Positions 1 through 64,000 of a DNA stretch of 64,000 nt are shown here, one piece after another. Positions within the stretch are counted from its first letter, which is position 1; every line of letters starts with the position of its first letter. The notes under the pieces are model-generated. The model worked only from the letters and a program-made list of their open reading frames with translations, did not search any database and was not told where the DNA came from. The stretch comes from a virus, in the IMG/VR virus record IMGVR_UViG_3300046373_000099, positions 1 to 64,000 of that record. One strand, given 5' to 3'. Made by a program: the position numbers and the translations under genes.

Positions 1-565
1 GACCGACCGACTCCTGCCAACCGTCCATGGTGAGCACGATCAGCGCGGCCGCCGCATCAATCATCGGGTCGCACTGGCGTTTCCAGAAATCCCAGTCCTT
101 CGGCAAGTCGCCGGCTAGCGTGATGGAATGGCCATGAGGTATAGGAGCATAAATCGGCAGGCCGCGCGCCATGAGGATTGCCGCGCATTCCGCAACGCCA
201 CGGGCCGCTGCGTTGTGACCGGCCGTATACTTGCTATACGGCGAGCCGAGATAGATGTAGCCGTCCAACAGGTGGAGGGCACGAAGACCGCTGAAAGTGC
301 GGTCGGTCGATGCTCGCCAGGCTTCAGTTGATTCGGTGAAGTTGCGGTGGTGTTGCTGTTGTTGGCTGCGCGTCAGGCCGATGTACTGGCCGCCGGTCAG
401 GAATAAGGCTTCGTCAATCTCCGTATTCTCTGCGCCGTTAAGTTCCCCTTTGAAAAGACGCCGCAGCTTGTCAGCCGGCAGGTTATCATTGGCAGCCACA
501 TACTTGTCGAGCGGTCCGAAAGTGGTGGTTGTTATACTGTTTTGGGATTCCGGTATAACTTTCAT
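1..565 (-). CDS. DUF1937-like protein, 3' end cut by window
   Basis: Reading leftward from ATG at 565 the frame stays open to the window edge (188 codons), so the C-terminus is missing. From about residue 100 it reads YIYLGSPYSKYTAGH, then PIYAPIPHGHSIT and KDWDFWKRQCDPMIDAA. This is the pattern of the DUF1937 family: an opening strand ending in SPYS, a HxH-type segment and a D at the end. The family resembles nucleoside 2-deoxyribosyltransferase-like folds, but its function is not established. The first 100 residues are unrelated and contain an AANDN motif (482-496). The start overlaps the stop of the upstream phosphatase as ATGA, so the two are translationally coupled. Confidence 0.75.
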   Translation of the reverse strand, partial: MKVIPESQNSITTTTFGPLDKYVAANDNLPADKLRRLFKGELNGAENTEIDEALFLTGGQYIGLTRSQQQQHHRNFTESTEAWRASTDRTFSGLRALHLLDGYIYLGSPYSKYTAGHNAAARGVAECAAILMARGLPIYAPIPHGHSITLAGDLPKDWDFWKRQCDPMIDAAAALIVLTMDGWQESVG

Positions 566-1287
566 GCTGCCTCCCTCCGTACTTCGTCGATATGCGCGCC
601 CTGCACTGTGATTGTAGACACAGGCCCTCCCGCCTTGTCGTCATCCCACACGCCGACAACCAGACGGCCTGTGAGCCAAGCCAGCGTGTCAAAGTTGCTG
701 CGGCCAGTGAATAGAAGCGGCCCGTCCTCATGCTGATGATGGCCGTGAACGACGTGCCACGACAGATCGCCATCGGTGTAACCGTCTTCGGCTCCGTCCG
801 GATAGAGCATCCATGTGTTCTTCTGCTCGTCCTGATCTTCGATCGGCACGCCATTCTGCATACCGGCGTGGACGAAGATTCGGTGCTTATCGATATGCAT
901 CAAAGGCAGGCTGGCCATCCATGCAAGATGCGAGCCTGGCACGACCGACGTGTCGACGGCGTCACCCGGCTTTAGTCCATAGGACATAAGCGTCGCGCCA
1001 CCGCCGTTCGGCATCCACCATTGTCCGGCAAGACCGGGCGCATAGCAGGATGCCATCATGATTTCTTCGTGATTGCCCTGCAGGCAAACCCACGTCCACC
1101 GCTTCGGGTCCGATGGCCCCGCCATGAGTGTTTCGATAACCTGCCGTGACGCTGGCCCGCGATCGACATAATCGCCCGTGAAGACGACCGTGCCGCCCGA
1201 GGGGCTAGCTTCCTCTATGCGTCTGATTGCCTCGACTAGAAGGTCGTGCCGTCCGTGCAGATCGGCAATATTGAAGGTCTTGCTCAT
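562..1287 (-). CDS. Serine/threonine-type metallophosphatase (lambda PP-like)
   Basis: A 241-residue calcineurin-like phosphoesterase with the full metal-ligand order: DLHGRHD (residues 9-15), GDYVDRG (38-44), GNHEE (71-75), HAG near 140 and HGHH (181-184). The spacing fits the PPP-type bacteriophage lambda phosphatase / PrpE branch, which hydrolyses phosphoproteins or dinucleoside polyphosphates. The substrate cannot be told from sequence. It starts behind a CCACACCACATGAGGAGAC leader. It is the second metallophosphatase in this arm, but its fold subclass differs from that of the larger one upstream. The product is presumably cytoplasmic, since no signal peptide is seen. Confidence 0.88.
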   Translation of the reverse strand: MSKTFNIADLHGRHDLLVEAIRRIEEASPSGGTVVFTGDYVDRGPASRQVIETLMAGPSDPKRWTWVCLQGNHEEIMMASCYAPGLAGQWWMPNGGGATLMSYGLKPGDAVDTSVVPGSHLAWMASLPLMHIDKHRIFVHAGMQNGVPIEDQDEQKNTWMLYPDGAEDGYTDGDLSWHVVHGHHQHEDGPLLFTGRSNFDTLAWLTGRLVVGVWDDDKAGGPVSTITVQGAHIDEVRREAA

Positions 1288-1331
1288 CTCGTCTCCTCAT
1301 GTGGTGTGGTGGTTAGGCTGCCTTGGTGGGG

Positions 1332-1460
1332 CTATTTCTTTTGGCGTCGTTGTCGCTCTCGATACGGGTCTTTCACTTTCTCCAACCAGACTCCGACGTC
1401 GTGCGGGAAGAACCACGCCCACCACGCGATAAAGAATAGGAGAACTCCAAGCGCGTTCAC
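1332..1460 (-). CDS. Small single-pass membrane protein (42 aa)
   Basis: The frame opens with GTG at 1460, overlapping the TGA of the upstream gene as GTGA, and ends at TAG (1332-1334). The N-terminal 18 residues are strongly hydrophobic and aromatic (LLFFIAWWAWFF). They are followed by a basic, soluble C-terminus (EKVKDPYRERQRRQKK). No family is recognised. The coupling, the amphipathic design and the exact fit between two genes argue that it is real. Confidence 0.65.
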   Translation of the reverse strand: MNALGVLLFFIAWWAWFFPHDVGVWLEKVKDPYRERQRRQKK

Positions 1461-2722
1461 GCCGCTACCCCCATCTTTTGATTGTCATTGGCCGCCGCAT
1501 ACCGGCCAGCAACCATTTCCGGCCGTAGCGTGCTCCTACCAACCTCACCATACTGTTTCGAATACGTGATGACCTTGGCGGACCGCCCAGATAGCCAGCC
1601 ACCGCCAGCAGCATAGGCGTCAGGCGCGGCAAGCGTCTCGTGGCGCTCGACATACATCAGGCCGGACTTGCGGCCCTCGTCGCTGTGCAGGTGGCCGATG
1701 TGAGCATATGCGAACTTGCTGCGGCCGTAGAGTTCACGAAAGATACCGGCCAGCGTTGCATCCACATTGTTGACGCCGCGTTTATGGCCGTGATGAAACA
1801 TGAGGGCCGTGCTGCCCCATTCATAGGCGTAGTAGAGCATAGGGCTGGTATCGACCGTGACACGCGGCTCGTTTTCATAGATAGTTGCCAGGAGTTCGCG
1901 CACCCAGACCGACGAGGCCGGATCGTGGTTGCCGGAAGCCATGACGACGTGAACGTGCCGATGCTTCTGCAGAAGCATATCAATGATGCGCCTCAAGGTG
2001 CGGATTACCACCCGCACGACTTTATGCAGGCGGCTATCGGCGTCGAGCACGTGCCGGTGGGCTGGCGTGACGCTCTCGAGGCTGTCATGATGCATCAGGT
2101 CGCCGATCTGCGCCAGAACAGCCGTGTCGGCTTGCGGCGCACCGGCTACAGCAGCGGAGAACCAATCCAGCAGCAACTGTTCCGCCAGCTTCAGGTCGTA
2201 GTCTGCACCCGTCTCCTCGCGGTGTGCCAGCATTCCGAAGTGGCTGTCCGTCACAACGAACTGATTGAGCAAGTCCGCCTCGACGCTTGCCGGTGGCAGC
2301 ATCATAGTAACTCGCGGCAGGTCTTCTTTCAGTGCAGCGATCGTCGCCGCAAGCATAGCGGCTTGGTGCTCAGCCTCCTTCGATGTCTTATGCCAAGTCA
2401 GCACCACACGCCCCTCGGCATCTGTCAGAACTGACTGAGCCTTAAGCGCTTGGCCTGCCGGCGCTTCGTACTGCTCGCCGTGTTCTTTGACTTGTTTGAT
2501 CCAAGCGCCGGTGGCGTCCTTGGAGGAGATCGACTTGATCGCGTAGCCCGTTACGACCGGGCTGGTTCCCAACAGTCCCCGCTCCGCCGCTCTCTTCAAT
2601 CTGTCTTGGAACGACGATCTGGCCAGCCCCAGCGCTTTTGCGGCAAGAACTTGCGTGCCGTGTTCGGCCAGTGCGTCAACGGCTTCCTGGATCTGTTCTT
2701 TAGTCAATGGTGGTTGTGGCAA
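1457..2722 (-). CDS. HTH-metallophosphoesterase fusion
   Basis: A 421-residue protein. Residues 5-50 form a helix-turn-helix of the kind that reads QVLAAKALGLARSSFQDRL. After a linker, a calcineurin-like phosphoesterase core follows: TDSHFG (158-163), GDLMHHD (207-213), GNHDP (264-268), HHGHKRG (310-316) and GHLH (343-346). The core resembles SbcD/Mre11-type or YfcE-type enzymes. The HTH suggests that it acts on or near DNA, which is inference. The C-terminus carries an AANDN motif (about 1481-1492) followed by a short VAA-ending tail. It overlaps the neighbouring genes at both ends. Proteins with this HTH-phosphoesterase layout are frequent in rhizobial phages, to my knowledge without a proven role. 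Confidence 0.85.
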   Translation of the reverse strand: MPQPPLTKEQIQEAVDALAEHGTQVLAAKALGLARSSFQDRLKRAAERGLLGTSPVVTGYAIKSISSKDATGAWIKQVKEHGEQYEAPAGQALKAQSVLTDAEGRVVLTWHKTSKEAEHQAAMLAATIAALKEDLPRVTMMLPPASVEADLLNQFVVTDSHFGMLAHREETGADYDLKLAEQLLLDWFSAAVAGAPQADTAVLAQIGDLMHHDSLESVTPAHRHVLDADSRLHKVVRVVIRTLRRIIDMLLQKHRHVHVVMASGNHDPASSVWVRELLATIYENEPRVTVDTSPMLYYAYEWGSTALMFHHGHKRGVNNVDATLAGIFRELYGRSKFAYAHIGHLHSDEGRKSGLMYVERHETLAAPDAYAAGGGWLSGRSAKVITYSKQYGEVGRSTLRPEMVAGRYAAANDNQKMGVAA

Positions 2723-3080
2723 TGGGTGCCTCCTGCAACTGGAATTCGGGTGGCTTGCGAACGTTGGCCGGCGCGTGCTCGAACATCGGCGCGATATCAG
2801 AAGGCTTGTATCCGGCGAGCCCGCATCCGATGGCGGTAAGGTTGAAGGTTAGGTCTGGGCGTGTCAGGGCGTAGCCAATGAAGTTTTCGACGTAAGCCGC
2901 AATCCTGTCCAATGGCAGCGTTTGGATCCATTCATTCTTCGTCGGTATTGCGTAGCTACTTCCCTGCATACCGATACCCACGCCGTATATCGCGCCGTGG
3001 TGCTGTCGAGCGTAGAGCGCTGCGCCCTTGCCGTGACGTCCGGCTAGGTTGCTGCCGAACACGAATATTTCTCGCGCCAT
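2700..3080 (-). CDS. Macro-domain-like protein (FGSNLAGRHG family)
   Basis: A 126-residue protein opening REIFVFGSNLAGRHGKGAA, with YAIPTKN at about 45 and IGCGLAGYKP in the C-terminal third. These are the phosphate-binding and ribose-binding loops expected of a macro domain (ADP-ribose binding or hydrolysis; Poa1p-like or A1S_2505-like phage proteins). The function is inferred from family resemblance only. The frame overlaps the downstream phosphoesterase by 23 nt. An ADP-ribose-processing protein in a phage accessory arm would be consistent with countering ADP-ribosylating or NAD-based defences, but nothing in the sequence proves this. Confidence 0.75.
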   Translation of the reverse strand: MAREIFVFGSNLAGRHGKGAALYARQHHGAIYGVGIGMQGSSYAIPTKNEWIQTLPLDRIAAYVENFIGYALTRPDLTFNLTAIGCGLAGYKPSDIAPMFEHAPANVRKPPEFQLQEAPIATTTID

Positions 3081-3083
3081 CCC

Positions 3084-3203
3084 TCAATCCTCCTCTAGCG
3101 GCAGTTGCTTCAATCCGTACCAACAGCCGAGACCGAGTAGCCCGCCAAAGATGGCGATCGATGCCAGCAGCCAGTAAACTTGTGTCCACATTTCGGGGGT
3201 CAT
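3084..3203 (-). CDS. Small membrane protein (39 aa)
   Basis: ATG at 3203, TGA at 3084-3086. The sequence has one hydrophobic helix (VYWLLASIAIFGGLLGLGC) with short polar ends and an acidic tail (LPLEED). The start lies within the end of the upstream 57-aa gene. It has no recognisable family. Its position among several other tiny membrane proteins suggests a role at the envelope. Confidence 0.6.
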   Translation of the reverse strand: MTPEMWTQVYWLLASIAIFGGLLGLGCWYGLKQLPLEED

Positions 3204-3373
3204 GTTTTGGGCTTCTGCGATAGAGACCGCGCAACTATGAGCATTTCCATCTGGAAGCGCTCCTTGGTAATCTTCTTTTCGCGGTAGTCGGCGCGGATGT
3301 TGGCCTCTGCCTCCGCGATCATTTCTTCGTCCGTCATTTGCTGGTCACGGCCAGAACCTCGCATAGGAATCAT
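3200..3373 (-). CDS. Small helical hypothetical protein (57 aa)
   Basis: ATG at 3373 overlaps the upstream TGA as ATGA; the stop is at 3200-3202. The predicted protein is highly charged and helical (DQQMTDEEMIAEAEANIR, then KEKR-rich residues) with no hydrophobic segment. It is kept because it fits exactly between two coupled genes. No family is recognised. Confidence 0.6.
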   Translation of the reverse strand: MIPMRGSGRDQQMTDEEMIAEAEANIRADYREKKITKERFQMEMLIVARSLSQKPKT

Positions 3374-3801
3374 AACAACGGCACCTCCCGCCCCTGCTCT
3401 TTCACTTCCCCAGCCGCACCGCCACCTTCCTCCGCAAATCCAGGCGAACCCTCGCCATCGATGTCAGCGCCGACCGTGCCGCCAGACCCAAGTGCGGCGT
3501 CTAGCGAAGCCTGCAGAGCGTTAGCCGTGCCGGTGGTGTACGGCAGGCGGTAGAATCTTGGGCCGTCTTCGGAATCGAGAAGAACATAAATCGCAACATC
3601 GACTTCGATCTTGGCGCCCAGCACAGCGTAGTGGCCGGGTGCGGGTTGCCATGGGGCGGCGTGTCCGAGTGGGATGAATGAAGCGGGAAGTATAAGAAAA
3701 GCGAGGATGGCGAAAACCATTGCGCGCCGCGTCGTATCTCTTCGGCACACAACCGCCATCACGAGGACGAAGGCTAGCCAGAGGGTGATGGCGGGGGTCA
3801 T
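3370..3801 (-). CDS. Membrane-anchored hypothetical protein (143 aa)
   Basis: The likely start is ATG 3801, which overlaps the upstream stop as ATGA; a longer frame to 3825 exists but has no such coupling. The N-terminus has two hydrophobic helices (about 4-20 and 29-48) joined by RRDTTRR, then a soluble domain with YAVLGAKIEVDVAIYVLL and a Gly/Glu-rich tail. By the positive-inside rule the Arg-rich loop would be cytoplasmic and both ends periplasmic. No family is recognised. Confidence 0.65.
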   Translation of the reverse strand: MTPAITLWLAFVLVMAVVCRRDTTRRAMVFAILAFLILPASFIPLGHAAPWQPAPGHYAVLGAKIEVDVAIYVLLDSEDGPRFYRLPYTTGTANALQASLDAALGSGGTVGADIDGEGSPGFAEEGGGAAGEVKEQGREVPLL

Positions 3802-4031
3802 GCTGCAAGCCCTCCGAAATCCCACTCATGGACGAGAAACAGGTGGCATTCGAACTCGTCGCGAGTCATCCCCTTCAGATCCGACACCCCAGCTTTCGGA
3901 GTCCACGTCCAGTCGCGGTTGAGTTTATAGCCAGCATCCTCAAGGAACTTGATCGGCCCCGCATCGTCGATGTCGCTACCGAATCTGGCATTCATCAGAC
4001 CGCGCAGTTCGTCGCTTGCTTGTGGCATCAC
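3798..4031 (-). CDS. Hypothetical protein (77 aa)
   Basis: A soluble protein rich in acidic and aromatic residues, with the segment GYKLNRDWTWTPKAG followed by ECHLFLVHEWDFGG. It starts at 4031, 8 nt after the upstream ExbD-like gene ends, and overlaps the next gene by ATGA, so it lies within the same transcription unit. No family is recognised. Confidence 0.6.
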   Translation of the reverse strand: MMPQASDELRGLMNARFGSDIDDAGPIKFLEDAGYKLNRDWTWTPKAGVSDLKGMTRDEFECHLFLVHEWDFGGLAA

Positions 4032-4039
4032 TTCCCCTC

Positions 4040-4573
4040 CTATTTCATCATCTTGAAAACATGGTTCGCACTACCGGCGACGACCTTGCCACCAGCTATG
4101 CGGAACCGGATCGCGGTTTTCTCTTGCTTATCCAGGTCCAACTGAACCGGCCCAGACCAAACCAAACCCCCTTCAGCCAATCGAACTTCCACCCCGACAA
4201 CCACCGGAACCTTGCCTGCGCAGCCAAAGCAGCGAACGTTGACGGCATACTCGCCGTCGGGGAGGCCGCGCGTGAACGCGGACTCGTAGTTAAGCGGCGT
4301 GTCATCGTTGGCCGTGCCGAGGTCGTCACGCAGCAAGGACCACGTGCGTCCCGACTTCCGGCTGTAATCCACCGGCCCGTCGTTCGGAGCGCCGACACGG
4401 AGATCGACGTCAATGCTGCCGGCGGGCCAATTGATGGTGGCGACTAGGTTGCCGGGTGGTGAGAGGGGGGCTTCTTTTGTGGCTGGCGCCACCGAGGGCA
4501 GCACCAACATGACGATCGCGACAACGGCAAGTAGCATGGCCAGCAGCGTGTCCCATATGAGCGTCCGGATCAT
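4040..4573 (-). CDS. ExbD/TolR-like protein with DUF2135-like periplasmic domain
   Basis: A 177-residue protein with a single N-terminal helix, IRTLIWDTLLAMLLAVV. It carries one Asp (D8) followed by leucines, the arrangement of the proton-carrying Asp in ExbD, TolR and MotB. The exported part is a predicted beta-sandwich with INWPAGSIDVDLRV, a conserved DDLG turn, NYES and LPDGEYAVNV. This pattern recalls DUF2135 (YfaP-type) domains rather than the usual ExbD fold. It overlaps the upstream ExbB-like gene by ATGA, as expected for a two-component proton channel. The channel function is inferred from the pair. Confidence 0.65.
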   Translation of the reverse strand: MIRTLIWDTLLAMLLAVVAIVMLVLPSVAPATKEAPLSPPGNLVATINWPAGSIDVDLRVGAPNDGPVDYSRKSGRTWSLLRDDLGTANDDTPLNYESAFTRGLPDGEYAVNVRCFGCAGKVPVVVGVEVRLAEGGLVWSGPVQLDLDKQEKTAIRFRIAGGKVVAGSANHVFKMMK

Positions 4574-5040
4574 TCGGACGCCTCCATGTGGAGAACGTAG
4601 CTGTTGGTTCCCATCCAGAGCGTCGAGATCGCGCCGACCAGGGTGGAGCAGAACGCAACGCCGAGGCCGTCAATAAGGGCCATGCCCATCTTGAGCAGGC
4701 CAGCCGCACTCGTCAGATCGCCGCCACCCATGCCCTGCAAGGCAAGAACGAAGCCAGTGAGATTCCCGATTAGACCGAGAAGCACGACCCATGTTTTGGC
4801 ATGCGGCAGGATACGGGTGTGACCGAGGAAGACAGCAACCAGCGAAACGGCAAGCACGCCACTGATCACATAAGACAGGCCGCTGATGTCATGCGTAAAC
4901 ACAAAACCCACATAGCCCATCACAGCCGCCCACACGACCAGCGCGGCCCAGCAGACGTTGAGGACGATGAGCTTTGCGGTGATGCCGGAGAGCGGCTTGG
5001 GGGTATGGTAGTCGAGGTGGGTTGGGAGGGTGTCGGTCAT
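4570..5040 (-). CDS. ExbB/TolQ/MotA-like membrane channel subunit
   Basis: A 156-residue protein with four predicted helices (about 20-49, 53-75, 82-104 and 111-142). The last contains GMALIDGLGVAFCSTLVGA (119-137). This is the small-residue and Thr/Ser-rich pattern that lines the pore in MotA, TolQ and ExbB (compare the family pattern ALxxTxxGLxVAI). It is shorter than TolQ or ExbB (about 230-245 aa) and lacks their large cytoplasmic domain. The gene lies directly upstream of a one-helix Asp-bearing partner, and the two overlap by 4 nt. It could alternatively be an unrelated four-helix protein; the pair argues for a stator-like complex. Confidence 0.6.
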   Translation of the reverse strand: MTDTLPTHLDYHTPKPLSGITAKLIVLNVCWAALVVWAAVMGYVGFVFTHDISGLSYVISGVLAVSLVAVFLGHTRILPHAKTWVVLLGLIGNLTGFVLALQGMGGGDLTSAAGLLKMGMALIDGLGVAFCSTLVGAISTLWMGTNSYVLHMEASE

Positions 5041-5234
5041 TCGCCTAACTCCTGAAAAACCACAAATCGGTAACCCTCAAGCGCGCCGGAGAGAAGGACC
5101 ATTATTGCTGTTGCGCCACCGAACCCAAACAGGCCGGTTACCTCGCCTACAGAAAGCAGCACCGCCAGCACTACAGAGGCAACGGCTACCGCAAGGATAA
5201 ACATGACCATGAAGTCCATCAGCTTATCCATCAC
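5037..5234 (-). CDS. Two-helix membrane protein (65 aa)
   Basis: Two hydrophobic segments, FMVMFILAVAVASVVLAVLL (about 8-27) and FGGATAIMVLLSGALEG, leave almost no soluble part. The start overlaps the protease stop, and its stop overlaps the ExbB-like start (both ATGA), so four genes form one tightly coupled cassette. No family is recognised. It may be an accessory subunit of the channel. Confidence 0.65.
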   Translation of the reverse strand: MMDKLMDFMVMFILAVAVASVVLAVLLSVGEVTGLFGFGGATAIMVLLSGALEGYRFVVFQELGE

Positions 5235-5881
5235 ACACCCCTCCCCATTAATTCACAGACCGCCGAAGTCGGCACAGCCATCCCAAACCCCGTCAGCGAC
5301 GGCACGTAATTCTTGCCCAGCGGCAACGGGGCCAGAGCAACGGCTGAAGTCACGCCGACCAGCTCTCCCTTGCTGTCAAAAATGCCACCCCCAGACATCC
5401 CCATGACGGTCGTCATGTCGGTGATGTATGCCGCTTTATGCTGGCCGGTCTTTCTAGCGTCGCCAGAGATTTTTCCAGAAGAGGATACAAACTCAATGTT
5501 CAGCGGGTTGCCGTCGGCGCGGATGGCATCTCCCTGATGGAGCGTGCGGCACGACAGGTTGGCCACCGCAATGCCGACGGCCGTAGTGCGCAGCAGCGCG
5601 ATATCGTATTCTTTGTTGGTCCACAGCACAGACGCGTAGCGCTGGTTGCCGTGGTCGGTCTTGATCACCACCGTCTTCTGGTCGCCGACCACATGGGCCG
5701 CCGTCACTATGTAGCCTTGGCCGATATGCGTGCCGGAGCCGTGGCCTTGACTCACGACAACCTTGACGGAATAGCCCGACGTAACGACGGGTGGTGCGCC
5801 AGCGTTGCTGGGATATGCGAAGAACGTGGCCGCGCCGATCAGGACGGCAAGAAATCCAAGCAGGTATCTTCTATGTGGCAT
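5231..5881 (-). CDS. Secreted trypsin-like serine protease
   Basis: A 216-residue S1-fold protease with a complete triad: His63 in VTAAHVVG, Asp93 in KEYDIALLR and Ser163 in MGMSGGGIFDS. The first 29 residues (RRYLLGFLAVLIGAATFFA) are a signal peptide or membrane anchor, so it should act in the periplasm. ATG 5881 is chosen because GAGGAGAC lies 5 nt upstream. The longer frame to 5941 would place its start inside the -10 box of the promoter at 5938-5966. It is the first gene of the accessory unit and is coupled to the three membrane genes that follow. The substrate is unknown. Confidence 0.85.
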   Translation of the reverse strand: MPHRRYLLGFLAVLIGAATFFAYPSNAGAPPVVTSGYSVKVVVSQGHGSGTHIGQGYIVTAAHVVGDQKTVVIKTDHGNQRYASVLWTNKEYDIALLRTTAVGIAVANLSCRTLHQGDAIRADGNPLNIEFVSSSGKISGDARKTGQHKAAYITDMTTVMGMSGGGIFDSKGELVGVTSAVALAPLPLGKNYVPSLTGFGMAVPTSAVCELMGRGV

Positions 5882-5937
5882 GTTGGTCTCCTCTGTGGTG
5901 ATGGCTGGTGAGGCCGTGGTGGGAGGTACTATTTCCA

Positions 5938-5966
5938 ACAATAGTTTATATTTACAAAATTGTCAA
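5938..5966 (-). promoter_or_regulatory. Phage promoter/operator copy 1, drives the accessory arm
   Basis: On the minus strand: -35 TTGACA (5966-5961), 17-nt spacer ATTTTGTAAATATAAAC, -10 TATTGT (5943-5938). The 29 bp are identical to the copies at 36493-36521 and 58900-58928. ACAATTTTGT, a short dyad, overlaps the -35 box and is a candidate operator. The promoter fires into the protease gene. Confidence 0.85.
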
Positions 5967-5996
5967 GGAAATTCCCCGACACCAAAGACCACAAAC

Positions 5997-6032
5997 GAAA
6001 AAAGCCCGCTCACCTGTTAGGGCGAGCGGGCT
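5997..6032 (-). terminator. Rho-independent terminator at the end of the late operon
   Basis: A 9-bp perfect stem (AGCCCGCTC 6003-6011 with GAGCGGGCT 6024-6032) is followed on the minus strand by six T. It lies just after the last gene of the lysis block (stop at 6038) and before the next promoter, separating the two units. Confidence 0.88.
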
Positions 6033-6037
6033 GAAAT

Positions 6038-6487
6038 TTAGCGATCTGGAGAAACCCAGCGCTTGATCATGTCGTCAAATACCGCTCGGCCCATCTCCTG
6101 GCGCATTATGCGGCCGCCATCGCGGAGAGTAAGCCGGCGGTCGGGCATGGTGTGAGCCAGCAGGGCTTCGAACGCAGCAGCGGCAGCGTAAGGGTTATTC
6201 GCCCCTGCGACCTTTACCGCCCGCGTCTCATGCGGCGCCAATTCGTCGATCGCATGAATGAACCTGTCGCCGAAGAAATTTCGCTTCACCGGCTCAGGCA
6301 TCAGCATGATATCTTCTTCGCTCCCGACGTCGCAGAAGAAGGCGCGCTCTTTTCCATAAATCCAGACGTCACGCGGCTCGCCCTCGACAAGCCGACGCGC
6401 CTTTGAGCACACCTGCCATTCGCCGAGATAACAGACCAAACGATAATCGCGCTTTGCCATCTTCATGATAGAACGAAATAGGAACAT
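6038..6487 (-). CDS. Hypothetical protein (149 aa or shorter)
   Basis: A soluble protein with CYLGEWQVCSKARRLVEG and DVWIYGKERAFFCDVG. It is Trp/Cys-containing and probably globular. Three starts are possible (6487, 6466 and 6460); none has a clear ribosome site, so the longest is listed. It is the last gene before the terminator of the lysis block. No family is recognised. Confidence 0.6.
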   Translation of the reverse strand: MFLFRSIMKMAKRDYRLVCYLGEWQVCSKARRLVEGEPRDVWIYGKERAFFCDVGSEEDIMLMPEPVKRNFFGDRFIHAIDELAPHETRAVKVAGANNPYAAAAAFEALLAHTMPDRRLTLRDGGRIMRQEMGRAVFDDMIKRWVSPDR

Positions 6488-6499
6488 TGCCTGGAGTCG

Positions 6500-6847
6500 T
6501 CAAGTAGCCCGACGAGGTTGCGGCTTCACCGCCTGGTTTTCGACGACACGGTCAACGCGCAGCGCCATGTGATCCACGGCTTGTTTGACGCCTTGCAGGG
6601 CTTCCATAATCAGCTCTGTCGATTCCCGCATCCCAGCCTTGGTAATGTAGGTCTCTGCACAATGAAGGCGATGCTCCGCCAGCTCCTGCCGCGTCAGGCC
6701 AGCCAAGGCCGAGGCTGCGGCCGCAACCGTTGAAGCCTCTATCTTCGCCTTCTCGATCTTGCCATCTACATATCGCCACATGCCGAACAGCACGCCGAAC
6801 ACGGTGATGCCGAAGACAACCACCGCCATCAATTCGGGTCCGCTCAT
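6500..6847 (-). CDS. Lysis-block membrane protein with coiled coil
   Basis: A 115-residue protein with one N-terminal helix (LMAVVVFGITVFGVLFGMWRYV), followed by a long charged helix with Ala-rich heptads (about 30-105) and a basic tail. Its start overlaps the Rz1-like stop by ATGA. By layout it could be a second spanin-like or holin-regulating protein; no family is certain. Confidence 0.65.
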   Translation of the reverse strand: MSGPELMAVVVFGITVFGVLFGMWRYVDGKIEKAKIEASTVAAAASALAGLTRQELAEHRLHCAETYITKAGMRESTELIMEALQGVKQAVDHMALRVDRVVENQAVKPQPRRAT

Positions 6848-7137
6848 GGATCACCTCTTAAGCCTGCGTCACGAGAGACAACCACATCACGCAGCGCCAG
6901 ATGGCGGCGATAACAGGTCAGCAACCGTTTGCGGTCGGAGATCCAGAGCTTTTCAAGCTGCACCTGCGCCAAGGCATTCGTGCCGAGATCAATGGGCAGG
7001 TCGCACTTTTGCAGCAAGGCTGAATCAATCAAGGCGATTTGCGGACGAACCGCAGGACTAACGGATCGAGTTGATACGGCGCACCCCGGCAGCGCCAAGA
7101 GCAGCACGGCCAGCATCAGGGTCTTTGTCGGCTTCAT
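6844..7137 (-). CDS. Rz1-like outer-membrane spanin lipoprotein
   Basis: A 97-residue protein with a lipoprotein signal ending in the lipobox LPGC (residues 16-19). The mature part contains QKCDLPIDLG and a Trp-x-x-DRxRLLxCYRRH helix, features shared by many Rz1-like partners in alphaproteobacterial phages. Its first 80 nt overlap the end of the Rz-like gene in another frame, a hallmark of Rz/Rz1 pairs. The start is supported by AAGGAG 8 nt upstream. With Rz it would fuse inner and outer membranes at lysis. Confidence 0.78.
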   Translation of the reverse strand: MKPTKTLMLAVLLLALPGCAVSTRSVSPAVRPQIALIDSALLQKCDLPIDLGTNALAQVQLEKLWISDRKRLLTCYRRHLALRDVVVSRDAGLRGDP

Positions 7138-7426
7138 CGGCCAGCTCCTTGATTCGTGTTTCTAGTTCGGAGTTGGCGGCTTGCAGGTCGGCGATGCGGG
7201 CGGCCTCGAGAGCCTTGGCCGCATTGTTCGCAATGACCTGCCGCATGATTTCCTTGGCGCGCGCGTCGTTGTATTCGGCCACGAGTTTGTCGTATTTGAT
7301 TTGGTACTCCACAGCCGCCCGCTGGTAGCCTTGGTGGTCAATGTAGACGTAGACACCCCACAGGGCGGCGATGGCCACCAGCGCGGCCAGCAGGTAGGCG
7401 GCGGGCTTGCTAAAAATTAAAGACAT
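7058..7426 (-). CDS. Rz-like inner-membrane spanin
   Basis: An N-terminal helix (AAYLLAALVAIAALWGVYVYI) is followed by a long periplasmic coiled coil (about 35-100) and the family ending DAGRAALGAAGVRRINSIR. This is the architecture of i-spanins. ATG 7426 is preferred to GTG 7429 because GGAG lies 7 nt upstream. The gene overlaps the holin stop at one end and the Rz1 gene at the other. Confidence 0.85.
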   Translation of the reverse strand: MSLIFSKPAAYLLAALVAIAALWGVYVYIDHQGYQRAAVEYQIKYDKLVAEYNDARAKEIMRQVIANNAAKALEAARIADLQAANSELETRIKELADEADKDPDAGRAALGAAGVRRINSIR

Positions 7427-7728
7427 CACTGCTCCACTGTCACGTTGGTGGTGGTGTCGGGATTATCGACGGCGGACTGAGCGACATCGGCCTTCAACTC
7501 ATTCTTGCGATCCCAGACAGCGCCGAAGACATAACTGCCAAGCGTGCCGCCAAAGAGCGTCGAGAGGTTGATGAGTGCGACGTCGAGCAGCGGATTGGTA
7601 ACGGCCCGCAGCATCGCCCACGCAATGATTACCGTGATGGCAATGGCCTCCCAGATCATCGACAGGATAATGATGCGCCGGCGCACCGCCCAGTCAGGCG
7701 ATGCCTTGTGATCCATGAAGAACCGCAT
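7426..7728 (-). CDS. Putative holin (100 aa)
   Basis: The real protein probably starts at MRFFMDHKASP (ATG 7728), just inside the end of the amidase gene. It has two hydrophobic helices (about 19-43 and 52-74) separated by a short NPLLD turn, a basic segment before helix 1 and a polar Thr/Asp-rich tail. Its size, topology and place between amidase and Rz fit a class II holin. Family membership was not verified. Confidence 0.65.
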   Translation of the reverse strand: MRFFMDHKASPDWAVRRRIIILSMIWEAIAITVIIAWAMLRAVTNPLLDVALINLSTLFGGTLGSYVFGAVWDRKNELKADVAQSAVDNPDTTTNVTVEQ

Positions 7729-7729
7729 T

Positions 7730-8263
7730 TTACAACAGCCTGGCCACGGCAGCCCGAAGCAAATCGCCGCACGCCTTGGCGCCCTTAACCTCCGGAGCGA
7801 ATGCCAAACGGGTGAAATCCCATTTCCCGCGCTGAGTGATGCCGAGTGTCCCCTGCACTTCTGCATGGGAAAGCACGGTCTTCGGCGTGACTGGAATGCC
7901 GTAGAACCGGCATAGGTCGGCGACGACAACGGCCAGCTTATCCCACTGCGCCTTGGTCATCGGAGCCTTGCCGGGATTGAACGGACTTTCCGTTGCCAGA
8001 GCCATGCAGCAGAGCGACACGCCAATCGATCCAGTGTTGCAGTTCAGCGTGTGGGCGGCATAGCCCTTCTTGGCGGGCGCGGCATTGAGGTCGATCGTTG
8101 GCTTGCCGCGGATTACGTCGCCATCATCCTCAATCAGAATGTGGTAGTGCGCCTTGTCATCCTCGCTCGCCTTGTGATGGCCAGCGGTCCAGTGGCAGAT
8201 GACCCGCTGCATTTTCGCAGCCGGAAGCCACCCGGCAGGCAATGCCTGTAAGGTTGCGGTCAT
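7730..8263 (-). CDS. Endolysin: N-acetylmuramoyl-L-alanine amidase (Amidase_2)
   Basis: A 177-residue enzyme with the Zn-ligand pattern of Amidase_2/PGRP: ICHWTAG at about 22-28, YAAHTLNCNTGSIGVSL near 68-85, and the second ligand region SHAEVQ with KWDFTRLAF in the last third. It cleaves the amide bond between MurNAc and the stem peptide. No signal peptide is seen, so release depends on the holin encoded next to it. It is preceded by a CCACCATCACCACAAGGA leader. Confidence 0.88.
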   Translation of the reverse strand: MTATLQALPAGWLPAAKMQRVICHWTAGHHKASEDDKAHYHILIEDDGDVIRGKPTIDLNAAPAKKGYAAHTLNCNTGSIGVSLCCMALATESPFNPGKAPMTKAQWDKLAVVVADLCRFYGIPVTPKTVLSHAEVQGTLGITQRGKWDFTRLAFAPEVKGAKACGDLLRAAVARLL

Positions 8264-8447
8264 TGTGATTCCTTGTGGTGATGGTGGTGTGGTGGGAACC
8301 CCAGCGAGATGATCTCGCCCATTGGGTTCTCCTGTGATGTGGGAATGGGTTTCGGGTCTTGACGATACCCTGACAAAAAGCCAAGGAAGCAGGGTTGCGT
8401 TACCCAGATGCTAACGTTCCGGTAGTCTTACCGTTTAGAGGCGGACC

Positions 8448-9014
8448 ATGAGCAAGACATTATTGACCAAGGCGGATTTCACTGAATATCTTTCGCCGTT
8501 TGAATTTCCGCCGAAATCTCCGTTCATTCGATCTTTGATGACGCACATCCGCTATTTGGATGATGAAATGATTGACTATTTGGCCGGGGCCATGATTGCA
8601 TCTAGTCGATGGAAAGAATTCTGCATCGAGATGCTGGCCATTTCGGATGAAGCTAAAAATGTTGGTCGCATCCTCGCAATCGTCCTAGCCGAGAAAGTGC
8701 CATCCATCCCACTTCAGAAATACGTTGAAGACGCTAACGCGATTTCTCTTTTCATTTCCTCAATGATTCGAAACGACACCACACTTTCAATATTGGGCAC
8801 TTTGCAAGCCTCAGCGAGCTTAGCTGATATCCTTTTTATCCGTTGCGATGACATTGAAGTGAGCGCTGAGATCCTGTCGGCTAAAGTAATTGTAGTTGGC
8901 AATCAGACAGAAATTGAGCTGCACAGCGAGCAATTGGGCAAATATGCGCCGGAAGATGACGCAATGGTCTGTTCGTCCTTTCTCGTCATGCGGCCAAGCC
9001 GCTTAGAGGAATAA
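8448..9014 (+). CDS. Hypothetical protein of the fibre-side insertion
   Basis: A 188-residue helical protein on the strand opposite to the structural genes, preceded by GAGG 6 nt before ATG. No motif is recognised. Codon and base use are clearly more AT-rich than the flanking phage genes, which suggests recent acquisition with the next gene (1 nt gap). The 184 bp upstream contain the inverted repeat CGGTA-gtct-TACCG, but no convincing promoter. Confidence 0.75.
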   Translation: MSKTLLTKADFTEYLSPFEFPPKSPFIRSLMTHIRYLDDEMIDYLAGAMIASSRWKEFCIEMLAISDEAKNVGRILAIVLAEKVPSIPLQKYVEDANAISLFISSMIRNDTTLSILGTLQASASLADILFIRCDDIEVSAEILSAKVIVVGNQTEIELHSEQLGKYAPEDDAMVCSSFLVMRPSRLEE

Positions 9015-9015
9015 C

Positions 9016-11040
9016 ATGGATATCGCAGGCTTTTTAAGTTCCTTCAGATATGCTGAGCCAGGCGACATGGCTCGAAAAATTATAGCCGTAAAGCAGGCAG
9101 AGCAATGCTTTCAAAGGCAGGGTGAAGAGCCGATCGTGCTTGATCCCTCATCAACTTCTAAATACATGTTTGGCCGGCACGGCGAAGACGATTTCTACAC
9201 GGCATTGCTTGCTGCTGCATTCCGAGACGACAAGCAGACGTATCTGCCAGACGCAGCGTTTTTCAACCGAACGGTTATGCAGTTGACCTATCAGGTCAGA
9301 TTTCAGCTCGAAAGGATGCCGCCGGAAGCTGCCCTCATATTTTCAAACGAACGCATGTTCTGCGCCTCCATGCTTCATGCGAATGATGTCCTAGGAGTTC
9401 GCGTCTCCCCGCCCAATGTACAGCATTCGCCAAACGCTGGATTTGAGCCAGCATGGGCAGCATTTTCCCACCTCGAACTTAACCGCCCGAGGTTCGCCAC
9501 GACAGATTGCGAAGGCATCACGTCAACCCTCGAAAAGCATCAAAGAAAAAGGATTGGGGCAATACTGATTGACCTCGATTTTTTGCAACGCCCAATCAAC
9601 CTCGCGAAGGACATCCCAGACGTTTCCGAATTGATCACGGCTCAAACGATTCTTTCAGTCGTCGGGGTGGCAGAGCATGTCACAGCAGCTGCAATTGACA
9701 TTGAAGGGCGTTATCCTAAAGCTGTAGTCCACTGCCGCACCTACGAAGAAGACCGCTTAAACAGTTCATTCCCAAGGGCTATGTTAACGGTTTGGAATTT
9801 GCTTGAGCTACCAGACGTAGACATGCGGAACCACACAGCTACAACTATAAGGTATACCGATCAACAAGATATTTCTACTGATGGTTCAGAATTAAGAAGT
9901 CTAACATATCGCCCGCTTGAGCCAGCCTTAGTTAAAAAGCCAATTTTGTCGTACAGCAGCGCGCCGCTCATCTCGGAAATTAATCGTCATCTCACGAAGA
10001 CAAGACACTTGGTGCACTCAGTCACGACAATGAGCAATGCCAGTATGTTTGTTGATTTTTCGAACTACAATTACTTCACAAAGTCCGGTTTTTTACCATT
10101 AGATTTGGGTCTTGGGGGCGGCGAAGGGCAGACCGGCTCCCTCTACAAGTCGAGTATCGTTGATGACGATAAAAAAAGAACAAGCGTGCTCCGCACAAAA
10201 TCTGTTCAGAAGGTGCGAGGGGTGGCTATGCCACTTCAGTTTCACAAAACGCTTCACCAATTCTTTTCCCATTTCCTCATCCAATGCTACCCGCGCCTGC
10301 TTCTGATCAAAGAGCTTGGGCTGCCTGACGATACGAAAATTATTGTACCATCTGACATCTTTCCGAAGCAGGTTCAGATGCTGATTGCTTTCGGCATCAA
10401 GCCCGAAAACATTGTGTACCTACACAAAGATAATCTGCTGAAAGTGGATGAACTAGTAATCCCTAGAGCTTGGTCTTTGGCATTCTCCGAATTCACCACT
10501 TCGATTTATCCCCGATTGATGGAGAATCTGAATATATCGCCAAAGAAGTTCGATCGAAAGATTCTGATCAGTCGAGCCTATCGCAAAACATGGCGCAACC
10601 TTCTTAACGGTTTTCAGGTCGAAAGTGTTCTGCAGGACCTCGGCTTTGACGTGGTCAGACCCGAGAAACTGTCCCTTGAAGAAGAAATCAGACTGTATGC
10701 AGAGAGCCGTATCATCGCCGGCTCCGAGGGAGCTGGCCTGTATGGAGCATGTTATTCTGGACCCGGCCGAGCCGTTGTCTCTATCAGCGACGGTGACTAC
10801 GCAATGCCGATCATTGGAACCCTTGCGCAGTACACCGGGTTTGACGTTTCTCATTATTTCGGGATCAGCATGAGGGCGGAGGGCGACATGGCAAGGCGCC
10901 CAGGCCGTTTACATTGCGACTACGTCGTTGATCCCATGAAGGTTAAAGACACAGTGCAAGCGACGTCAGACCATCTGGATCGCGAATATCCGGAACAGAT
11001 ATCAAAGCGAACTCTTCTCTCAAAAATTTTGCGCCGTTAG
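9016..11040 (+). CDS. GT61-like (DUF563) glycosyltransferase
   Basis: A 674-residue protein. The C-terminal third carries the DUF563/GT61 signature: KILISRAYRK, then ESRIIAGSEGAGLYGACYS near residues 560-580 and ISDGDY. The first 280 residues have no recognised domain. There is no signal peptide. The gene is AT-rich, runs against the tail genes and ends with overlapping convergent stop codons (TAG/TAA at 11037-11040) with the tailspike gene. It may modify host surface glycan (superinfection exclusion) or virion proteins; both are inference from its place beside fibre genes. Confidence 0.75.
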   Translation: MDIAGFLSSFRYAEPGDMARKIIAVKQAEQCFQRQGEEPIVLDPSSTSKYMFGRHGEDDFYTALLAAAFRDDKQTYLPDAAFFNRTVMQLTYQVRFQLERMPPEAALIFSNERMFCASMLHANDVLGVRVSPPNVQHSPNAGFEPAWAAFSHLELNRPRFATTDCEGITSTLEKHQRKRIGAILIDLDFLQRPINLAKDIPDVSELITAQTILSVVGVAEHVTAAAIDIEGRYPKAVVHCRTYEEDRLNSSFPRAMLTVWNLLELPDVDMRNHTATTIRYTDQQDISTDGSELRSLTYRPLEPALVKKPILSYSSAPLISEINRHLTKTRHLVHSVTTMSNASMFVDFSNYNYFTKSGFLPLDLGLGGGEGQTGSLYKSSIVDDDKKRTSVLRTKSVQKVRGVAMPLQFHKTLHQFFSHFLIQCYPRLLLIKELGLPDDTKIIVPSDIFPKQVQMLIAFGIKPENIVYLHKDNLLKVDELVIPRAWSLAFSEFTTSIYPRLMENLNISPKKFDRKILISRAYRKTWRNLLNGFQVESVLQDLGFDVVRPEKLSLEEEIRLYAESRIIAGSEGAGLYGACYSGPGRAVVSISDGDYAMPIIGTLAQYTGFDVSHYFGISMRAEGDMARRPGRLHCDYVVDPMKVKDTVQATSDHLDREYPEQISKRTLLSKILRR

Positions 11041-12986
11041 ACAGGTGTGATGGTGACTCCGCCGCCTACACTATACCAGGGCGAAACGTCGGTGGTTCCA
11101 CGCGTCATCACCTCCCTGTTATTTGTGGATTCCCAAACCCGCTTCCCTGGACGCTTGTCGGTGGTGTTTATCGCATGAGTTTTATCAGCGAGCTGTGCCG
11201 CAGTGGCAGAAAGAACCAAATCGGTTATTTCAGACCACCCAGGCGCAGCACCACCCGATACTTTGTGATAGTTTTGATTTCCGACCGTGCCGTTTTTTCT
11301 GCGGAACGTGGACCCTACCACAGCACCTACGACACCTTCTGGTGAACCGTTACCAACAAGAGAAATTGGCTGATTGGAAAAACCAGTTAGTACACCTGCG
11401 TCCCGGTTGGTGCCAATAGTGATTGCCAACCCAGATGCAGTTGCATCCCAAATACCATACCAACAATTATTTGAGGTAGACGGCTGGAAATTGTTACCGC
11501 CACCCCCAATGATGTTAGCATCTACATGGATTAAAGCACCACTTGCTGAAGCAACGATAGCCGCACAGAAAGAAACATTTCCGCCCGATGGCGTCACGCC
11601 CCGAGAGTTGTAGTTCGTGATTGTGTTCCCGCTGATGGAAACGCCGACACCCCCACGGAAATACAACGGAGCGGCCACATGGGCGAGAAAGTTGTTTCCC
11701 TTGATAGCGAGGCCGTAGGCCGAACCGCTGGTTGTCGTTGACTGATCCACCCAGATAGCGCGCAAGGCGTCATTCTGACCATTAAACGTGTTGTTCGAAA
11801 TGGTCATCCCGAGGGAGTAAGAACCGCCAAAGCTGTCAAGCACGTAAATTTGCGAGCAATCAAGATTGCCATTCCCGCAGTTGTCGAAGAAATTGTTTGT
11901 CACCCGGTGACCGATCAGCACAGCGTTGGCGTCAACGCCCTCAACGCGGTATAGCTGCTTTGAATATCGGCCAATGTAGTTGCCTGAGAATTCCAGGCTT
12001 TCGATTGAGTTGATCAAAACCCCATACTGAGAGCCGATGTTGGCCGTAATGCTGGCGACAACACTGTTTGTGCCGTCAGTGAATGTGGTGCTTCTCGACG
12101 GGCCTGCCCACCCGCTGAGATAGTTATCCAGGATGTTCCCAAGCTGGCCGTGGCGGTTTGTCCCCTTCATCCAGATGGACGCAATGCCTTCCTGAAGATT
12201 GGTGACGGTCGGGTCCCAGGTTCCAGCAACCCAATTGCCCTTGATGTTTGGATTATGGCAACCGTCAGAGACAATGCCGTAGGGCATGCGGAACATCACG
12301 TTATTGGCGATTGTGGTCCGCTGACAATCGATTGTCCGAATATGCGCAGAACCATCAGTGAGCCGGAAATTCAGAGATGTATCTCCAGAAGCATATGCGG
12401 TTCCGTGCACCATGTAGATGCCTTCGACCCAGCAATGCCCACCGGTCTGCGTGATAGTGTCTCCATAGGCGCTGTTTCTCTGGAAAATCGTTCCGAGAAG
12501 GGCAGCGCCCATCAGCCTGACTTTGGGATAGAGCGTCAAAGTCGAGGTGAGCAGATATGTGCCCTTCGGCACCCAGACTGTACCCCCACCCAAGGAGTTG
12601 ACGTGATTGATGGCCTTTTGGATTTGCACGCTGGCCGAAACACCGCCTGTCCGGTTCGCGCCGAAATCGAGAACGCTCACCGTTTCCTCAATTTTGCTTT
12701 GGAGTGTCCGTGGGACTGCATCTGTGCCTGTTGGGGTGAACGTTTGAAGAAGGACCGTCGCCAACGCTGTGGACGTGGACAGCTTCTCCGCCAGCGCAGC
12801 AGCCTGCGCCGTAGACACAGGCTTATCGACATCCGACGTGTTATCGACGTTGGAGAGGCCAACGTCAGCTTTCGCAAGCCCTCCCTTGACGATGGCCGCG
12901 ATGGCGTTGACGTCTACAGCGGGAACGCCAGCTTCGAGGGCTGTAATGCGATCTGCAACTTTGACAAGCGGGTTGCTGATGTTCAT
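11037..12986 (-). CDS. Tailspike with pectate-lyase-like beta-helix
   Basis: A 649-residue protein. The first 90 residues are a helical adaptor region. Then VSVLDFGANRTGG and INHVNSLGGGTVWVPKGTY mark the start of a right-handed beta-helix (Pectate_lyase_3 type). It continues through about 500 residues rich in NxF/NNxF ladders such as MTISNNTFNG. Such proteins are trimeric spikes that bind or depolymerise surface polysaccharide. Start: GGGAGG 5 nt upstream, TAATG overlap with the upstream gene. Confidence 0.82.
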   Translation of the reverse strand: MNISNPLVKVADRITALEAGVPAVDVNAIAAIVKGGLAKADVGLSNVDNTSDVDKPVSTAQAAALAEKLSTSTALATVLLQTFTPTGTDAVPRTLQSKIEETVSVLDFGANRTGGVSASVQIQKAINHVNSLGGGTVWVPKGTYLLTSTLTLYPKVRLMGAALLGTIFQRNSAYGDTITQTGGHCWVEGIYMVHGTAYASGDTSLNFRLTDGSAHIRTIDCQRTTIANNVMFRMPYGIVSDGCHNPNIKGNWVAGTWDPTVTNLQEGIASIWMKGTNRHGQLGNILDNYLSGWAGPSRSTTFTDGTNSVVASITANIGSQYGVLINSIESLEFSGNYIGRYSKQLYRVEGVDANAVLIGHRVTNNFFDNCGNGNLDCSQIYVLDSFGGSYSLGMTISNNTFNGQNDALRAIWVDQSTTTSGSAYGLAIKGNNFLAHVAAPLYFRGGVGVSISGNTITNYNSRGVTPSGGNVSFCAAIVASASGALIHVDANIIGGGGNNFQPSTSNNCWYGIWDATASGLAITIGTNRDAGVLTGFSNQPISLVGNGSPEGVVGAVVGSTFRRKNGTVGNQNYHKVSGGAAPGWSEITDLVLSATAAQLADKTHAINTTDKRPGKRVWESTNNREVMTRGTTDVSPWYSVGGGVTITPV

Positions 12987-13789
12987 TAAGACCTCCCACG
13001 CGTTGCGGCCAGCGCCACGTGTGCAGTATGGAACGCGGCTATTTCGCGCTCGGTAATGGCGCGGCCTTCGCAGAACTCGAACGCGTCCATGATTGTGGAG
13101 CCGCCGGCAAACGTGTCGTACGAGCCAATGTTGATCGCCATCGTTGACTGCTGATTACCAGAAGGACCGGTGATCGCTGCCATGTCCCAGACGGCCGAAA
13201 CCTGAGCAACCACCGTCGAGCGGCGCTGCTGAATAGAGATATTGCCGCCGCCGTGGTGGCGCATGATGACGGACTGTGGTTTGCCGTACTGAGCGGCGTG
13301 CGGCTTCGGGATGCCTGGCCACACGCTCGGCTCAACACCAGAGACTGATTGCCTCATGAAAACACCATGACCCGAATTGGTGGAAATCTCGCCCGAAACA
13401 GGGTTGTTCCACGCCATGAAACCCCGGGTCGAGTATCCAGCCGTCCAAAACCACGTCCGCCGATCAGCCGCAGTGGCGCCAGCAGGTGCCGGTTGCGTCA
13501 ACCCGAACATGAGCGTCCACGGCTCCTGGATATTAATCGAAGGACCCGCGACCCAAGCAAGCCCTGATATTTGAAGTCCGCCGCCGGAAAGGGCTGTCAG
13601 GCCGCCACCGCCGCCAATCTGCGTGGGATAATCGATACTATCGACCTCCTCACGATATGGAGCTGCCTGCTTGAACAGCATGAGACGACGCATGTTGTTA
13701 CGGGGGAAGCCTTCAGCCGTCTTCGGGACAAGGCGAGGACCGGCGGAGCCAGCGGGGGCGGCAATGCCGAGTTTGTAGGATACGGTCAT
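12986..13789 (-). CDS. LamG/concanavalin-like tail fibre protein
   Basis: A 267-residue beta-rich protein. The middle (EPWTLMFGL, RRTWFWTAGY, FMAWNNP) and the ending (GGSTIMDAFEFCEGRAIT, EREIAAFHTAH) match the layout of LamG-like laminin/concanavalin domains in phage fibres. It lies between the beta-helix spike and the SGNH fibre, so it is probably part of the same adhesin set. Confidence 0.65.
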   Translation of the reverse strand: MTVSYKLGIAAPAGSAGPRLVPKTAEGFPRNNMRRLMLFKQAAPYREEVDSIDYPTQIGGGGGLTALSGGGLQISGLAWVAGPSINIQEPWTLMFGLTQPAPAGATAADRRTWFWTAGYSTRGFMAWNNPVSGEISTNSGHGVFMRQSVSGVEPSVWPGIPKPHAAQYGKPQSVIMRHHGGGNISIQQRRSTVVAQVSAVWDMAAITGPSGNQQSTMAINIGSYDTFAGGSTIMDAFEFCEGRAITEREIAAFHTAHVALAATRGRS

Positions 13790-13793
13790 GATG

Positions 13794-16292
13794 TCAGGTC
13801 CTCACGGTCTGATTGGAGACGAGGCAGAAGTTGTTGAGGGGGTAGAAGCGGCCTTGGCGCGTGCCGTATGCACCGGCAAACGTATAATGCGACTGCGCGT
13901 TGTCGCTATCGACCAGATTGCCGAAGTTGCGATCTCGGCGAATCTGAGCCACCTGCCCGGTTACAATGTCGCCATCGTGAATGCGTGCTTCGCCCCTGCA
14001 GATAGTTTGTCCGCCTTCAAAACGAACATCCTGCACCAGTTGGTAAGCGCCCCCCTGGTAAAGAAAGAACGCACCCTCTACCAACATGTCGGAAAACTGC
14101 CCGCGCACGTCGCCAGCAAAGAGAATTTCGTTCGATGCTTGCCCATTCGGGTACGCAGCCCCAGACCGCACAGTCACGACGTTTCCGCTTGTTGAGCGAA
14201 CGAAATTGTCATTTCCGTAAACCACATAGACCGCTTGTCCCGCCGCCACTGGTGTCGAGGCATCGAGCGTGATTTGAACGACATCTGGATCGAAGATTTC
14301 CACTGAACTGATGGTTCGGGCTGCGCCAGGCGCATTCGGCGTCCCAAGAAACACCTGAAATCCCTTGGTGGGATGGTCAGGAATGCCGATATTAAAATCC
14401 GACGACCAACGAAGCGGCGGACGAGGAACGTTGAACTTGACGCGGATGGTCGTATTGTTCTCGCGCGCCGCATCTGTCGGCTCCAACGGGCGCCAGCGCT
14501 CTCCTTGGATAAGCACGCGGCGCATGACCTTGCCGATCTGCTCTCCAAGCCAACGGTACATGTCAGGCGTGTTGTGAACGGTCGCACCGCGATCCGTGTA
14601 GGTGTTATTGTCGGCCGGCGACACGTAAGACCATTCGATGTTGATCTCTGATGGCCCAAAGTACATCGGGCAAGCGACCATCAGTTCTGAGTATTCCTGC
14701 GCGACTTGACGCTGGGCTTCGCCAGTCCAGTTCGAAACTGTCTGGACGATGAACATCGGGATACGGCGGCTATGATTGTCGATCTGCCCAGACTGCAGGC
14801 GAAATTCGACATCTGACTGAGACCAGAAATAGGCAATCTCACTTTTGTATGCGGTCAAAAGAGCGTTATACCCAAGCACCGGGCCGCCCTCGTTCATTTG
14901 GCCCGCGCTCTCTGATTCACCTTCGCAAAAGACCATCGCACCGACCGCGTAATCAAAACCAAGCGAGTTGGCCTGCTCACGGATTCGCGTTACGTCATTC
15001 ACGGATGTGGAGAAATGTCCGTAAGGACCGGCCGGACCAAGGTCCCGCAGCCAGCGAGCGCCACGGTCTGGATTGGTGAACACAAGATGCGGAGCAGTCT
15101 GCGTTAAATCTTGCGCTGCAAAGCGACCTCCACCGCCGACTACCTTCAACTGTGCAGTCAGACCGCTGGCCCACGTCTCCCCGACCGCCAGGTTCGTTTG
15201 TTCTCTGTGGGGGATAAGTTCGAACGATCCGGTTCCACGGTTGCCGAGGAGCGGGTATGTCAACTCTTCTTCTTGCCAAGTGTGGATGCCGCGCCTTGGC
15301 ATAAGAGCGCCGAATTTTTGATCAGTCGTTGTAATGACAGGCTGCGCACCCTTCGAGTTGGATTGTCCCAGAAATGGAATATGGAAAATCGTCGGGAGTG
15401 TGGTCGATGCTTCCCAACCCCTGACATGCGAGCGCATCCCATCGCGCCGCGCGAGAATTACCGGGGTACCGTCTTTGAAGCCCAGCCCTCCAGCATAGGT
15501 GTCGTCAGACCCGATCATGTCGATGATGCCGGGGAACTCCACCAGGCCATCGGCGATGCACATCAGGATTTGACCCGAATTATCCGTAACCGCGATCGAG
15601 TAGAGCTTTCCGTCAATTACCTGGTCGGTAAGCACCTCGCCCCGTGGGGCCACGACATCGACCAGATTGTGCCAGAAACCCTGCGAGGTCAGAGCGGCCG
15701 CATTGCCAGGGCCAAACAGCTTGTAGACGATACCCTCATAGTTTGCGGGGATAGCGCCGGAGAGACCAAGAGTTTGAAGCGCAGCGATTGCTGCGTTCAG
15801 CGCGACCTGATCGGCGATCATGACAAACGAAAGCGCCGTCGAGCCCAATGTGATCGGGCCAGGCGTATTGCACAGGAACGACCGGCCGCCCTCGGTGCCT
15901 TCCGACACATAGAATGCCATGCCAGCGACTTCAGTGCCTGCGTCCGCATCTGTCGATCGAACTGGGGCGCCGGATGCCTGCACGACATAAATGCCGTTCT
16001 GGCTTGCCGTGGACTGGCCCATTGCCACGATGCGATTGCCCGTGGCGACCGTTACGCCGCCAAACGACGCGCCATTGGCGATCGTCGCAAGGTTGACGTT
16101 CGACGTCGATCCGGCGCGGACTGCGCCTTTCCACTGAACGGATAGACCGAACAGTGCGCGGAGGGCGTCAATGATCGCCTGAAGGCCGCCGCCGATTTCG
16201 TCGCGTATCCTTCCCTTGTCTGGCTGGACTGGGCTGGAGGATGGCCCGTCTGCATATACCGATTTGTAGACGTCGAGAATATCAGTGGCCAT
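13794..16292 (-). CDS. Tail fibre with SGNH hydrolase (acetylesterase-like) domain
   Basis: An 832-residue protein. ATG 16292 is chosen because GGGGAA lies 5 nt upstream. Residues 1-200 form a fibre-type region (VQWKGAVRAG, ATGNRIVAMGQ). The middle holds an SGNH/SASA hydrolase: Ser block LGQSNSKG at about 312, FCEGESES at about 450 and VHNTPDMYRWLGEQIG near 575, the expected catalytic His position. A beta-sandwich C-terminus follows. Such fibres deacetylate capsule or O-antigen. The residue assignments are by eye. Confidence 0.78.
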   Translation of the reverse strand: MATDILDVYKSVYADGPSSSPVQPDKGRIRDEIGGGLQAIIDALRALFGLSVQWKGAVRAGSTSNVNLATIANGASFGGVTVATGNRIVAMGQSTASQNGIYVVQASGAPVRSTDADAGTEVAGMAFYVSEGTEGGRSFLCNTPGPITLGSTALSFVMIADQVALNAAIAALQTLGLSGAIPANYEGIVYKLFGPGNAAALTSQGFWHNLVDVVAPRGEVLTDQVIDGKLYSIAVTDNSGQILMCIADGLVEFPGIIDMIGSDDTYAGGLGFKDGTPVILARRDGMRSHVRGWEASTTLPTIFHIPFLGQSNSKGAQPVITTTDQKFGALMPRRGIHTWQEEELTYPLLGNRGTGSFELIPHREQTNLAVGETWASGLTAQLKVVGGGGRFAAQDLTQTAPHLVFTNPDRGARWLRDLGPAGPYGHFSTSVNDVTRIREQANSLGFDYAVGAMVFCEGESESAGQMNEGGPVLGYNALLTAYKSEIAYFWSQSDVEFRLQSGQIDNHSRRIPMFIVQTVSNWTGEAQRQVAQEYSELMVACPMYFGPSEINIEWSYVSPADNNTYTDRGATVHNTPDMYRWLGEQIGKVMRRVLIQGERWRPLEPTDAARENNTTIRVKFNVPRPPLRWSSDFNIGIPDHPTKGFQVFLGTPNAPGAARTISSVEIFDPDVVQITLDASTPVAAGQAVYVVYGNDNFVRSTSGNVVTVRSGAAYPNGQASNEILFAGDVRGQFSDMLVEGAFFLYQGGAYQLVQDVRFEGGQTICRGEARIHDGDIVTGQVAQIRRDRNFGNLVDSDNAQSHYTFAGAYGTRQGRFYPLNNFCLVSNQTVRT

Positions 16293-16362
16293 TAGATTCC
16301 CCATGGCAAAGCCACCCGCGCCGACAAGGTCAGCAGTGGGGGCAGAGATTTAAAATTCAGTG

Positions 16363-18588
16363 CTAGGTGACCGTGAAGGCGCCGGTAGCGACCGCCGTGC
16401 TGACGACGCCGGATGCGTTCATGCCTCGGATGAAGCCGTAACGAGTGCCCGCCGTGATGCCCGTGACCAGACGCGAGTCTGGAGCGCCAGGGGCGCCGTA
16501 TTCAGGCGGAGAGACGCGCAAGGCGCCCGTTATGGTGTTCGTGGTGTTCCAGTAAAGAACGGCGCCGGCGTAGTTGGCTGCGGCTGGGGCTGTCCAATTG
16601 AACGTTGCCTGCCCTACCCCGCCGATTGCCGAAGGCCCAGTTACGGGGCCGGGAGAATCGGGGTCAATCGCAGAGCTAACTGGCGCGGTGACCGACCAGT
16701 CGGAATAATCGCCACCGGTTACCTTGAAGGCAACTTCGATTTCCAGCAATTCATCGGTGGGAACAGGGTTGGTGTTGAGGCTGATATAGCCTCCCGCCGG
16801 CGTGTAGACAGGAAACTCCTGCTCCACCCACGCGCCCGAAACACCGCCGCCCGTATCTGCGATTCTGTACCGAACGACAGGAGTCAGTGAATCGTCTTCA
16901 GGGTCAATAATGACCACCCGAATGTAAACGGACGAACCGCTCGGCTTGGCCTGCACCAGATTGATGACGGGAATGACCAGCTCGCCGCTACCGGGATCGT
17001 TTGGCACTGGCGGCTGCGCGCCTTCATCGGTGGATGGATCCCAAGCGTCGATGTTTTCCGGATGCTTGATGACATCCATCTGAAAGCCGCCGCGCATGAG
17101 TGCCAGCACGGACCTTCTGTTTTCAACAACCGCACCGTTTAATGACGGGATGCGGTTCGGAGTGGTTAGCCGGACCCATCGAGAGTAGACGGCATTGATG
17201 CCGGACAACCGGACATCAACTGAACCGCGCTTTTTCTGCTGCAAGCGACGCCAGTCCCGGATACCCAGCCGCCTTGCCTGCCGCCACTGGTGGCACCAAG
17301 CATAATCCGCCTCTTGGCGGAGGATGCGGCCATAGGCTACCTGCGCCGGGACATCTTCGAAGAAATCGGTGTCACTGGTTGTATAGTCCGTCGCCGGGTA
17401 AGTGAATCGAGGAACAAGTTGATTGACCTCATCTTCCGGCAGTACGTCATGCTGAATCTGATGGCCGACGATGTCGGCATCGGTCAAGCTGCCGCAGCGG
17501 CTTTCTCGGAACTTTCCGACCGTGAACAGCAATGCGCCGTCGCCGCGTTCGCAAATCCAGCCATCGCAGGCTGCAAGGATCGCGTTTGTGGCGACCTTTG
17601 GACTGTTTTCTGCCGTGTCGTGCCCGTTACACTCATAACGCTTCTCGACGCCGCCGCCGTTAAGAGGAACGTTCTCGTCGCAAATGTCGGCCTCTTCCTT
17701 CCACATATCGAGAACGGGGAGGATTGCCTTGGTGTAATCGCGCCGATGGCCGAACTCGTTAAAACACTGATGCCAGCACATGATGAGCGCGGCGTTGCGC
17801 GTCCATGTCCACGTGGAAGGATTTGTCGGGCTTTGCGCCGGGTTTCGATAGTCCCAGCACAACGCTCCATCAATTTCCGCAGAAAGAACCGGGGCTCCGT
17901 AGGGAAAGCGTTTCTGCTGATTTTGCGCGTCAACAGACTGCACAATCATGCCCAAAGAGGCCTGACCGTCGCCTCGATGGTTCGAGGTCCAGACCCCGCC
18001 AGTGGAAAGAATGTCAGTAATTGGCGTGTATGCCGTCTCGGTGGGCAGACCACGGCGCGTCATGATGCGGACGTTATTGCCGTACCGTTCGCCACTTCCG
18101 AAGTTTGTGAAGCCGTTGGCGTCTAGATCGGTAAGGTCGATCCTGTTATCGTGCAGCCAGAACCCGCGATAGGCGGAAATCCGGTGGCCGGCGACAGCTT
18201 GTACGGCGATAAGATTTCGACCCTTCGCCTCCCACAGCATGTATGATCCGCCAACGCGAACCCGCCCCACGGCCCAAGATCGGTATGGAATGGACTGCGT
18301 CTTCGGTACTTTACCGTCTTCGGGCTTTGGCGGCTTTGGCGCTCCTGGCGTCAGCAGAATGCCGAGCGCCGTGGTGGCAATGGCGGAGGCGATCGAGGCG
18401 TAGGTTATCGTGGTTGCGCCGATGGCAAAGCCACCAGAGCCAAGCACAGCCGTGAAGATTGGCGTAAAGATTGGGTCTCGGCGGGCAACTGGGTAAAGTG
18501 TGCTGGTGCGTCTGAGTGTGTATTCCCAGATTAGTCGCTGCGCTGGGTCGCTGTATGAATTGAGGTAAAATCGTTCATCGCGCAGCAT
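16363..18588 (-). CDS. Tail tip / host-specificity protein (gpJ-like)
   Basis: A 741-residue protein starting MLRDERFYLN, with GGAGG 7 nt upstream. The N-terminus has a Gly/Ala hydrophobic stretch (SIASAIATTALGILLTPG) and then KTQSIPYRSWAVGRVRVGG, as in tail-tip proteins that assemble around the tube end. The C-terminus has two fibronectin-III-like repeats (VTGPSAIGGVGQATFNWTA, GTRYGFIRGMN). It is the largest tail-tip component and follows the DUF6950-like gene, so it corresponds in place to lambda gpJ or the last GTA tail gene. Confidence 0.8.
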   Translation of the reverse strand: MLRDERFYLNSYSDPAQRLIWEYTLRRTSTLYPVARRDPIFTPIFTAVLGSGGFAIGATTITYASIASAIATTALGILLTPGAPKPPKPEDGKVPKTQSIPYRSWAVGRVRVGGSYMLWEAKGRNLIAVQAVAGHRISAYRGFWLHDNRIDLTDLDANGFTNFGSGERYGNNVRIMTRRGLPTETAYTPITDILSTGGVWTSNHRGDGQASLGMIVQSVDAQNQQKRFPYGAPVLSAEIDGALCWDYRNPAQSPTNPSTWTWTRNAALIMCWHQCFNEFGHRRDYTKAILPVLDMWKEEADICDENVPLNGGGVEKRYECNGHDTAENSPKVATNAILAACDGWICERGDGALLFTVGKFRESRCGSLTDADIVGHQIQHDVLPEDEVNQLVPRFTYPATDYTTSDTDFFEDVPAQVAYGRILRQEADYAWCHQWRQARRLGIRDWRRLQQKKRGSVDVRLSGINAVYSRWVRLTTPNRIPSLNGAVVENRRSVLALMRGGFQMDVIKHPENIDAWDPSTDEGAQPPVPNDPGSGELVIPVINLVQAKPSGSSVYIRVVIIDPEDDSLTPVVRYRIADTGGGVSGAWVEQEFPVYTPAGGYISLNTNPVPTDELLEIEVAFKVTGGDYSDWSVTAPVSSAIDPDSPGPVTGPSAIGGVGQATFNWTAPAAANYAGAVLYWNTTNTITGALRVSPPEYGAPGAPDSRLVTGITAGTRYGFIRGMNASGVVSTAVATGAFTVT

Positions 18589-18991
18589 GGGGAAACCTCC
18601 ACGCGGCCACGAGGTCAGCCTTCTTCGCGACCACTCGGCCGGGAGAAAGCATCGCCCAGAGCGGCCCAAATTTGATTGCTGAGATTTCGGAGATGGTGGT
18701 GCCGTCGAAGGACGCGGCCCGAACTATGGCCACATCGCCATCTGTGGGCGCATCAGTGCGCTCCAGCCCAAGCGGCAACAGTGTCGGCTCAACAAGCGCG
18801 ACAAGCCCACCTGCCCTCGCTATGAGGCGGTGAGCGCCAAGCTCTGTAGAATAGGTGCCGCGCAGGCCGTCGGCCGGGTCGAACCCAGTACGCTCGCGCA
18901 CCCACGAGGCACACCATGTCGTGCAGTCGTCGCCGACCACCCCACCCCACCCGAACAGGTGTGGCAAGGCGAGAAATTCTCGCAAATCCAT
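18575..18991 (-). CDS. DUF6950-like tail-tip protein
   Basis: A 138-residue protein starting MDLREFLALPHLFGWGG at ATG 18991 (AGGA just upstream); a longer frame to 19180 overlaps the preceding gene and is rejected. The pattern GDDCTTWCASWV, GFDPADGLRGTY and the C-terminal half fit DUF6950, found in rhizobial phages. In other phages this position is held by a NlpC/P60 cell-wall peptidase, and the Cys-rich opening could be a remnant or variant of that fold. Peptidase activity is uncertain. Confidence 0.75.
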   Translation of the reverse strand: MDLREFLALPHLFGWGGVVGDDCTTWCASWVRERTGFDPADGLRGTYSTELGAHRLIARAGGLVALVEPTLLPLGLERTDAPTDGDVAIVRAASFDGTTISEISAIKFGPLWAMLSPGRVVAKKADLVAAWRFPHAAR

Positions 18992-19034
18992 ATGATGTCC
19001 TTGGGGTGGTGGCTTCAGTAGAACCCAGTAGCCG

Positions 19035-19634
19035 TCAGTAATTCGGCCAAACCGGAGCGACGCCGCGCGCAAGACGGGCCGTTGCATCGCAGAACTTGTC
19101 GGTCGGTCTGAGCGCTTTCTGCTGGGCAGACGACCACACGGCACGGGCCGCGCGGGAGCGGGTGTTCTCACCGGCAACAACCGACAAAGACAGCGTCATC
19201 GTAGCGCTGGATGTGCCCTGCACGGCCGAACTCGACTCGCCTATGTGGCTGGCCGATCCTGTCCAGACAGGGATGATTTTCGACATGGGCTGGAAATAGT
19301 CGTCCAGCGTCGTGAGCCCCATCTGCACCGCGCGGCCGCGAACGGCAGGCAGGCTTTCCAGCATCTTCCCGCCGGTTGCTGGATCCACTCCGGAAATGGT
19401 GAACTCCACCGAGTCAGAGGTGCCGTTGACCAGAACCTCGAGCGTCGGAACGCCAACCAGACGGCCGCCGCCCATGTAGACCGTGCCGTCTGGGTCGATG
19501 CTGTCAAAGCCAAGCGGCACGTCGTTGACTCCCATCCAAAGATGAAGCGCCGGCGTTGTGTCGATGCGGAGAAAGATTCCGAGCTGGTGACTGTTGCCTA
19601 AGGCGGCAATGACATTGTCGGGAACCCAACCCAT
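19035..19634 (-). CDS. Minor tail protein (tail-tip hub component)
   Basis: A 199-residue protein. ATG 19634 is chosen over the TTG at 19637; it overlaps the upstream stop as TGATG, with GGAGG 8 nt upstream. The last third reads RSRAARAVWSSAQQKALRPTDK and ends RGVAPVWPNY, the type of ending seen in minor tail proteins L / DUF2163-like proteins. A hub role is inferred from order: tape measure, this pair, DUF6950, tip. Confidence 0.65.
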   Translation of the reverse strand: MGWVPDNVIAALGNSHQLGIFLRIDTTPALHLWMGVNDVPLGFDSIDPDGTVYMGGGRLVGVPTLEVLVNGTSDSVEFTISGVDPATGGKMLESLPAVRGRAVQMGLTTLDDYFQPMSKIIPVWTGSASHIGESSSAVQGTSSATMTLSLSVVAGENTRSRAARAVWSSAQQKALRPTDKFCDATARLARGVAPVWPNY

Positions 19635-20392
19635 CAAAAAGCCTCCACAAACTGCATCGATTGCTGCGTCACGAAGAACGCCTCAACGACCGACGGCAGT
19701 GTAAATCCGGTCGGGAACTTGGCGACAAAGCGAGGGCGCGCGAACTCGACGCGAGTGCCGGCAGTTACCGCCTCACGAAGAGGCGGAGCCAACGCCAGCG
19801 TGTAGTCTTTGAACGCGCGCATTGCGCCGCTATCAACCTCCGAACCAGCCGCGCTCTTGGCGAGCACATCCCAGTTGCGGTAGGCCCGCCATCCCTTGGT
19901 AAGGTGATAGATCGAAAACCATTCCGTCCAGCGGATGTCTCGGCTTGCTCCGTAAAGCCTAAGCTTAAGAATACCGGAGTTTAGCCCTGCATTCTCCAGC
20001 ACCTTGCCGTACACGGTGGCTTGGCTATAGCCGGATCCGTCATCGAAGTACGAGCCATCCGAATGCGGGATTCCAGAAACAATCGGAGTCGGCAGGCCGC
20101 CAATGGTAGGAAACACGCCAAACCAGTCGGTGATGATCGGAACATTGATGTACCGGAACGAGCCGTTCAGCCTGGCGCCAAGCCAATTGATGTATTCGTA
20201 CTGCTCTTTATCTTTGATCAGGCAGTTCTCATAGGAGGCGGTCACAATGCCGCCTCCCGTCATTTCCATGCTTACGGACTCGCCGTTGCCGTTTCGGCCG
20301 CCTTCAAGCCCGCTGCCCTGCACATCAAAGGTTGCCTTGACGGCGTGCAGAAAGTTGGCTTCAAGCGTCGGAACGCTAAGATATCCGGCCAT
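19634..20392 (-). CDS. Tail protein, distal tail region
   Basis: A 252-residue protein with no recognised enzymatic motif. Features are NCLIKDKEQYEYINWLGARL, PIITDWFGVFPTIGG, and an aromatic ending PSVVEAFFVTQQSMQFVEAF. It is placed directly after the tape measure block, where a distal tail protein is expected. Overlap with the next gene by TGATG supports co-translation. Confidence 0.65.
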   Translation of the reverse strand: MAGYLSVPTLEANFLHAVKATFDVQGSGLEGGRNGNGESVSMEMTGGGIVTASYENCLIKDKEQYEYINWLGARLNGSFRYINVPIITDWFGVFPTIGGLPTPIVSGIPHSDGSYFDDGSGYSQATVYGKVLENAGLNSGILKLRLYGASRDIRWTEWFSIYHLTKGWRAYRNWDVLAKSAAGSEVDSGAMRAFKDYTLALAPPLREAVTAGTRVEFARPRFVAKFPTGFTLPSVVEAFFVTQQSMQFVEAF

Positions 20393-20489
20393 GTTGCACT
20401 TTCTGCGCGTAGAGGCGCTGATCGTTCACCCCATAGACAGACGTCGTCGCTGTATGCGAGGCTGCGGCTGAAACAAGGGGATGATTGGG

Positions 20490-20762
20490 ATGACCATAGG
20501 GCCGTGGGTCGGCGAAGGATCGCTAACTATTGAAGGCGAAACCTATTCGGTGTCGTATGACATCAGGTTTCGAGTGGAGAACAAACGCCACGTCTTTGAT
20601 GGCAAAGCTAGTGGCTTGCCGAACAAAGTGCGCGGGCTTCCATCGCCTGTACGCGACCGTTTACCGCTCACGCTTGCGGATGGCAAAGTTGTTCATGTCG
20701 CGCTAATAGATCCTCTGACAGGAGCAATTGCGGTGAATGAGCGCATGCCAGGTTTCGGTTGA
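20490..20762 (+). CDS. Plus-strand hypothetical protein inside the tail block
   Basis: 90 codons from ATG 20490 (a second ATG lies at 20481; AAGGGG precedes both). The product reads like a compact beta protein (GEGSLTIEGETYSVSYDIRF, LTLADGKVVHVALIDPLTGAI). It fills the only gap in the tail operon. Its last 95 nt overlap the convergent minus-strand gene ending at 20668. It is either a small moron gene or a chance frame; the protein-like composition favours the first. Confidence 0.5.
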   Translation: MTIGPWVGEGSLTIEGETYSVSYDIRFRVENKRHVFDGKASGLPNKVRGLPSPVRDRLPLTLADGKVVHVALIDPLTGAIAVNERMPGFG

Positions 20763-21027
20763 GAGCCAGAAGGACTTCGCCCTCGGCGTCAGCGATGAAT
20801 ACTCGTCCAGGCCTTGCTCTATAAAGTTCCGCTCCACAATCAAGAGAAAGCGGAACCATCGAAATAACTTCGACTCCATAGCCAGCGACACCGTGATCTT
20901 CGACGTATTCCCTAAAACCAGTCGGGGGGACTTGAGGGGCGTTGTCGATTCGCTGCGCCAATTCGATATCGGCGTAGCATTCTCCATCACGAGGCGGGTT
21001 TTCTACTGCCGGATTAAGTTCCGTCAT
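20668..21027 (-). CDS. Hypothetical protein after the tape measure (119 aa)
   Basis: The likely start is MTELNPAVENPP at 21027. The protein is soluble and acidic with DIELAQRIDNAPQVPPTGF and RVFIADAEGEVLLALNRN. It ends HEQLCHPQA. It begins 5 nt past the tape measure stop on the same strand, so it should be co-transcribed. No family is recognised. Confidence 0.6.
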   Translation of the reverse strand: MTELNPAVENPPRDGECYADIELAQRIDNAPQVPPTGFREYVEDHGVAGYGVEVISMVPLSLDCGAELYRARPGRVFIADAEGEVLLALNRNLACAHSPQLLLSEDLLARHEQLCHPQA

Positions 21028-21032
21028 ATTAG

Positions 21033-24000
21033 TCAGCCCTTCTGCGCGGTATAACGCTGCTGCTGCGTTCCCCAACCGCCACGGCGGTCGTTGTCGTTCT
21101 TTTCGGCCAGCGCCTGTGCGACGCCCTGCCGCACGAGTTCACGGACATGAGGATCGCCGGATGCGCCGTTGATGTTGACGTTCAGCGCCGTAGAACCGCC
21201 ATTGTTGGCTGCGGCGGACTGGCGAGTGTTGAGGCGTGGGGCGACTGGGGTGCCGACAAAGCCGCCGTTGGCATAACCACGAAGTTTTTCCAGCGCCGGA
21301 ACGCCCAGACGGCTAACCGCCTTGGCGTCGAAGACATATTCGCCCTTATGCACGATACCAGCAGGCGTCATTTTGCCGCCGGGGCCGGTGTAGCCGCCGG
21401 AGTCGAAAAGCCCGATACCGCCGGAAGCGGCAAGTTGCTTCGATCCGGAGAACGGCGTGCCAGCAAGGAACGAAAGCCATCCCCCGCCACCTCCTCCACC
21501 AATTCCGGAAGAAAGGCTGCTCGCCAGACTTCCAAGGCCCTTGGTGGTTTCGGTGGATGCGCCGGCCAACTGGTCGAGTGCCGCAGAGGCGGACTTGGCG
21601 GATGACACCTCAAAGTGCATCGCGTCTTTTTTGGAATTCCAGTCCCCGCCCCAGCTCAAACCGTTCTTGGCGGCTAGCGCGCTGATGTTGGACGGCATGT
21701 CCGTTACGAGAGCGCCGCCGCGCCCAGTGTCCGGATTCGCCATCGGGTTGATGTCGATCGCATTGCCGAACGAATGGTTGGAAAGCTTGTTCGTGCCTGC
21801 GATGTTGCGGTAGTTGTATCCACCGATCGACGCAATCTTGTAGCCCGTCGATTCCAAGTCCTTGATGAGACCTTGGAAGTTTGAGGCAAACTTTGCGTTC
21901 ACATCGGCAGCCAGACCGCTCGCCGTTGATATCGATGCAAGGCCAACGCCCGTCCTCGTAGCACCAGCAGCCGGCAGGGCAGCCCGCGTCACGGCCCCAA
22001 CAGGAGCCGCAAACGAACTGGCCGTGCTGGCGACGGCGCCAACTGGTGAGGCTGCCGGAGACCCCGCCTTGGAACCCAGCAAGGCCGAAGCAAAAGCATT
22101 GCCGATCTGGCCGAACAGGGAGTCCAAAGACTTCTGCATCGCATTGGCCGCAGCGTTTCGGAGGGCATCGACGAATGCCTCGCCGATATCCTTTCCGCCC
22201 GACACGATACCCGTGCTAAAATCATTCAGGAAAGACTTGGTGGCGTCCGCAATTTCTTCCTGTTGGAAGCGGTTGCGAATGGACTTGGCATTGTCGCTGC
22301 CGAGGTCTTCGGACAGGCCGTAGCTGCGCAGCCGCTGCGTTATGGCCTGGTCCTGCTTCGACATACCCGCGAACTTCGCGTCGTCCATCAAATCTTGCTG
22401 AAGCTTAGCCTGACCAAGCGCTTCCGAGTATTTCTTGTAAAGCTCGACCTTGGCTTCAATCTCGGCGCGCTGCTTTTCGTTTAGGCTGCGTCCCTTGTCC
22501 TCGGACTGCTGAAGCATGTCCAGCCGGAAACGGGCCGCATCGGTAGCCGCGCCGTATTCGCCTAGAAGTTCCGATTCCAACCGAAGCTGGCCAATGCGGT
22601 CGTCGGCTGATTTCAGCAGGTCGCGATAGGCGTTTCTTGCTTTTTGGGCTGCGGTTTCGGCTTTTTTGGATGCCTTCTCAGCTTCCTCGCCGAGTTGGAC
22701 GGGCTTTTGACCGGGAGTCGGGACGCCTACGGTAACACCCTGTGGATTGGTGACCGTAGGATTGGCGTTCTCTTCCTGCCTGCGCAACTGGTCGCGCAGT
22801 CGGTAGTCTTGAACACCATCCGAGCCGTTTGCACCTCGATTGAGGATGTCCATAACCCGCAGGGTCTCTGCGAGTTTTGCTCCCTTATCTATAAGCTTGT
22901 CAGCGCTGCCCGATGCCCTATCCAAAGCGGGGGCGAGCAGATCGATGGACTTGATAAATTCATCAATCGCCGGCGTCGAGCCGTCTTTGATCAGCTTCTT
23001 AAGGTCGTCTTGAACCTTTCGAGCCATCTCTGAATTGGCAGTTCCGTCAGCAATTGCGTCCTTAAGCGCGTCAAAATCGCGCTGCAGGTCGCCAATTCCA
23101 CCCTCATCCTTGCCAAGCTGCTGGAGCTGAGAGGCTGTATCGGTCATCGCAATATTGACGTCGTCAATCTGCTTGCGAAGGTCGACCCATTGTTTATCGG
23201 CCTCGCTCGCAGAGGCGTCCTTGATATCCTGACCTTCGGCCAGCGCCTTGCGCGTGTCGTTATAAGCCTTGAGTTCTGGAAGAGCCTCGCCCCACTTCTG
23301 CGTTACCGCATCAATAAGTTCGGCTTCTTTTTTCAGAACCTCTTCGGACTTCTCACCACCCCAATCGATGGAGCTGAAATACTGTATTGCGGCGGCGCCG
23401 GCGGCCACTATGCCGATGGTCACCAGAGACATGGGGCTGATAACAGACATGAATGCTGAACTAAGAGCCGAGCCCAGTCCAGCTCCATCACGTTTCAGGT
23501 CGTTGAAGACCGCCGAAAGCTGCGTGCCCTGCTGCAGCGCAATCTGCAAAGGACTCATGCCGCCAGCCGCGCTTACTCCGATGTCTTGGAACTGAGCAGC
23601 AATGTTTGAGGTGTACGGGTTTGCGCCACCGCCCCGCTGCGCCGGCGTATCAGCCAGAGCCGCATTGCGACCCTTGATGGCCGCCGTGGACGCCAAAGCG
23701 GCCTGCCGCTCCTTGCTGATGGCAGACGTCATCTCATTGGCAGAAATGGCGCCTAGCGCATGAGCACGCTTGATGTCGTTGACGGCCGTCTTGTAATTCG
23801 TGATCGTTGCAAACAGCGGGCTATAGCGAGCGCGAAGGCGCTCAAGCTCTTTGCCTTGGTCAGCGAGCGCGCCGGTCCACTCCTTGGCACCAGCGGTTCC
23901 AATCCCCACCATTTTGTCGATGCGCGTCTGCATGGCGCTAACCATCGAATTATCGATGCCGCGGCCCATCTTCTGGAATTGTTTTTCAATCTGCGCGCTG

Positions 24001-24101
24001 CCGGTGGCGATATCGCCCACGAACTTCTTGATGCCGCGTTCCGCCGCGGTCATATCCGAGCTGACGGTTAAGACCAGATTGTTGTCGTTGTCAGCAGCCA
24101 T
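21033..24101 (-). CDS. Tape measure protein with embedded M15 peptidase domain
   Basis: A 1022-residue protein. It has a long coiled-coil N-terminus (about 1-170), hydrophobic patches near 215-250 (SVISPMSLVTIGIVAAGAAA), then more helical repeats. Around residues 735-835 is a D-Ala-D-Ala carboxypeptidase-like (M15/LAS) domain: GGYNYRN, SNHSFGNAIDINP with the His and Asp ligands, and KDAMHFEVS with the last His. A Gly-rich stretch and GGYTGPGGK follow. The peptidase would help the tail cross peptidoglycan during DNA entry. A length of about 1020 aa suggests a tail of roughly 150 nm by the usual 0.15 nm per residue rule. Confidence 0.9.
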   Translation of the reverse strand: MAADNDNNLVLTVSSDMTAAERGIKKFVGDIATGSAQIEKQFQKMGRGIDNSMVSAMQTRIDKMVGIGTAGAKEWTGALADQGKELERLRARYSPLFATITNYKTAVNDIKRAHALGAISANEMTSAISKERQAALASTAAIKGRNAALADTPAQRGGGANPYTSNIAAQFQDIGVSAAGGMSPLQIALQQGTQLSAVFNDLKRDGAGLGSALSSAFMSVISPMSLVTIGIVAAGAAAIQYFSSIDWGGEKSEEVLKKEAELIDAVTQKWGEALPELKAYNDTRKALAEGQDIKDASASEADKQWVDLRKQIDDVNIAMTDTASQLQQLGKDEGGIGDLQRDFDALKDAIADGTANSEMARKVQDDLKKLIKDGSTPAIDEFIKSIDLLAPALDRASGSADKLIDKGAKLAETLRVMDILNRGANGSDGVQDYRLRDQLRRQEENANPTVTNPQGVTVGVPTPGQKPVQLGEEAEKASKKAETAAQKARNAYRDLLKSADDRIGQLRLESELLGEYGAATDAARFRLDMLQQSEDKGRSLNEKQRAEIEAKVELYKKYSEALGQAKLQQDLMDDAKFAGMSKQDQAITQRLRSYGLSEDLGSDNAKSIRNRFQQEEIADATKSFLNDFSTGIVSGGKDIGEAFVDALRNAAANAMQKSLDSLFGQIGNAFASALLGSKAGSPAASPVGAVASTASSFAAPVGAVTRAALPAAGATRTGVGLASISTASGLAADVNAKFASNFQGLIKDLESTGYKIASIGGYNYRNIAGTNKLSNHSFGNAIDINPMANPDTGRGGALVTDMPSNISALAAKNGLSWGGDWNSKKDAMHFEVSSAKSASAALDQLAGASTETTKGLGSLASSLSSGIGGGGGGGWLSFLAGTPFSGSKQLAASGGIGLFDSGGYTGPGGKMTPAGIVHKGEYVFDAKAVSRLGVPALEKLRGYANGGFVGTPVAPRLNTRQSAAANNGGSTALNVNINGASGDPHVRELVRQGVAQALAEKNDNDRRGGWGTQQQRYTAQKG

Positions 24102-24122
24102 CAGCGGGTGTTCCTACAATGC

Positions 24123-24147
24123 AAAAAGCCCGCGCGCTGGCGGGCTT
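24123..24147 (-). terminator. Hairpin terminator between tail chaperone and tape measure
   Basis: The stem AAGCCCGC (24126-24133) pairs with GCGGGCTT (24140-24147) and is followed on the minus strand by a T run. It may lower expression of tape measure relative to tube protein. Confidence 0.75.
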
Positions 24148-24164
24148 CGGTTCTGGATGGTTGG

Positions 24165-24709
24165 CTAAGTGTATTTGGCCATAAGCTTGGCCATCTCTCC
24201 TTCGGAAGGAGCCGAGTTATCCTCGCCGCCCTGCGCTTCGTTGTGACCTTCGATGCATTCGAAGAATTCAACGAGAGTCGACGGCCAGAAATCAACTGGC
24301 CGCCAGCCGATGGCGTGCGCGGTGCGCAACCACTGCCGTATCTGCGCGTCGGTAGTTACTTCTGCTTCGCCGTCTTGGCTGGTTTTTCCTCGACGGCGGC
24401 TTCGTTTCCCTCGACGTCCAGATGAGCGGCGATCATAAGTTTGAAAGCCGTCTGGCACGCCTTGAAGTGCTTCAACTGGATCTTCTTGATAGCGGAGGCC
24501 CAGTCACCCTTGACCGTCAGGAACTCGATGGCCGCAAGAGTGGCCTCGACCTCGACGCCATCAAGGCGCTGCCACAGATCGACGAGCGATTTGCACTGCA
24601 GCGCGCGAGAGACGGCCGACAGGCCGCCCATCGTTGCCGCAACAACCAAATCCACGTCGTCGATCTTCAGATCAACCTCACCGCGAGCGCTGTTTACTGC
24701 TTCAGCCAT
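24165..24709 (-). CDS. Tail assembly chaperone, frameshifted long form (GT-type)
   Basis: The short frame (24356-24709) and the frame ending at 24165 are related by -1. The two join at GGAAAAA (24389-24383), where GAA-AAA in the zero frame can re-pair as GGA-AAA. The fused C-terminus contains IRQWLRTAHAIGWRPVDFW and ends KLMAKYT, the usual GT-type tail with a Trp-Pro core. Lambda G/GT-like slippage is the standard way such chaperones are made. The heptamer is not the canonical one, so the slip site is a proposal. Confidence 0.65.
24356..24709 (-). CDS. Tail assembly chaperone, short form (G-type)
   Basis: A 117-residue, mostly helical protein that starts behind GAGG and lies directly between tube protein and tape measure, where chaperone G is always found. 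It ends EEKPAKTAKQK shortly after the slip site. Its role is to coat the tape measure before tube polymerisation. Confidence 0.75.
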   Translation of the reverse strand: MAEAVNSARGEVDLKIDDVDLVVAATMGGLSAVSRALQCKSLVDLWQRLDGVEVEATLAAIEFLTVKGDWASAIKKIQLKHFKACQTAFKLMIAAHLDVEGNEAAVEEKPAKTAKQK

Positions 24710-24712
24710 CCG

Positions 24713-25144
24713 TTACACCTCGGCTACAAACGTTACGGCATCGCCAGGAACGAACGTGGCGCTGAATTCCATGTTGTTCTCCATGTCGCCGGAAGCTTCG
24801 AAGTCGGTAACGAAGAACGGGCCAGAGAACGTGCCAAGGCCGGGGACGATGATCTTTGCATTGAACACTTCCGCATTAATCACCTTCTCCATGAAGGCAG
24901 ACATCGCGACGGACGAGACGAACGCGCCAGAGCCGGAGAACGTGCGGTTGACCATGCCGGGGCGCGACGTCTTGATGACTTCGTCGCCGGGGTTAGTGCA
25001 CGACGGAATGGACGTGTCGATTTCATTGGCAGAAAGGCTGAAGCTGCGGGTCTTGAGGCCGCACAGATTCAGAAACGTCTCAGGGCCTGGATCTTCGCCC
25101 TGGCCGATCTGGATGATAAGCGTACGGCCGAGTTGCTGTGGCAT
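24713..25144 (-). CDS. Major tail tube protein
   Basis: A 143-residue beta-rich protein with GRTLIIQIGQGEDPG, LCGLKTRSFSLSANEIDTS, FMEKVINAEVFNAKIIVPGL and FSATFVPGDAVTFVAEV. These are the features of TP901-1/GTA type tube proteins. Its size and place before the chaperones agree. ATGAAGGA precedes the start. Confidence 0.85.
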   Translation of the reverse strand: MPQQLGRTLIIQIGQGEDPGPETFLNLCGLKTRSFSLSANEIDTSIPSCTNPGDEVIKTSRPGMVNRTFSGSGAFVSSVAMSAFMEKVINAEVFNAKIIVPGLGTFSGPFFVTDFEASGDMENNMEFSATFVPGDAVTFVAEV

Positions 25145-25162
25145 GTGTAGGTTCCTTCATGT

Positions 25163-25185
25163 GAAAAAACCGGCACATGGCCGGT
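25163..25185 (-). terminator. Hairpin terminator upstream of the tube gene
   Basis: The stem ACCGGC (25169-25174) / GCCGGT (25180-25185) is followed by TTTTTT on the minus strand. It separates the connector genes from the tube gene, and may be read through. Confidence 0.7.
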
Positions 25186-25220
25186 CGTGGTGGTGTGGTG
25201 ATTTTGGTGTGGTGACGCCG

Positions 25221-25637
25221 CTAAGCTGCCCGGTCGTAGCTCGCGATGAAGTCGATGACCGCGTGGCTCGTTATCCCGTCCGGATCACGAAAGGTTCGCG
25301 TCTGGCGGTGCATTATCGAAATGAAACGATGAGTCGGCATGGCCAGGGGCTTCATGTGAAGCGCCTCGACAACAGCATCAGCAATCGCGCGAACGGCTGG
25401 ATAGCCAACCTTGCGAGACCAGCCGTGGAGCGTCAGGAAGACCCTCCCGCCCTCAAGACACGTCGCATCCTCGCGAAGCGTTTGTGCCTCGCCGATCGTG
25501 ACATACCCTTCTTTCGGGGTGGCCCAGCACGTAGCCGGCGGCTGGTCGTACACGCCGTTAACAAGCGGCGTCAGAGTCGCGTCTGCTTTCAGGAGCGGCA
25601 CGATGGCCGCCTGAAGCTCTAGTTCCGCTGAAGCCAT
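25221..25637 (-). CDS. Tail completion protein (DUF3168-like)
   Basis: A 138-residue protein with LQAAIVPLLKADATLTPLV, VYDQPP, YVTIGEAQ and the ending HAVIDFIASYDRA. This is the DUF3168 pattern (gpU-like terminator of the tail tube). It lies between HK97 gp10-like and tube genes, the standard order. Confidence 0.82.
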   Translation of the reverse strand: MASAELELQAAIVPLLKADATLTPLVNGVYDQPPATCWATPKEGYVTIGEAQTLREDATCLEGGRVFLTLHGWSRKVGYPAVRAIADAVVEALHMKPLAMPTHRFISIMHRQTRTFRDPDGITSHAVIDFIASYDRAA

Positions 25638-25642
25638 GGGTT

Positions 25643-26134
25643 CTACTTCCGGTTAAACTCTCGGAAGGCCTTGGAGATGGCAGCCTTCTTGATTTTGATG
25701 GCCGTAGCCCTGAAGGCGTTCCACGTCGGCCAGATATGAGGCTGGGCCGTGGTGCCGGGGTGCATGCCCGCCGGGTTGGACGCCGCAGCCGCCCTACCCG
25801 CAACAGTCCCGCCGCCCGGGGCCGTGCTGTGTGGCGCAGTTCCGTACTCGAGGAAGCGCCAGGTCCAGGGAGCGAAGAGACCGGTGGCGTCCTTATCCTT
25901 GGTGGGGTTCTTGCTGAAGTTCGTCGCGTCCGGATGGTTCTTGAGGAAATCCCCGCTGAAACCCTCCATGTATTCCAACGTGGCTCCGGTAGGTGCAACA
26001 GCACTGATCTTCTCGGCAACCTCTTGGACGACCTGCAGATTGGCTTCGGCAGCATACTTCAGCGCGTTCGGAACGAAAGCATTGAGGTTTCTGGTAACTG
26101 CTGCCCGGCCCTGCATTTTAGCTTTCAGCGCCAT
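25643..26134 (-). CDS. HK97 gp10-like head-tail/tail protein
   Basis: A 163-residue protein starting MALKAKMQGRAAV at ATG 26134 behind AGGAGGG. It has VVQEVAEKISAVAPTGATLEYMEG-type helix, then FLEYGTAPHS and PAGMHPGTTAQPHIWPTWNA, hallmarks of the HK97-gp10/minor tail family. The longer frame to 26257 overlaps the previous gene and lacks a ribosome site. Confidence 0.8.
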   Translation of the reverse strand: MALKAKMQGRAAVTRNLNAFVPNALKYAAEANLQVVQEVAEKISAVAPTGATLEYMEGFSGDFLKNHPDATNFSKNPTKDKDATGLFAPWTWRFLEYGTAPHSTAPGGGTVAGRAAAASNPAGMHPGTTAQPHIWPTWNAFRATAIKIKKAAISKAFREFNRK

Positions 26135-26147
26135 GCCGCCCTCCTTG

Positions 26148-26501
26148 TCAGGAGGCCCGCCCCTGCGTAACCATAATATCCAGCCAAGCATTTTTCTGGT
26201 CTTGGTTCGTCGGAGGCGCCGTGATCGCGTAGACAACCCCAGAGCGTGCATCCACAATCTGCCAATCCGGCCCTACAGCGCGCGAGGCAGTCGAACTGCG
26301 TACGCGGACGATATACGGCTGAATGCCCGTCAGGCGGGCTGCCTGCACGCCCTCTCCCCCCTTAAGGGGGATGAACTCGGCTGCGCCTGTGAAGATGGTC
26401 TGGAAATCAGCGACGGTGTTTCCGAAATCATCTTCAACTTCAACACGACGCTGAAAGTAGACCTTCTGGCGCATAGCGCCCGCGCTAGGTTTTTTCGCCA
26501 T
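26148..26501 (-). CDS. Head closure / head-tail joining protein
   Basis: A 117-residue protein with MRQKVYFQRRVEVEDDFGN and WLDIMVTQG, the start and end of phage head-tail adaptor proteins (SPP1 gp16 / Phage_H_T_join). Order between connector gp6-like and gp10-like genes agrees. It starts inside the end of the 57-aa gene. Confidence 0.8.
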   Translation of the reverse strand: MAKKPSAGAMRQKVYFQRRVEVEDDFGNTVADFQTIFTGAAEFIPLKGGEGVQAARLTGIQPYIVRVRSSTASRAVGPDWQIVDARSGVVYAITAPPTNQDQKNAWLDIMVTQGRAS

Positions 26502-26658
26502 CCGCAGTCACCTCCCGCTTGCCGGCTACCTCAGCCTTGCCAGCCGCGATAGCCTCGTCACCGCAGATCCGGCGAACGTTCTCGACCATTCCAGCCTTGA
26601 AGGCGATCGTGAACCCTGGCTGTTTCCAGTCGAAGTCGGCGGTGAATCTCACGCGCAT
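26485..26658 (-). CDS. Small hypothetical head-region protein (57 aa)
   Basis: ATG 26658, TAG 26485-26487. The sequence reads DFDWKQPGFTIAFKAGMVE and then NVRRICGDEAIAAGKAEVAG. It overlaps the head closure gene by 17 nt and starts 2 nt after the upstream gene ends. The aromatic beta start plus helical end looks like a real small domain; family unknown. Confidence 0.65.
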   Translation of the reverse strand: MRVRFTADFDWKQPGFTIAFKAGMVENVRRICGDEAIAAGKAEVAGKREVTADGEKT

Positions 26659-26659
26659 C

Positions 26660-27070
26660 TTAAAGCGCTACGCCGGCGGCTTGAAATTGGACGGCGAGGA
26701 CGGTTGTCGACTTGGCGATGCCGACAATCTGCGGATACTCGCCAGTCCCAACGTCTGCCACGGGGCAAAGGCCACCGGGGGTATCGGACAGATACACAGC
26801 CACGCCTGCGGTAAGCACCGCATTGACAGTCAGATCGCCCGACTTAAGGACAGACACTGGCTGATTCAGGCTAGCGGAATTCAGGGCGATGGCTGAGGCC
26901 ACGCGAGCAGCAGCGGTAGCGCTGTTGCTGTCGGCAAGTTTCCACTTGGCCGATGTGGTGTCGTAATATAGCGCCTTGCCTGCGGCGATCGTCTCGCCTG
27001 CAGTGCCAACGTCTCGTACGGAATTGCTGCCCGCCACTACGGCGGTCGATGTAATTGCTAGATCGGCCAT
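26660..27070 (-). CDS. Head decoration-like protein (DUF2190-type)
   Basis: A 136-residue protein of Ala/Val/Gly beta type with TAGETIAAGKALYYD, KWKLADSNSATAAARVASAI and LTAGVAVYLSD. This resembles capsid decoration or fibre proteins seen in many phages. AGGAG sits 7 nt before ATG. Its virion role is inferred from neighbours. Confidence 0.65.
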   Translation of the reverse strand: MADLAITSTAVVAGSNSVRDVGTAGETIAAGKALYYDTTSAKWKLADSNSATAAARVASAIALNSASLNQPVSVLKSGDLTVNAVLTAGVAVYLSDTPGGLCPVADVGTGEYPQIVGIAKSTTVLAVQFQAAGVAL

Positions 27071-27079
27071 GTGCGGCTC

Positions 27080-27439
27080 CTATTCAACGCAGGTTTCTTC
27101 AAAGGTTCGCCACACCCGCCAAGGGGCCAGCAGCCGACGGACGGTAGGCGGCAAAATAGCCTCGCCAACGTCCTTCTCAGGCGTTTGCCTGTTTTCATAC
27201 AGGTCGCTCATCACAAGCAGGATGGCGGCCACGATCGGCGACGTCACAAGCATCGTGGTCGCGTCGTAACCCTCGTCGTCAGGCTCAGGCAGGGTCGCGT
27301 CAGGGGCAAGGACCGGACGATCTAGGTACTCAACGACGATGGATTCTGCTGCAGCCAGATAGAGCGCGATTTCAGCGTTCTCATCCTCATGAAAGACGCG
27401 CAATTGCTTGCGCGCCAACTCCAGATCAACCAGTGCCAT
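27080..27439 (-). CDS. Head-tail connector protein (gp6-like)
   Basis: A 119-residue helical protein with LARKQLRVFHEDENAEIALYLAAAESIVVEYLD-type opening, and the C-terminal PPTVRRLLAPWRVW. This is the signature of the HK97 gp6 / phage_connect_1 family, which forms the ring below the portal. Confidence 0.85.
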   Translation of the reverse strand: MALVDLELARKQLRVFHEDENAEIALYLAAAESIVVEYLDRPVLAPDATLPEPDDEGYDATTMLVTSPIVAAILLVMSDLYENRQTPEKDVGEAILPPTVRRLLAPWRVWRTFEETCVE

Positions 27440-27440
27440 C

Positions 27441-27782
27441 TTAGGCCGCGATTACTGCTGCCGTTGCAGCGCTGGTGACAGAGGCCGATCCGCGCACGTT
27501 CGTGCCCGTAACCGTCACAGTGATGACCTTGCCGATGTCAGCAACAATCGGGACGTACGTGGCCCCTGTGGCGCCAACAATCGCTACGCCAGCGGCTTTC
27601 CACTGACGCGTCAGCACGGGTGTTTCGTCCCATGTGCCCGTGGTCGATGTCAGCGTCTGGCCAACCCGTGCCGTTCCGGTAATCGCCGGGGCGACTGAAT
27701 TGGATGGGGCAAAACTGCCGTCAATGACGCCTGCCCCGATATAACTTGCGGCTCGCCGCTTACGAGTCTTTGTCGATAGCAT
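27441..27782 (-). CDS. Ig-like domain virion protein
   Basis: The start is probably MLSTKTRKRRAASYIG (ATG 27782), overlapping the upstream gene by 23 nt. A basic N-terminus leads into a single bacterial Ig-like domain with PAITGTARVGQTLTSTTGTW and VITVTVTGTNVRGSASV. Such domains decorate capsids and bind cell surfaces weakly. 113 residues. Confidence 0.7.
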   Translation of the reverse strand: MLSTKTRKRRAASYIGAGVIDGSFAPSNSVAPAITGTARVGQTLTSTTGTWDETPVLTRQWKAAGVAIVGATGATYVPIVADIGKVITVTVTGTNVRGSASVTSAATAAVIAA

Positions 27783-28020
27783 TGGCTTTGCCCTTCTTTT
27801 TTTGCACGGGCACAACCGCAACAACCGGCTCTTCGACGATGGCGTCCTCGTCAACCTCGGCTTCGATCTCGGCAGCCTCTACAGCGCCCTCAATATCGAC
27901 CAGGCCAAGTTCTTTCATTTCGTGCGCAACGCCGACTTCGACGTCGAATGCAGGACTGCGCTTCGTCTTCAGTTCATCGTGCCAAAACGTGCGTTTTGGC
28001 TTTACGGATACTTCCGTCAT
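27760..28020 (-). CDS. Small acidic head-region protein
   Basis: 86 residues from ATG 28020 (GGAGGA 5 nt upstream). A basic start (KPKRTFWHDELKTKRSP) is followed by a long Glu/Ala/Val-rich stretch and a Lys-rich end. This looks like a flexible head accessory protein; no family is recognised. Confidence 0.65.
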   Translation of the reverse strand: MTEVSVKPKRTFWHDELKTKRSPAFDVEVGVAHEMKELGLVDIEGAVEAAEIEAEVDEDAIVEEPVVAVVPVQKKKGKANAIDKDS

Positions 28021-28037
28021 GCAATCCTCCATCGGTA

Positions 28038-28063
28038 GGGAGAAAGGGGCGCCGAAGCGCCCC
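28038..28063 (-). terminator. Hairpin after the capsid gene
   Basis: The 7-bp GC stem GGGGCGC/GCGCCCC has a UUCG loop on the minus strand and is followed by TTTCTCC. It is directly downstream of the major capsid stop and may act as a partial terminator or as 3' mRNA protection. Confidence 0.65.
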
Positions 28064-28069
28064 GATCAA

Positions 28070-29278
28070 TTAGGCAGGATTGACGTCGCCTGTGACGAAG
28101 GCTTCCGGACGATACACGGCCAGACCCAGGCGCTCTTCGGCGCGGATCGTGAACATGTTCTTCTCGAAGTCATCGACGTTCTCGCTCGAGAGCAGAACTT
28201 CGATTTCCATACGGTCGAAAATCTGAGCCGCATAGGAGAAGGCGCCGGTCAGGAAGTCGCCTGCCGCCATTGCCTGCGTCGAAACAACCGGAAGGTTCCA
28301 GAGGGTCGGCGAGAGCGCGCCCTGCGGATTGCCGATGATGTAGTTGCCGCCTGCGTCCTTGGTCAGTTCGATCTTGGCCCAGTCGATCGGGTTCAGAACG
28401 AACGCGGTTGCCGGGTATTCAGCCAGGATTACCTGAAGAACAGCAAGGCGGAGGCGGTCGATGGCAGTAGCATCAGCCGGCGTGAAGGCCGGGGCGAATG
28501 CTGTGGCTTGCGGCACGAGGCCAAGGATGTTCTGGCCGGAGCCGGAGCCGTTGAGAAGCTGGTTCTCTTCGACGAACTTCAGGCCGTAGCGCGCGCGGGC
28601 GTCGATGTAGCTCTTCAGCGCCGGAGCGTCGTCGAGAATCTGGCGCGATGCCTTGAACAGGTGGGCCAGCGTACGAATCGGCGCAGTCGCCATGTCGAAC
28701 GTCAGATCCGAGTACGGCTTTGCAGTCGTTTCGGCGACCGGAGCGGCCGAGTTCGTGTAGCCGGTTTCCTTGACGTATTCGACGCTGTTTGACGAAGTCT
28801 GACCAGGCAGCAGAAGGTCGCGAATGGTAAGCTGGCGCTCCGGAAGGCCAAAGATGCCCGCGACGCGCTGGCCAGGGATCAGCGACGTGCCAACCGAACG
28901 ACCCGTACCAACGGTGCCATTGGCCGAAGTAATGGCGGCTCGATCCATGGAAACCTTGATCGCAGCGCGCGATGCGCCGGTCAGGTTGCCAGCCTTGTAG
29001 GCTGCGGACTCGATGACCATGTCGCCGATCGACTTGAAGCCATCTTCTGCGGCTTCTTTTTCACGAGCAGCGCGCTTTTCCAGATCGCTCAGGCGCGTGG
29101 TAACGTCGCCAAGTTCGGAAAGCGCCTTGTCGGTCGCGGTCTTCAGTTCGGCCGATGCTTCGCCGCCAGCCTTGACCTTTGCGGTCAGGTCAGAGCCCAG
29201 ATTCTGGACATGCTCCTTGATGGACGCAAGCGAAGTACCAAGCTCGCCGATCTTGTCGGCAAGTACGTTGTCAACCAT
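28070..29278 (-). CDS. Major capsid protein (HK97 fold)
   Basis: A 402-residue protein. The first 110 residues are a coiled coil (delta/scaffold domain) that the S49 protease probably removes. The rest has VGTSLIPGQRVAGIFGLPE, TIRDLLLPGQTSSNSVEYV, AHLFKASRQILDDAPALKS, ENQLLNGSGSGQNI and the C-terminal RAEERLGLAVYRPEAFV. All are classic HK97 major capsid features. GGAG precedes the start. Confidence 0.95.
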   Translation of the reverse strand: MVDNVLADKIGELGTSLASIKEHVQNLGSDLTAKVKAGGEASAELKTATDKALSELGDVTTRLSDLEKRAAREKEAAEDGFKSIGDMVIESAAYKAGNLTGASRAAIKVSMDRAAITSANGTVGTGRSVGTSLIPGQRVAGIFGLPERQLTIRDLLLPGQTSSNSVEYVKETGYTNSAAPVAETTAKPYSDLTFDMATAPIRTLAHLFKASRQILDDAPALKSYIDARARYGLKFVEENQLLNGSGSGQNILGLVPQATAFAPAFTPADATAIDRLRLAVLQVILAEYPATAFVLNPIDWAKIELTKDAGGNYIIGNPQGALSPTLWNLPVVSTQAMAAGDFLTGAFSYAAQIFDRMEIEVLLSSENVDDFEKNMFTIRAEERLGLAVYRPEAFVTGDVNPA

Positions 29279-29290
29279 GAGGTGACTCCT

Positions 29291-30406
29291 TTAGATTTTG
29301 ATGGGTGTGTTTGCTTCGGCCAAAAGCCGGTCTAGGGCTGCCAAAGCAGCAGCATCCGTCTCGTCAGGAGCCCCCTGATCAGTCTTGAGGTAGAGCCGAG
29401 CGGCCCGCTCTGCCTCTGAGTTAGAAAGGCCAACAAGTCCCTTGAGGCCGTTTTCAAACTCACGTTTGGTAATGGGTTCACCCGTCCGCATCTTGGCGGC
29501 CAGTTCATTGGCAGCCTCAGCGCGGGAGGAATTGGAAGCGCGCAAACGGCGAACTGGCTCCGGAGCGGTGGATGCTCCAAAGCGGAAAAGCGTCTCGTCC
29601 AATGTCGCGATGCTGTCGGCCATGCCGCGATCAAGCAGCTCTTCAGCGAAGAACACGCGGCCCTTGCCGAATCCGTCGAGCACTTTCGATTTGGAAACAC
29701 CCCGACCGTCAGCCACGGCGGCAACAAATCGATCATATGACCGATTTACGCGCTCCTGAATGAACGCCTGCGCGTCTTTCGACAGCGGTTCGGTCTCGTT
29801 GCCCTCGACCTTTTCAGGCGTGGACGAAATGTATGTGCGCGTGACGCCTTCTTCGGCCAAGGCCTTGGAAACGTCATCATGGACAGTGTACACGCCGATG
29901 GATCCAGCCCGCCCTGAAGGCGTCACCACGACCTCGTCAGCCGAAGCCGCAATCCAGTAGGCAGCGCTTGCCGCAAGGCTGTTGACCTGCGCGATAATCG
30001 GCTTGTCACCGCCTCGTAGCCGTCGGATTTCCGCGCCAAGCTCTTCTGTGCCTGGAACCGAGCCGCCGGGGCTGTCGATATCCAGCACGATCGCCTTGAT
30101 TTCGGGGTCAGCAATGGCCTGATGGAGCGACCGGGCCAGCGCCTGATAAGACGTTCCTCCGCTCATTTCGGACATCATGCCCATTCGCTGCGAAAGGACG
30201 CCGTAAACCGGGATAACCCCTACAGCGCCTTCTTTTCGGGCGATTTCCTCGGATTTTGCCCGATCGATGACTGCGGCGACCTCTTCAGCGCTATAAACAC
30301 CGCCGGCAGCCTTGAAAGCAAGAAACCGCGTCAGCGCACCCAGCTTTTCCGGCTGCATGGCCCACGGCTCGGCCGCGAAAGCCGAGAGAATGTGTGCGTA
30401 TTTCAT
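29291..30406 (-). CDS. S49-family prohead protease (SppA/lambda gpC-like)
   Basis: A 371-residue protein with VIPVYGVLSQRMG, IVLDIDSPGGSVPG (residues 107-119), the nucleophile region NSLAASAAYWIA (Ser147) and SGRAGSIGVYTVHDD. This is the S49 core. Lambda C-type enzymes mature the capsid. It is positioned between portal and capsid. Start supported by AAGGGAG. Confidence 0.92.
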   Translation of the reverse strand: MKYAHILSAFAAEPWAMQPEKLGALTRFLAFKAAGGVYSAEEVAAVIDRAKSEEIARKEGAVGVIPVYGVLSQRMGMMSEMSGGTSYQALARSLHQAIADPEIKAIVLDIDSPGGSVPGTEELGAEIRRLRGGDKPIIAQVNSLAASAAYWIAASADEVVVTPSGRAGSIGVYTVHDDVSKALAEEGVTRTYISSTPEKVEGNETEPLSKDAQAFIQERVNRSYDRFVAAVADGRGVSKSKVLDGFGKGRVFFAEELLDRGMADSIATLDETLFRFGASTAPEPVRRLRASNSSRAEAANELAAKMRTGEPITKREFENGLKGLVGLSNSEAERAARLYLKTDQGAPDETDAAALAALDRLLAEANTPIKI

Positions 30407-30579
30407 TGGGCAACTCCCTTGGCGCTTAGGCCGTCGGAAGCATGTCCGCGTGCGGAAAGAAGGTGACCAACCCTCTTGATCGCCTCATTTTCGTCAATTG
30501 CAGCGATTTCAACAGCCATGCAGCCATGCGCCAGCGCGCCAGCGGCGAAGCCACTCACGGTCCAGATTTTCATTGTCAT
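30403..30579 (-). CDS. Small hypothetical protein between portal and protease (58 aa)
   Basis: ATG 30579 behind AAGGA; it ends with TGA overlapping the protease start (ATGA). The sequence reads MKIWTVSGFAAGALAHGCMA, then IDENEAIKRVGHLLS. It probably folds as a short helical domain. Translational coupling on one side and RBS on the other support it; family unknown. Confidence 0.65.
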   Translation of the reverse strand: MTMKIWTVSGFAAGALAHGCMAVEIAAIDENEAIKRVGHLLSARGHASDGLSAKGVAQ

Positions 30580-30588
30580 GTGGTTTCC

Positions 30589-31818
30589 TTAAGCAGCGGC
30601 CTTCAATGGCGCGGCAGGGGCCGTTACTGGCTCTTCGCCAAGCTTGTCGAGCGGGGTCATCGTGCTGTTGACGATCGACTTCTCGCCGCCCGTCACCGGA
30701 GCCTTGTTTTCGTAGGCTCGACCCTCGTTGACCGTGTAAACGCCGGACTGGATCATCTTGGAGACGAAATCGGCGCGTGCGCCGCTATCTCCGCGAAGGA
30801 TTCCTTCCATCGAAAATTTTACCGATGTCGTTTTCCGCGTCTTGCTGTCAAGCAGGTCGCGATAGATGGCGGACTCGATGCTTTTGACCATCGGGCCAAT
30901 GCACGTCTTGATGAACTGGAGAATCAACTGCTCAATTCCGGAACCCCAAGTGGTCGTGCCGTTGGAGGCGTGGCCAATCATCACCGGAGGGACGCCAAAG
31001 ATGCGGCAAATCTGCTCGACGCTGTATTGGCGCGTCTCGAGCATCTGCGCGTCTTGAGGATTGATCGTAAGCTGTTGGTATTTTAGTCCAGCTTCAAGAA
31101 CAGCGACCTTGCCGGCGCGATCTGAGCCTGCGAACTGGTTCAACGTGGCGCCAAGCTGCGCGCGCTGTTCAGCCTTAAGTATCTGATCTGAAGTTAGCAG
31201 CCCAGAAACCTGAAAGCCGTTGGCAAACATCTTGCCAGCCACGCGCTCGCCAGCCAGCGCGTTGCCAACCGTATTACGGCAAACTCCGATCGGAGACATG
31301 CCGCGATCGCAGCCAGGCAGGACAGCGCCACGAATGTGGAACATCTTGTTTTCCGGGATTTTCCGGATTTTCCCCGATTCAGTCACCTCGTAGGAGCGAT
31401 TGTTGCTCTTGTCCCGGCAGACGTTCACGTCCAGCGGAGCCAATGGGTTAAGCGCAATCAACTTCGTGCCGTTGTACTTCTTCTCGGCGAAGAAATTGCC
31501 GTCGAGGCACAAGCACAGCGCGACCATGGCCCAGAAATCAGAGGCCGTGTCGTCCAAATTCGGCATGTCATGCAGAAGCTGATACAGATCGGACGATTTA
31601 TCGACCGTCACGCCGTCTTCCTTGTAAACAAGGCAAGGCAGCATGACGATTGCATTCCGGATTAGGTTGACGCATGCCCATACAGCATCAAGCTGCAGCG
31701 CGGTTTCGATCGTCACAACCTCACCAGAGGTCGTTCCAAGGCCGAAAAAACCACGCCAAAACGCACCGTCGGTCAATTTGATGGGCGTCCCACGCCATCT
31801 GTCTAGGAAGGAACCCAT
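30589..31818 (-). CDS. Portal protein (HK97 family)
   Basis: A 409-residue protein with LQLDAVWACVNLIRNAIVML, LYQLLHDMPN, AKMFANGFQVSGLL, MLETRQYSVEQICRIFGVPP and EGRAYENKAPV. This is the full HK97/phage_portal pattern. ATG 31818 overlaps the TerL stop; the TTG at 31821 is unlikely. Confidence 0.95.
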   Translation of the reverse strand: MGSFLDRWRGTPIKLTDGAFWRGFFGLGTTSGEVVTIETALQLDAVWACVNLIRNAIVMLPCLVYKEDGVTVDKSSDLYQLLHDMPNLDDTASDFWAMVALCLCLDGNFFAEKKYNGTKLIALNPLAPLDVNVCRDKSNNRSYEVTESGKIRKIPENKMFHIRGAVLPGCDRGMSPIGVCRNTVGNALAGERVAGKMFANGFQVSGLLTSDQILKAEQRAQLGATLNQFAGSDRAGKVAVLEAGLKYQQLTINPQDAQMLETRQYSVEQICRIFGVPPVMIGHASNGTTTWGSGIEQLILQFIKTCIGPMVKSIESAIYRDLLDSKTRKTTSVKFSMEGILRGDSGARADFVSKMIQSGVYTVNEGRAYENKAPVTGGEKSIVNSTMTPLDKLGEEPVTAPAAPLKAAA

Positions 31819-33806
31819 CAAATCACCATCACCATATTGTCGATAAAATCGCCGATGTCGGGACCGGCAGCCGTAGCGCCATCAGTTGCGGCACCAACGG
31901 CCATTGCCGCAGCGACAGCCGGGTCAATTCGAACCGTCGACTTCTTTTTTGAGAACCATTGATTGCCCATCAGCGGATCCGTCTCGATTGCCACACCCAT
32001 TAGAGCGCCAAGCAGGACCGGAGACCGGCGAAGCCTAATGCGCTCCTCAAGGATAAGGGTTTCAAGAGCCGAGACAGAGCCTGGCATCCAGAGCCCTAGT
32101 GGGGCAGGAAGGCCGGCAGCCTTGGCCGCCTCAACCTTCTCTTCACTGGGCTTAGCGCGTCTCTTGCCGCCCTGTGGGTGGCTTACTGACGGGATATCCA
32201 CGTTATAGGAGTCAAGCTCCTCTTCGAACTTGTCGAACGCGTACTTATCGAACGCAAGCAGGCCGATGCCGTGCTCAGTGTTGATACGAGAGAACAGCGC
32301 TGCGACATGGTCGTAGCGCACCCTCTTGCCCTCCGGAGCATTTATGTATGGCTGCTTTGTCAGGTTGCCGGCGGCGTCCTTGTGGAACGTCTCATTCCAC
32401 AGGCGATACGGAACATGGTCGACCTTCGACCGCTCATCCATCGTGTCGCGCGGCGTGAATGCCTCGAGCCACAAGTCGTAAGTCGGAAGGTCAGCCTCAC
32501 TGCCATCAGCTCGGACAACCCGCTTCGTGCCGGTCTCAATGCAGAACGTGGCGGCCGTCAAATCCTTCGCGCCGGATAGGTCGAGCCCTGCGGTCGTGAT
32601 CTGCTTGCCTTTGTGCTCGACATAAGGATCGAAGTCGAACATCACCTTTTCGAGGATGGGCCGCGGGATCCAGCTCGTGTCGGATTCGGTCCAGACGCAG
32701 AAGTGAAGCCGCAAGATGCCGTTACGCTTTGAAGGAATATCCTTCGCCTGCGCAACTACGCCCTCAAGGTATTCATACTTCAGGATGACGCCGAGGAGCG
32801 GATTTGCCTTAATCCAGCAAGTCGGGTCCGTTAGCGGATCATCATCCTTGTCGAGAGCGCACACATAAGAGAACGTGTCGTCGCTACCTTCCCACGTCTC
32901 ACCGACATAGGTGAAGTCGTCGTCAGGTGTTTGCGTGCCGGCCGCTACCTTGATAGCGTGCTGATGCTCCGCCCAGCAAATGCTGTTGCGGTCGGAACCA
33001 GAGTTCGTAATCATCAGTAAGAGCGGAGAGCGACGGAATTTGAAGCCACGCTCGAGCATTTCGATGACGTCGCCGTTCGGATGCTCATGCAACTCATCGC
33101 AGAGCGCAATGTACGGACGCGGGCCAGAACTGGCCCCCTCGCGTGAGATCGGACGGAAGAACGAGCCAGTCTTCAGGTCAGCCAGGTTCCATACGGGATT
33201 GCCGCCTGATTTAGTAATTCTCCTGGCAAGAGCCGGTGATTGATCGACCATCGCGACAGCGTCGCGAAACAGGACCATGGCCTGAGCCTTGTCCTTGCCG
33301 GCCGCATAAATCTCGGCGCGCTCCTCGCTGTCGTACATCATGCCGATTAGGCCGATGCCGCCTGCAAACGGAGACTTGCCGTTGCCTTTTCCTTCTTCGC
33401 CGTAATACCGGCGGAACCTTCGGAGCCAGTCGCCTTCCGGCGTGACCTTCTCCCAGCCGAACAGCGACCCAACCTTGAACTTCTGCGAAATATGCAGGAT
33501 GAACGGGCGCCCCTCGAACTGGCCGCCGTTCAGTTTCAATACATCCTCAAAGAACCCGATCTTGTCGAGCGCAGCGCTTAGATTGAACCGAAGGCCTCGC
33601 TTGTGGCCATTCATGCGGTCATCACGGTGACGGCGGCAAGCGTTCCGAACATGCGGGCCAGCTACGATCGCGCCGATGATTACAGCTTCGGCGTACTCGT
33701 CAACCGGGCCGGTTGGGTATTTCGGGTCAATTATGTCGCCCTTCGGGGCCGCAGCAGGCTTACCGGCCGCGGAAGTACTTTTCGGCTGGATCTTCTGTCT
33801 CGCCAT
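31818..33806 (-). CDS. terL: Terminase large subunit
   Basis: A 662-residue protein. The ATPase has a Walker A-like loop EEGKGNGKSPFAGG (137-150) and Walker B YIALCDELHE (232-241). The nuclease domain begins near TAGLDLSGAKDLTA and has KIELLAFDKYAFDKFEEELD-type residues. It belongs to the HK97/phage Terminase_1 group. It overlaps TerS by 47 nt in another frame and the portal by TGATG. Confidence 0.95.
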   Translation of the reverse strand: MARQKIQPKSTSAAGKPAAAPKGDIIDPKYPTGPVDEYAEAVIIGAIVAGPHVRNACRRHRDDRMNGHKRGLRFNLSAALDKIGFFEDVLKLNGGQFEGRPFILHISQKFKVGSLFGWEKVTPEGDWLRRFRRYYGEEGKGNGKSPFAGGIGLIGMMYDSEERAEIYAAGKDKAQAMVLFRDAVAMVDQSPALARRITKSGGNPVWNLADLKTGSFFRPISREGASSGPRPYIALCDELHEHPNGDVIEMLERGFKFRRSPLLLMITNSGSDRNSICWAEHQHAIKVAAGTQTPDDDFTYVGETWEGSDDTFSYVCALDKDDDPLTDPTCWIKANPLLGVILKYEYLEGVVAQAKDIPSKRNGILRLHFCVWTESDTSWIPRPILEKVMFDFDPYVEHKGKQITTAGLDLSGAKDLTAATFCIETGTKRVVRADGSEADLPTYDLWLEAFTPRDTMDERSKVDHVPYRLWNETFHKDAAGNLTKQPYINAPEGKRVRYDHVAALFSRINTEHGIGLLAFDKYAFDKFEEELDSYNVDIPSVSHPQGGKRRAKPSEEKVEAAKAAGLPAPLGLWMPGSVSALETLILEERIRLRRSPVLLGALMGVAIETDPLMGNQWFSKKKSTVRIDPAVAAAMAVGAATDGATAAGPDIGDFIDNMVMVI

Positions 33807-34164
33807 CTGGTCTTACCCCCGCCTTCGTGGAGTCGGCTGGCGTGGCTCCCATTTTGCCGAGGCAGACCTGATAAAGGTTCATCCCTTGAATGCCGAGATC
33901 AGTTTCGCCATTCGATGAGTCTCCCATCATCCGTCCGCGCAACTTAGCGGCCACAGAAAGCACGCCGCGATGGCTCTTGTTGAGCCACGGGATTTCTTCT
34001 ACTAGTTCTAACCAGGCCCGCTTGGCGTTATCGGAAAGCCAAGAAAAAGGCTGACCAATCTCGTCCTCAACGAGCGGTTCTACTCGTGATTCAAACTTTG
34101 TTTTGCGTACGGACGACTGACCCGTCACCGCGGCTTTCGCCTTTGGCGTTCTTGGCCTAGCCAT
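33760..34164 (-). CDS. terS: Terminase small subunit (P27-like)
   Basis: A 134-residue protein with a basic start, then NAKRAWLELVEEIPWLNKSHR and a helix LSVAAKLRGRMM, typical of P27-type small terminases that bind cos or pac. GAGGGT precedes ATG. The end overlaps TerL. Confidence 0.85.
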   Translation of the reverse strand: MARPRTPKAKAAVTGQSSVRKTKFESRVEPLVEDEIGQPFSWLSDNAKRAWLELVEEIPWLNKSHRGVLSVAAKLRGRMMGDSSNGETDLGIQGMNLYQVCLGKMGATPADSTKAGVRPDGETEDPAEKYFRGR

Positions 34165-34275
34165 GCCCGACCCTCATATTTTCAATTGGAAAAGTGTACG
34201 CGTTTGCCCAACGCCGATACCCAGGCCGGAGGTATTGAGACTTATTCGACACCCGTATCCCATTGATTTCATTGA

Positions 34276-34572
34276 TTAATTCAATTCTATAGGATACCCA
34301 TCAACACCATACGTGACGACCTTCTTGCCGCGCTCCATCATCTGCTTCGCGCTGTCATGATGGTGCTTGCACAATGACTGAAGATTGTCTGGGTCGTAGA
34401 ACAACTTAAGGTCGCCCTTATGCGGCTTGCGATGGTCGACGACATCAGCCGATGTGACGTCCTCAGTGATCAAGCAGAACTCGCATAAAGGCTGAATGCT
34501 TAGCTGCGCCTGTCTAAGGCTGCGCCATCTGGCACGCTGATAAAGCTTATGCCATGCACTGTTATTGGCCAT
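34276..34572 (-). CDS. HNH endonuclease
   Basis: A 98-residue protein with CEFC, VVDHRKPHKGD, NLQSLCKHHHDSAKQ: Zn Cys pairs plus the H-N-H core. HNH proteins next to terminase genes assist DNA packaging cleavage in cos phages. AAGG precedes the start. Confidence 0.92.
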   Translation of the reverse strand: MANNSAWHKLYQRARWRSLRQAQLSIQPLCEFCLITEDVTSADVVDHRKPHKGDLKLFYDPDNLQSLCKHHHDSAKQMMERGKKVVTYGVDGYPIELN

Positions 34573-35049
34573 GCTGTGCCTTGAAAAACAAACGCGGCCC
34601 GCTCAATCCGATCAGTTAAGATCAAGGAGAGCAGGCCGCAGGACACCCAGGCAGCGGAGGAGACCACGCCGTGGGTATGGGGTGCAGCAAGGCGACCGAA
34701 TGATGCAACGAGGTGCGCTCATCTAGCGGTGAATGTCGTGCTGTATGGGGTAACAGCAAGGAACGGCCGGCGCGTTGCGCTAGTGGTGCCTATACAGGGT
34801 GTACAAAGTCCTGCCTTGCTGTGTGGGTAAACGAAGATGGCTAGGTCTTTGCCAGTAGAGCCAGCATAGTCGATGCGCATACTGGCGTATCGCATCTAGA
34901 CGAACACCCTCACTGGGTCGCGGCATCTTCGTTATAGTTACCCCGCCTTGCGGCAGGGTCGATCGCCTTGCATGGTAGCGGCGCATCGAACTTGGAAAGA
35001 GACTGGAGAAACATTCTCCGTTCCCTTCCCAATTTTTCAGCTATTCAGG
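34573..35049 (-). other. 477-bp stretch without a convincing gene, candidate cos region
   Basis: Between the HNH gene and the next minus-strand gene I find no frame with RBS and protein-like composition. The frame 34780-34986 has neither. The stretch holds short hairpins (GGAGA-aacat-TCTCC near 35010). In HNH/TerS/TerL phages the packaging site lies just here, so this is the best place to look for cos. Confidence 0.4.
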
Positions 35050-35796
35050 TTATACCTTGGCAGTCACAAGGTCTCCTCGCTTCACATCGCCGATGCAATC
35101 CCGCAACGTAACAAGTGCCATATGTACGAGAGCCCGACCTGCACCCATAGCTCCAGCTCTGTTCGCAGTGCCGACCGAATTACCGACCGCTTCTAGGGTC
35201 CGTCCATCAATGCACGCAAGCTCGAATGGTTCGCATAAATAGCCAAGAGCCGATTGCAGGCGAGATAGGTGCTGCTGCGCATCCATCATATCATTTACTG
35301 GGCGATCGCCATTCCACGCCTTAGGAACGCGAACAGTATCGCGCTGCACATCTGTTTCCTCGTCTGCAAATGGCGGTACTTTTTTCCTTGCTGGAATGTC
35401 CACGTTTGCGGCGGTGGATTGTCGAACATGTTTCTGCACAATCCTTCCGTCTTCACGGACGTGAATATGCCGGTCTAGCGACATGCCATCTCGAAGGACG
35501 GCGTTTGACCCTCCCAACTTAGCCTCGCTCTTTGCTGTGTCGTATACCTTCCGGTACAACATAGCGTACTTAAGAAGTTCGGTGTTTCCCTCCTTGATGA
35601 GTGCCGTTGCCAAGGGCCAGGCAATGTTGTCATTGGCTGCCGTGCCGTCCCAGTCCTTTCCTTTCTGTGATCGCTTATGGAGTCTGACCTTTTGAGTATG
35701 AACGCCGCTTCTTTCTGATTCCGTGTAAATCATGCGAGATGGCAGGCCGGCTCCGTCGCCGGAGAGCGTTTCTTGAAGTTTGGCTCTCAATGTCAT
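35050..35796 (-). CDS. Hypothetical early/late junction protein (248 aa)
   Basis: A soluble 248-residue protein. Features are KVRLHKRSQKGKDWDGTAAN, RKVYDTAKSEAKLGG, HIHVREDGRIVQKHV, and LSRLQSALGYLCEPFELACI. An AANDN motif sits near residue 55. It is coupled to the nuclease upstream by ATGA and shares the promoter at 36493-36521. A late-gene regulator or packaging factor would suit the position, but no motif shows it. Confidence 0.75.
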   Translation of the reverse strand: MTLRAKLQETLSGDGAGLPSRMIYTESERSGVHTQKVRLHKRSQKGKDWDGTAANDNIAWPLATALIKEGNTELLKYAMLYRKVYDTAKSEAKLGGSNAVLRDGMSLDRHIHVREDGRIVQKHVRQSTAANVDIPARKKVPPFADEETDVQRDTVRVPKAWNGDRPVNDMMDAQQHLSRLQSALGYLCEPFELACIDGRTLEAVGNSVGTANRAGAMGAGRALVHMALVTLRDCIGDVKRGDLVTAKV

Positions 35797-36455
35797 GCTG
35801 CATCCCCATAGATAAGTTCGATTGAATCCAATTCGGTCAATTTGGTGAAGATATGCTTGTGGAGTTTCCTAAGCACGCCAACCTCCTTATTGCTGACATA
35901 TGGGCGGTCGTTGCCAATCCCTCGCGAGGAAATATCTCGAACAAAACTCTCTGCGAATGGGATTATGTAATCAGGATAGGCGCGAACTAACCAATGGCAG
36001 AAATAAGACCACTGCTTATTTGAAGTACACTCATCGACTAAGCGGAACCTTTGAGCGGTTTTCTTGTCACGCCACCATGTGGGTTTAGGCTCATTGTCAT
36101 TCGCGGCTTCAAGCGATTTTTCTTCATACCAACCGCAATCACCGTTATTCTTGACGACAAGATATTTTATCTCAAAGCCGGCGTTCAGTTTGTCTCGCTC
36201 ACGAAGCGCCTGCCCCATTTCTCCGCCCTTCCCTTTTTCGAGGGTGAAGCCCTCCGACTTTACATCCACCCTGACGGTCTCGTCATTAATCCAGTCTATC
36301 GCGAGCAAGTCCGCCTTACCGTTGGGGGCGACGTTACGAAACACGTCAAACCCGGATGCAAGCAACCATGCTGTGGCTATGTGCTCACTGATTGCCCCCT
36401 TAACACCAGGGCTAACCTTCCTTCGCTGCCCTGACTTGGTTCTCGCAATGGCCAT
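35793..36455 (-). CDS. PD-(D/E)XK nuclease
   Basis: A 220-residue protein. The core is in the first 70 residues: KGAISEHIATAWLLASGFDV, then NGKADLLAIDW and VRVDVKSEGF, giving the E, D, D-x-K order of PD-(D/E)XK nucleases (resolvase or restriction-like). The rest is a unique domain with an EAANDNEPK linker. It is the first gene of the unit driven by promoter 36493-36521, ahead of the packaging genes, so it may act in DNA maturation or in host DNA attack. Confidence 0.78.
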   Translation of the reverse strand: MAIARTKSGQRRKVSPGVKGAISEHIATAWLLASGFDVFRNVAPNGKADLLAIDWINDETVRVDVKSEGFTLEKGKGGEMGQALRERDKLNAGFEIKYLVVKNNGDCGWYEEKSLEAANDNEPKPTWWRDKKTAQRFRLVDECTSNKQWSYFCHWLVRAYPDYIIPFAESFVRDISSRGIGNDRPYVSNKEVGVLRKLHKHIFTKLTELDSIELIYGDAA

Positions 36456-36492
36456 ACTAATTTCTCCTCCTCATGTGGTGTTGGTAATTTTC

Positions 36493-36521
36493 ACAATAGT
36501 TTATATTTACAAAATTGTCAA
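36493..36521 (-). promoter_or_regulatory. Phage promoter/operator copy 2, ahead of nuclease, terminase and structural genes
   Basis: -35 TTGACA (36521-36516), 17-nt spacer, -10 TATTGT (36498-36493) on the minus strand. It is identical across 29 bp to copies 1 and 5. No other strong promoter is seen until the late terminators, so it may feed the whole leftward late operon. Confidence 0.85.
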
Positions 36522-36527
36522 GGTCTG

Positions 36528-37034
36528 CTATGCTGTCGCCCGCTGCTCTGCTAGCCATCCTCTTACCGTCTCTACCACCAACCCCTCCGCCTCTTCCTCA
36601 CTGGTCGCACGCAGCACCGCCTGACGCGTAAAGCCCATCCATGACAGCAATGCGTGCCGCTTCTTCTGCTCGGCGCTGACGGGCGTCTTTGCCGCCTTCA
36701 TTTCGATCAGGCCCAGCTGTCCGCCTTGGATGTAGATGCGGATATCGTGCTCTCCTGGCATCAGGCCGGTTGCCTTCGCCTTCATCTGCTCCCGTGGGGA
36801 TCGACGGGCCGAGTTGAAGTCGCCGGCCAACGTGAACTGGCCCTTTCCTGCCGACAGCGAATATTCCGGCATCGCACGCAAGGCTCGGATAGCGGCAGCC
36901 TGCAGAACCCATTCTTCCACGTCGGCCTCCCTCACAGTCACCTTCGTTTCGCCAGCCGCGTTGGTGGTGGTCTTGAGGATGACGCGGGCGCCTTTGATTC
37001 TCGTCGTCTGCTGGGTTGTTCGTGTGCGGGCCAT
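36528..37034 (-). CDS. VRR-NUC domain nuclease
   Basis: A 168-residue protein. The C-terminal half contains PGEHDIRIYIQGGQLGLIEMKAAKT-type residues (D and E-x-K ligands), VSAEQKKRHALLSWMGF, the VRR-NUC pattern. This family comprises structure-specific nucleases and phage Holliday junction or flap enzymes. The N-terminus is a basic extension. AAGGAGAC leader upstream. It ends 7 nt before the promoter at 36493-36521. Confidence 0.8.
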   Translation of the reverse strand: MARTRTTQQTTRIKGARVILKTTTNAAGETKVTVREADVEEWVLQAAAIRALRAMPEYSLSAGKGQFTLAGDFNSARRSPREQMKAKATGLMPGEHDIRIYIQGGQLGLIEMKAAKTPVSAEQKKRHALLSWMGFTRQAVLRATSEEEAEGLVVETVRGWLAEQRATA

Positions 37035-37365
37035 GGGGGTCTCCTTGGTGGTGGTTTTTGGTGGGGTGGCAGGGTGGTAAAATTATGAGGTGGTGGTGAG
37101 GTGGCGAGGTGGTTGGGTTTTCTACCTACATCCTCCTCCTTCACACCACCCTCCCCCCTAAAGGGGAGGAGGTGGTGGTGGAGAAGGAAATTTCGCAGTC
37201 GTGGTGAAGTCTCGCCACCACCCCAAAAGTGCGTTTTGAGGTGGTGGTTTCGCCACCTCTGCCACCCCACGTTTGAGGTGGTGGCGAACCACCTCTGCCA
37301 CCTAGGTGGTGAGGTGGTGGCAGACAACGTGCGCTTCGTATTTTTAGCAATCTATGGTGGTTTGT
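37035..37365. repeat. GGTGG-rich direct and inverted repeat block, candidate origin
   Basis: A 331-bp gene-free block. It includes two tandem units of about 37 bp (37235-37271 and 37272-37308), each with GAGGTGG-loop-CCACCTC followed by TGCCACC. Further GAGGTGGTGG words lie at about 37087-37107 and 37309-37322. A long hairpin CACCACC-CTCCCC / GGGGAG-GA-GGTGGTG lies at 37144-37177. It abuts the Prim-Pol/helicase gene, as phage origins with iterons often do. It could instead be a terminator cluster or a slipped repeat. Confidence 0.6.
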
Positions 37366-39687
37366 TTAAGCCGCCTGAGCAGGTCGAACGTACTTTATTT
37401 TTCGACCTATGCGCTTAGGGTCGTCCTCCGGAACAACCGCAAGAATGCCGTTTCCAATCCACGATTCCAGAACCGATTTTATCTTGCGCTTCTCTGGTGT
37501 GAGCGCCTTCGCGACGTCTATTGACGCGCCCATTGCCTCGGCGATCACGTACCCTGCCCAGTCGTCGGATTGAGCATCGAGCCTATAGTTTTGGTTTTGG
37601 AGCTTCACCAGCACATCACGCTTGGCGTCATCCGGAACGGTCTTCGCCAACTCGTCCTTGGATGGCCATTTCCATTCAGTCACCACGCCGGCGGTGTCAT
37701 GGGGGGCATCTGCAAGCATGAACTTGCTTTTAGCGCCATTGCCAAGACACACGGACTCCATCTTCCGCCAATGCTCGGTATTGTCCATCTTGGTAAGATT
37801 GACCTTGCCGTGGTGTATCCAGAAATAGCTGAATCGGTCGTCCTTCTCCATGCCGGCGCGAGTCGCCTGCTCTTCCGTCATGCGGTTTAGAACGCGAACG
37901 GAACGGGCCGCACCGATTAGGGACACGGCGCCTCGAGCGTCTTCAACCGTTGCTTCCCTGTCTGCCAGCTTGCGCAGATGGTGGACGACGTCGACGGCGC
38001 AGTTGGTATAGTCGGCAATCTGAGCCCACAGCTTCGCCACCTTGTCGATCGCGCCGTTATCGTTCTCGTTGACGCGGTGGGTAGACACGAACGGGTCGAC
38101 AATCATGACATCGATGCCGAGACGTTCTATCTGTTCGACCACGGCTTCGACCACAGGCTCATTAACCTTCAGGCCGGTCTTCTTGTCCTCGTGCATGACG
38201 ATAAGCTCTTGCTCTCGACCCGTGTCGAGATACAGCCTACCCTCAATATCCTCAGGCTTCAGTTTGTAGTGCACGCACGCAGCCATGATGCGCCGGTCCA
38301 TTTCGTCGCGCGGGTCTTCGGCATTGAACAGCCAGACGTTCAGCCTCTCTTTCGGCTTCGTGCCGGCCAAAGGCTTGCCGGATACCATAGCCAGAGCCTC
38401 GACAATGCTGTTGCTTGTCTTGCCTAGCCCGCCTGGTGACACGGTGACCGAGACGTACTTGCGGATGTAATGCGTGCCGAATGCGAACTCGCGCCGCGGC
38501 AGCGTGGTCGGGTCTTTGTAGGTGAAGGGCGTGGCATGGAAGGCGCGGTTGTCATTGGCTGCCGTTGGGGACTTGCTATCCATGATCCCGTTCGGGGTTG
38601 TTTCGGCGCTGTCAGTCACCTCGGCGGCGTTTCCGTCCCGTTCGGGAACATTTACTTCATCATTGACAGAATCTTCCTCAACGGGAAGTTCCTTGGCCTT
38701 AGCCTTCGCAATCCCGTTGGCAATCATCCTTGATATGTCGACGAGCCGCGTATTGTCCTCGTAGTGTGTCGGCTCCGGAATAATGCGAGGCTGCCGTTGA
38801 CCGGCCGTAAGCCCGTTCCGGATTGTCCCGCAAGACTTCGGGAAGTTGCCCCACGGCTGCGCGATGGCCTGAAGCTCGCGCTCCGCCTCACTATGGGCGA
38901 TGACACCCGCCCCAACGAACTGTCCGAGCGCGAAGGCTGCATCATTAAGCCGATTGTTTCGGGTGCCTTGTGGCGCGTCTGCCAGGTCAGCAAGTTCAAG
39001 TTCAATGGCGCGATTGACGTATGGCGTGTTGCCGATCGCATGCGGCTGGTACGTTGACGATGCGGTCGTGTGGGGCTTGGGGAGCAGCAATTCCAGAAGC
39101 CATTCTGGCGCGTCGGCGATCTCTGGGATCGTGGCAGAGTCTGGTGTCCACTTGTATGAGCGCCCGTCGGCCATTACGCTTCCGGCCGCCAGTACGTAAC
39201 CGCCTTCAGACCTCACGTCCACGCCGCCGCCGAGCGCTCCGCGGTTGCGGGTGCCAGGAACATATTTGAAGTAGATGTGCAGCCCGTTATTTGGTGTGGT
39301 GACGCGTGCGGTCGCTGGCAGCTCCCCGTTTTCGTTCTCCATCTCTTCCAGCCACTCGAATCCGTTGGCTCCGCCTGGCTTGGCGTCGATGTCTAGCACG
39401 AACACACCCGTCTTCTCGCCCGTTGGTATGCCGACCGCACTGTTCGGATTATCCGACCACCATCGCTCCAGGATGCGCTCTGTCTTGCTGGCGCCATTAA
39501 AGCCGTTGCTCGTCCGGGGCGTCTTTTCGTTGAGAGTGATGATCTCGCCCGACGTCGGGTCGACGGTTTCTTCTGCGCCCTCTCTACATGGGAAGACTGG
39601 CCATCCGTGGGCAATGTATGATTTGGCTAGGTCGAGTGGTGTGGTGGTGGGCATGGTGTGCTGTAGTTTGAAGTTCAGTTTGGCCAT
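37366..39687 (-). CDS. Prim-Pol/helicase replication protein
   Basis: A 773-residue protein with two parts. Residues 20-215 are a bifunctional primase/polymerase (AEP) domain: GWPVFPCREG, TGVFVLDIDAKPGG with the metal-binding Asp pair, NNGLHIYFKY. A linker with PTAANDNRAF leads to a RecA-like RepA/AAA_25 ATPase: VSPGGLGKTSNS (Walker A), VMIVDPFVS (Walker B) and VDVVHHLRK. Such proteins start phage replication by priming and unwinding at the origin. ATG 39687 is supported by GGGAG upstream. Confidence 0.9.
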   Translation of the reverse strand: MAKLNFKLQHTMPTTTPLDLAKSYIAHGWPVFPCREGAEETVDPTSGEIITLNEKTPRTSNGFNGASKTERILERWWSDNPNSAVGIPTGEKTGVFVLDIDAKPGGANGFEWLEEMENENGELPATARVTTPNNGLHIYFKYVPGTRNRGALGGGVDVRSEGGYVLAAGSVMADGRSYKWTPDSATIPEIADAPEWLLELLLPKPHTTASSTYQPHAIGNTPYVNRAIELELADLADAPQGTRNNRLNDAAFALGQFVGAGVIAHSEAERELQAIAQPWGNFPKSCGTIRNGLTAGQRQPRIIPEPTHYEDNTRLVDISRMIANGIAKAKAKELPVEEDSVNDEVNVPERDGNAAEVTDSAETTPNGIMDSKSPTAANDNRAFHATPFTYKDPTTLPRREFAFGTHYIRKYVSVTVSPGGLGKTSNSIVEALAMVSGKPLAGTKPKERLNVWLFNAEDPRDEMDRRIMAACVHYKLKPEDIEGRLYLDTGREQELIVMHEDKKTGLKVNEPVVEAVVEQIERLGIDVMIVDPFVSTHRVNENDNGAIDKVAKLWAQIADYTNCAVDVVHHLRKLADREATVEDARGAVSLIGAARSVRVLNRMTEEQATRAGMEKDDRFSYFWIHHGKVNLTKMDNTEHWRKMESVCLGNGAKSKFMLADAPHDTAGVVTEWKWPSKDELAKTVPDDAKRDVLVKLQNQNYRLDAQSDDWAGYVIAEAMGASIDVAKALTPEKRKIKSVLESWIGNGILAVVPEDDPKRIGRKIKYVRPAQAA

Positions 39688-39709
39688 TCAATTTCTCCCA
39701 AAATAACGT

Positions 39710-39738
39710 TTGACACTTAGGTCATTATGTCCTAGTTT
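39710..39738 (+). promoter_or_regulatory. Rightward promoter with palindromic operator
   Basis: -35 TTGACA (39710-39715), 17-nt spacer, -10 TAGTTT (39733-39738). The spacer holds a near-perfect palindrome TAGG-t-CAT-t-ATG-t-CCTA (39718-39734). It drives the two small plus-strand genes that follow, and lies between them and the divergent replication gene. It differs from the five-copy promoter set and from the GGTACG operators. Confidence 0.7.
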
Positions 39739-39766
39739 GATCTCACCAACCAAGGAGACCACCACA

Positions 39767-40003
39767 ATGACAACCGCAGCTTTCGACACTAAAGCCTTCC
39801 TCGCCGCTCACGCCGCCAAGCGCACCGCTGCTGGCTTGCACGTTCGTGTCACGTTCAAGGATGGAGTGCGGGAACCATTCAACTACTACGCCAAGGACAT
39901 TGCCGCCCGCGACGCATACCTCGACCGCGCCAATCGCAGCATTGGCAAGCCTGACCCGACTGGCCTTGGCCATGTTGTTGCGTCGGTTGAGGTTGTTCGT
40001 TGA
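39767..40003 (+). CDS. Small hypothetical protein of the rightward pair (78 aa)
   Basis: ATG 39767 follows CCAAGGAGACCACCACA. The protein reads AFLAAHAAKRTAAGLHVRVTF, FNYYAKDIAARDAYLDRA, VASVEVV. It is a compact beta-alpha-beta candidate; no family is known. The stop overlaps the next start as TTGA. It runs against every neighbour and is controlled by its own operator. Confidence 0.7.
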   Translation: MTTAAFDTKAFLAAHAAKRTAAGLHVRVTFKDGVREPFNYYAKDIAARDAYLDRANRSIGKPDPTGLGHVVASVEVVR

Positions 40004-40194
40004 CACCCTCCGAGCTCGAAATTCGTTGCGCCGCCCTGTTCGGTCGTAACTGGCAAACGGCTTTCGCGCGCCACTCTGGAGTTGACGCGCGAACCGTTCG
40101 TCGATGGAAGGCTGGCACGACTGACGTGCCGCCGTGGGTGAATGCGCTGCTTCACGCATGGGAGACCTTGGTCGTGGCGGGGGTGGATTGGTAG
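40000..40194 (+). CDS. Small HTH regulator (64 aa, TTG start)
   Basis: Starts with TTG at 40000, overlapping the stop of the previous gene. RNWQTAFARHSGVDARTVRRW is a clear helix-turn-helix (about 16-36), followed by AGTTDVPPWVNALLHAWE. This is a Cro-like or XRE-like small regulator. It may bind the TAGG-CAT-ATG-CCTA palindrome of its own promoter (inference). Its last 43 nt overlap the convergent methyltransferase gene. Confidence 0.72.
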   Translation: MTPSELEIRCAALFGRNWQTAFARHSGVDARTVRRWKAGTTDVPPWVNALLHAWETLVVAGVDW

Positions 40195-41378
40195 TTGTCG
40201 TTGGCCACGGCAACCAAAGCCCGCTCCACCCTCATGATGGCTCGACCGATGGCTTCCGGGATTTGCGGGCAAACGGCGTCGCCGAACGCTTCGACGATGA
40301 GGGATGCTGCAGCAGTCCCTTTTGGACCGCCGACCGCAATGCGCGACTTAGCCACCCAGCCGGATAGCCCATCATCCACCCGTAGGTGACCGGCAAGGCC
40401 GCTGTTCCAGTCAGCCCATGGCTCTGGAGGATGTGGGCAAGTGCTCGGGCTCCCGCCCATTTGTCCGACGCACGACCCGTCATTGCACCGTCCATCACTG
40501 CATCCATCGTCGGGCTCTTGCGTCGGTCGTAGGCTGGGCTCCACCCATCCATCCGCTTGTCCCGCTTCGTTGGAGTTGGCAGGGTTTCGAGTCTCATCGC
40601 CCCATCCATTAGAGCGTCCAGTTTCGGTGACCGGCGACGGGCGTACGCTTCCGACCACGGCTCCAGTTTCCCATCGTTCTTTACTGGCGTCGGAAGGTAG
40701 CGCGGCATCCCCGCATGCCTCGACGGGTATCCCCGCAACTGGCTCAGCACATCCCCTCGCCCACCCCTGTCCGCATCTGTCTTGCGAGGTGTGGCCAACA
40801 TCACATTCCAAGGGCGGCACGATTCCCATTTTTGCATGCTTGGCGCTGCGAAATTTTCCTGCGTCGTCGGCGTGTGAAAGATTGAACCCGATAAGCCAGC
40901 TTCGCTTGCGCTCGTGGTTGGCGCCGATGTCTCCAGCACTAACCACGAATGGCCAGCAGGTGTAGCCGATTGCCGCCAGTGCATCGATGACCCGGTCTGC
41001 GCCTCGAGTTCTGAGATTAGCGCTATTTTCAAGAGCGAACCAACGAGGTCTGCATTCGTCAATGATGCGGACAGCTTCGAAATAGAGGCTGGAGCGCTCC
41101 CCGTCGACGCCTTTTCCTTTTGTGTTGGCGCTGCTGATGTCCTGGCACGGCGGGCTGCCAACGACGATGTCGGGGAGTCCGTGACCGTCCCGAATAAGTC
41201 GGTCTGCTGTAAGTGTGGTGACATCGTCATAAATAGGGACTCCCGGGTTGTTCTCCGAATAGAGGGTGCGACGCCAATCTACGACTTCGCAGGCGGCCAT
41301 GGTGCGATAGCCGGCGCGGTGCATCCCAAGGGACCACCCGCCCGCCGCCGCGCTGAATAGGTCAAGGACTTTGATCAA
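40152..41378 (-). CDS. C5-cytosine DNA methyltransferase
   Basis: A 408-residue enzyme. TTG 41378 is the likely start: GGAGG lies 7 nt upstream and it overlaps the previous stop as TTGA. Motif I is DLFSAAAGGWSLG (6-18), motif IV GSPPCQDIS with catalytic Cys78, motif VI ALENS (about 115-119), motif VIII ERKRSWLIG (156-164) and motif X GDAVCPQIPEAIGRAI near the end. The middle (about 165-300) is the target-recognition region, with imperfect repeats (GRSNGWGDE, AGQADGWVE). An ANDNYQ tail closes it. It should protect phage DNA from host restriction. A second frame is open through most of the gene (see next entry). Confidence 0.92.
   Translation of the reverse strand: MIKVLDLFSAAAGGWSLGMHRAGYRTMAACEVVDWRRTLYSENNPGVPIYDDVTTLTADRLIRDGHGLPDIVVGSPPCQDISSANTKGKGVDGERSSLYFEAVRIIDECRPRWFALENSANLRTRGADRVIDALAAIGYTCWPFVVSAGDIGANHERKRSWLIGFNLSHADDAGKFRSAKHAKMGIVPPLECDVGHTSQDRCGQGWARGCAEPVAGIPVEACGDAALPSDASKERWETGAVVGSVRPSPVTETGRSNGWGDETRNPANSNEAGQADGWVEPSLRPTQEPDDGCSDGRCNDGSCVGQMGGSPSTCPHPPEPWADWNSGLAGHLRVDDGLSGWVAKSRIAVGGPKGTAAASLIVEAFGDAVCPQIPEAIGRAIMRVERALVAVANDNYQSTPATTKVSHA
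40232..41230 (-). CDS. Alternative-frame protein inside the cytosine methyltransferase
   Basis: A 332-codon frame on the same strand, shifted relative to the methyltransferase. It is unusual because it resembles a known group of phage proteins that carry LPTPT-type repeats and a MGFPxGW ending. Here I see ARRARTSAAP, QTGSSMHW, ATPAGHSWLVL, HTPTTQENFAAPSM, two copies of LPTP-x-K-x-D (about 180-260), YGWMMGYPAGWL. Two imperfect 38-residue repeats (EAYARRRSPKLDALMDGAM; PAYDRRKSPTMDAVMDGAM) are present. A weak GGGAG lies 10 nt before ATG 41230. Whether it is translated is not proven; the match is from memory. Confidence 0.4.
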   Translation of the reverse strand: MTMSPHLQQTDLFGTVTDSPTSSLAARRARTSAAPTQKEKASTGSAPASISKLSASLTNADLVGSLLKIALISELEAQTGSSMHWRQSATPAGHSWLVLETSAPTTSASEAGLSGSIFHTPTTQENFAAPSMQKWESCRPWNVMLATPRKTDADRGGRGDVLSQLRGYPSRHAGMPRYLPTPVKNDGKLEPWSEAYARRRSPKLDALMDGAMRLETLPTPTKRDKRMDGWSPAYDRRKSPTMDAVMDGAMTGRASDKWAGARALAHILQSHGLTGTAALPVTYGWMMGYPAGWLSRALRSAVQKGLLQHPSSSKRSATPFARKSRKPSVEPS

Positions 41379-41764
41379 AACGGTGCCTCCTCTCTCAACA
41401 ACCGCCGAAGCGTATCCCCAAACGCCATCACCACCCGCTTGCACAGCATGCGGGCGTCAAGCTCGTCCATCAGGGCAAGGTCGGTGAGTCCTCGCTCTTC
41501 AAGGAACTCTCCGACGGCTTCCATACATCCCTCCAGCGCCTTGACCTCGTAGACGTCGAATCGGCGCATACTGCGGACGGTCTCGACGAGGGCGCAACAC
41601 TCGATGCAGAGGTAGCCAGGATCCTTGTCGCCACGGGATGTGAAGCCTACGCCGACACCGATGGCGCGCATTGAGCAGATGCGGCAGGTTGATGGGTCTC
41701 CGTGCTCGTCGGATGTTGGAGTTATTGGTAGGATTGGCTTCTTGTGGTTCGGCATCGGGGCCAT
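41375..41764 (-). CDS. DUF6511-like Cys-rich protein
   Basis: A 129-residue protein with CRICSMRAIGVGVG and LCIECCALVETVRSM (two Cys pairs, probable Zn site) and then a helical C-terminus. This matches DUF6511, found beside methyltransferases in rhizobial phages. The stop overlaps the methyltransferase TTG start, so the two are co-translated. Confidence 0.72.
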   Translation of the reverse strand: MAPMPNHKKPILPITPTSDEHGDPSTCRICSMRAIGVGVGFTSRGDKDPGYLCIECCALVETVRSMRRFDVYEVKALEGCMEAVGEFLEERGLTDLALMDELDARMLCKRVVMAFGDTLRRLLREEAPF

Positions 41765-42601
41765 TTATGCAGCTTCTTGGGTGTGGTGGTTGGTGGACGC
41801 ACCAGCTTGCGCGGGAGCGTTATCGTTGGCCGGAGCCGCAAACATATCTGCATGCTTGACCTTGCGGCTCGGCGCCTCAGTGAACATGTCGCCCTGCGCA
41901 TACGCCTTTTCGATACGCTCACAAGCCACGTCGAAATACTTTGGGTCGAGTTCAATACCGATGAACTTGCGGCCCATCTTGGCACACGCAACGCCTGTCG
42001 TCCCAGAGCCTGCGAACGGATCCAGAATGGTCTGGCCGGGATTGGTGAAGTCCTGCAGAAGTTCCCGCATCAGGGGAATCGGCTTTTCGGTGGGGTGCCT
42101 GCCGTCGCGGTCGCGCTGGTTGGTGAGATGGGTGTAGACGCCACGCTTGCCGCCTGCGTTCCATTTGGCGTGGCCGGTGCCATTCCATGCGGTGACGAAG
42201 CACTCGGCGCCCTGCCCCGGTCCCTGCCCGTTTAACTGGGGTGTCGCATCAGGCTTCACCCACAGGCAGCCGCGTTTGTATTTCATCGGTGAAGCGTTGA
42301 TGGCCTCGGCCCAGTAGGCGACGCCTTCGATAGTGCAGAACGCGATAAACCAGCCGGTGCAGACGCGGTGCGCAGCGTCAACGACTGACTGGCGGATGGT
42401 GTCGATTGAAGCGAAATCCAAACCCTTGAGGTCCGGACCCTTATCTGCGCGGACCCGTCCGCGCAGACTGTTCTTCGACGCGTGAAGGCTTTCTTCATAA
42501 GGCGGATCCGAAATCACGTGGTCGACCGGCGCAAGGCCAGCCATGACTTCCAGGCAATCGCCGTTGTAAAGTGTAGCGTCGCCGATGCGCTCAATTCTCA
42601 T
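41765..42601 (-). CDS. DNA adenine/N4-cytosine methyltransferase (beta class)
   Basis: A 278-residue enzyme. Motif IV DPPYEES (about 32-38) precedes the AdoMet motif ILDPFAGSGTTGVA (near 190-203), as in the beta class of amino methyltransferases. HPTEKPIPLMRELL and GIELDPKYFDVACERI support this. The C-terminus has an ANDN linker. Preceded by the GAGGAGAC leader. It is the second modification enzyme of the phage. Confidence 0.92.
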   Translation of the reverse strand: MRIERIGDATLYNGDCLEVMAGLAPVDHVISDPPYEESLHASKNSLRGRVRADKGPDLKGLDFASIDTIRQSVVDAAHRVCTGWFIAFCTIEGVAYWAEAINASPMKYKRGCLWVKPDATPQLNGQGPGQGAECFVTAWNGTGHAKWNAGGKRGVYTHLTNQRDRDGRHPTEKPIPLMRELLQDFTNPGQTILDPFAGSGTTGVACAKMGRKFIGIELDPKYFDVACERIEKAYAQGDMFTEAPSRKVKHADMFAAPANDNAPAQAGASTNHHTQEAA

Positions 42602-42682
42602 AACGTCTCCTCATGTGCGGTTTAATCAGCGATGCGCGTGGTAAGCGCACCGCTTGTAGGTGGTATGGAATGGGTGATAATG

Positions 42683-43063
42683 TTAGGCGTTGTGCCGCGG
42701 TCTGTTCTCAAACTGCACGCCAACAGACTGGACGATTTTATAGTCCGACAAATGCTTGCCGTCGCAGATGAGCGTGTATCCGTCTGCGGTCATGTCGAGG
42801 TGGCTGACCTTCAGATACGGCGTGCCGTCTCGGAAGTTGTCGTTTGCCACCACCTGCTTGTACATGAAATGGCGTTTCCGGCGCACGGCTGCCGTGAAGT
42901 GGAACACCTTGAGAACGTCGCCCACCATGATCTCACGGCCCGTCTTGTCGTGAACGGCACGCGCCCCGACCGAAGATTGACTACAAAGTTTGGACAGTGC
43001 GGCGATATCCACCGCCTTCGTCGGGAACACGCCGTCAATCATCTGGCTGGTCAGAGACTGCAT
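42683..43063 (-). CDS. Hypothetical protein (126 aa), beta-barrel type
   Basis: ATG 43063 overlaps the upstream stop (TGATG). Key features are DKTGREIMVGDVLKVFHF, KRHFMYKQVVANDNF, TPYLKVSHLDMTADG, YKIVQSVGVQFEN. The GD-x-L-x-V opening recalls YopX-like phage domains, but identity is not certain. Confidence 0.6.
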   Translation of the reverse strand: MQSLTSQMIDGVFPTKAVDIAALSKLCSQSSVGARAVHDKTGREIMVGDVLKVFHFTAAVRRKRHFMYKQVVANDNFRDGTPYLKVSHLDMTADGYTLICDGKHLSDYKIVQSVGVQFENRPRHNA

Positions 43064-43464
43064 CACTTCCACTCCCTCGTCCATTCAGCCTCATGCCAGG
43101 CGCGCGAATAAGCGCCATCCTCACGAAACTGCCAAAACCGCGATGTCCGCTCATGCGGCCCCGGCAGAATGAGCGTCCAGCAATCTCCGCTGGGCAGTGC
43201 CTCCATGCGATGAATGTGGGTGGCGGCAATATCGAAACTATCCCCCGGCTTGCGCTCGACCAGTTCACTCGTTCCGTTAGGCTGGAAGACGCGCTCAACG
43301 TAACCACCGTCCAGGACGATTGAACGGAAACCCCATGGGTGGTCGTGAGGATCGCCTCGATCGATGTCAGCGAAGTGGTGAATGACTGGATCAAGCGGCC
43401 ACGGTCCACGCAGGTGGAACTTCGTCATGGCGTCGCTCATGCGTTCGATGTCAATGGCGGTCAT
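43063..43464 (-). CDS. Cupin-like protein
   Basis: A 133-residue protein with HHFADIDRGDPHDHPWGF, GDSFDIAATHIHRME and GDCWTLILPGP. The His-rich pattern HDHP ... HIHR is typical for cupin metal sites. The substrate is unknown. Coupled by ATGA to the neighbour upstream. Confidence 0.75.
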   Translation of the reverse strand: MTAIDIERMSDAMTKFHLRGPWPLDPVIHHFADIDRGDPHDHPWGFRSIVLDGGYVERVFQPNGTSELVERKPGDSFDIAATHIHRMEALPSGDCWTLILPGPHERTSRFWQFREDGAYSRAWHEAEWTREWK

Positions 43465-44237
43465 GCTCTCGCCCTCCCTGCAGTCGCTACTTTGTCTTCC
43501 ACGACCCGAAAGCCTTCAATCTTCCGCACGCCCGAATGCACGTCGGCATCTGCCAGCTTCTGGATGAACTCGTGGAACACGCCGGGGTTCTTGTCGTAGT
43601 ACCAAGTCAGCGCAGCAAAGGCGTCCACCAACTCCGCTCGCCAAACTGTCCGCAGTCCCGTCCCCGTCGTCGCAGCCTTGTCAGCACGGGCCGCTTGCTT
43701 TGTTACCGACGCAGCGTGAGCCAACAACTCCTCAGCCTCAACACGCGCCGCGAGGTTGCCCGAGGACGCGCGAATGGCCTCTTGGGCTATGCGGGTGGCC
43801 TCTGCTGCCTTCTCGGCTGCTAGGGCGGCTTCTGCGGCGGCTGCCTTGGACTTGGCTGTGCGCCATACTGACAGGAGATCGGACAGCGCGGACTTGCCGA
43901 GATCCACTTTTCCCTTCTTCGGCTGTATGAAGGGATTATAGCGCGCCTGCACGGCTGCTGCCGCGTCGTCGTGCGGCTTCTTCTCGGCTACGCGCAACTC
44001 ATCGGCCCGCTTGCCAGCAGCATGCAGGCCGTCATAGAGCTTTGTGATAGCGGCTGCCGTGGCTTCGTCGGCGATAGGCTCGCCGTCTGCGAAATTCTTG
44101 GCTTCGTCGAAGAGGTCATTAATCTCGGTGAAGACTTCTGGCTCGACGTTATCGTTCGCAGGCTGGTTGTGATCCTTCGGGAACTCGGCGGTCTCGATGG
44201 CCCGCGTTGCCATTGGGTTGAACTCGGCGGCGGTCAT
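43461..44237 (-). CDS. Coiled-coil protein of the recombination region
   Basis: A 258-residue protein. A charged N-terminus with PANDN is followed by helical segments (LYDGLHAAGKRADELRVAEKK), then a very Ala-rich coiled coil (about 130-190), and a C-terminal domain ending IEGFRVVEDK. Similar helical phage proteins (Gp157 or DUF1351 types) accompany recombination genes. Family not certain. Confidence 0.7.
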   Translation of the reverse strand: MTAAEFNPMATRAIETAEFPKDHNQPANDNVEPEVFTEINDLFDEAKNFADGEPIADEATAAAITKLYDGLHAAGKRADELRVAEKKPHDDAAAAVQARYNPFIQPKKGKVDLGKSALSDLLSVWRTAKSKAAAAEAALAAEKAAEATRIAQEAIRASSGNLAARVEAEELLAHAASVTKQAARADKAATTGTGLRTVWRAELVDAFAALTWYYDKNPGVFHEFIQKLADADVHSGVRKIEGFRVVEDKVATAGRARA

Positions 44238-44449
44238 GCTTGCACCACGCGGTAGGCGATGATGTCGTAGTCCGGGTCGCTTTCGTCAAAGACCCACTGA
44301 GTGCCTTCGTCGCCATCTGAATGCCAAAAGCCAGCCCTGCCGACTCGGGTGTCTCCGTCGCGGAACCGAAGCTCCACCTTTTCGTCCACGTCTACAGGTA
44401 GGCCCTTGCCGTCGTGATCAATCCAGTCGTCTCTTCTCTCTGCAGTCAT
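44234..44449 (-). CDS. Small hypothetical protein (71 aa)
   Basis: ATG 44449 is preferred to 44455 because GGAG is 6 nt before it. Highly acidic: DWIDHDGKGLPVDVDEKVEL, FWHSDGDEGTQWVFDESDP, YDIIAYRVV. Looks like a beta-barrel domain of about 70 aa. Coupled to the coiled-coil gene by ATGA. Confidence 0.65.
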   Translation of the reverse strand: MTAERRDDWIDHDGKGLPVDVDEKVELRFRDGDTRVGRAGFWHSDGDEGTQWVFDESDPDYDIIAYRVVQA

Positions 44450-44491
44450 ATTCATCTCCTCTTGTGGTGGTGTGCGCTGGTGGGCGCGTGG

Positions 44492-44680
44492 TTACGTGTA
44501 TTGGATGGGGTCAATCTTGGCGCGGCGCTGTAATTCTTTCCAGTGAGCACCCCAGTCCGTTCGCGGTTCTTCCTCCGCCCGCACCACCTCCCACCCCGCC
44601 GCACGAAGCGCGGCTAGGATGACGGCGGCTTTGATGGGGCCGGTCTCGGTGGCGATGATTTCGTTTGGAGATGGGGTCAT
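44492..44680 (-). CDS. Small hypothetical protein (62 aa)
   Basis: Reads PIKAAVILAALRAAGWEVVRAEEEPR followed by a Trp/Arg-rich end. Short helical domain. ATG overlaps the upstream stop (ATGA). No family is known. Confidence 0.6.
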   Translation of the reverse strand: MTPSPNEIIATETGPIKAAVILAALRAAGWEVVRAEEEPRTDWGAHWKELQRRAKIDPIQYT

Positions 44681-45039
44681 GGTGTTGGCGGCGTGATTAG
44701 ACGCAACACGGCACGAATTGCAGCGGCCGAACGACTGCTGCTGCGCGCTGCCGACCGAGCATCATTCGAAATTCGAAGCTGACGCATTGTAAAGTCGTCA
44801 CGCGCCCCCGAGTGAAACGCGTCGACATGAGGCTTGAGCGCGACATGAAGCAGGCTTTCCGCGTAGTCAGACGCCTCAAAGCCAGAGGCTAGGATTTCCA
44901 ACTCTTCGCGGTGCTCTTCCGACAGGACGAAGTCAGCCAAATCCCACGGTCCATGGTCTTCACCGGTCATTGCCGCCAGTTTTTCGCCGTCGGCGATTAA
45001 CGCGCGGCGCATTTCTTCTTCATATCTTCTCTCGCTCAC
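44677..45039 (-). CDS. Hypothetical protein (120 aa)
   Basis: Helical protein with an acidic N-terminal half (EHREELEILASGFEASDYAE) and a Ser/Arg-rich C-terminus (SAARSSSRSAAAIRAVL). GGAGAC leader before ATG 45039. No family is known. Confidence 0.65.
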   Translation of the reverse strand: MSERRYEEEMRRALIADGEKLAAMTGEDHGPWDLADFVLSEEHREELEILASGFEASDYAESLLHVALKPHVDAFHSGARDDFTMRQLRISNDARSAARSSSRSAAAIRAVLRLITPPTP

Positions 45040-45059
45040 ATCAGTCTCCTTGGTGTGGT

Positions 45060-45209
45060 TTAATGGGTATTTAGAATTCTCATGGCCTCGCGGCGCTCAA
45101 TGGTCTCGCGCATATTGAGGACGGCTCCCTCTAATTCTAGTCGTCCAACCATTGCCATGATCTCCTTAGCCCAAGCCACCGTTCCAAGTTTATTGAAGTA
45201 AGCCATCAT
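45060..45209 (-). CDS. Small helical protein at the start of the unit (49 aa)
   Basis: ATG 45209 with GGAG 4 nt upstream (second ATG at 45206), TAA 45060-45062. Reads AYFNKLGTVAWAKEIMAMVG, then RLELEGAVLNMRETIERREA: an amphipathic helical hairpin. It is the first gene behind promoter 45243-45271, so it is likely to be made first. Function unknown. Confidence 0.65.
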   Translation of the reverse strand: MMAYFNKLGTVAWAKEIMAMVGRLELEGAVLNMRETIERREAMRILNTH

Positions 45210-45242
45210 CAGTCTCCTCAGTGTGGTGGTGTGGTAATTATC

Positions 45243-45271
45243 ACAGTAGTTTATATTTACAAAATTGTCAA
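45243..45271 (-). promoter_or_regulatory. Phage promoter/operator copy 3
   Basis: -35 TTGACA (45271-45266), 17-nt spacer identical to copies 1, 2 and 5, -10 TACTGT (45248-45243), one base different in the -10 box. The -35 lies right after the helicase stop. It drives the genes from 45209 leftward through the methyltransferases. Confidence 0.82.
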
Positions 45272-45273
45272 CG

Positions 45274-47070
45274 CTAGAATGGAATCTCGTCGTCCATGTC
45301 CCGCGCCCACTTGCCGTTATCGTTCGCCGGCGCTGGCTGGTTATCGTTGGCGGCTGGTGCGCGTTCGCCCAGTTTGAAGTCCTTGATTGTCGGGTACCTG
45401 TGATTCCCGCTGTAGTCTAGTTGGACCTCTGTCACCGGCATGAGTTCGTTTTGACGTTCCAAAAACTCGATGACAGTTTTAGGAAATGGTCGATTGCCCC
45501 CCATAGATATCCACCACCGGTCAGCCTTGCCTTTTGGAAAGGCGCGCTTACTTGGCTCCGGATGCTCCATGTGCTGCGGGCAAAGGAACTCATTCACAGT
45601 CTTGCGACCAACGGTATAGGTGCACCAGACAGACGGCGGGTTGCCATCTTCTTTAGGCGTCTTGTACTTAAAAGACCTGTCCTCGACTGAGAACCAAGGC
45701 TTTTCCGTCGACAGAACAGGAGCGGCCGCAGCCTCGGCCGTAATCTTCTCCTCTTCATTCGGAGGGAAGATGTAGCCGCAGCAATGGCACTTCATGAACG
45801 AGATCGGTATGGCCTCGCCGCAGCCCCAGTTGCCGTTTTCATCCTGCTTGCCACCGGGCGTCTCTTCCGTCGGGCAAACCTTCTTAGGTTGTTCGCCGTC
45901 ACCGCTGCCAGGTTCTTTCGGTCGGATCTGGTCGATCGGCCCGTGGTATGCCAGATTCTTGCCGTGGTCGGCAATGAGGCAGTCATCCTTGCCGGGATAG
46001 TTGCGCGTCCCGCGCCCTAGAATCTGGACGAGCTTTCCGGCCGATTTCGTCGACAAGATGAGCGAAATAAAGTCCACAAACGGAAAGTTCGTGCCCGTCG
46101 TGATCATCGATACCGACGAAATCGCCCAGTATTTACCAGACCGGAATCCCTCGAAAATCTCCTTGGTCTGGTGCGCGTTGTCGCTGGTCAGGACTGCGCA
46201 GGTCCGCCCATGCCGACGGATCGCCTCGGCTATGTGATTGGCATTCTCCTTGCTGGTCGAGAAGAACAAGGCGGCACGGCGGCCTTCCGACATAACCATA
46301 TCTTCAGCGACCGCCTCTTCTATGATCTTCTCTGCCGCTGCCGACACCTCGCCGGGGATGTATTCACCGCCGCGTGTGTGCAGGCCCTTCAGGTCAATCT
46401 TGCTGGTCGTCTTCTGGCTGGTTAGGCGCGTGAGGTAGCCCTGCTCCATCAACTCGGCGATGCCGATTTCATAGACTACGTCGTCGAACAGCTTGACGCG
46501 CTTTGGCTTGACCAGCACAGCCTTTCCGTCCTCGTCTTCAGCGACCAGTTCTTCCTCGTCTTCGCCGTCCGTCAGGCGGCCGGAATCCATGCGGTAGTCG
46601 GTGGCGGTGGTTCCCGCTACGCGACTGTCCGGATTGCGTGCGCGCACGTCAGCGAAGAACTTGCCGTACTGCGTGTCGGCGTTGCGGCTGATGGCGTGGG
46701 CCTCGTCAACCAGAATGAGGTCGATGTCGCCAAGCTGGTCAACCTTGTTCCATACCGATTGAATGCCGCAGAACAGCACCTGCGCCCTCGCATCCCGCCG
46801 ATTGAGGCTGGCAGAGTAGATTCCGGCTGGTGCGAAGGGCTGAAGGCCAATGAACTCCTTGAAGTTCTGCTCGACCAGGCTTGCCGAATGCGTGACGTTG
46901 ACGATCCGCATAGTCGGATAGTCAGCCAGCAGTTCCTCAATGATCTTGGCAATGACGAGCGCTTTGCCGGCGCCGGTCGGCAGGACGATAAGGCCGTTGC
47001 CTCCGCCGTTTTGCCAGTAGGTGTACAGCTCGTCGATTGCGGCTCTTTGGTAGTCGCGGAGTTCTAGCAT
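45274..47070 (-). CDS. SF2 DEAD/DEAH-box helicase
   Basis: A 598-residue protein with RDYQRAAIDEL (Q-like), LPTGAGKALVIA (Walker A, about 30-41), ILVDEAHAIS (DEAH, near 118-127), SAGKLVQILGRGTRNYPG (motif VI). It is of the UvsW/type III Res group. The C-terminus has a Cys pair region (FMKCHCCGYIFPPN) and a tail with two ANDN motifs, ending DMDDEIPF, a typical SSB-like acidic tip. It probably remodels forks or recombination intermediates. Confidence 0.9.
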   Translation of the reverse strand: MLELRDYQRAAIDELYTYWQNGGGNGLIVLPTGAGKALVIAKIIEELLADYPTMRIVNVTHSASLVEQNFKEFIGLQPFAPAGIYSASLNRRDARAQVLFCGIQSVWNKVDQLGDIDLILVDEAHAISRNADTQYGKFFADVRARNPDSRVAGTTATDYRMDSGRLTDGEDEEELVAEDEDGKAVLVKPKRVKLFDDVVYEIGIAELMEQGYLTRLTSQKTTSKIDLKGLHTRGGEYIPGEVSAAAEKIIEEAVAEDMVMSEGRRAALFFSTSKENANHIAEAIRRHGRTCAVLTSDNAHQTKEIFEGFRSGKYWAISSVSMITTGTNFPFVDFISLILSTKSAGKLVQILGRGTRNYPGKDDCLIADHGKNLAYHGPIDQIRPKEPGSGDGEQPKKVCPTEETPGGKQDENGNWGCGEAIPISFMKCHCCGYIFPPNEEEKITAEAAAAPVLSTEKPWFSVEDRSFKYKTPKEDGNPPSVWCTYTVGRKTVNEFLCPQHMEHPEPSKRAFPKGKADRWWISMGGNRPFPKTVIEFLERQNELMPVTEVQLDYSGNHRYPTIKDFKLGERAPAANDNQPAPANDNGKWARDMDDEIPF

Positions 47071-47462
47071 GCGCTGACATCCTCAAATTCAATCCCAGCG
47101 GCAACAAGACGCGACCGCATGTCGGCGGTGCCAGTTCCGCCGGGGAAGACGAGCCCATAGTCAGGGCGCCATTCGTCGATCATCAGTTGATTGCGGCGAG
47201 TGCCTGCGGTGACGTCATACGGCTTGCCGCTACGTGAGTAGCGCACGACGGCATCAGGATGGTCGATGTCATCCCATGGCGCAGGGCAAGGCTGGAGCGG
47301 AACGCCATTGCGGATGGCCCACACGCGAGCACGGGTATCCAGGCCAGCCGCCTCTACCTCAATGAGCAAGGTGATGGGTCGGCGTGCGTGAAGCTCGCTT
47401 AGGGCGGCGAAGATGCGCGCAGTGTCGCTGTAGTTGCGACCGCCTGTTACGACCAGCCTCAT
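47064..47462 (-). CDS. SLOG-domain protein (YspA/DUF2493-like)
   Basis: A 132-residue protein opening RLVVTGGRNYSD, with WDDIDHPDAVVRY and an ending DYGLVFPGGTGTADM. This is the YspA/cpYpsA branch of the SLOG superfamily, which binds nucleotide-derived ligands. It overlaps the helicase start by 7 nt. A nucleotide-signal role is inference from the family. Confidence 0.82.
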   Translation of the reverse strand: MRLVVTGGRNYSDTARIFAALSELHARRPITLLIEVEAAGLDTRARVWAIRNGVPLQPCPAPWDDIDHPDAVVRYSRSGKPYDVTAGTRRNQLMIDEWRPDYGLVFPGGTGTADMRSRLVAAGIEFEDVSAC

Positions 47463-47602
47463 GCCGCCACCTTCATCTCTTCACGAGCCTCATCCCTCGC
47501 CATAGCCTGCGCCAACCGAATCGCGTCAGCCTTCACAACGATCCAGCCCGCCGCCTTCAACTTCGCCAGCACGTCTGGCCCGACGATTGCAGCGGGGGTC
47601 AT
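47459..47602 (-). CDS. Small hypothetical protein (47 aa)
   Basis: ATG 47602 overlaps the sigma-like stop, and TGA 47459-47461 overlaps the SLOG start: perfect coupling on both sides. Reads PAAIVGPDVLAKLKAAGWIV, then a helical Glu/Arg tail. No family is known. Confidence 0.65.
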   Translation of the reverse strand: MTPAAIVGPDVLAKLKAAGWIVVKADAIRLAQAMARDEAREEMKVAA

Positions 47603-48099
47603 GCTGCCACCATGCGGCGGGAAGAGCGCTTGACGACCATAGCGCGCGCTTCTTCTTCGATCTGGCGCGTTCTTTCGCGACTGATGCCCAAGTCCTCACC
47701 GATCTCGCGCAGCTTCTCGCCCATTGCTCGGCGGAGAAGGATACCGCCTTCACGGGTTGCCATCATGTCCAGAACTTGGGAAAGCTCGACATGGTCGTCT
47801 TGGGTTGCCTGAACGGCGGCCGTGTCGTAGTGAAACTCTGAATCGACAATGTGAAGCTTCTTCAGCTTGCGCTGATTGCAGATGCGCCCGCGCATCGTCC
47901 AATACAGCCAGTTCCACATGCCGCCGTCCTCACGGAAGTTCTGCCACTTATCCAGCGCTTCAATGATGGTGTCGGTGACGAGGTCGTTGCGGATTTCTTG
48001 ATTCTTCTCCAGCTTGTAGGAGAGATTTCTAAGGCCTGGCATATAGGCCATTACGCGGGCGTCAAAAGCGGCTGGCCGTTCTGCTGTGGTGGCGGTCAT
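47599..48099 (-). CDS. Sigma-70-like transcription factor
   Basis: A 166-residue protein with a region 2-like segment (RNDLVTDTIIEALDKWQNF, then WNWLYWTMRGRICNQ) and a clear region 4 HTH near the end (LREIGEDLGISRERTRQIEE). Region 4 of this type reads the -35 box. It is shorter than typical ECF factors, but both parts are in order. It could direct polymerase to phage promoters. The GAGGAGAC leader precedes ATG 48099. Confidence 0.75.
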   Translation of the reverse strand: MTATTAERPAAFDARVMAYMPGLRNLSYKLEKNQEIRNDLVTDTIIEALDKWQNFREDGGMWNWLYWTMRGRICNQRKLKKLHIVDSEFHYDTAAVQATQDDHVELSQVLDMMATREGGILLRRAMGEKLREIGEDLGISRERTRQIEEEARAMVVKRSSRRMVAA

Positions 48100-48124
48100 A
48101 TTGGTCTCCTCATGTGGTGGTGGT

Positions 48125-49054
48125 CTAGGCGTTGGTTGCGCCGTCGATCCAGATTTCGCCTGTCTTGAGGCGGTAAGTCACGGTCTCGTCGGCCTCGGAG
48201 CAATCAATTTGCTCACCCGGCACAAGCACGGGAATCGTCAAATGGGCAGGGCAAGCGGACTTCTGTTCGTCGAAGGCGATCGGCTTGCTGAATCGTGAGC
48301 AAGACCAGTGTCCGTCTCCTCCCATTTCAGGGGTGCTATAAAGGCATGAGCGGCAGGTCACGCGCGGCCAAGCATCTTCCTTGCAGACGGCCTTGTGCTT
48401 GCAAAAAAGGCACTCGAACCAGTCCGCCTTATCCGAGATGCGCGATGGCGGCTCGTCCATATTGACGATGCGCTCAAGCCTTGCCAGCAGGCGCAGGGTC
48501 CATTCCAAATCGTATTCTATCCTCTCGGCATAGAGCGTGTCGTCGTCCTTCGACGCAACGAGATACAACGCCCGAGTCAGGCCAAAGGCGTGCATTCCCA
48601 ACTGGCACTGGCCGTAATGCAATGGCTTGACGACCTTGCATCCGTCTTTAATGATCAGCTTCATGCCCTTGGCATTGCTACTTTTGAATTCCAGAAGGTG
48701 CTCTGTCTTAGGGGCTTCCGGAATGCCCATGCCCTTGCCGTCGCATTTGCCACGGACATGGCCTTGCACGAGCCGAATGCGGTCCTGCGAACCGTAGACA
48801 TCAACGCCGATACGCTCCAGATCCTCGACAAGCCGCGACTCCTCCAGGTTGCCCGTCTGGAAGAGCCGCAGTTGCCGACCGGTATGTTTCTCCAAAGGAG
48901 TGCACCAGCGGAACGAATACCAAAGCTGACGATCGCAAGGCGCGTTCGCTTCGCCGACGGAGATGCCAAGGCTGTCCCAGTATTCTGCGACGGATTCGTA
49001 GGCGGCATAGATGGCGCGAACCGTACTGGATTCTATCTTCGGAATCGGGGCCAT
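48125..49054 (-). CDS. Cas4/lambda-exo-like PD-(D/E)XK exonuclease
   Basis: A 309-residue protein. GKCDGKGMG and LLEFKSSNAKG give the D ... E-x-K site at about 105-145. Downstream CLFCKHKAVC and VTCRSCLYSTP, plus further Cys, suggest a Zn or Fe-S domain, as in Cas4/AddB-type exonucleases. Next to Sak4-like, DUF669 and clamp genes it would supply single strands for recombination. Confidence 0.78.
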   Translation of the reverse strand: MAPIPKIESSTVRAIYAAYESVAEYWDSLGISVGEANAPCDRQLWYSFRWCTPLEKHTGRQLRLFQTGNLEESRLVEDLERIGVDVYGSQDRIRLVQGHVRGKCDGKGMGIPEAPKTEHLLEFKSSNAKGMKLIIKDGCKVVKPLHYGQCQLGMHAFGLTRALYLVASKDDDTLYAERIEYDLEWTLRLLARLERIVNMDEPPSRISDKADWFECLFCKHKAVCKEDAWPRVTCRSCLYSTPEMGGDGHWSCSRFSKPIAFDEQKSACPAHLTIPVLVPGEQIDCSEADETVTYRLKTGEIWIDGATNA

Positions 49055-49248
49055 TAGCCTGGGTTACCCCACGACGACTGATGCGGCTGGTCCTTCAGCG
49101 CGAACGCCTCATTGCACCGATTGATAGACCACCACTTCGGGCGAGCCGTCCTTTCAAGGATCGACATGGCCGCATCTCTGTCGCCACGCTTCAATTCATC
49201 GATTGCGCGATAGACCAGTTCCTTCGTTTCTTCGTGCTTTTTTCCCAT
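49054..49248 (-). CDS. Small hypothetical protein (64 aa)
   Basis: Helical protein HEETKELVYRAIDELKRGD and RDAAMSILERTARPKWW. TAATG overlap with the exonuclease start. Appears co-expressed with clamp and exonuclease. Family unknown. Confidence 0.65.
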   Translation of the reverse strand: MGKKHEETKELVYRAIDELKRGDRDAAMSILERTARPKWWSINRCNEAFALKDQPHQSSWGNPG

Positions 49249-49251
49249 CGT

Positions 49252-50301
49252 CTAAATCCTCAGCGGCATAAGAGTGATATCGAGGCCCGGCGCCCCACCG
49301 ATGAGAACGGCCGGCGACATGCTGTCGCGAAGCTTCAGCGTGACCTGCCCTTCCGGCATGACCTGCAGCGCTTCCTTGAAGTAGATGCTGTTGAAGCCGA
49401 TTTCGGTTGGATCTCCGGTATAGTCGGTGGCCACCTCGTCGATGGCCTCGCCCACATCACCGCGAACCGTGAAGGTGATGCCGCCGGCAGCGACGGAAAT
49501 CTTGACGCCATTGCCGCGTTCGTTGGCCACAGTGGAGACTCGGTCGGCCGCCTTGAGCATTTCCGACCGATCGGCGCTGACGATGATTTCGTTCATAGTC
49601 GGAATGACGCGCTGGTATTCCGGGTAGGTTTCATCGATGAGCTTGGAAACGATGGTGATGTCTGCGCCGACGAACTGGACCTTGTTTTCAGAAACGGACA
49701 CGGTGATGTTGCCCTTCGGCACTAGGCAGACCGTCTTCTGCCCGATGATGACGCCTTTGAACTCGCCGACGGATGGGCCGACGTGCCGCGATAGACGATG
49801 CCCGTTTGTAGCGACCGCGATTGTCTCGGCTGGCGTGCCGATGAAATAGATGCCCTCGAGCATGTGTCTGTTGTCGTTCACAGCGATAGCAAAGGCCACC
49901 GGCGCAAACAGCGCGGCCAGATCGATGTCGAACGTAGCGTCGAACTTGGAATCCCCGAATGAAGGAAAGTCTTCGGAGGGCAGCGTCTGCAACGAAAACC
50001 GGCTGCGCCCTGATTTTACGATGAGCTTATCAGCCTCCAGGCTGAGCGAGATATCGCCGCTGGCCTTGGCAACAATGCTCGCGAACAGCTTGGCATCGAC
50101 GCAGATGGAGCCTGGAGTGGCGGCGCAGGGAACGCTGGCCGTCGCCTCGATGTCGAGATCCGTGCCGCGTATCGTCAGCGTGTCGGTCGTTGCGGTGAGC
50201 AGGACGTTGGATAGGATGGCTATCGTGTTTCTGGCTTCGACGACCTTGCCGACGCCTGTGATTAGGCGTGACAGGTCGGATTTAGGGATGGTTAAACGCA
50301 T
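49252..50301 (-). CDS. DNA polymerase III beta subunit-like sliding clamp
   Basis: A 349-residue protein from ATG 50301 (GGAGACC upstream; the longer frame to 50433 is rejected). N-terminal domain: IPKSDLSRLITGVGKVVEAR, TLTIRGTDLDIEA. Middle: AVATNGHRLSRH and PEYQRVIPTMNE. C-terminal: IGFNSIYFKEALQVM and PAVLIGGAPGLDITLMPLRI, the usual clamp ending with the hydrophobic MPL/R motif. Three clamp domains are recognisable. A phage-encoded clamp is uncommon in phages of this size. Confidence 0.92.
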   Translation of the reverse strand: MRLTIPKSDLSRLITGVGKVVEARNTIAILSNVLLTATTDTLTIRGTDLDIEATASVPCAATPGSICVDAKLFASIVAKASGDISLSLEADKLIVKSGRSRFSLQTLPSEDFPSFGDSKFDATFDIDLAALFAPVAFAIAVNDNRHMLEGIYFIGTPAETIAVATNGHRLSRHVGPSVGEFKGVIIGQKTVCLVPKGNITVSVSENKVQFVGADITIVSKLIDETYPEYQRVIPTMNEIIVSADRSEMLKAADRVSTVANERGNGVKISVAAGGITFTVRGDVGEAIDEVATDYTGDPTEIGFNSIYFKEALQVMPEGQVTLKLRDSMSPAVLIGGAPGLDITLMPLRI

Positions 50302-50350
50302 GGGGTCTCCTCGGTGGTGGTTGGCGGGCTGGTGAGGCCCGCCGTGTGGA

Positions 50351-58071: not shown

Positions 58072-58126
58072 TTGGTACGCTTTGTATCTAATGTTCATTG
58101 ACACAAAGCGTACCAAATAGTATTCA
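58072..58126 (+). promoter_or_regulatory. Rightward promoter with GGTACG inverted repeat operator
   Basis: TTGGTACGCTTTGT (58072-58085) and ACAAAGCGTACCAA (58103-58116) form a 14-bp perfect inverted repeat with a 17-nt loop. TTGACA (58098-58103), 17-nt spacer, TATTCA (58121-58126) gives a promoter whose spacer is covered by the right arm. It would fire into the 58181 operon and be shut by the repressor. Confidence 0.75.
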
Positions 58127-58180
58127 TCTCCTCACGGCATTGCGCCGACGGCTCACCAGCCGAACCACGAGGAGACAGAA

Positions 58181-58333
58181 ATGTACAGACAATCTATCGA
58201 GAACGACGACCACACCCCGGCCGCAACGGCCGCTGGAAGCGTAGAGCCCATGCGCCGCGCTGACCACAAGGCTAAGAAGCACGGGCGGCCAGTCCGCTAT
58301 GTGCGCCCGGTTAAGCGGGAGTGCGGGGAATGA
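58181..58333 (+). CDS. Small basic early protein (50 aa)
   Basis: ATG 58181 after ACGAGGAGACAGAA. Reads YRQSIENDDHTPAATAAGSV and RRADHKAKKHGRPVRYVRPV. First gene of the rightward early unit; end overlaps the next gene (ATGA). Family unknown. Confidence 0.65.
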   Translation: MYRQSIENDDHTPAATAAGSVEPMRRADHKAKKHGRPVRYVRPVKRECGE

Positions 58334-58599
58334 GTGCCGACGCGCTGAAGAGCGCCATTGAGAAGAAAATACGCCAGCGTCGGAATGAATTGGTAGGCGG
58401 CGGTCACTTCGTGTTCTGCCGAGGCGGCAGGACTGGCCGCATTAAGACCGGCGCGATCCTTGCTGGTCGGTTGCCTTTTGAGCATCCCACCTTGGAATCG
58501 GCAACTGCCGAGGCGATTCGCCTGAGCGAGATACACGGGCGGTCCTTCGTAGTCCTGTCGCAGATTGTTGTCGTCTATGCCGAAGGCGGTGCGGTATGA
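58330..58599 (+). CDS. Hypothetical protein (89 aa)
   Basis: Start at 58330, overlapping TGA of the previous gene. Reads ALKSAIEKKIRQRRNELVGG, FCRGGRTGRIKTGAILAGRL, SATAEAIRLSEIHGRSFVVL. Basic alpha/beta protein. No family is known; coupled on both sides. Confidence 0.65.
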   Translation: MSADALKSAIEKKIRQRRNELVGGGHFVFCRGGRTGRIKTGAILAGRLPFEHPTLESATAEAIRLSEIHGRSFVVLSQIVVVYAEGGAV

Positions 58600-58709
58600 G
58601 CACCTTCCTCTATGTTGGCTTCGCCACGGCCGCAACGCTGGCTACTCTCGTTACATTGCTGTTCCATATCAAGGCCACAGCGCCGGCCAACAAGGAGCGC
58701 GTGCTATGA
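58596..58709 (+). CDS. Small membrane protein (37 aa)
   Basis: ATG 58596 overlapping the previous stop. One long helix STFLYVGFATAATLATLVTL, then LLFHIKATAPANKERVL. Coupled to the next gene by ATGA. Confidence 0.6.
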   Translation: MSTFLYVGFATAATLATLVTLLFHIKATAPANKERVL

Positions 58710-58876
58710 CGGTGCGCCGGACTGCCACCCGCCCCTTCAACGACACCTACGTCACCTTAGCGGCCCGCAACGGCATGTACTTGGCGATATTGCTGGGGTC
58801 CGTGTTGCTGGTCGGACTGGCCGCAAGCCAGGCTGTGGACGTCGAGCGGCAGATGGCGGTGGAGGCTCGCGTGTAG
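58706..58876 (+). CDS. Small membrane protein (56 aa)
   Basis: ATG 58706 overlapping the previous stop. Basic start TVRRTATRPFNDTYVTLAAR, helix GMYLAILLGSVLLVGLAASQ, short polar end. Last gene before promoter copy 5. Confidence 0.6.
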   Translation: MTVRRTATRPFNDTYVTLAARNGMYLAILLGSVLLVGLAASQAVDVERQMAVEARV

Positions 58877-58899
58877 CCTGCCGTTCGCAGGATGAAACC

Positions 58900-58928
58900 T
58901 TGACAATTTTGTAAATATAAACTATTGT
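58900..58928 (+). promoter_or_regulatory. Phage promoter/operator copy 5, rightward
   Basis: TTGACA (58900-58905), spacer ATTTTGTAAATATAAAC, TATTGT (58923-58928). Identical to copies 1 and 2, but on the plus strand, so the promoter points to the integrase-side genes. It lies just behind the 58706 gene. Confidence 0.85.
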
Positions 58929-58961
58929 CGAAATTACCAATTCACCACGAAGGAGACCATT

Positions 58962-59546
58962 ATGCCAACCGGATACACAGCAGACGTCGTTGACGGAAAA
59001 ATCACGACCCTACGGGAATTTGCTCTTCGCTGCGCTCGCGGAATGGGCGCAACAATCATGATGCGGGACGACCCTTGGGATGCCCCTATCCCTGATAAGT
59101 TCGAGCCGCAGACGGAATACAGCCAGAAGAAGCTCGACGCTGCCAATGCCCTACTTGCCGAACTCGACCGCCTCACTCCAGAAGAGTGTGAAGCCCGCGC
59201 CGAAGCTAAACTCCAAGAACAGCTAGCGTCTTACGAGAAGTATGAGGCAGCTCGTCGGGCAGAGAATGACCGTATCGAAGCCATGCTCGACAAGGTCCGG
59301 CGCTGGAAAACCGAGGCTGATGGCATCAGGGAATTCGCGATTGAGCAGCTTCAGATTTCCCTTACGAACTACCCATCATTGCCTCCTAGCGCGCTCTCGG
59401 GAGAGGAGTGGCTGACCGCAACGAGGCTTCAGGCGCTCCGCGACATCAGCTACCACGAGAAAAGCATTGCCGATGAAATACATCGGACGGCGCTGCGCAA
59501 CCGATGGCTTGCCGACCTGCGCCGCAGTCTGGATATGGCCGCCTAA
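58962..59546 (+). CDS. Hypothetical protein (194 aa), coiled-coil type
   Basis: ATG 58962 after CACGAAGGAGACCATT. N-terminal 50 residues globular (TADVVDGKITTLREFALRCA, RGMGATIMMRDDPWDAPIP), then long helices rich in Glu/Ala/Arg (about 60-190). Frequently seen in rhizobial phages as a protein of unknown function (from memory). First gene under promoter copy 5. Confidence 0.75.
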   Translation: MPTGYTADVVDGKITTLREFALRCARGMGATIMMRDDPWDAPIPDKFEPQTEYSQKKLDAANALLAELDRLTPEECEARAEAKLQEQLASYEKYEAARRAENDRIEAMLDKVRRWKTEADGIREFAIEQLQISLTNYPSLPPSALSGEEWLTATRLQALRDISYHEKSIADEIHRTALRNRWLADLRRSLDMAA

Positions 59547-59573
59547 CCACACCACACCACGAAGGAGACACCC

Positions 59574-59804
59574 ATGACCAACATCCTCACCGCACAAGAA
59601 TTCATCGATCAGGGCACGACCGCCGGCGCCATTATGTCGATCGCATCGGCCAATCCCGCCAAGCGCGCCGCTTTAGAGAAGGTAGCGCGGCAGGTTGCCG
59701 ACCGCACCGGCCAGACGCTGCAAATCCCCGGCGCGTTGACCGCCTCCCGTAACGAGAGAAGACGGCCAAGCAACGATAATCGTGAGCGGAGGGTGGCGGC
59801 GTGA
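59574..59804 (+). CDS. Small hypothetical protein (76 aa)
   Basis: ATG 59574 after CACCACGAAGGAGACACC. Helical: AQEFIDQGTTAGAIMSIASA, NPAKRAALEKVARQVADRTG, and a basic SNDNRERRVAA tail. Overlaps next start (GTGA). No family is known. Confidence 0.65.
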   Translation: MTNILTAQEFIDQGTTAGAIMSIASANPAKRAALEKVARQVADRTGQTLQIPGALTASRNERRRPSNDNRERRVAA

Positions 59805-59971
59805 GCGGGTTTTACGTTGGCGTGGCCCTGTTGCTTCTCGTTGCGGCAGTAATCATCGGCGCGGTAATCTGGTCTATCGACCCTCTTTTGGCCGTGTCTG
59901 CCATTGGCGGAAGCCTCGTACTTACCGGCGCTATATATCTTGGCCTAAACCTTATCCATGGGGGCTTTTGA
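59801..59971 (+). CDS. Small two-helix membrane protein (56 aa)
   Basis: GTG 59801 overlaps the previous stop; TGA 59969-59971 overlaps the next ATG. Two hydrophobic segments (VGVALLLLVAAVIIGAVIW; VSAIGGSLVLTGAIYLGLNL) separated by SIDPLL. Resembles holin-like or exclusion membrane proteins only in topology. Confidence 0.6.
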   Translation: MSGFYVGVALLLLVAAVIIGAVIWSIDPLLAVSAIGGSLVLTGAIYLGLNLIHGGF

Positions 59972-60075
59972 TGACCCGCCTCCTCCTTCTCGCCGCCATC
60001 CTCGCCCTCGCCTCGTGCTCTCGCTATGACCCGATGCCGAAGTGGGCCGGCTATTCAATCGAGGTGAAGAAATGA
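59971..60075 (+). CDS. Tiny lipoprotein (34 aa)
   Basis: ATG 59971. Signal RLLLLAAILALASC ends in an LASC lipobox; the mature part is 19 residues (SRYDPMPKWAGYSIEVKK). Coupled with both neighbours. May act in the envelope; short phage lipoproteins can block receptors, but there is no direct sign here. Confidence 0.6.
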   Translation: MTRLLLLAAILALASCSRYDPMPKWAGYSIEVKK

Positions 60076-60689
60076 CCGACGAAATTGAACACAGCGGCGT
60101 TGTAGCCTTGGGCGATGGCGTGACGGATGACATGGTTGCTGCAGCACTCGATGCATTTGAGCTGACAGGACATTTTGCCACGGCTGATGCAATTCGCGCC
60201 GCCCTAACCGCCGCCCTCGCCCGTCCAGCACAGGAGCCGGTCTGCACCGTGTCTGTTATCGGCGCTGGTGGCCATCGCTGGCTGACCCCGCACCCGCTCA
60301 ATGCGCTCGACGCCTTGCCGGTCGGAACACCCCTCTACGCCTCTCCCCAGCCCGTTATTAACCCCACGCATTCACAAGGGGCCGGTACGCCAGGCTTATT
60401 AACGGACGCCGCGCCCGTTGCGGAGATTATCGCGAAGCTTCGCGAGGACATGACCGCTTCTCCTGTCGATGGCGTCACGGTCATCGATCGTGGGCAGCTG
60501 GAGGTTTTTTCAGCGGCCCTTACACCCCCACCCCAGGATCGAAAGCGGGTGAAGCTTCCGCCAATCGGTGATGAGCTTTATGAGCATTATCCCGCAATGT
60601 CGGCGCAAACTCATGCCGACCTTGTGCGAGATTATGCCCGCGAGGCAGTTCGCGCCGCCCTCAAGTCGGAGGACTCGGCCGATGAATAG
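60072..60689 (+). CDS. Hypothetical phage protein (205 aa)
   Basis: ATG 60072 overlaps the lipoprotein stop. Reads TDDMVAAALDAFELTGHFAT, ADAIRAALTAALARPAQEPV, and WLTPHPLNALDALPVGTPLY-type middle, followed by a helical region with EIIAKLREDMTASPV. The AALxA-x-P-Q and G-x-PLYASPQP patterns are known from many phage proteins of undefined role. Confidence 0.7.
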   Translation: MTDEIEHSGVVALGDGVTDDMVAAALDAFELTGHFATADAIRAALTAALARPAQEPVCTVSVIGAGGHRWLTPHPLNALDALPVGTPLYASPQPVINPTHSQGAGTPGLLTDAAPVAEIIAKLREDMTASPVDGVTVIDRGQLEVFSAALTPPPQDRKRVKLPPIGDELYEHYPAMSAQTHADLVRDYAREAVRAALKSEDSADE

Positions 60690-61032
60690 AGCAGAGCACC
60701 TTTTCACCATCCTTGGAGAAGAGGGCGTCGAAATCGCCCAGCGCTGCTCGAAGGTCAACCGATTTGGCGCTGCTGAAGTTCAGCCGGGGCAAGGCCTCGA
60801 CAATGCCGACCGCTTACGGGGCGAATATATCGACCTGCTTGCCGTCATGGAGATGCTTGTCGAAGAGGGCTTGGTGCTGCCGGTGCATTACACCGATCGA
60901 CCGGCGATCGACGCGAAGAAAGCTAAGGTGGAAAAGTTCCTTCGCTATTCCCGAAAGTGCGGAACGCTGGAAGAGACCCAAGCGCCCGCGCCGAATGCGC
61001 TTGCCCCCGTGGACGCAAAGGACTCCCCATGA
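60682..61032 (+). CDS. MazG-like nucleotide pyrophosphohydrolase
   Basis: A 116-residue protein (ATG 60682). Reads RAEHLFTILGEEGVEIAQRC and LRGEYIDLLAVMEML: the two ExxE and ExxD clusters of all-alpha NTP pyrophosphatases. Phage MazG-like enzymes clean nucleotide pools or reduce ppGpp-type signals. C-terminus Pro/Ala-rich. Overlaps neighbours by 4-8 nt. Confidence 0.72.
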   Translation: MNRAEHLFTILGEEGVEIAQRCSKVNRFGAAEVQPGQGLDNADRLRGEYIDLLAVMEMLVEEGLVLPVHYTDRPAIDAKKAKVEKFLRYSRKCGTLEETQAPAPNALAPVDAKDSP

Positions 61033-61211
61033 CCCACCCCTGCCTGACCTGCAGCCTGCCGGACTGCGACGACGCATCAAAAAAGTGCGCCCTGCGGCGT
61101 GCGATCAACCTTTATGAGAACTGCCGCGCCAGCCGTACGCTGACGCCGGCAATAACAGAAGCGCGCCGTATTGCCTTTGCGGAGTTGCGCGGTGGTGGGA
61201 GGAGAGGATGA
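61029..61211 (+). CDS. Cys-rich small protein (60 aa)
   Basis: ATG 61029 overlaps the previous stop. THPCLTCSLPDCDDASKKCA gives four Cys in 17 residues, a probable Zn site, then RRAINLYENCRASRTLTPAI. Common tiny protein in rhizobial phages, to my knowledge without a known role. Confidence 0.65.
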   Translation: MTHPCLTCSLPDCDDASKKCALRRAINLYENCRASRTLTPAITEARRIAFAELRGGGRRG

Positions 61212-61375
61212 CTGCCGAAGTTGATCACACTTACAAGATTGACACCCGCTGGCCAGAGTACACGCCGCCAGGTTCTGCTATCGCGGAACTGGTGCAGCGT
61301 CCTCTGGAGTCGATAACCGGGCTGGCGTTGGCCGATGCCTACATGCGCGACGAGCGCAGGAAGAGGAGAGGATGA
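61208..61375 (+). CDS. Small hypothetical protein (55 aa)
   Basis: ATG 61208 overlaps the previous stop; ends TGA 61373-61375 overlapping the next start. TAEVDHTYKIDTRWPEYTPP, then LVQRPLESITGLALADAYMR. No family is known. Confidence 0.6.
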   Translation: MTAEVDHTYKIDTRWPEYTPPGSAIAELVQRPLESITGLALADAYMRDERRKRRG

Positions 61376-61644
61376 AAGAACGAATCGTTGCGGCTGCCGT
61401 CATGGCGCCTGACCTAGGCGTCTATTCATTGCCACCACCGGCTCGCCACGGCCAGGTTCTTCGACTGGTGGCTTCTTGCTATCCGGACGACGACAGCGTG
61501 CCGCACAAGTGCGAGCAGGGCTTCGTTACCGATGCCTTTCGGTACGTCGATCGGCAAGAGGCGCGCTCAATAGCCACTGCGGCTGGCCAGACGTCCGGCC
61601 GGGATATGAAACTAAACGAGCTGTTCTCGGAGGATTTATGGTGA
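61372..61644 (+). CDS. Hypothetical protein (90 aa)
   Basis: ATG 61372, GAGGAGAGG before it. Reads VYSLPPPARHGQVLRLVASC, CEQGFVTDAFRYVDRQEARS, IATAAGQTSGRDMKLNELFS, a pattern seen in many phage proteins of unknown role. Overlaps the excisionase start. Confidence 0.7.
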   Translation: MKERIVAAAVMAPDLGVYSLPPPARHGQVLRLVASCYPDDDSVPHKCEQGFVTDAFRYVDRQEARSIATAAGQTSGRDMKLNELFSEDLW

Positions 61645-61997
61645 GACTCCACGATAACGATAATCAGCCAGCCGGTAAGGTCTACACCCTCGATGAGGCC
61701 GCCGAACACCTACGCCTCACCAACAGGGGTGTCGCCAAAATAGCCAGGCAGCACGGGCTTTGCATGGTGCGTGGCCGTGATATTCTTTTCACAGATGCAG
61801 ATATCGAATCCATAAAGGAAGTTCTACGATGCCCCTCAAACTCTACAAGCGTGGTAACACATATTGGGTCGCAGGGACTGTCAAAGGAATTGGACATGAC
61901 GGGGCGAAAAAAAGCGTCAGTATCCGAAAAAGCGCGCAAACTACTGATCGAACGGTCGCTGAAGCAACGCGAGCAAAGACAGAAAGCCGCATCTTAG
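61638..61997 (+). CDS. xis: Excisionase-like HTH protein
   Basis: A 119-residue protein from ATG 61638. YTLDEAAEHLRLTNRGVAKI, ARQHGLCMVRGRDILFTDAD is a typical HTH_17/AlpA-type winged helix (about 15-60). The C-terminal 55 residues (Ser/Lys-rich) are encoded in the +1-shifted frame over the first 169 nt of the integrase gene. It should bend attachment-site DNA and steer the integrase to excision. Confidence 0.78.
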   Translation: MVRLHDNDNQPAGKVYTLDEAAEHLRLTNRGVAKIARQHGLCMVRGRDILFTDADIESIKEVLRCPSNSTSVVTHIGSQGLSKELDMTGRKKASVSEKARKLLIERSLKQREQRQKAAS

Positions 61998-63028
61998 ACG
62001 AGATTGCACACGGAAAGGCTAAGGTCGTTTCGTTTAAGGAGGCAGCCGAATCATATCTTGAGGCTGGCGGTTCCGCCAGGTTTTTGTTCGATATCAAGGC
62101 AGATGATTCCGAATCTGGCCTGATGGTTCATTTCGGCGAAATGCGCCTCAACGAGATCAACCAGAAGGTCCTTGATGAAGCTGCGGCAAGGCTATTTCCC
62201 GACACGCAACCGGAAACGCGCAACAGGCAGTGCTACACACCGTTCATTGCCGTCTGGAACCACGCAGTCAAGAACGGATGGGCCACAGTTCGCCTATGGC
62301 AGCGTCCTCGAAAGGCGAAGGGTACAAATGTCGTTCGAAATGGAAATCTTCGTTCTGGTACGGCCCCTGTAGATTACGAACGCGCCGCGATCTTTGTGGC
62401 GGCCATGTCTCCGGCGCCAGCTATGCTGATGACGGCGCTATTCTACACAGGCATGCGACCGATCGAACTATTCGGTCTTACTGCAGGTGAGGTGAATATT
62501 GCCGGTAGGTGGATCACGCTGATGCGAACTAAGACCGGCGAGCCTCGAGGTGTGCCAGTGCACGAGTTTCTTGTTCCTATCTTTGAGTCGCTGCTTACCC
62601 GCCCCGGCCTAGCCGCGAGTGATCGACTGTTCCGAACACACAGGGGAAACCCTTACGAAGACATCGTTACGGGCATCAGGGGAAAAGCAGGCGGAGGACT
62701 GAAGGGCGCGATCAATGGCGCTCGCCGGCGAACCGGCATCAAGGATGTATCGCCGTACACTGGTCGGCACACCGTTTCGACCGGTCTTGTTGTCGCTGGA
62801 GTCCACCCGCACATCAAGGATCAGATCCTTGGGCACGCTGCGGACAGCATGTCTCGCCACTACACCAACGTGCCGCAGGCACCGCTCATAGAGGCGATCA
62901 ATAAGTTGCCCGTTCCGGAGTCATGGCGGGGATTGCCGTGGATGGAAAATCCACTTGCTTGGGTCGGCAGACTTGCGGAAGGGACTGGTCGGCGTACTGA
63001 TTTGGAAAAGGAGCCAGATGAAAAATAA
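61829..63028 (+). CDS. int: Tyrosine-family site-specific integrase
   Basis: A 399-residue protein. N-terminal arm-binding part about 1-75 (KRGNTYWVAGTVKGIG), core-binding helices to about 185, catalytic domain with FYTGMRPIELFGL (first Arg, about 210), SPYTGRHTVST (Arg-His), QILGHAADSMSRHYTNV with LGH and the nucleophile Tyr (about 345). The usual HxxR reads YxxR. C-terminal tail is acidic. Gene lies directly beside the att core and is the last of the rightward unit. Confidence 0.93.
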   Translation: MPLKLYKRGNTYWVAGTVKGIGHDGAKKSVSIRKSAQTTDRTVAEATRAKTESRILDEIAHGKAKVVSFKEAAESYLEAGGSARFLFDIKADDSESGLMVHFGEMRLNEINQKVLDEAAARLFPDTQPETRNRQCYTPFIAVWNHAVKNGWATVRLWQRPRKAKGTNVVRNGNLRSGTAPVDYERAAIFVAAMSPAPAMLMTALFYTGMRPIELFGLTAGEVNIAGRWITLMRTKTGEPRGVPVHEFLVPIFESLLTRPGLAASDRLFRTHRGNPYEDIVTGIRGKAGGGLKGAINGARRRTGIKDVSPYTGRHTVSTGLVVAGVHPHIKDQILGHAADSMSRHYTNVPQAPLIEAINKLPVPESWRGLPWMENPLAWVGRLAEGTGRRTDLEKEPDEK

Positions 63029-63036
63029 TTTAACAG

Positions 63037-63060
63037 ACCCGCTTCGGCGGGTTTTTCTTT
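63037..63060 (+). terminator. Terminator of the integrase operon
   Basis: ACCCGC (63037-63042), TTCG loop, GCGGGT (63047-63052), then TTTTTCTTT on the plus strand. Clear Rho-independent signal 9 nt after the integrase stop. Confidence 0.9.
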
Positions 63061-63089
63061 GTCTATAGGCCAATGACCAGGAGGAAAAC

Positions 63090-63345
63090 CCCTGTACAAT
63101 TTATGTACGTAAACGAGAGATTTCCAGTACATCTTCATGATTTGTTCCGCACACCAAAGTCAGCGAGCGTAAACCACAAAACTGCTAAATCATTGTATTC
63201 TTTGGAGGAAAATGGTGCTGCTAGAGAGATTTGAACTCTCGGCCTCTCCCTTACCAAGGGTTGGCCTTTAGGTCTGTTGTGCCATATTCCATAGGGCTTT
63301 GCGAATGTCGTTCATGCGGTATGTACAGATTTTGTACATATTGTG
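63090..63345. repeat. TGTACA-type inverted repeats flanking the att core
   Basis: Left: TGTACAATTTATGTAC around 63091-63107 and AGTACAT near 63128. Right: TATGTACA-gattt-TGTACATA (63320-63340) is a perfect 8-bp inverted repeat. They flank the 48-bp core at similar distances and may be arm-type sites for integrase or excisionase. The 432-bp gap 63029-63460 holds no gene. Confidence 0.5.
63213..63260 (-). tRNA. 3' half of tRNA-Thr(GGT), phage attachment core
   Basis: Read on the minus strand: CCC-TTGGTAA-GGG anticodon loop (anticodon GGT), variable region, T-arm GAGAG-TTCAAAT-CTCTC, acceptor TAGCAGC, A, CCA. To the right of 63260 the sequence stops matching any tRNA (no D-arm, no GCTGCTA acceptor 5' half), so this is a fragment, not a functional gene. 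Length (48 bp), end in the anticodon loop and proximity to int define it as an attP or att core. Confidence 0.88.
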
Positions 63346-63353
63346 CCTTTATC

Positions 63354-63387
63354 GAAAAAAACCCCGCCTGCGCGAGCAAGCGGGGTT
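63354..63387 (-). terminator. Hairpin terminator facing left
   Basis: AACCCCGC (63360-63367) and GCGGGGTT (63380-63387), followed on the minus strand by a seven-T run. On the plus strand it is less clear. It may shield the att region from transcription coming from the right. Confidence 0.7.
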
Positions 63388-63460
63388 ATCCCTTTGAGGC
63401 AAAGATTATAGCGTGATGGGGATAATAGACTAATCTGACAGATTGTGTTTCTATGCATCA

Positions 63461-63814
63461 ATGAAACGTCTCGCCACCCTTATCTCAATCCTTGCGCTCT
63501 CAGGCTGCAACACAATTGAGAACCAATACGTTGATGCCACCGGCAAGCACGGTAGCGGGCAAACGACTTTCAGCGCGACGCTGTCCGATGGCAAGTTCAG
63601 CATTGCCGAAAAGTCCGGATCCTGCAGCGGCCAGTTCGATAGTTGGTCCAATGCCACTGTTGTCTTTCCAGTAACATGCACAAATGGAAAGTCGGGCTCG
63701 GTCGTCATGACCCGCCCGACTGCTAATGCTTCAATTATAGCCGGTGAAGGCACAATTCAGTTTGTCGGCGGAGAGACGCGCCGATTTGTCTTTGGTCCTA
63801 AACGGTTTCAGTAA
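63461..63814 (+). CDS. Putative lipoprotein (117 aa)
   Basis: ATG 63461 (KRLATLISILALSGC) gives a lipoprotein signal with LSGC lipobox; an upstream in-frame ATG at 63443 would break it. The mature part is beta-rich (TTFSATLSDGKFSIAEKSGS, FDSWSNATVVFPVTCTNGKS, GEGTIQFVGGETRRFVFGP). No family is recognised. It lies right of the att core, so whether it is phage or host depends on the nature of that junction. Confidence 0.7.
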   Translation: MKRLATLISILALSGCNTIENQYVDATGKHGSGQTTFSATLSDGKFSIAEKSGSCSGQFDSWSNATVVFPVTCTNGKSGSVVMTRPTANASIIAGEGTIQFVGGETRRFVFGPKRFQ

Positions 63815-63833
63815 ATATTACATGGAGGGCTGG

Positions 63834-64000
63834 ATGATGGGTTGGCTTCGGCGGAAGATGGAGAAATGGTCAATCGCGAACGAAGAAGCCGCCGAGCGGT
63901 CTAAGGCCCGACGGCTTCTTTTGGAAAGCACACAGAAGGAAATGATCGAAAACGAGAAGGCTATAGCGCGCGCTGACAAACTCCTTCTTGATGAAAAGTT
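63834..64000 (+). CDS. Hypothetical protein, 3' end cut by window
   Basis: ATG 63834 with GGAGG 5 nt upstream. The visible 55 residues are strongly helical and charged (WLRRKMEKWSIANEEAAERS, KARRLLLESTQKEMIENEKA). The coiled-coil part continues out of the window. No family is known. Confidence 0.6.
   Translation, partial: MMGWLRRKMEKWSIANEEAAERSKARRLLLESTQKEMIENEKAIARADKLLLDEK

What the first reader, a model, noticed from the sequence alone, without database searches (positions are those of the whole stretch)
4040..5966. Phage-encoded energised-membrane cassette: protease, small membrane protein, ExbB-like and ExbD-like pair under its own repressible promoter
Four genes overlapping by ATGA encode a secreted trypsin-like protease (H63/D93/S163), a two-helix protein, a four-helix protein with a MotA/TolQ/ExbB-like pore helix (GLGVAFCSTLVGA) and a one-helix protein with a membrane Asp (D8) and a DUF2135-like exported domain. 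They start right after a terminator, behind a copy of the shared phage promoter, so they form a separate unit. Known proton-channel pairs energise TonB, Tol, flagella or Zorya defence (ZorAB). A pair coupled to a periplasmic protease is not a layout I recognise. It could serve superinfection exclusion, envelope remodelling at lysis, or defence.
Basis: partly seen in the sequence, partly recalled or inferred. Interest (0 to 1): 0.82.

Follow-up and report, generated by a model that had tools for sequence, protein, structure and literature searches.

The report
Phage proton-motor-like operon with exported protease
Many phages of alphaproteobacteria carry a short, unstudied operon for a membrane machine related to the proton-powered motors of bacteria, usually paired with an interchangeable exported protein that is most often a protein-cutting enzyme, and versions of the machine without that partner sit in ordinary bacterial chromosomes.

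Summary
The reading frames are real and under purifying selection, but the cassette must be redrawn as: exported slot-1 protein, then A, B, C. A (4570-5040) belongs to the MotA/TolQ/ExbB family (29 of 37 homologues hit PF01618, best 4.8e-9; the family profile finds ZorA and MotA in the PDB). B (4040-4573) has the expected membrane Asp but is not ExbD: no PF02472 match, and a predicted beta-sandwich. The 65-aa protein is not conserved. Slot-1 is exchangeable between close relatives: trypsin-like protease (35 loci), tentatively ClpP-like exported protein (13), small exported protein (10). No paper found describes the operon. Most likely it is a proton-driven envelope complex made during infection that acts through the periplasm with slot-1. 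Superinfection exclusion is my first choice, a lysis accessory my second; neither was tested: 46 of 58 slot-bearing loci adjoin lysis genes, yet one phage without an annotated integrase carries it among DNA-metabolism genes.

The parts
6003..6032 (-). intrinsic terminator closing the lysis-side genes upstream
   Evidence: 12-bp stem, 9 GC pairs, T tail
5938..5966 (-). promoter TTGACA-N17-TATTGT, copy of a phage-wide element (others at 36521-, 45271-, 58900+, partial 53736-)
   Evidence: TTGACAAATTTGT lies about 70-170 bp upstream of the protease in most 16-3-like relatives
5231..5881 (-). slot-1: exported trypsin-like serine protease, 216 aa, single domain
   Evidence: PF13365 1.8e-20, PF00089 2.7e-7; phrog_9683 protease 1.2e-53; H63/S163 39/39; N-terminal hydrophobic segment
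5037..5231 (-). 64-65-aa two-helix protein (ATG 5231 or GTG 5234); not conserved in other copies
   Evidence: one weak relative only
4570..5040 (-). A: four-helix MotA/TolQ/ExbB-family protein with a short cytoplasmic loop
   Evidence: 29/37 homologues hit PF01618, best 4.8e-9; profile hits ZorA 5.4e-5 in PDB; hhalign to TolQ/ExbB over the last two helices E=1e-4; G89, G92, G96, G125, A129, W142 invariant and T/S133 conserved
4040..4573 (-). B: one-helix protein with membrane Asp8 and an exported beta-sandwich domain
   Evidence: D8 in 38/39; AlphaFold2 model pLDDT 91, helix 2-28, strands 43-160; no ExbD match
3798..4031 (-). small gene between B and C (Pam3_gp59-like); content of this position varies between phages
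   Evidence: PF23986 1.7e-15; no relative in the other copies
3370..3801 (-).
   Evidence: present in every A-B locus, all 25 and all but two viral loci; AlphaFold2 pLDDT 75; Foldseek OB folds, weak
6500..8263 (-). lysis-side genes just upstream: amidase endolysin 7730-8263, Rz-like 7058-7429, LPGC lipoprotein (Rz1 candidate) 6844-7137, TM protein with AETYITKAGM motif 6500-6847
   Evidence: PF01510 1.4e-15; Rz-like spanin PHROGs

Best explanation
Shown: a viral form of an uncharacterised operon, A-B-C, that also occurs on alphaproteobacterial chromosomes and megaplasmids; A is a MotA/TolQ/ExbB-family protein, B carries the membrane Asp typical of the axle subunits, C is a constant third partner, and in phages an exported, exchangeable slot-1 protein (here a trypsin-like protease) is encoded just before A, often translationally coupled to it. 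Inferred: A and B form a ring-and-axle ion channel in the inner membrane that lets protons in and moves or opens B's beta-sandwich and C's OB-like domain in the periplasm, and this controls or positions the slot-1 protein. In the infected cell or lysogen the unit changes the envelope; my first choice is that it blocks entry of competing phages (superinfection exclusion).
For: A family membership. Membrane Asp of B 38/39. A-B-C together in all 76 loci (46 distinct), in all 25 chromosomal loci (one reordered, one running off its contig), and in nearly all 82 distinct viral loci. 57/385 genomes of the class hold B. Slot-1 overlaps A by ATGA in 10/13 ClpP-like, 5/10 small-protein and 7/35 protease loci. 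Non-homologous slot-1 proteins alternate on sister A-B-C modules: L042 small protein / L161 ClpP-like / L186 protease; L154 protease / L157 ClpP-like. Made during infection rather than only at lysis: own copy of a phage-wide promoter that also precedes non-structural operons, and in phage RHph_N3_13, with no annotated integrase, A-B-C plus an exported protease lie on the strand of DNA-metabolism genes, opposite to lysozyme and structural genes. Four host genomes hold no copy but the prophage one.
Against: No functional test exists. 46 of 58 slot-bearing viral loci lie directly downstream of endolysin/spanin genes, and the ClpP-like and small-protein types mostly start 28-66 bp after them, which fits a lysis role equally well. 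Chromosomal A-B-C units have no recognised slot-1 protein and varied neighbours, so the basic function is not phage-specific. Complex formation and ion flow were not tested. The small slot-1 protein is not recognisably an enzyme, and the ClpP-like call rests on weak matches.
Confidence: 0.37

Rival explanations
1. Lysis accessory. The complex and the exported protease finish the envelope at lysis, for example by cutting or pulling the protein tethers between outer membrane and cell wall, perhaps held inactive until the holin collapses the proton gradient.
For: 46/58 slot-bearing viral loci lie just downstream of an endolysin or Rz gene, with several unrelated endolysins; none detected in 24 slot-less A-B-C loci. 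ClpP-like and small-protein types mostly begin 28-66 bp after the previous gene.
Against: Spanin-like genes are already present here. In the 16-3 group a terminator and its own promoter separate the unit from the lysis genes. In RHph_N3_13 it lies on the opposite strand from lysozyme, among DNA-metabolism genes. The lysis query set came partly from the same loci, so the 0/24 is soft. The end of the lysis genes is a common site for accessory genes (established knowledge).
Confidence: 0.27
2. Envelope maintenance or stress relief: the phage brings a copy of a chromosomal envelope-care system so that the cell stays productive during infection; the slot-1 protease removes damaged periplasmic proteins, as HtrA proteases do.
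For: A-B-C is a chromosomal unit in many bacteria; the slot-1 protease resembles the HtrA/DegP protease domain (TIGR02037 2.5e-21).
Against: Repeated exchange of slot-1 for unrelated proteins is more like an effector slot than housekeeping; four prophage-bearing host genomes lack a chromosomal copy, so nothing is being duplicated there.
Confidence: 0.18
3. Decoy or blocker of host stator-type systems: the minimal A and B co-assemble with and poison host Zorya, Tol or Ton motor subunits.
For: The closest solved structures by profile are ZorA proteins; A lacks the large cytoplasmic part of ZorA.
Against: The A-B-C unit is self-contained, under purifying selection, and occurs on chromosomes; whether it tracks Zorya-bearing hosts was not tested.
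Confidence: 0.08
4. Unrelated neighbours: A-B-C and the slot-1 gene are accessory genes sharing a convenient site, without joint function.
For: Small unrelated genes and homing endonucleases also sit inside the cassette.
Against: A-B-C order is constant across very divergent loci; slot-1 is placed before and often translationally coupled to A in three non-homologous types; in RHph_N3_13 a divergent exported protease is again nearby.
Confidence: 0.1

Closest known systems
MotA/TolQ/ExbB proton channel family (PF01618), incl. ExbBD, TolQR, MotAB
   Same: A: last two helices with LG(L/F)(I/V)G(N/T)xxGF and GxxxAFCSTLVGA motifs; partner with one helix and membrane Asp encoded next to it
   Different: A is only about 130-156 aa in phages with almost no cytoplasmic loop; the partner's exported domain is a predicted beta-sandwich, not the ExbD/TolR or OmpA-like fold; a constant third protein C; exported slot-1 protein in phages
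Zorya ZorAB
   Same: ZorA proteins are the best profile matches among solved structures; weak PADLOC ZorA matches
   Different: no long cytoplasmic tail, no ZorB match, no ZorC/D/E among the cassette proteins scanned; B and C match no Zorya model
Rhizobium phage 16-3 genes p036, p038, p040, p042
   Same: orthologous slot-1 protease, A, B and C in the same order
   Different: annotated only as protease and p038/p040/p042; no function described in the papers found
HtrA/DegP/DegS trypsin-like proteases
   Same: protease domain with H/D/S triad, exported
   Different: 216 aa, no PDZ domain; well below the curated cut-offs of the NCBI models
ClpP-type proteases (for the alternative slot-1 protein)
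   Same: only ClpP chains are found in the PDB by the profile, with the GG and CASAC motif region aligned
   Different: E about 1, no Pfam or NCBIfam hit for this family; exported, small

Membership tests
MotA/TolQ/ExbB (PF01618) | significant profile match | tested here: met
   29/37 family members E<=0.01, best 4.8e-9; L081 36.5 bits and L079 27.7 bits over the 22.9 cut-off. The window sequence alone has none
MotA/TolQ/ExbB (PF01618) | conserved motifs in the two pore helices, incl. Thr/Ser | tested here: met
   T/S133 in 37/37, N/T/S93 in 37/37
MotA/TolQ/ExbB (PF01618) | pentamer around two axle proteins, ion conduction | not testable with these tools
   no complex prediction or assay available
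ExbD/TolR (PF02472) | profile match | tested here: not met
   no match for B in Pfam at E<=1, none at the B loci in five whole genomes at E<=1, hhalign none
ExbD/TolR (PF02472) | single N-terminal helix with conserved Asp | tested here: met
   D8 38/39; helix 2-28
ExbD/TolR (PF02472) | ExbD/TolR-type periplasmic fold | tested here: not met
   predicted all-beta sandwich; weak Foldseek matches to MmpS5 and DUF4425, none to ExbD/TolR among the listed hits
Zorya | ZorA with long cytoplasmic tail, ZorB, and ZorC/D or ZorE | tested here: not met
   A is 156 aa; no ZorB/C/D/E model matched the cassette proteins scanned
Tol-Pal | TolA, TolB, Pal in the locus | tested here: not met
   none among cassette proteins by Pfam
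S1 trypsin-like protease | H/D/S triad and Trypsin_2 match | tested here: met
   (Asp replaced by Glu in 7/39)
Spanin/holin/endolysin lysis proteins | match to lysis families | tested here: not met
   no lysis PHROG for slot-1, A or B, nor for the ORF holding C (3370-3825)
ClpP superfamily (alternative slot-1 protein) | profile or fold match | tested here: inconclusive
   PDB profile search returns only ClpP chains but at E 1-1.6

The most novel reading that the evidence does not exclude
A distinct class of proton-driven envelope machine (ring A, beta-sandwich axle B, OB-domain partner C), widespread on chromosomes and repeatedly used by phages, that powers or gates interchangeable exported effectors, including proteases of unrelated folds, to defend the infected cell or to break its envelope.
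Probability: 0.4. Interest if true: 0.88.

Novelty: new variant of a known kind. Interest (0 to 1): 0.74.

Why it matters
Proton-driven 5:2 motors are known for Ton, Tol, flagella, gliding and Zorya. Here is a further, unnamed branch with a different axle domain and a third partner, conserved on chromosomes and carried by phages with an exchangeable exported protein in front. It is present in the classical, genetically workable phage 16-3 of Sinorhizobium meliloti, so its role in exclusion, lysis or envelope care can be tested at once.

Tried and rejected
Pfam, PHROGs, NCBIfam and PADLOC on the window proteins alone: only the protease was named; the stator link needed homologue profiles. The first hhalign run used wrong-strand ORFs and was discarded, repeated correctly. 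Idea that B is ExbD or a DUF2135 protein: rejected. Idea that the 65-aa protein is a core part: rejected. Idea that the promoter is a C-repressor target as in 16-3: the element TTGACAAATTTGT differs from the annotated OL/OR sequences. Conserved neighbours of the chromosomal units: none found (simple gene calling in GC-rich DNA is unreliable there). Literature on phage-encoded ExbB/ExbD-like pairs, 16-3 p036-p042 and periplasmic-protease exclusion: nothing found, within an open-access library only. The structure of A was not folded; the two jobs went to B and C. Foldseek of B against viral models gave no homologous small protein. Slot-less 'viral' contigs of 196-376 kb may be cellular, so the slot-less class is not counted as phage evidence.

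Full report
What is in the window. Slot-1 (5231-5881) is a single-domain exported trypsin-like protease. The terminator at 6032-6003 and the promoter at 5966-5938 are there. The 28-base promoter core occurs four times in the window, against none in shuffles, and a shorter form a fifth time. The other copies precede non-structural operons.

Relatives. tblastn against phage records found the genes in Rhizobium phages 16-3, RHph_X2_25 and RHph_TM3_3_14B and Sinorhizobium phages AP-16-3 and NV1.1.1, all in the order protease, A, B, C, with small genes or homing endonucleases in between. The 65-aa membrane protein is not among the conserved ones. Profiles made from these found A, B and C in all 76 loci examined, 46 of them distinct, and in nearly all of 82 distinct viral loci after wider scans.

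What A is. The window protein alone has no Pfam match to the stator family, but 29 of 37 homologues do, the best at 4.8e-9, and chromosomal and marine relatives pass the curated cut-off. A profile of 10 sequences against the PDB returned only four hits, all MotA/ZorA-type; with 37 sequences ZorA comes at 5.4e-5. hhalign places the last two helices of A on the same helices of TolQ/ExbB, with GLIGN on GLFGT and GLGVAFCSTLVGA on GIAEALLATGIGL (E=1e-4). A is therefore a member of the MotA/TolQ/ExbB family; that it forms a ring and conducts protons is inferred.

What B and C are. B has one helix with Asp8, kept in 38 of 39, like the axle proteins. Its exported part is a predicted beta-sandwich (pLDDT 91) with weak structural matches to MmpS5 and DUF4425; no test links it to ExbD. 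Asp55, Asp57, Asp83, Asp84 and Glu97 are invariant, perhaps a metal site. C has two helices and a predicted OB-like domain (pLDDT 75). Positive charges between its helices suggest that the domain is periplasmic (inference).

Chromosomal form. B occurs in 57 of 385 genomes of the class, 16 of 398 of the phylum and on Azospirillum megaplasmids. In all 25 class loci read, B lies next to C and A, except one locus whose contig ends before A. No protease of the phage type lies beside them and neighbours vary. Four genomes carrying the prophage form have no other copy.

The exchangeable slot. In phages the gene just before A encodes an exported protein: trypsin-like in 35 distinct loci, a family with a GTEIHFHGxCASAC motif in 13, a small WT...CxVAxGxxW protein in 10 (in one of the ten, L148, it is 3.5 kb away). 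The 13-member family resembles ClpP in motif (from my knowledge of COG3904-type proteins) and its profile finds only ClpP chains in the PDB, but at E about 1, so the assignment is tentative. On the B tree the three types alternate between well-supported sisters: L042/L161/L186, L154/L157, and L189 with L187/L188. Slot-1 and A overlap by ATGA in 10/13, 5/10 and 7/35 of the ClpP-like, small-protein and protease types.

Timing and place. 46 of the 58 slot-bearing loci have an endolysin or Rz gene just upstream, and two of the types usually start 28-66 bp after the preceding gene. In the 16-3 group the unit has its own promoter element about 70-170 bp before the protease; in 16-3 that element occurs at seven places in the stretches read, apart from the C-repressor operators. 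In RHph_N3_13 divergent A, B and C (6e-10, 4.5e-26, 0.002) and an exported trypsin-like protease lie among DNA-metabolism genes, on the strand opposite to lysozyme and structural genes.

Judgement. The anatomy supports a proton-driven complex working in the periplasm with an exported partner. For its use, exclusion of other phages fits the promoter, the RHph_N3_13 location and the exchangeable slot; a lysis role fits the usual neighbours. I put exclusion slightly ahead, at low confidence. No paper in the searched library describes the operon, which does not prove that none exists.

Noticed in passing
window 8448-11040 (+): Two genes on the opposite strand in a lower-GC block (0.50 against about 0.58) between tail fibre and endolysin; 9016-11040 matches Glycosyltransferase 61 (PF04577, 2.3e-17). 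Possibly a surface-modifying accessory pair.
   Followed up: partly
window 36494-36521, 45244-45271, 58900-58927, 53736: Further copies of the cassette's promoter core, before non-structural operons; a phage-wide regulon whose regulator is unknown. In 16-3 the related element differs from the C-repressor operators.
   Followed up: partly
window 6500-6847 and relatives in 58 ORFs of the loci: Membrane protein family with AETYxTKAGMxEQT motif, usually in the lysis cassette; function unknown, possibly holin-like.
   Followed up: partly
L008, L010, L003, L034; L007: Homing endonuclease-like genes (GIY-YIG/Seg-like, HNH) inserted between the genes of the cassette, or just behind B.
   Followed up: no
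L012-L015 (Pootjesviridae), L011 (oyster-associated phage): Large Rhizobium phages and an unrelated phage carry a lone exported trypsin-like protease without A-B-C; in the large phages it lies beside the major head protein gene.
   Followed up: no
window 1457-2659 (-); L229 6296-7054: A metallophosphoesterase-like gene follows C both in the 16-3 group and in RHph_N3_13.
   Followed up: no
L142 6858-7568, L143 7328-8116: In two chromosomal loci a predicted lipoprotein family follows C.
   Followed up: no
L166, L175, L193, L212: IMG/VR contigs of 196-376 kb with slot-less A-B-C may be cellular rather than viral.
   Followed up: no
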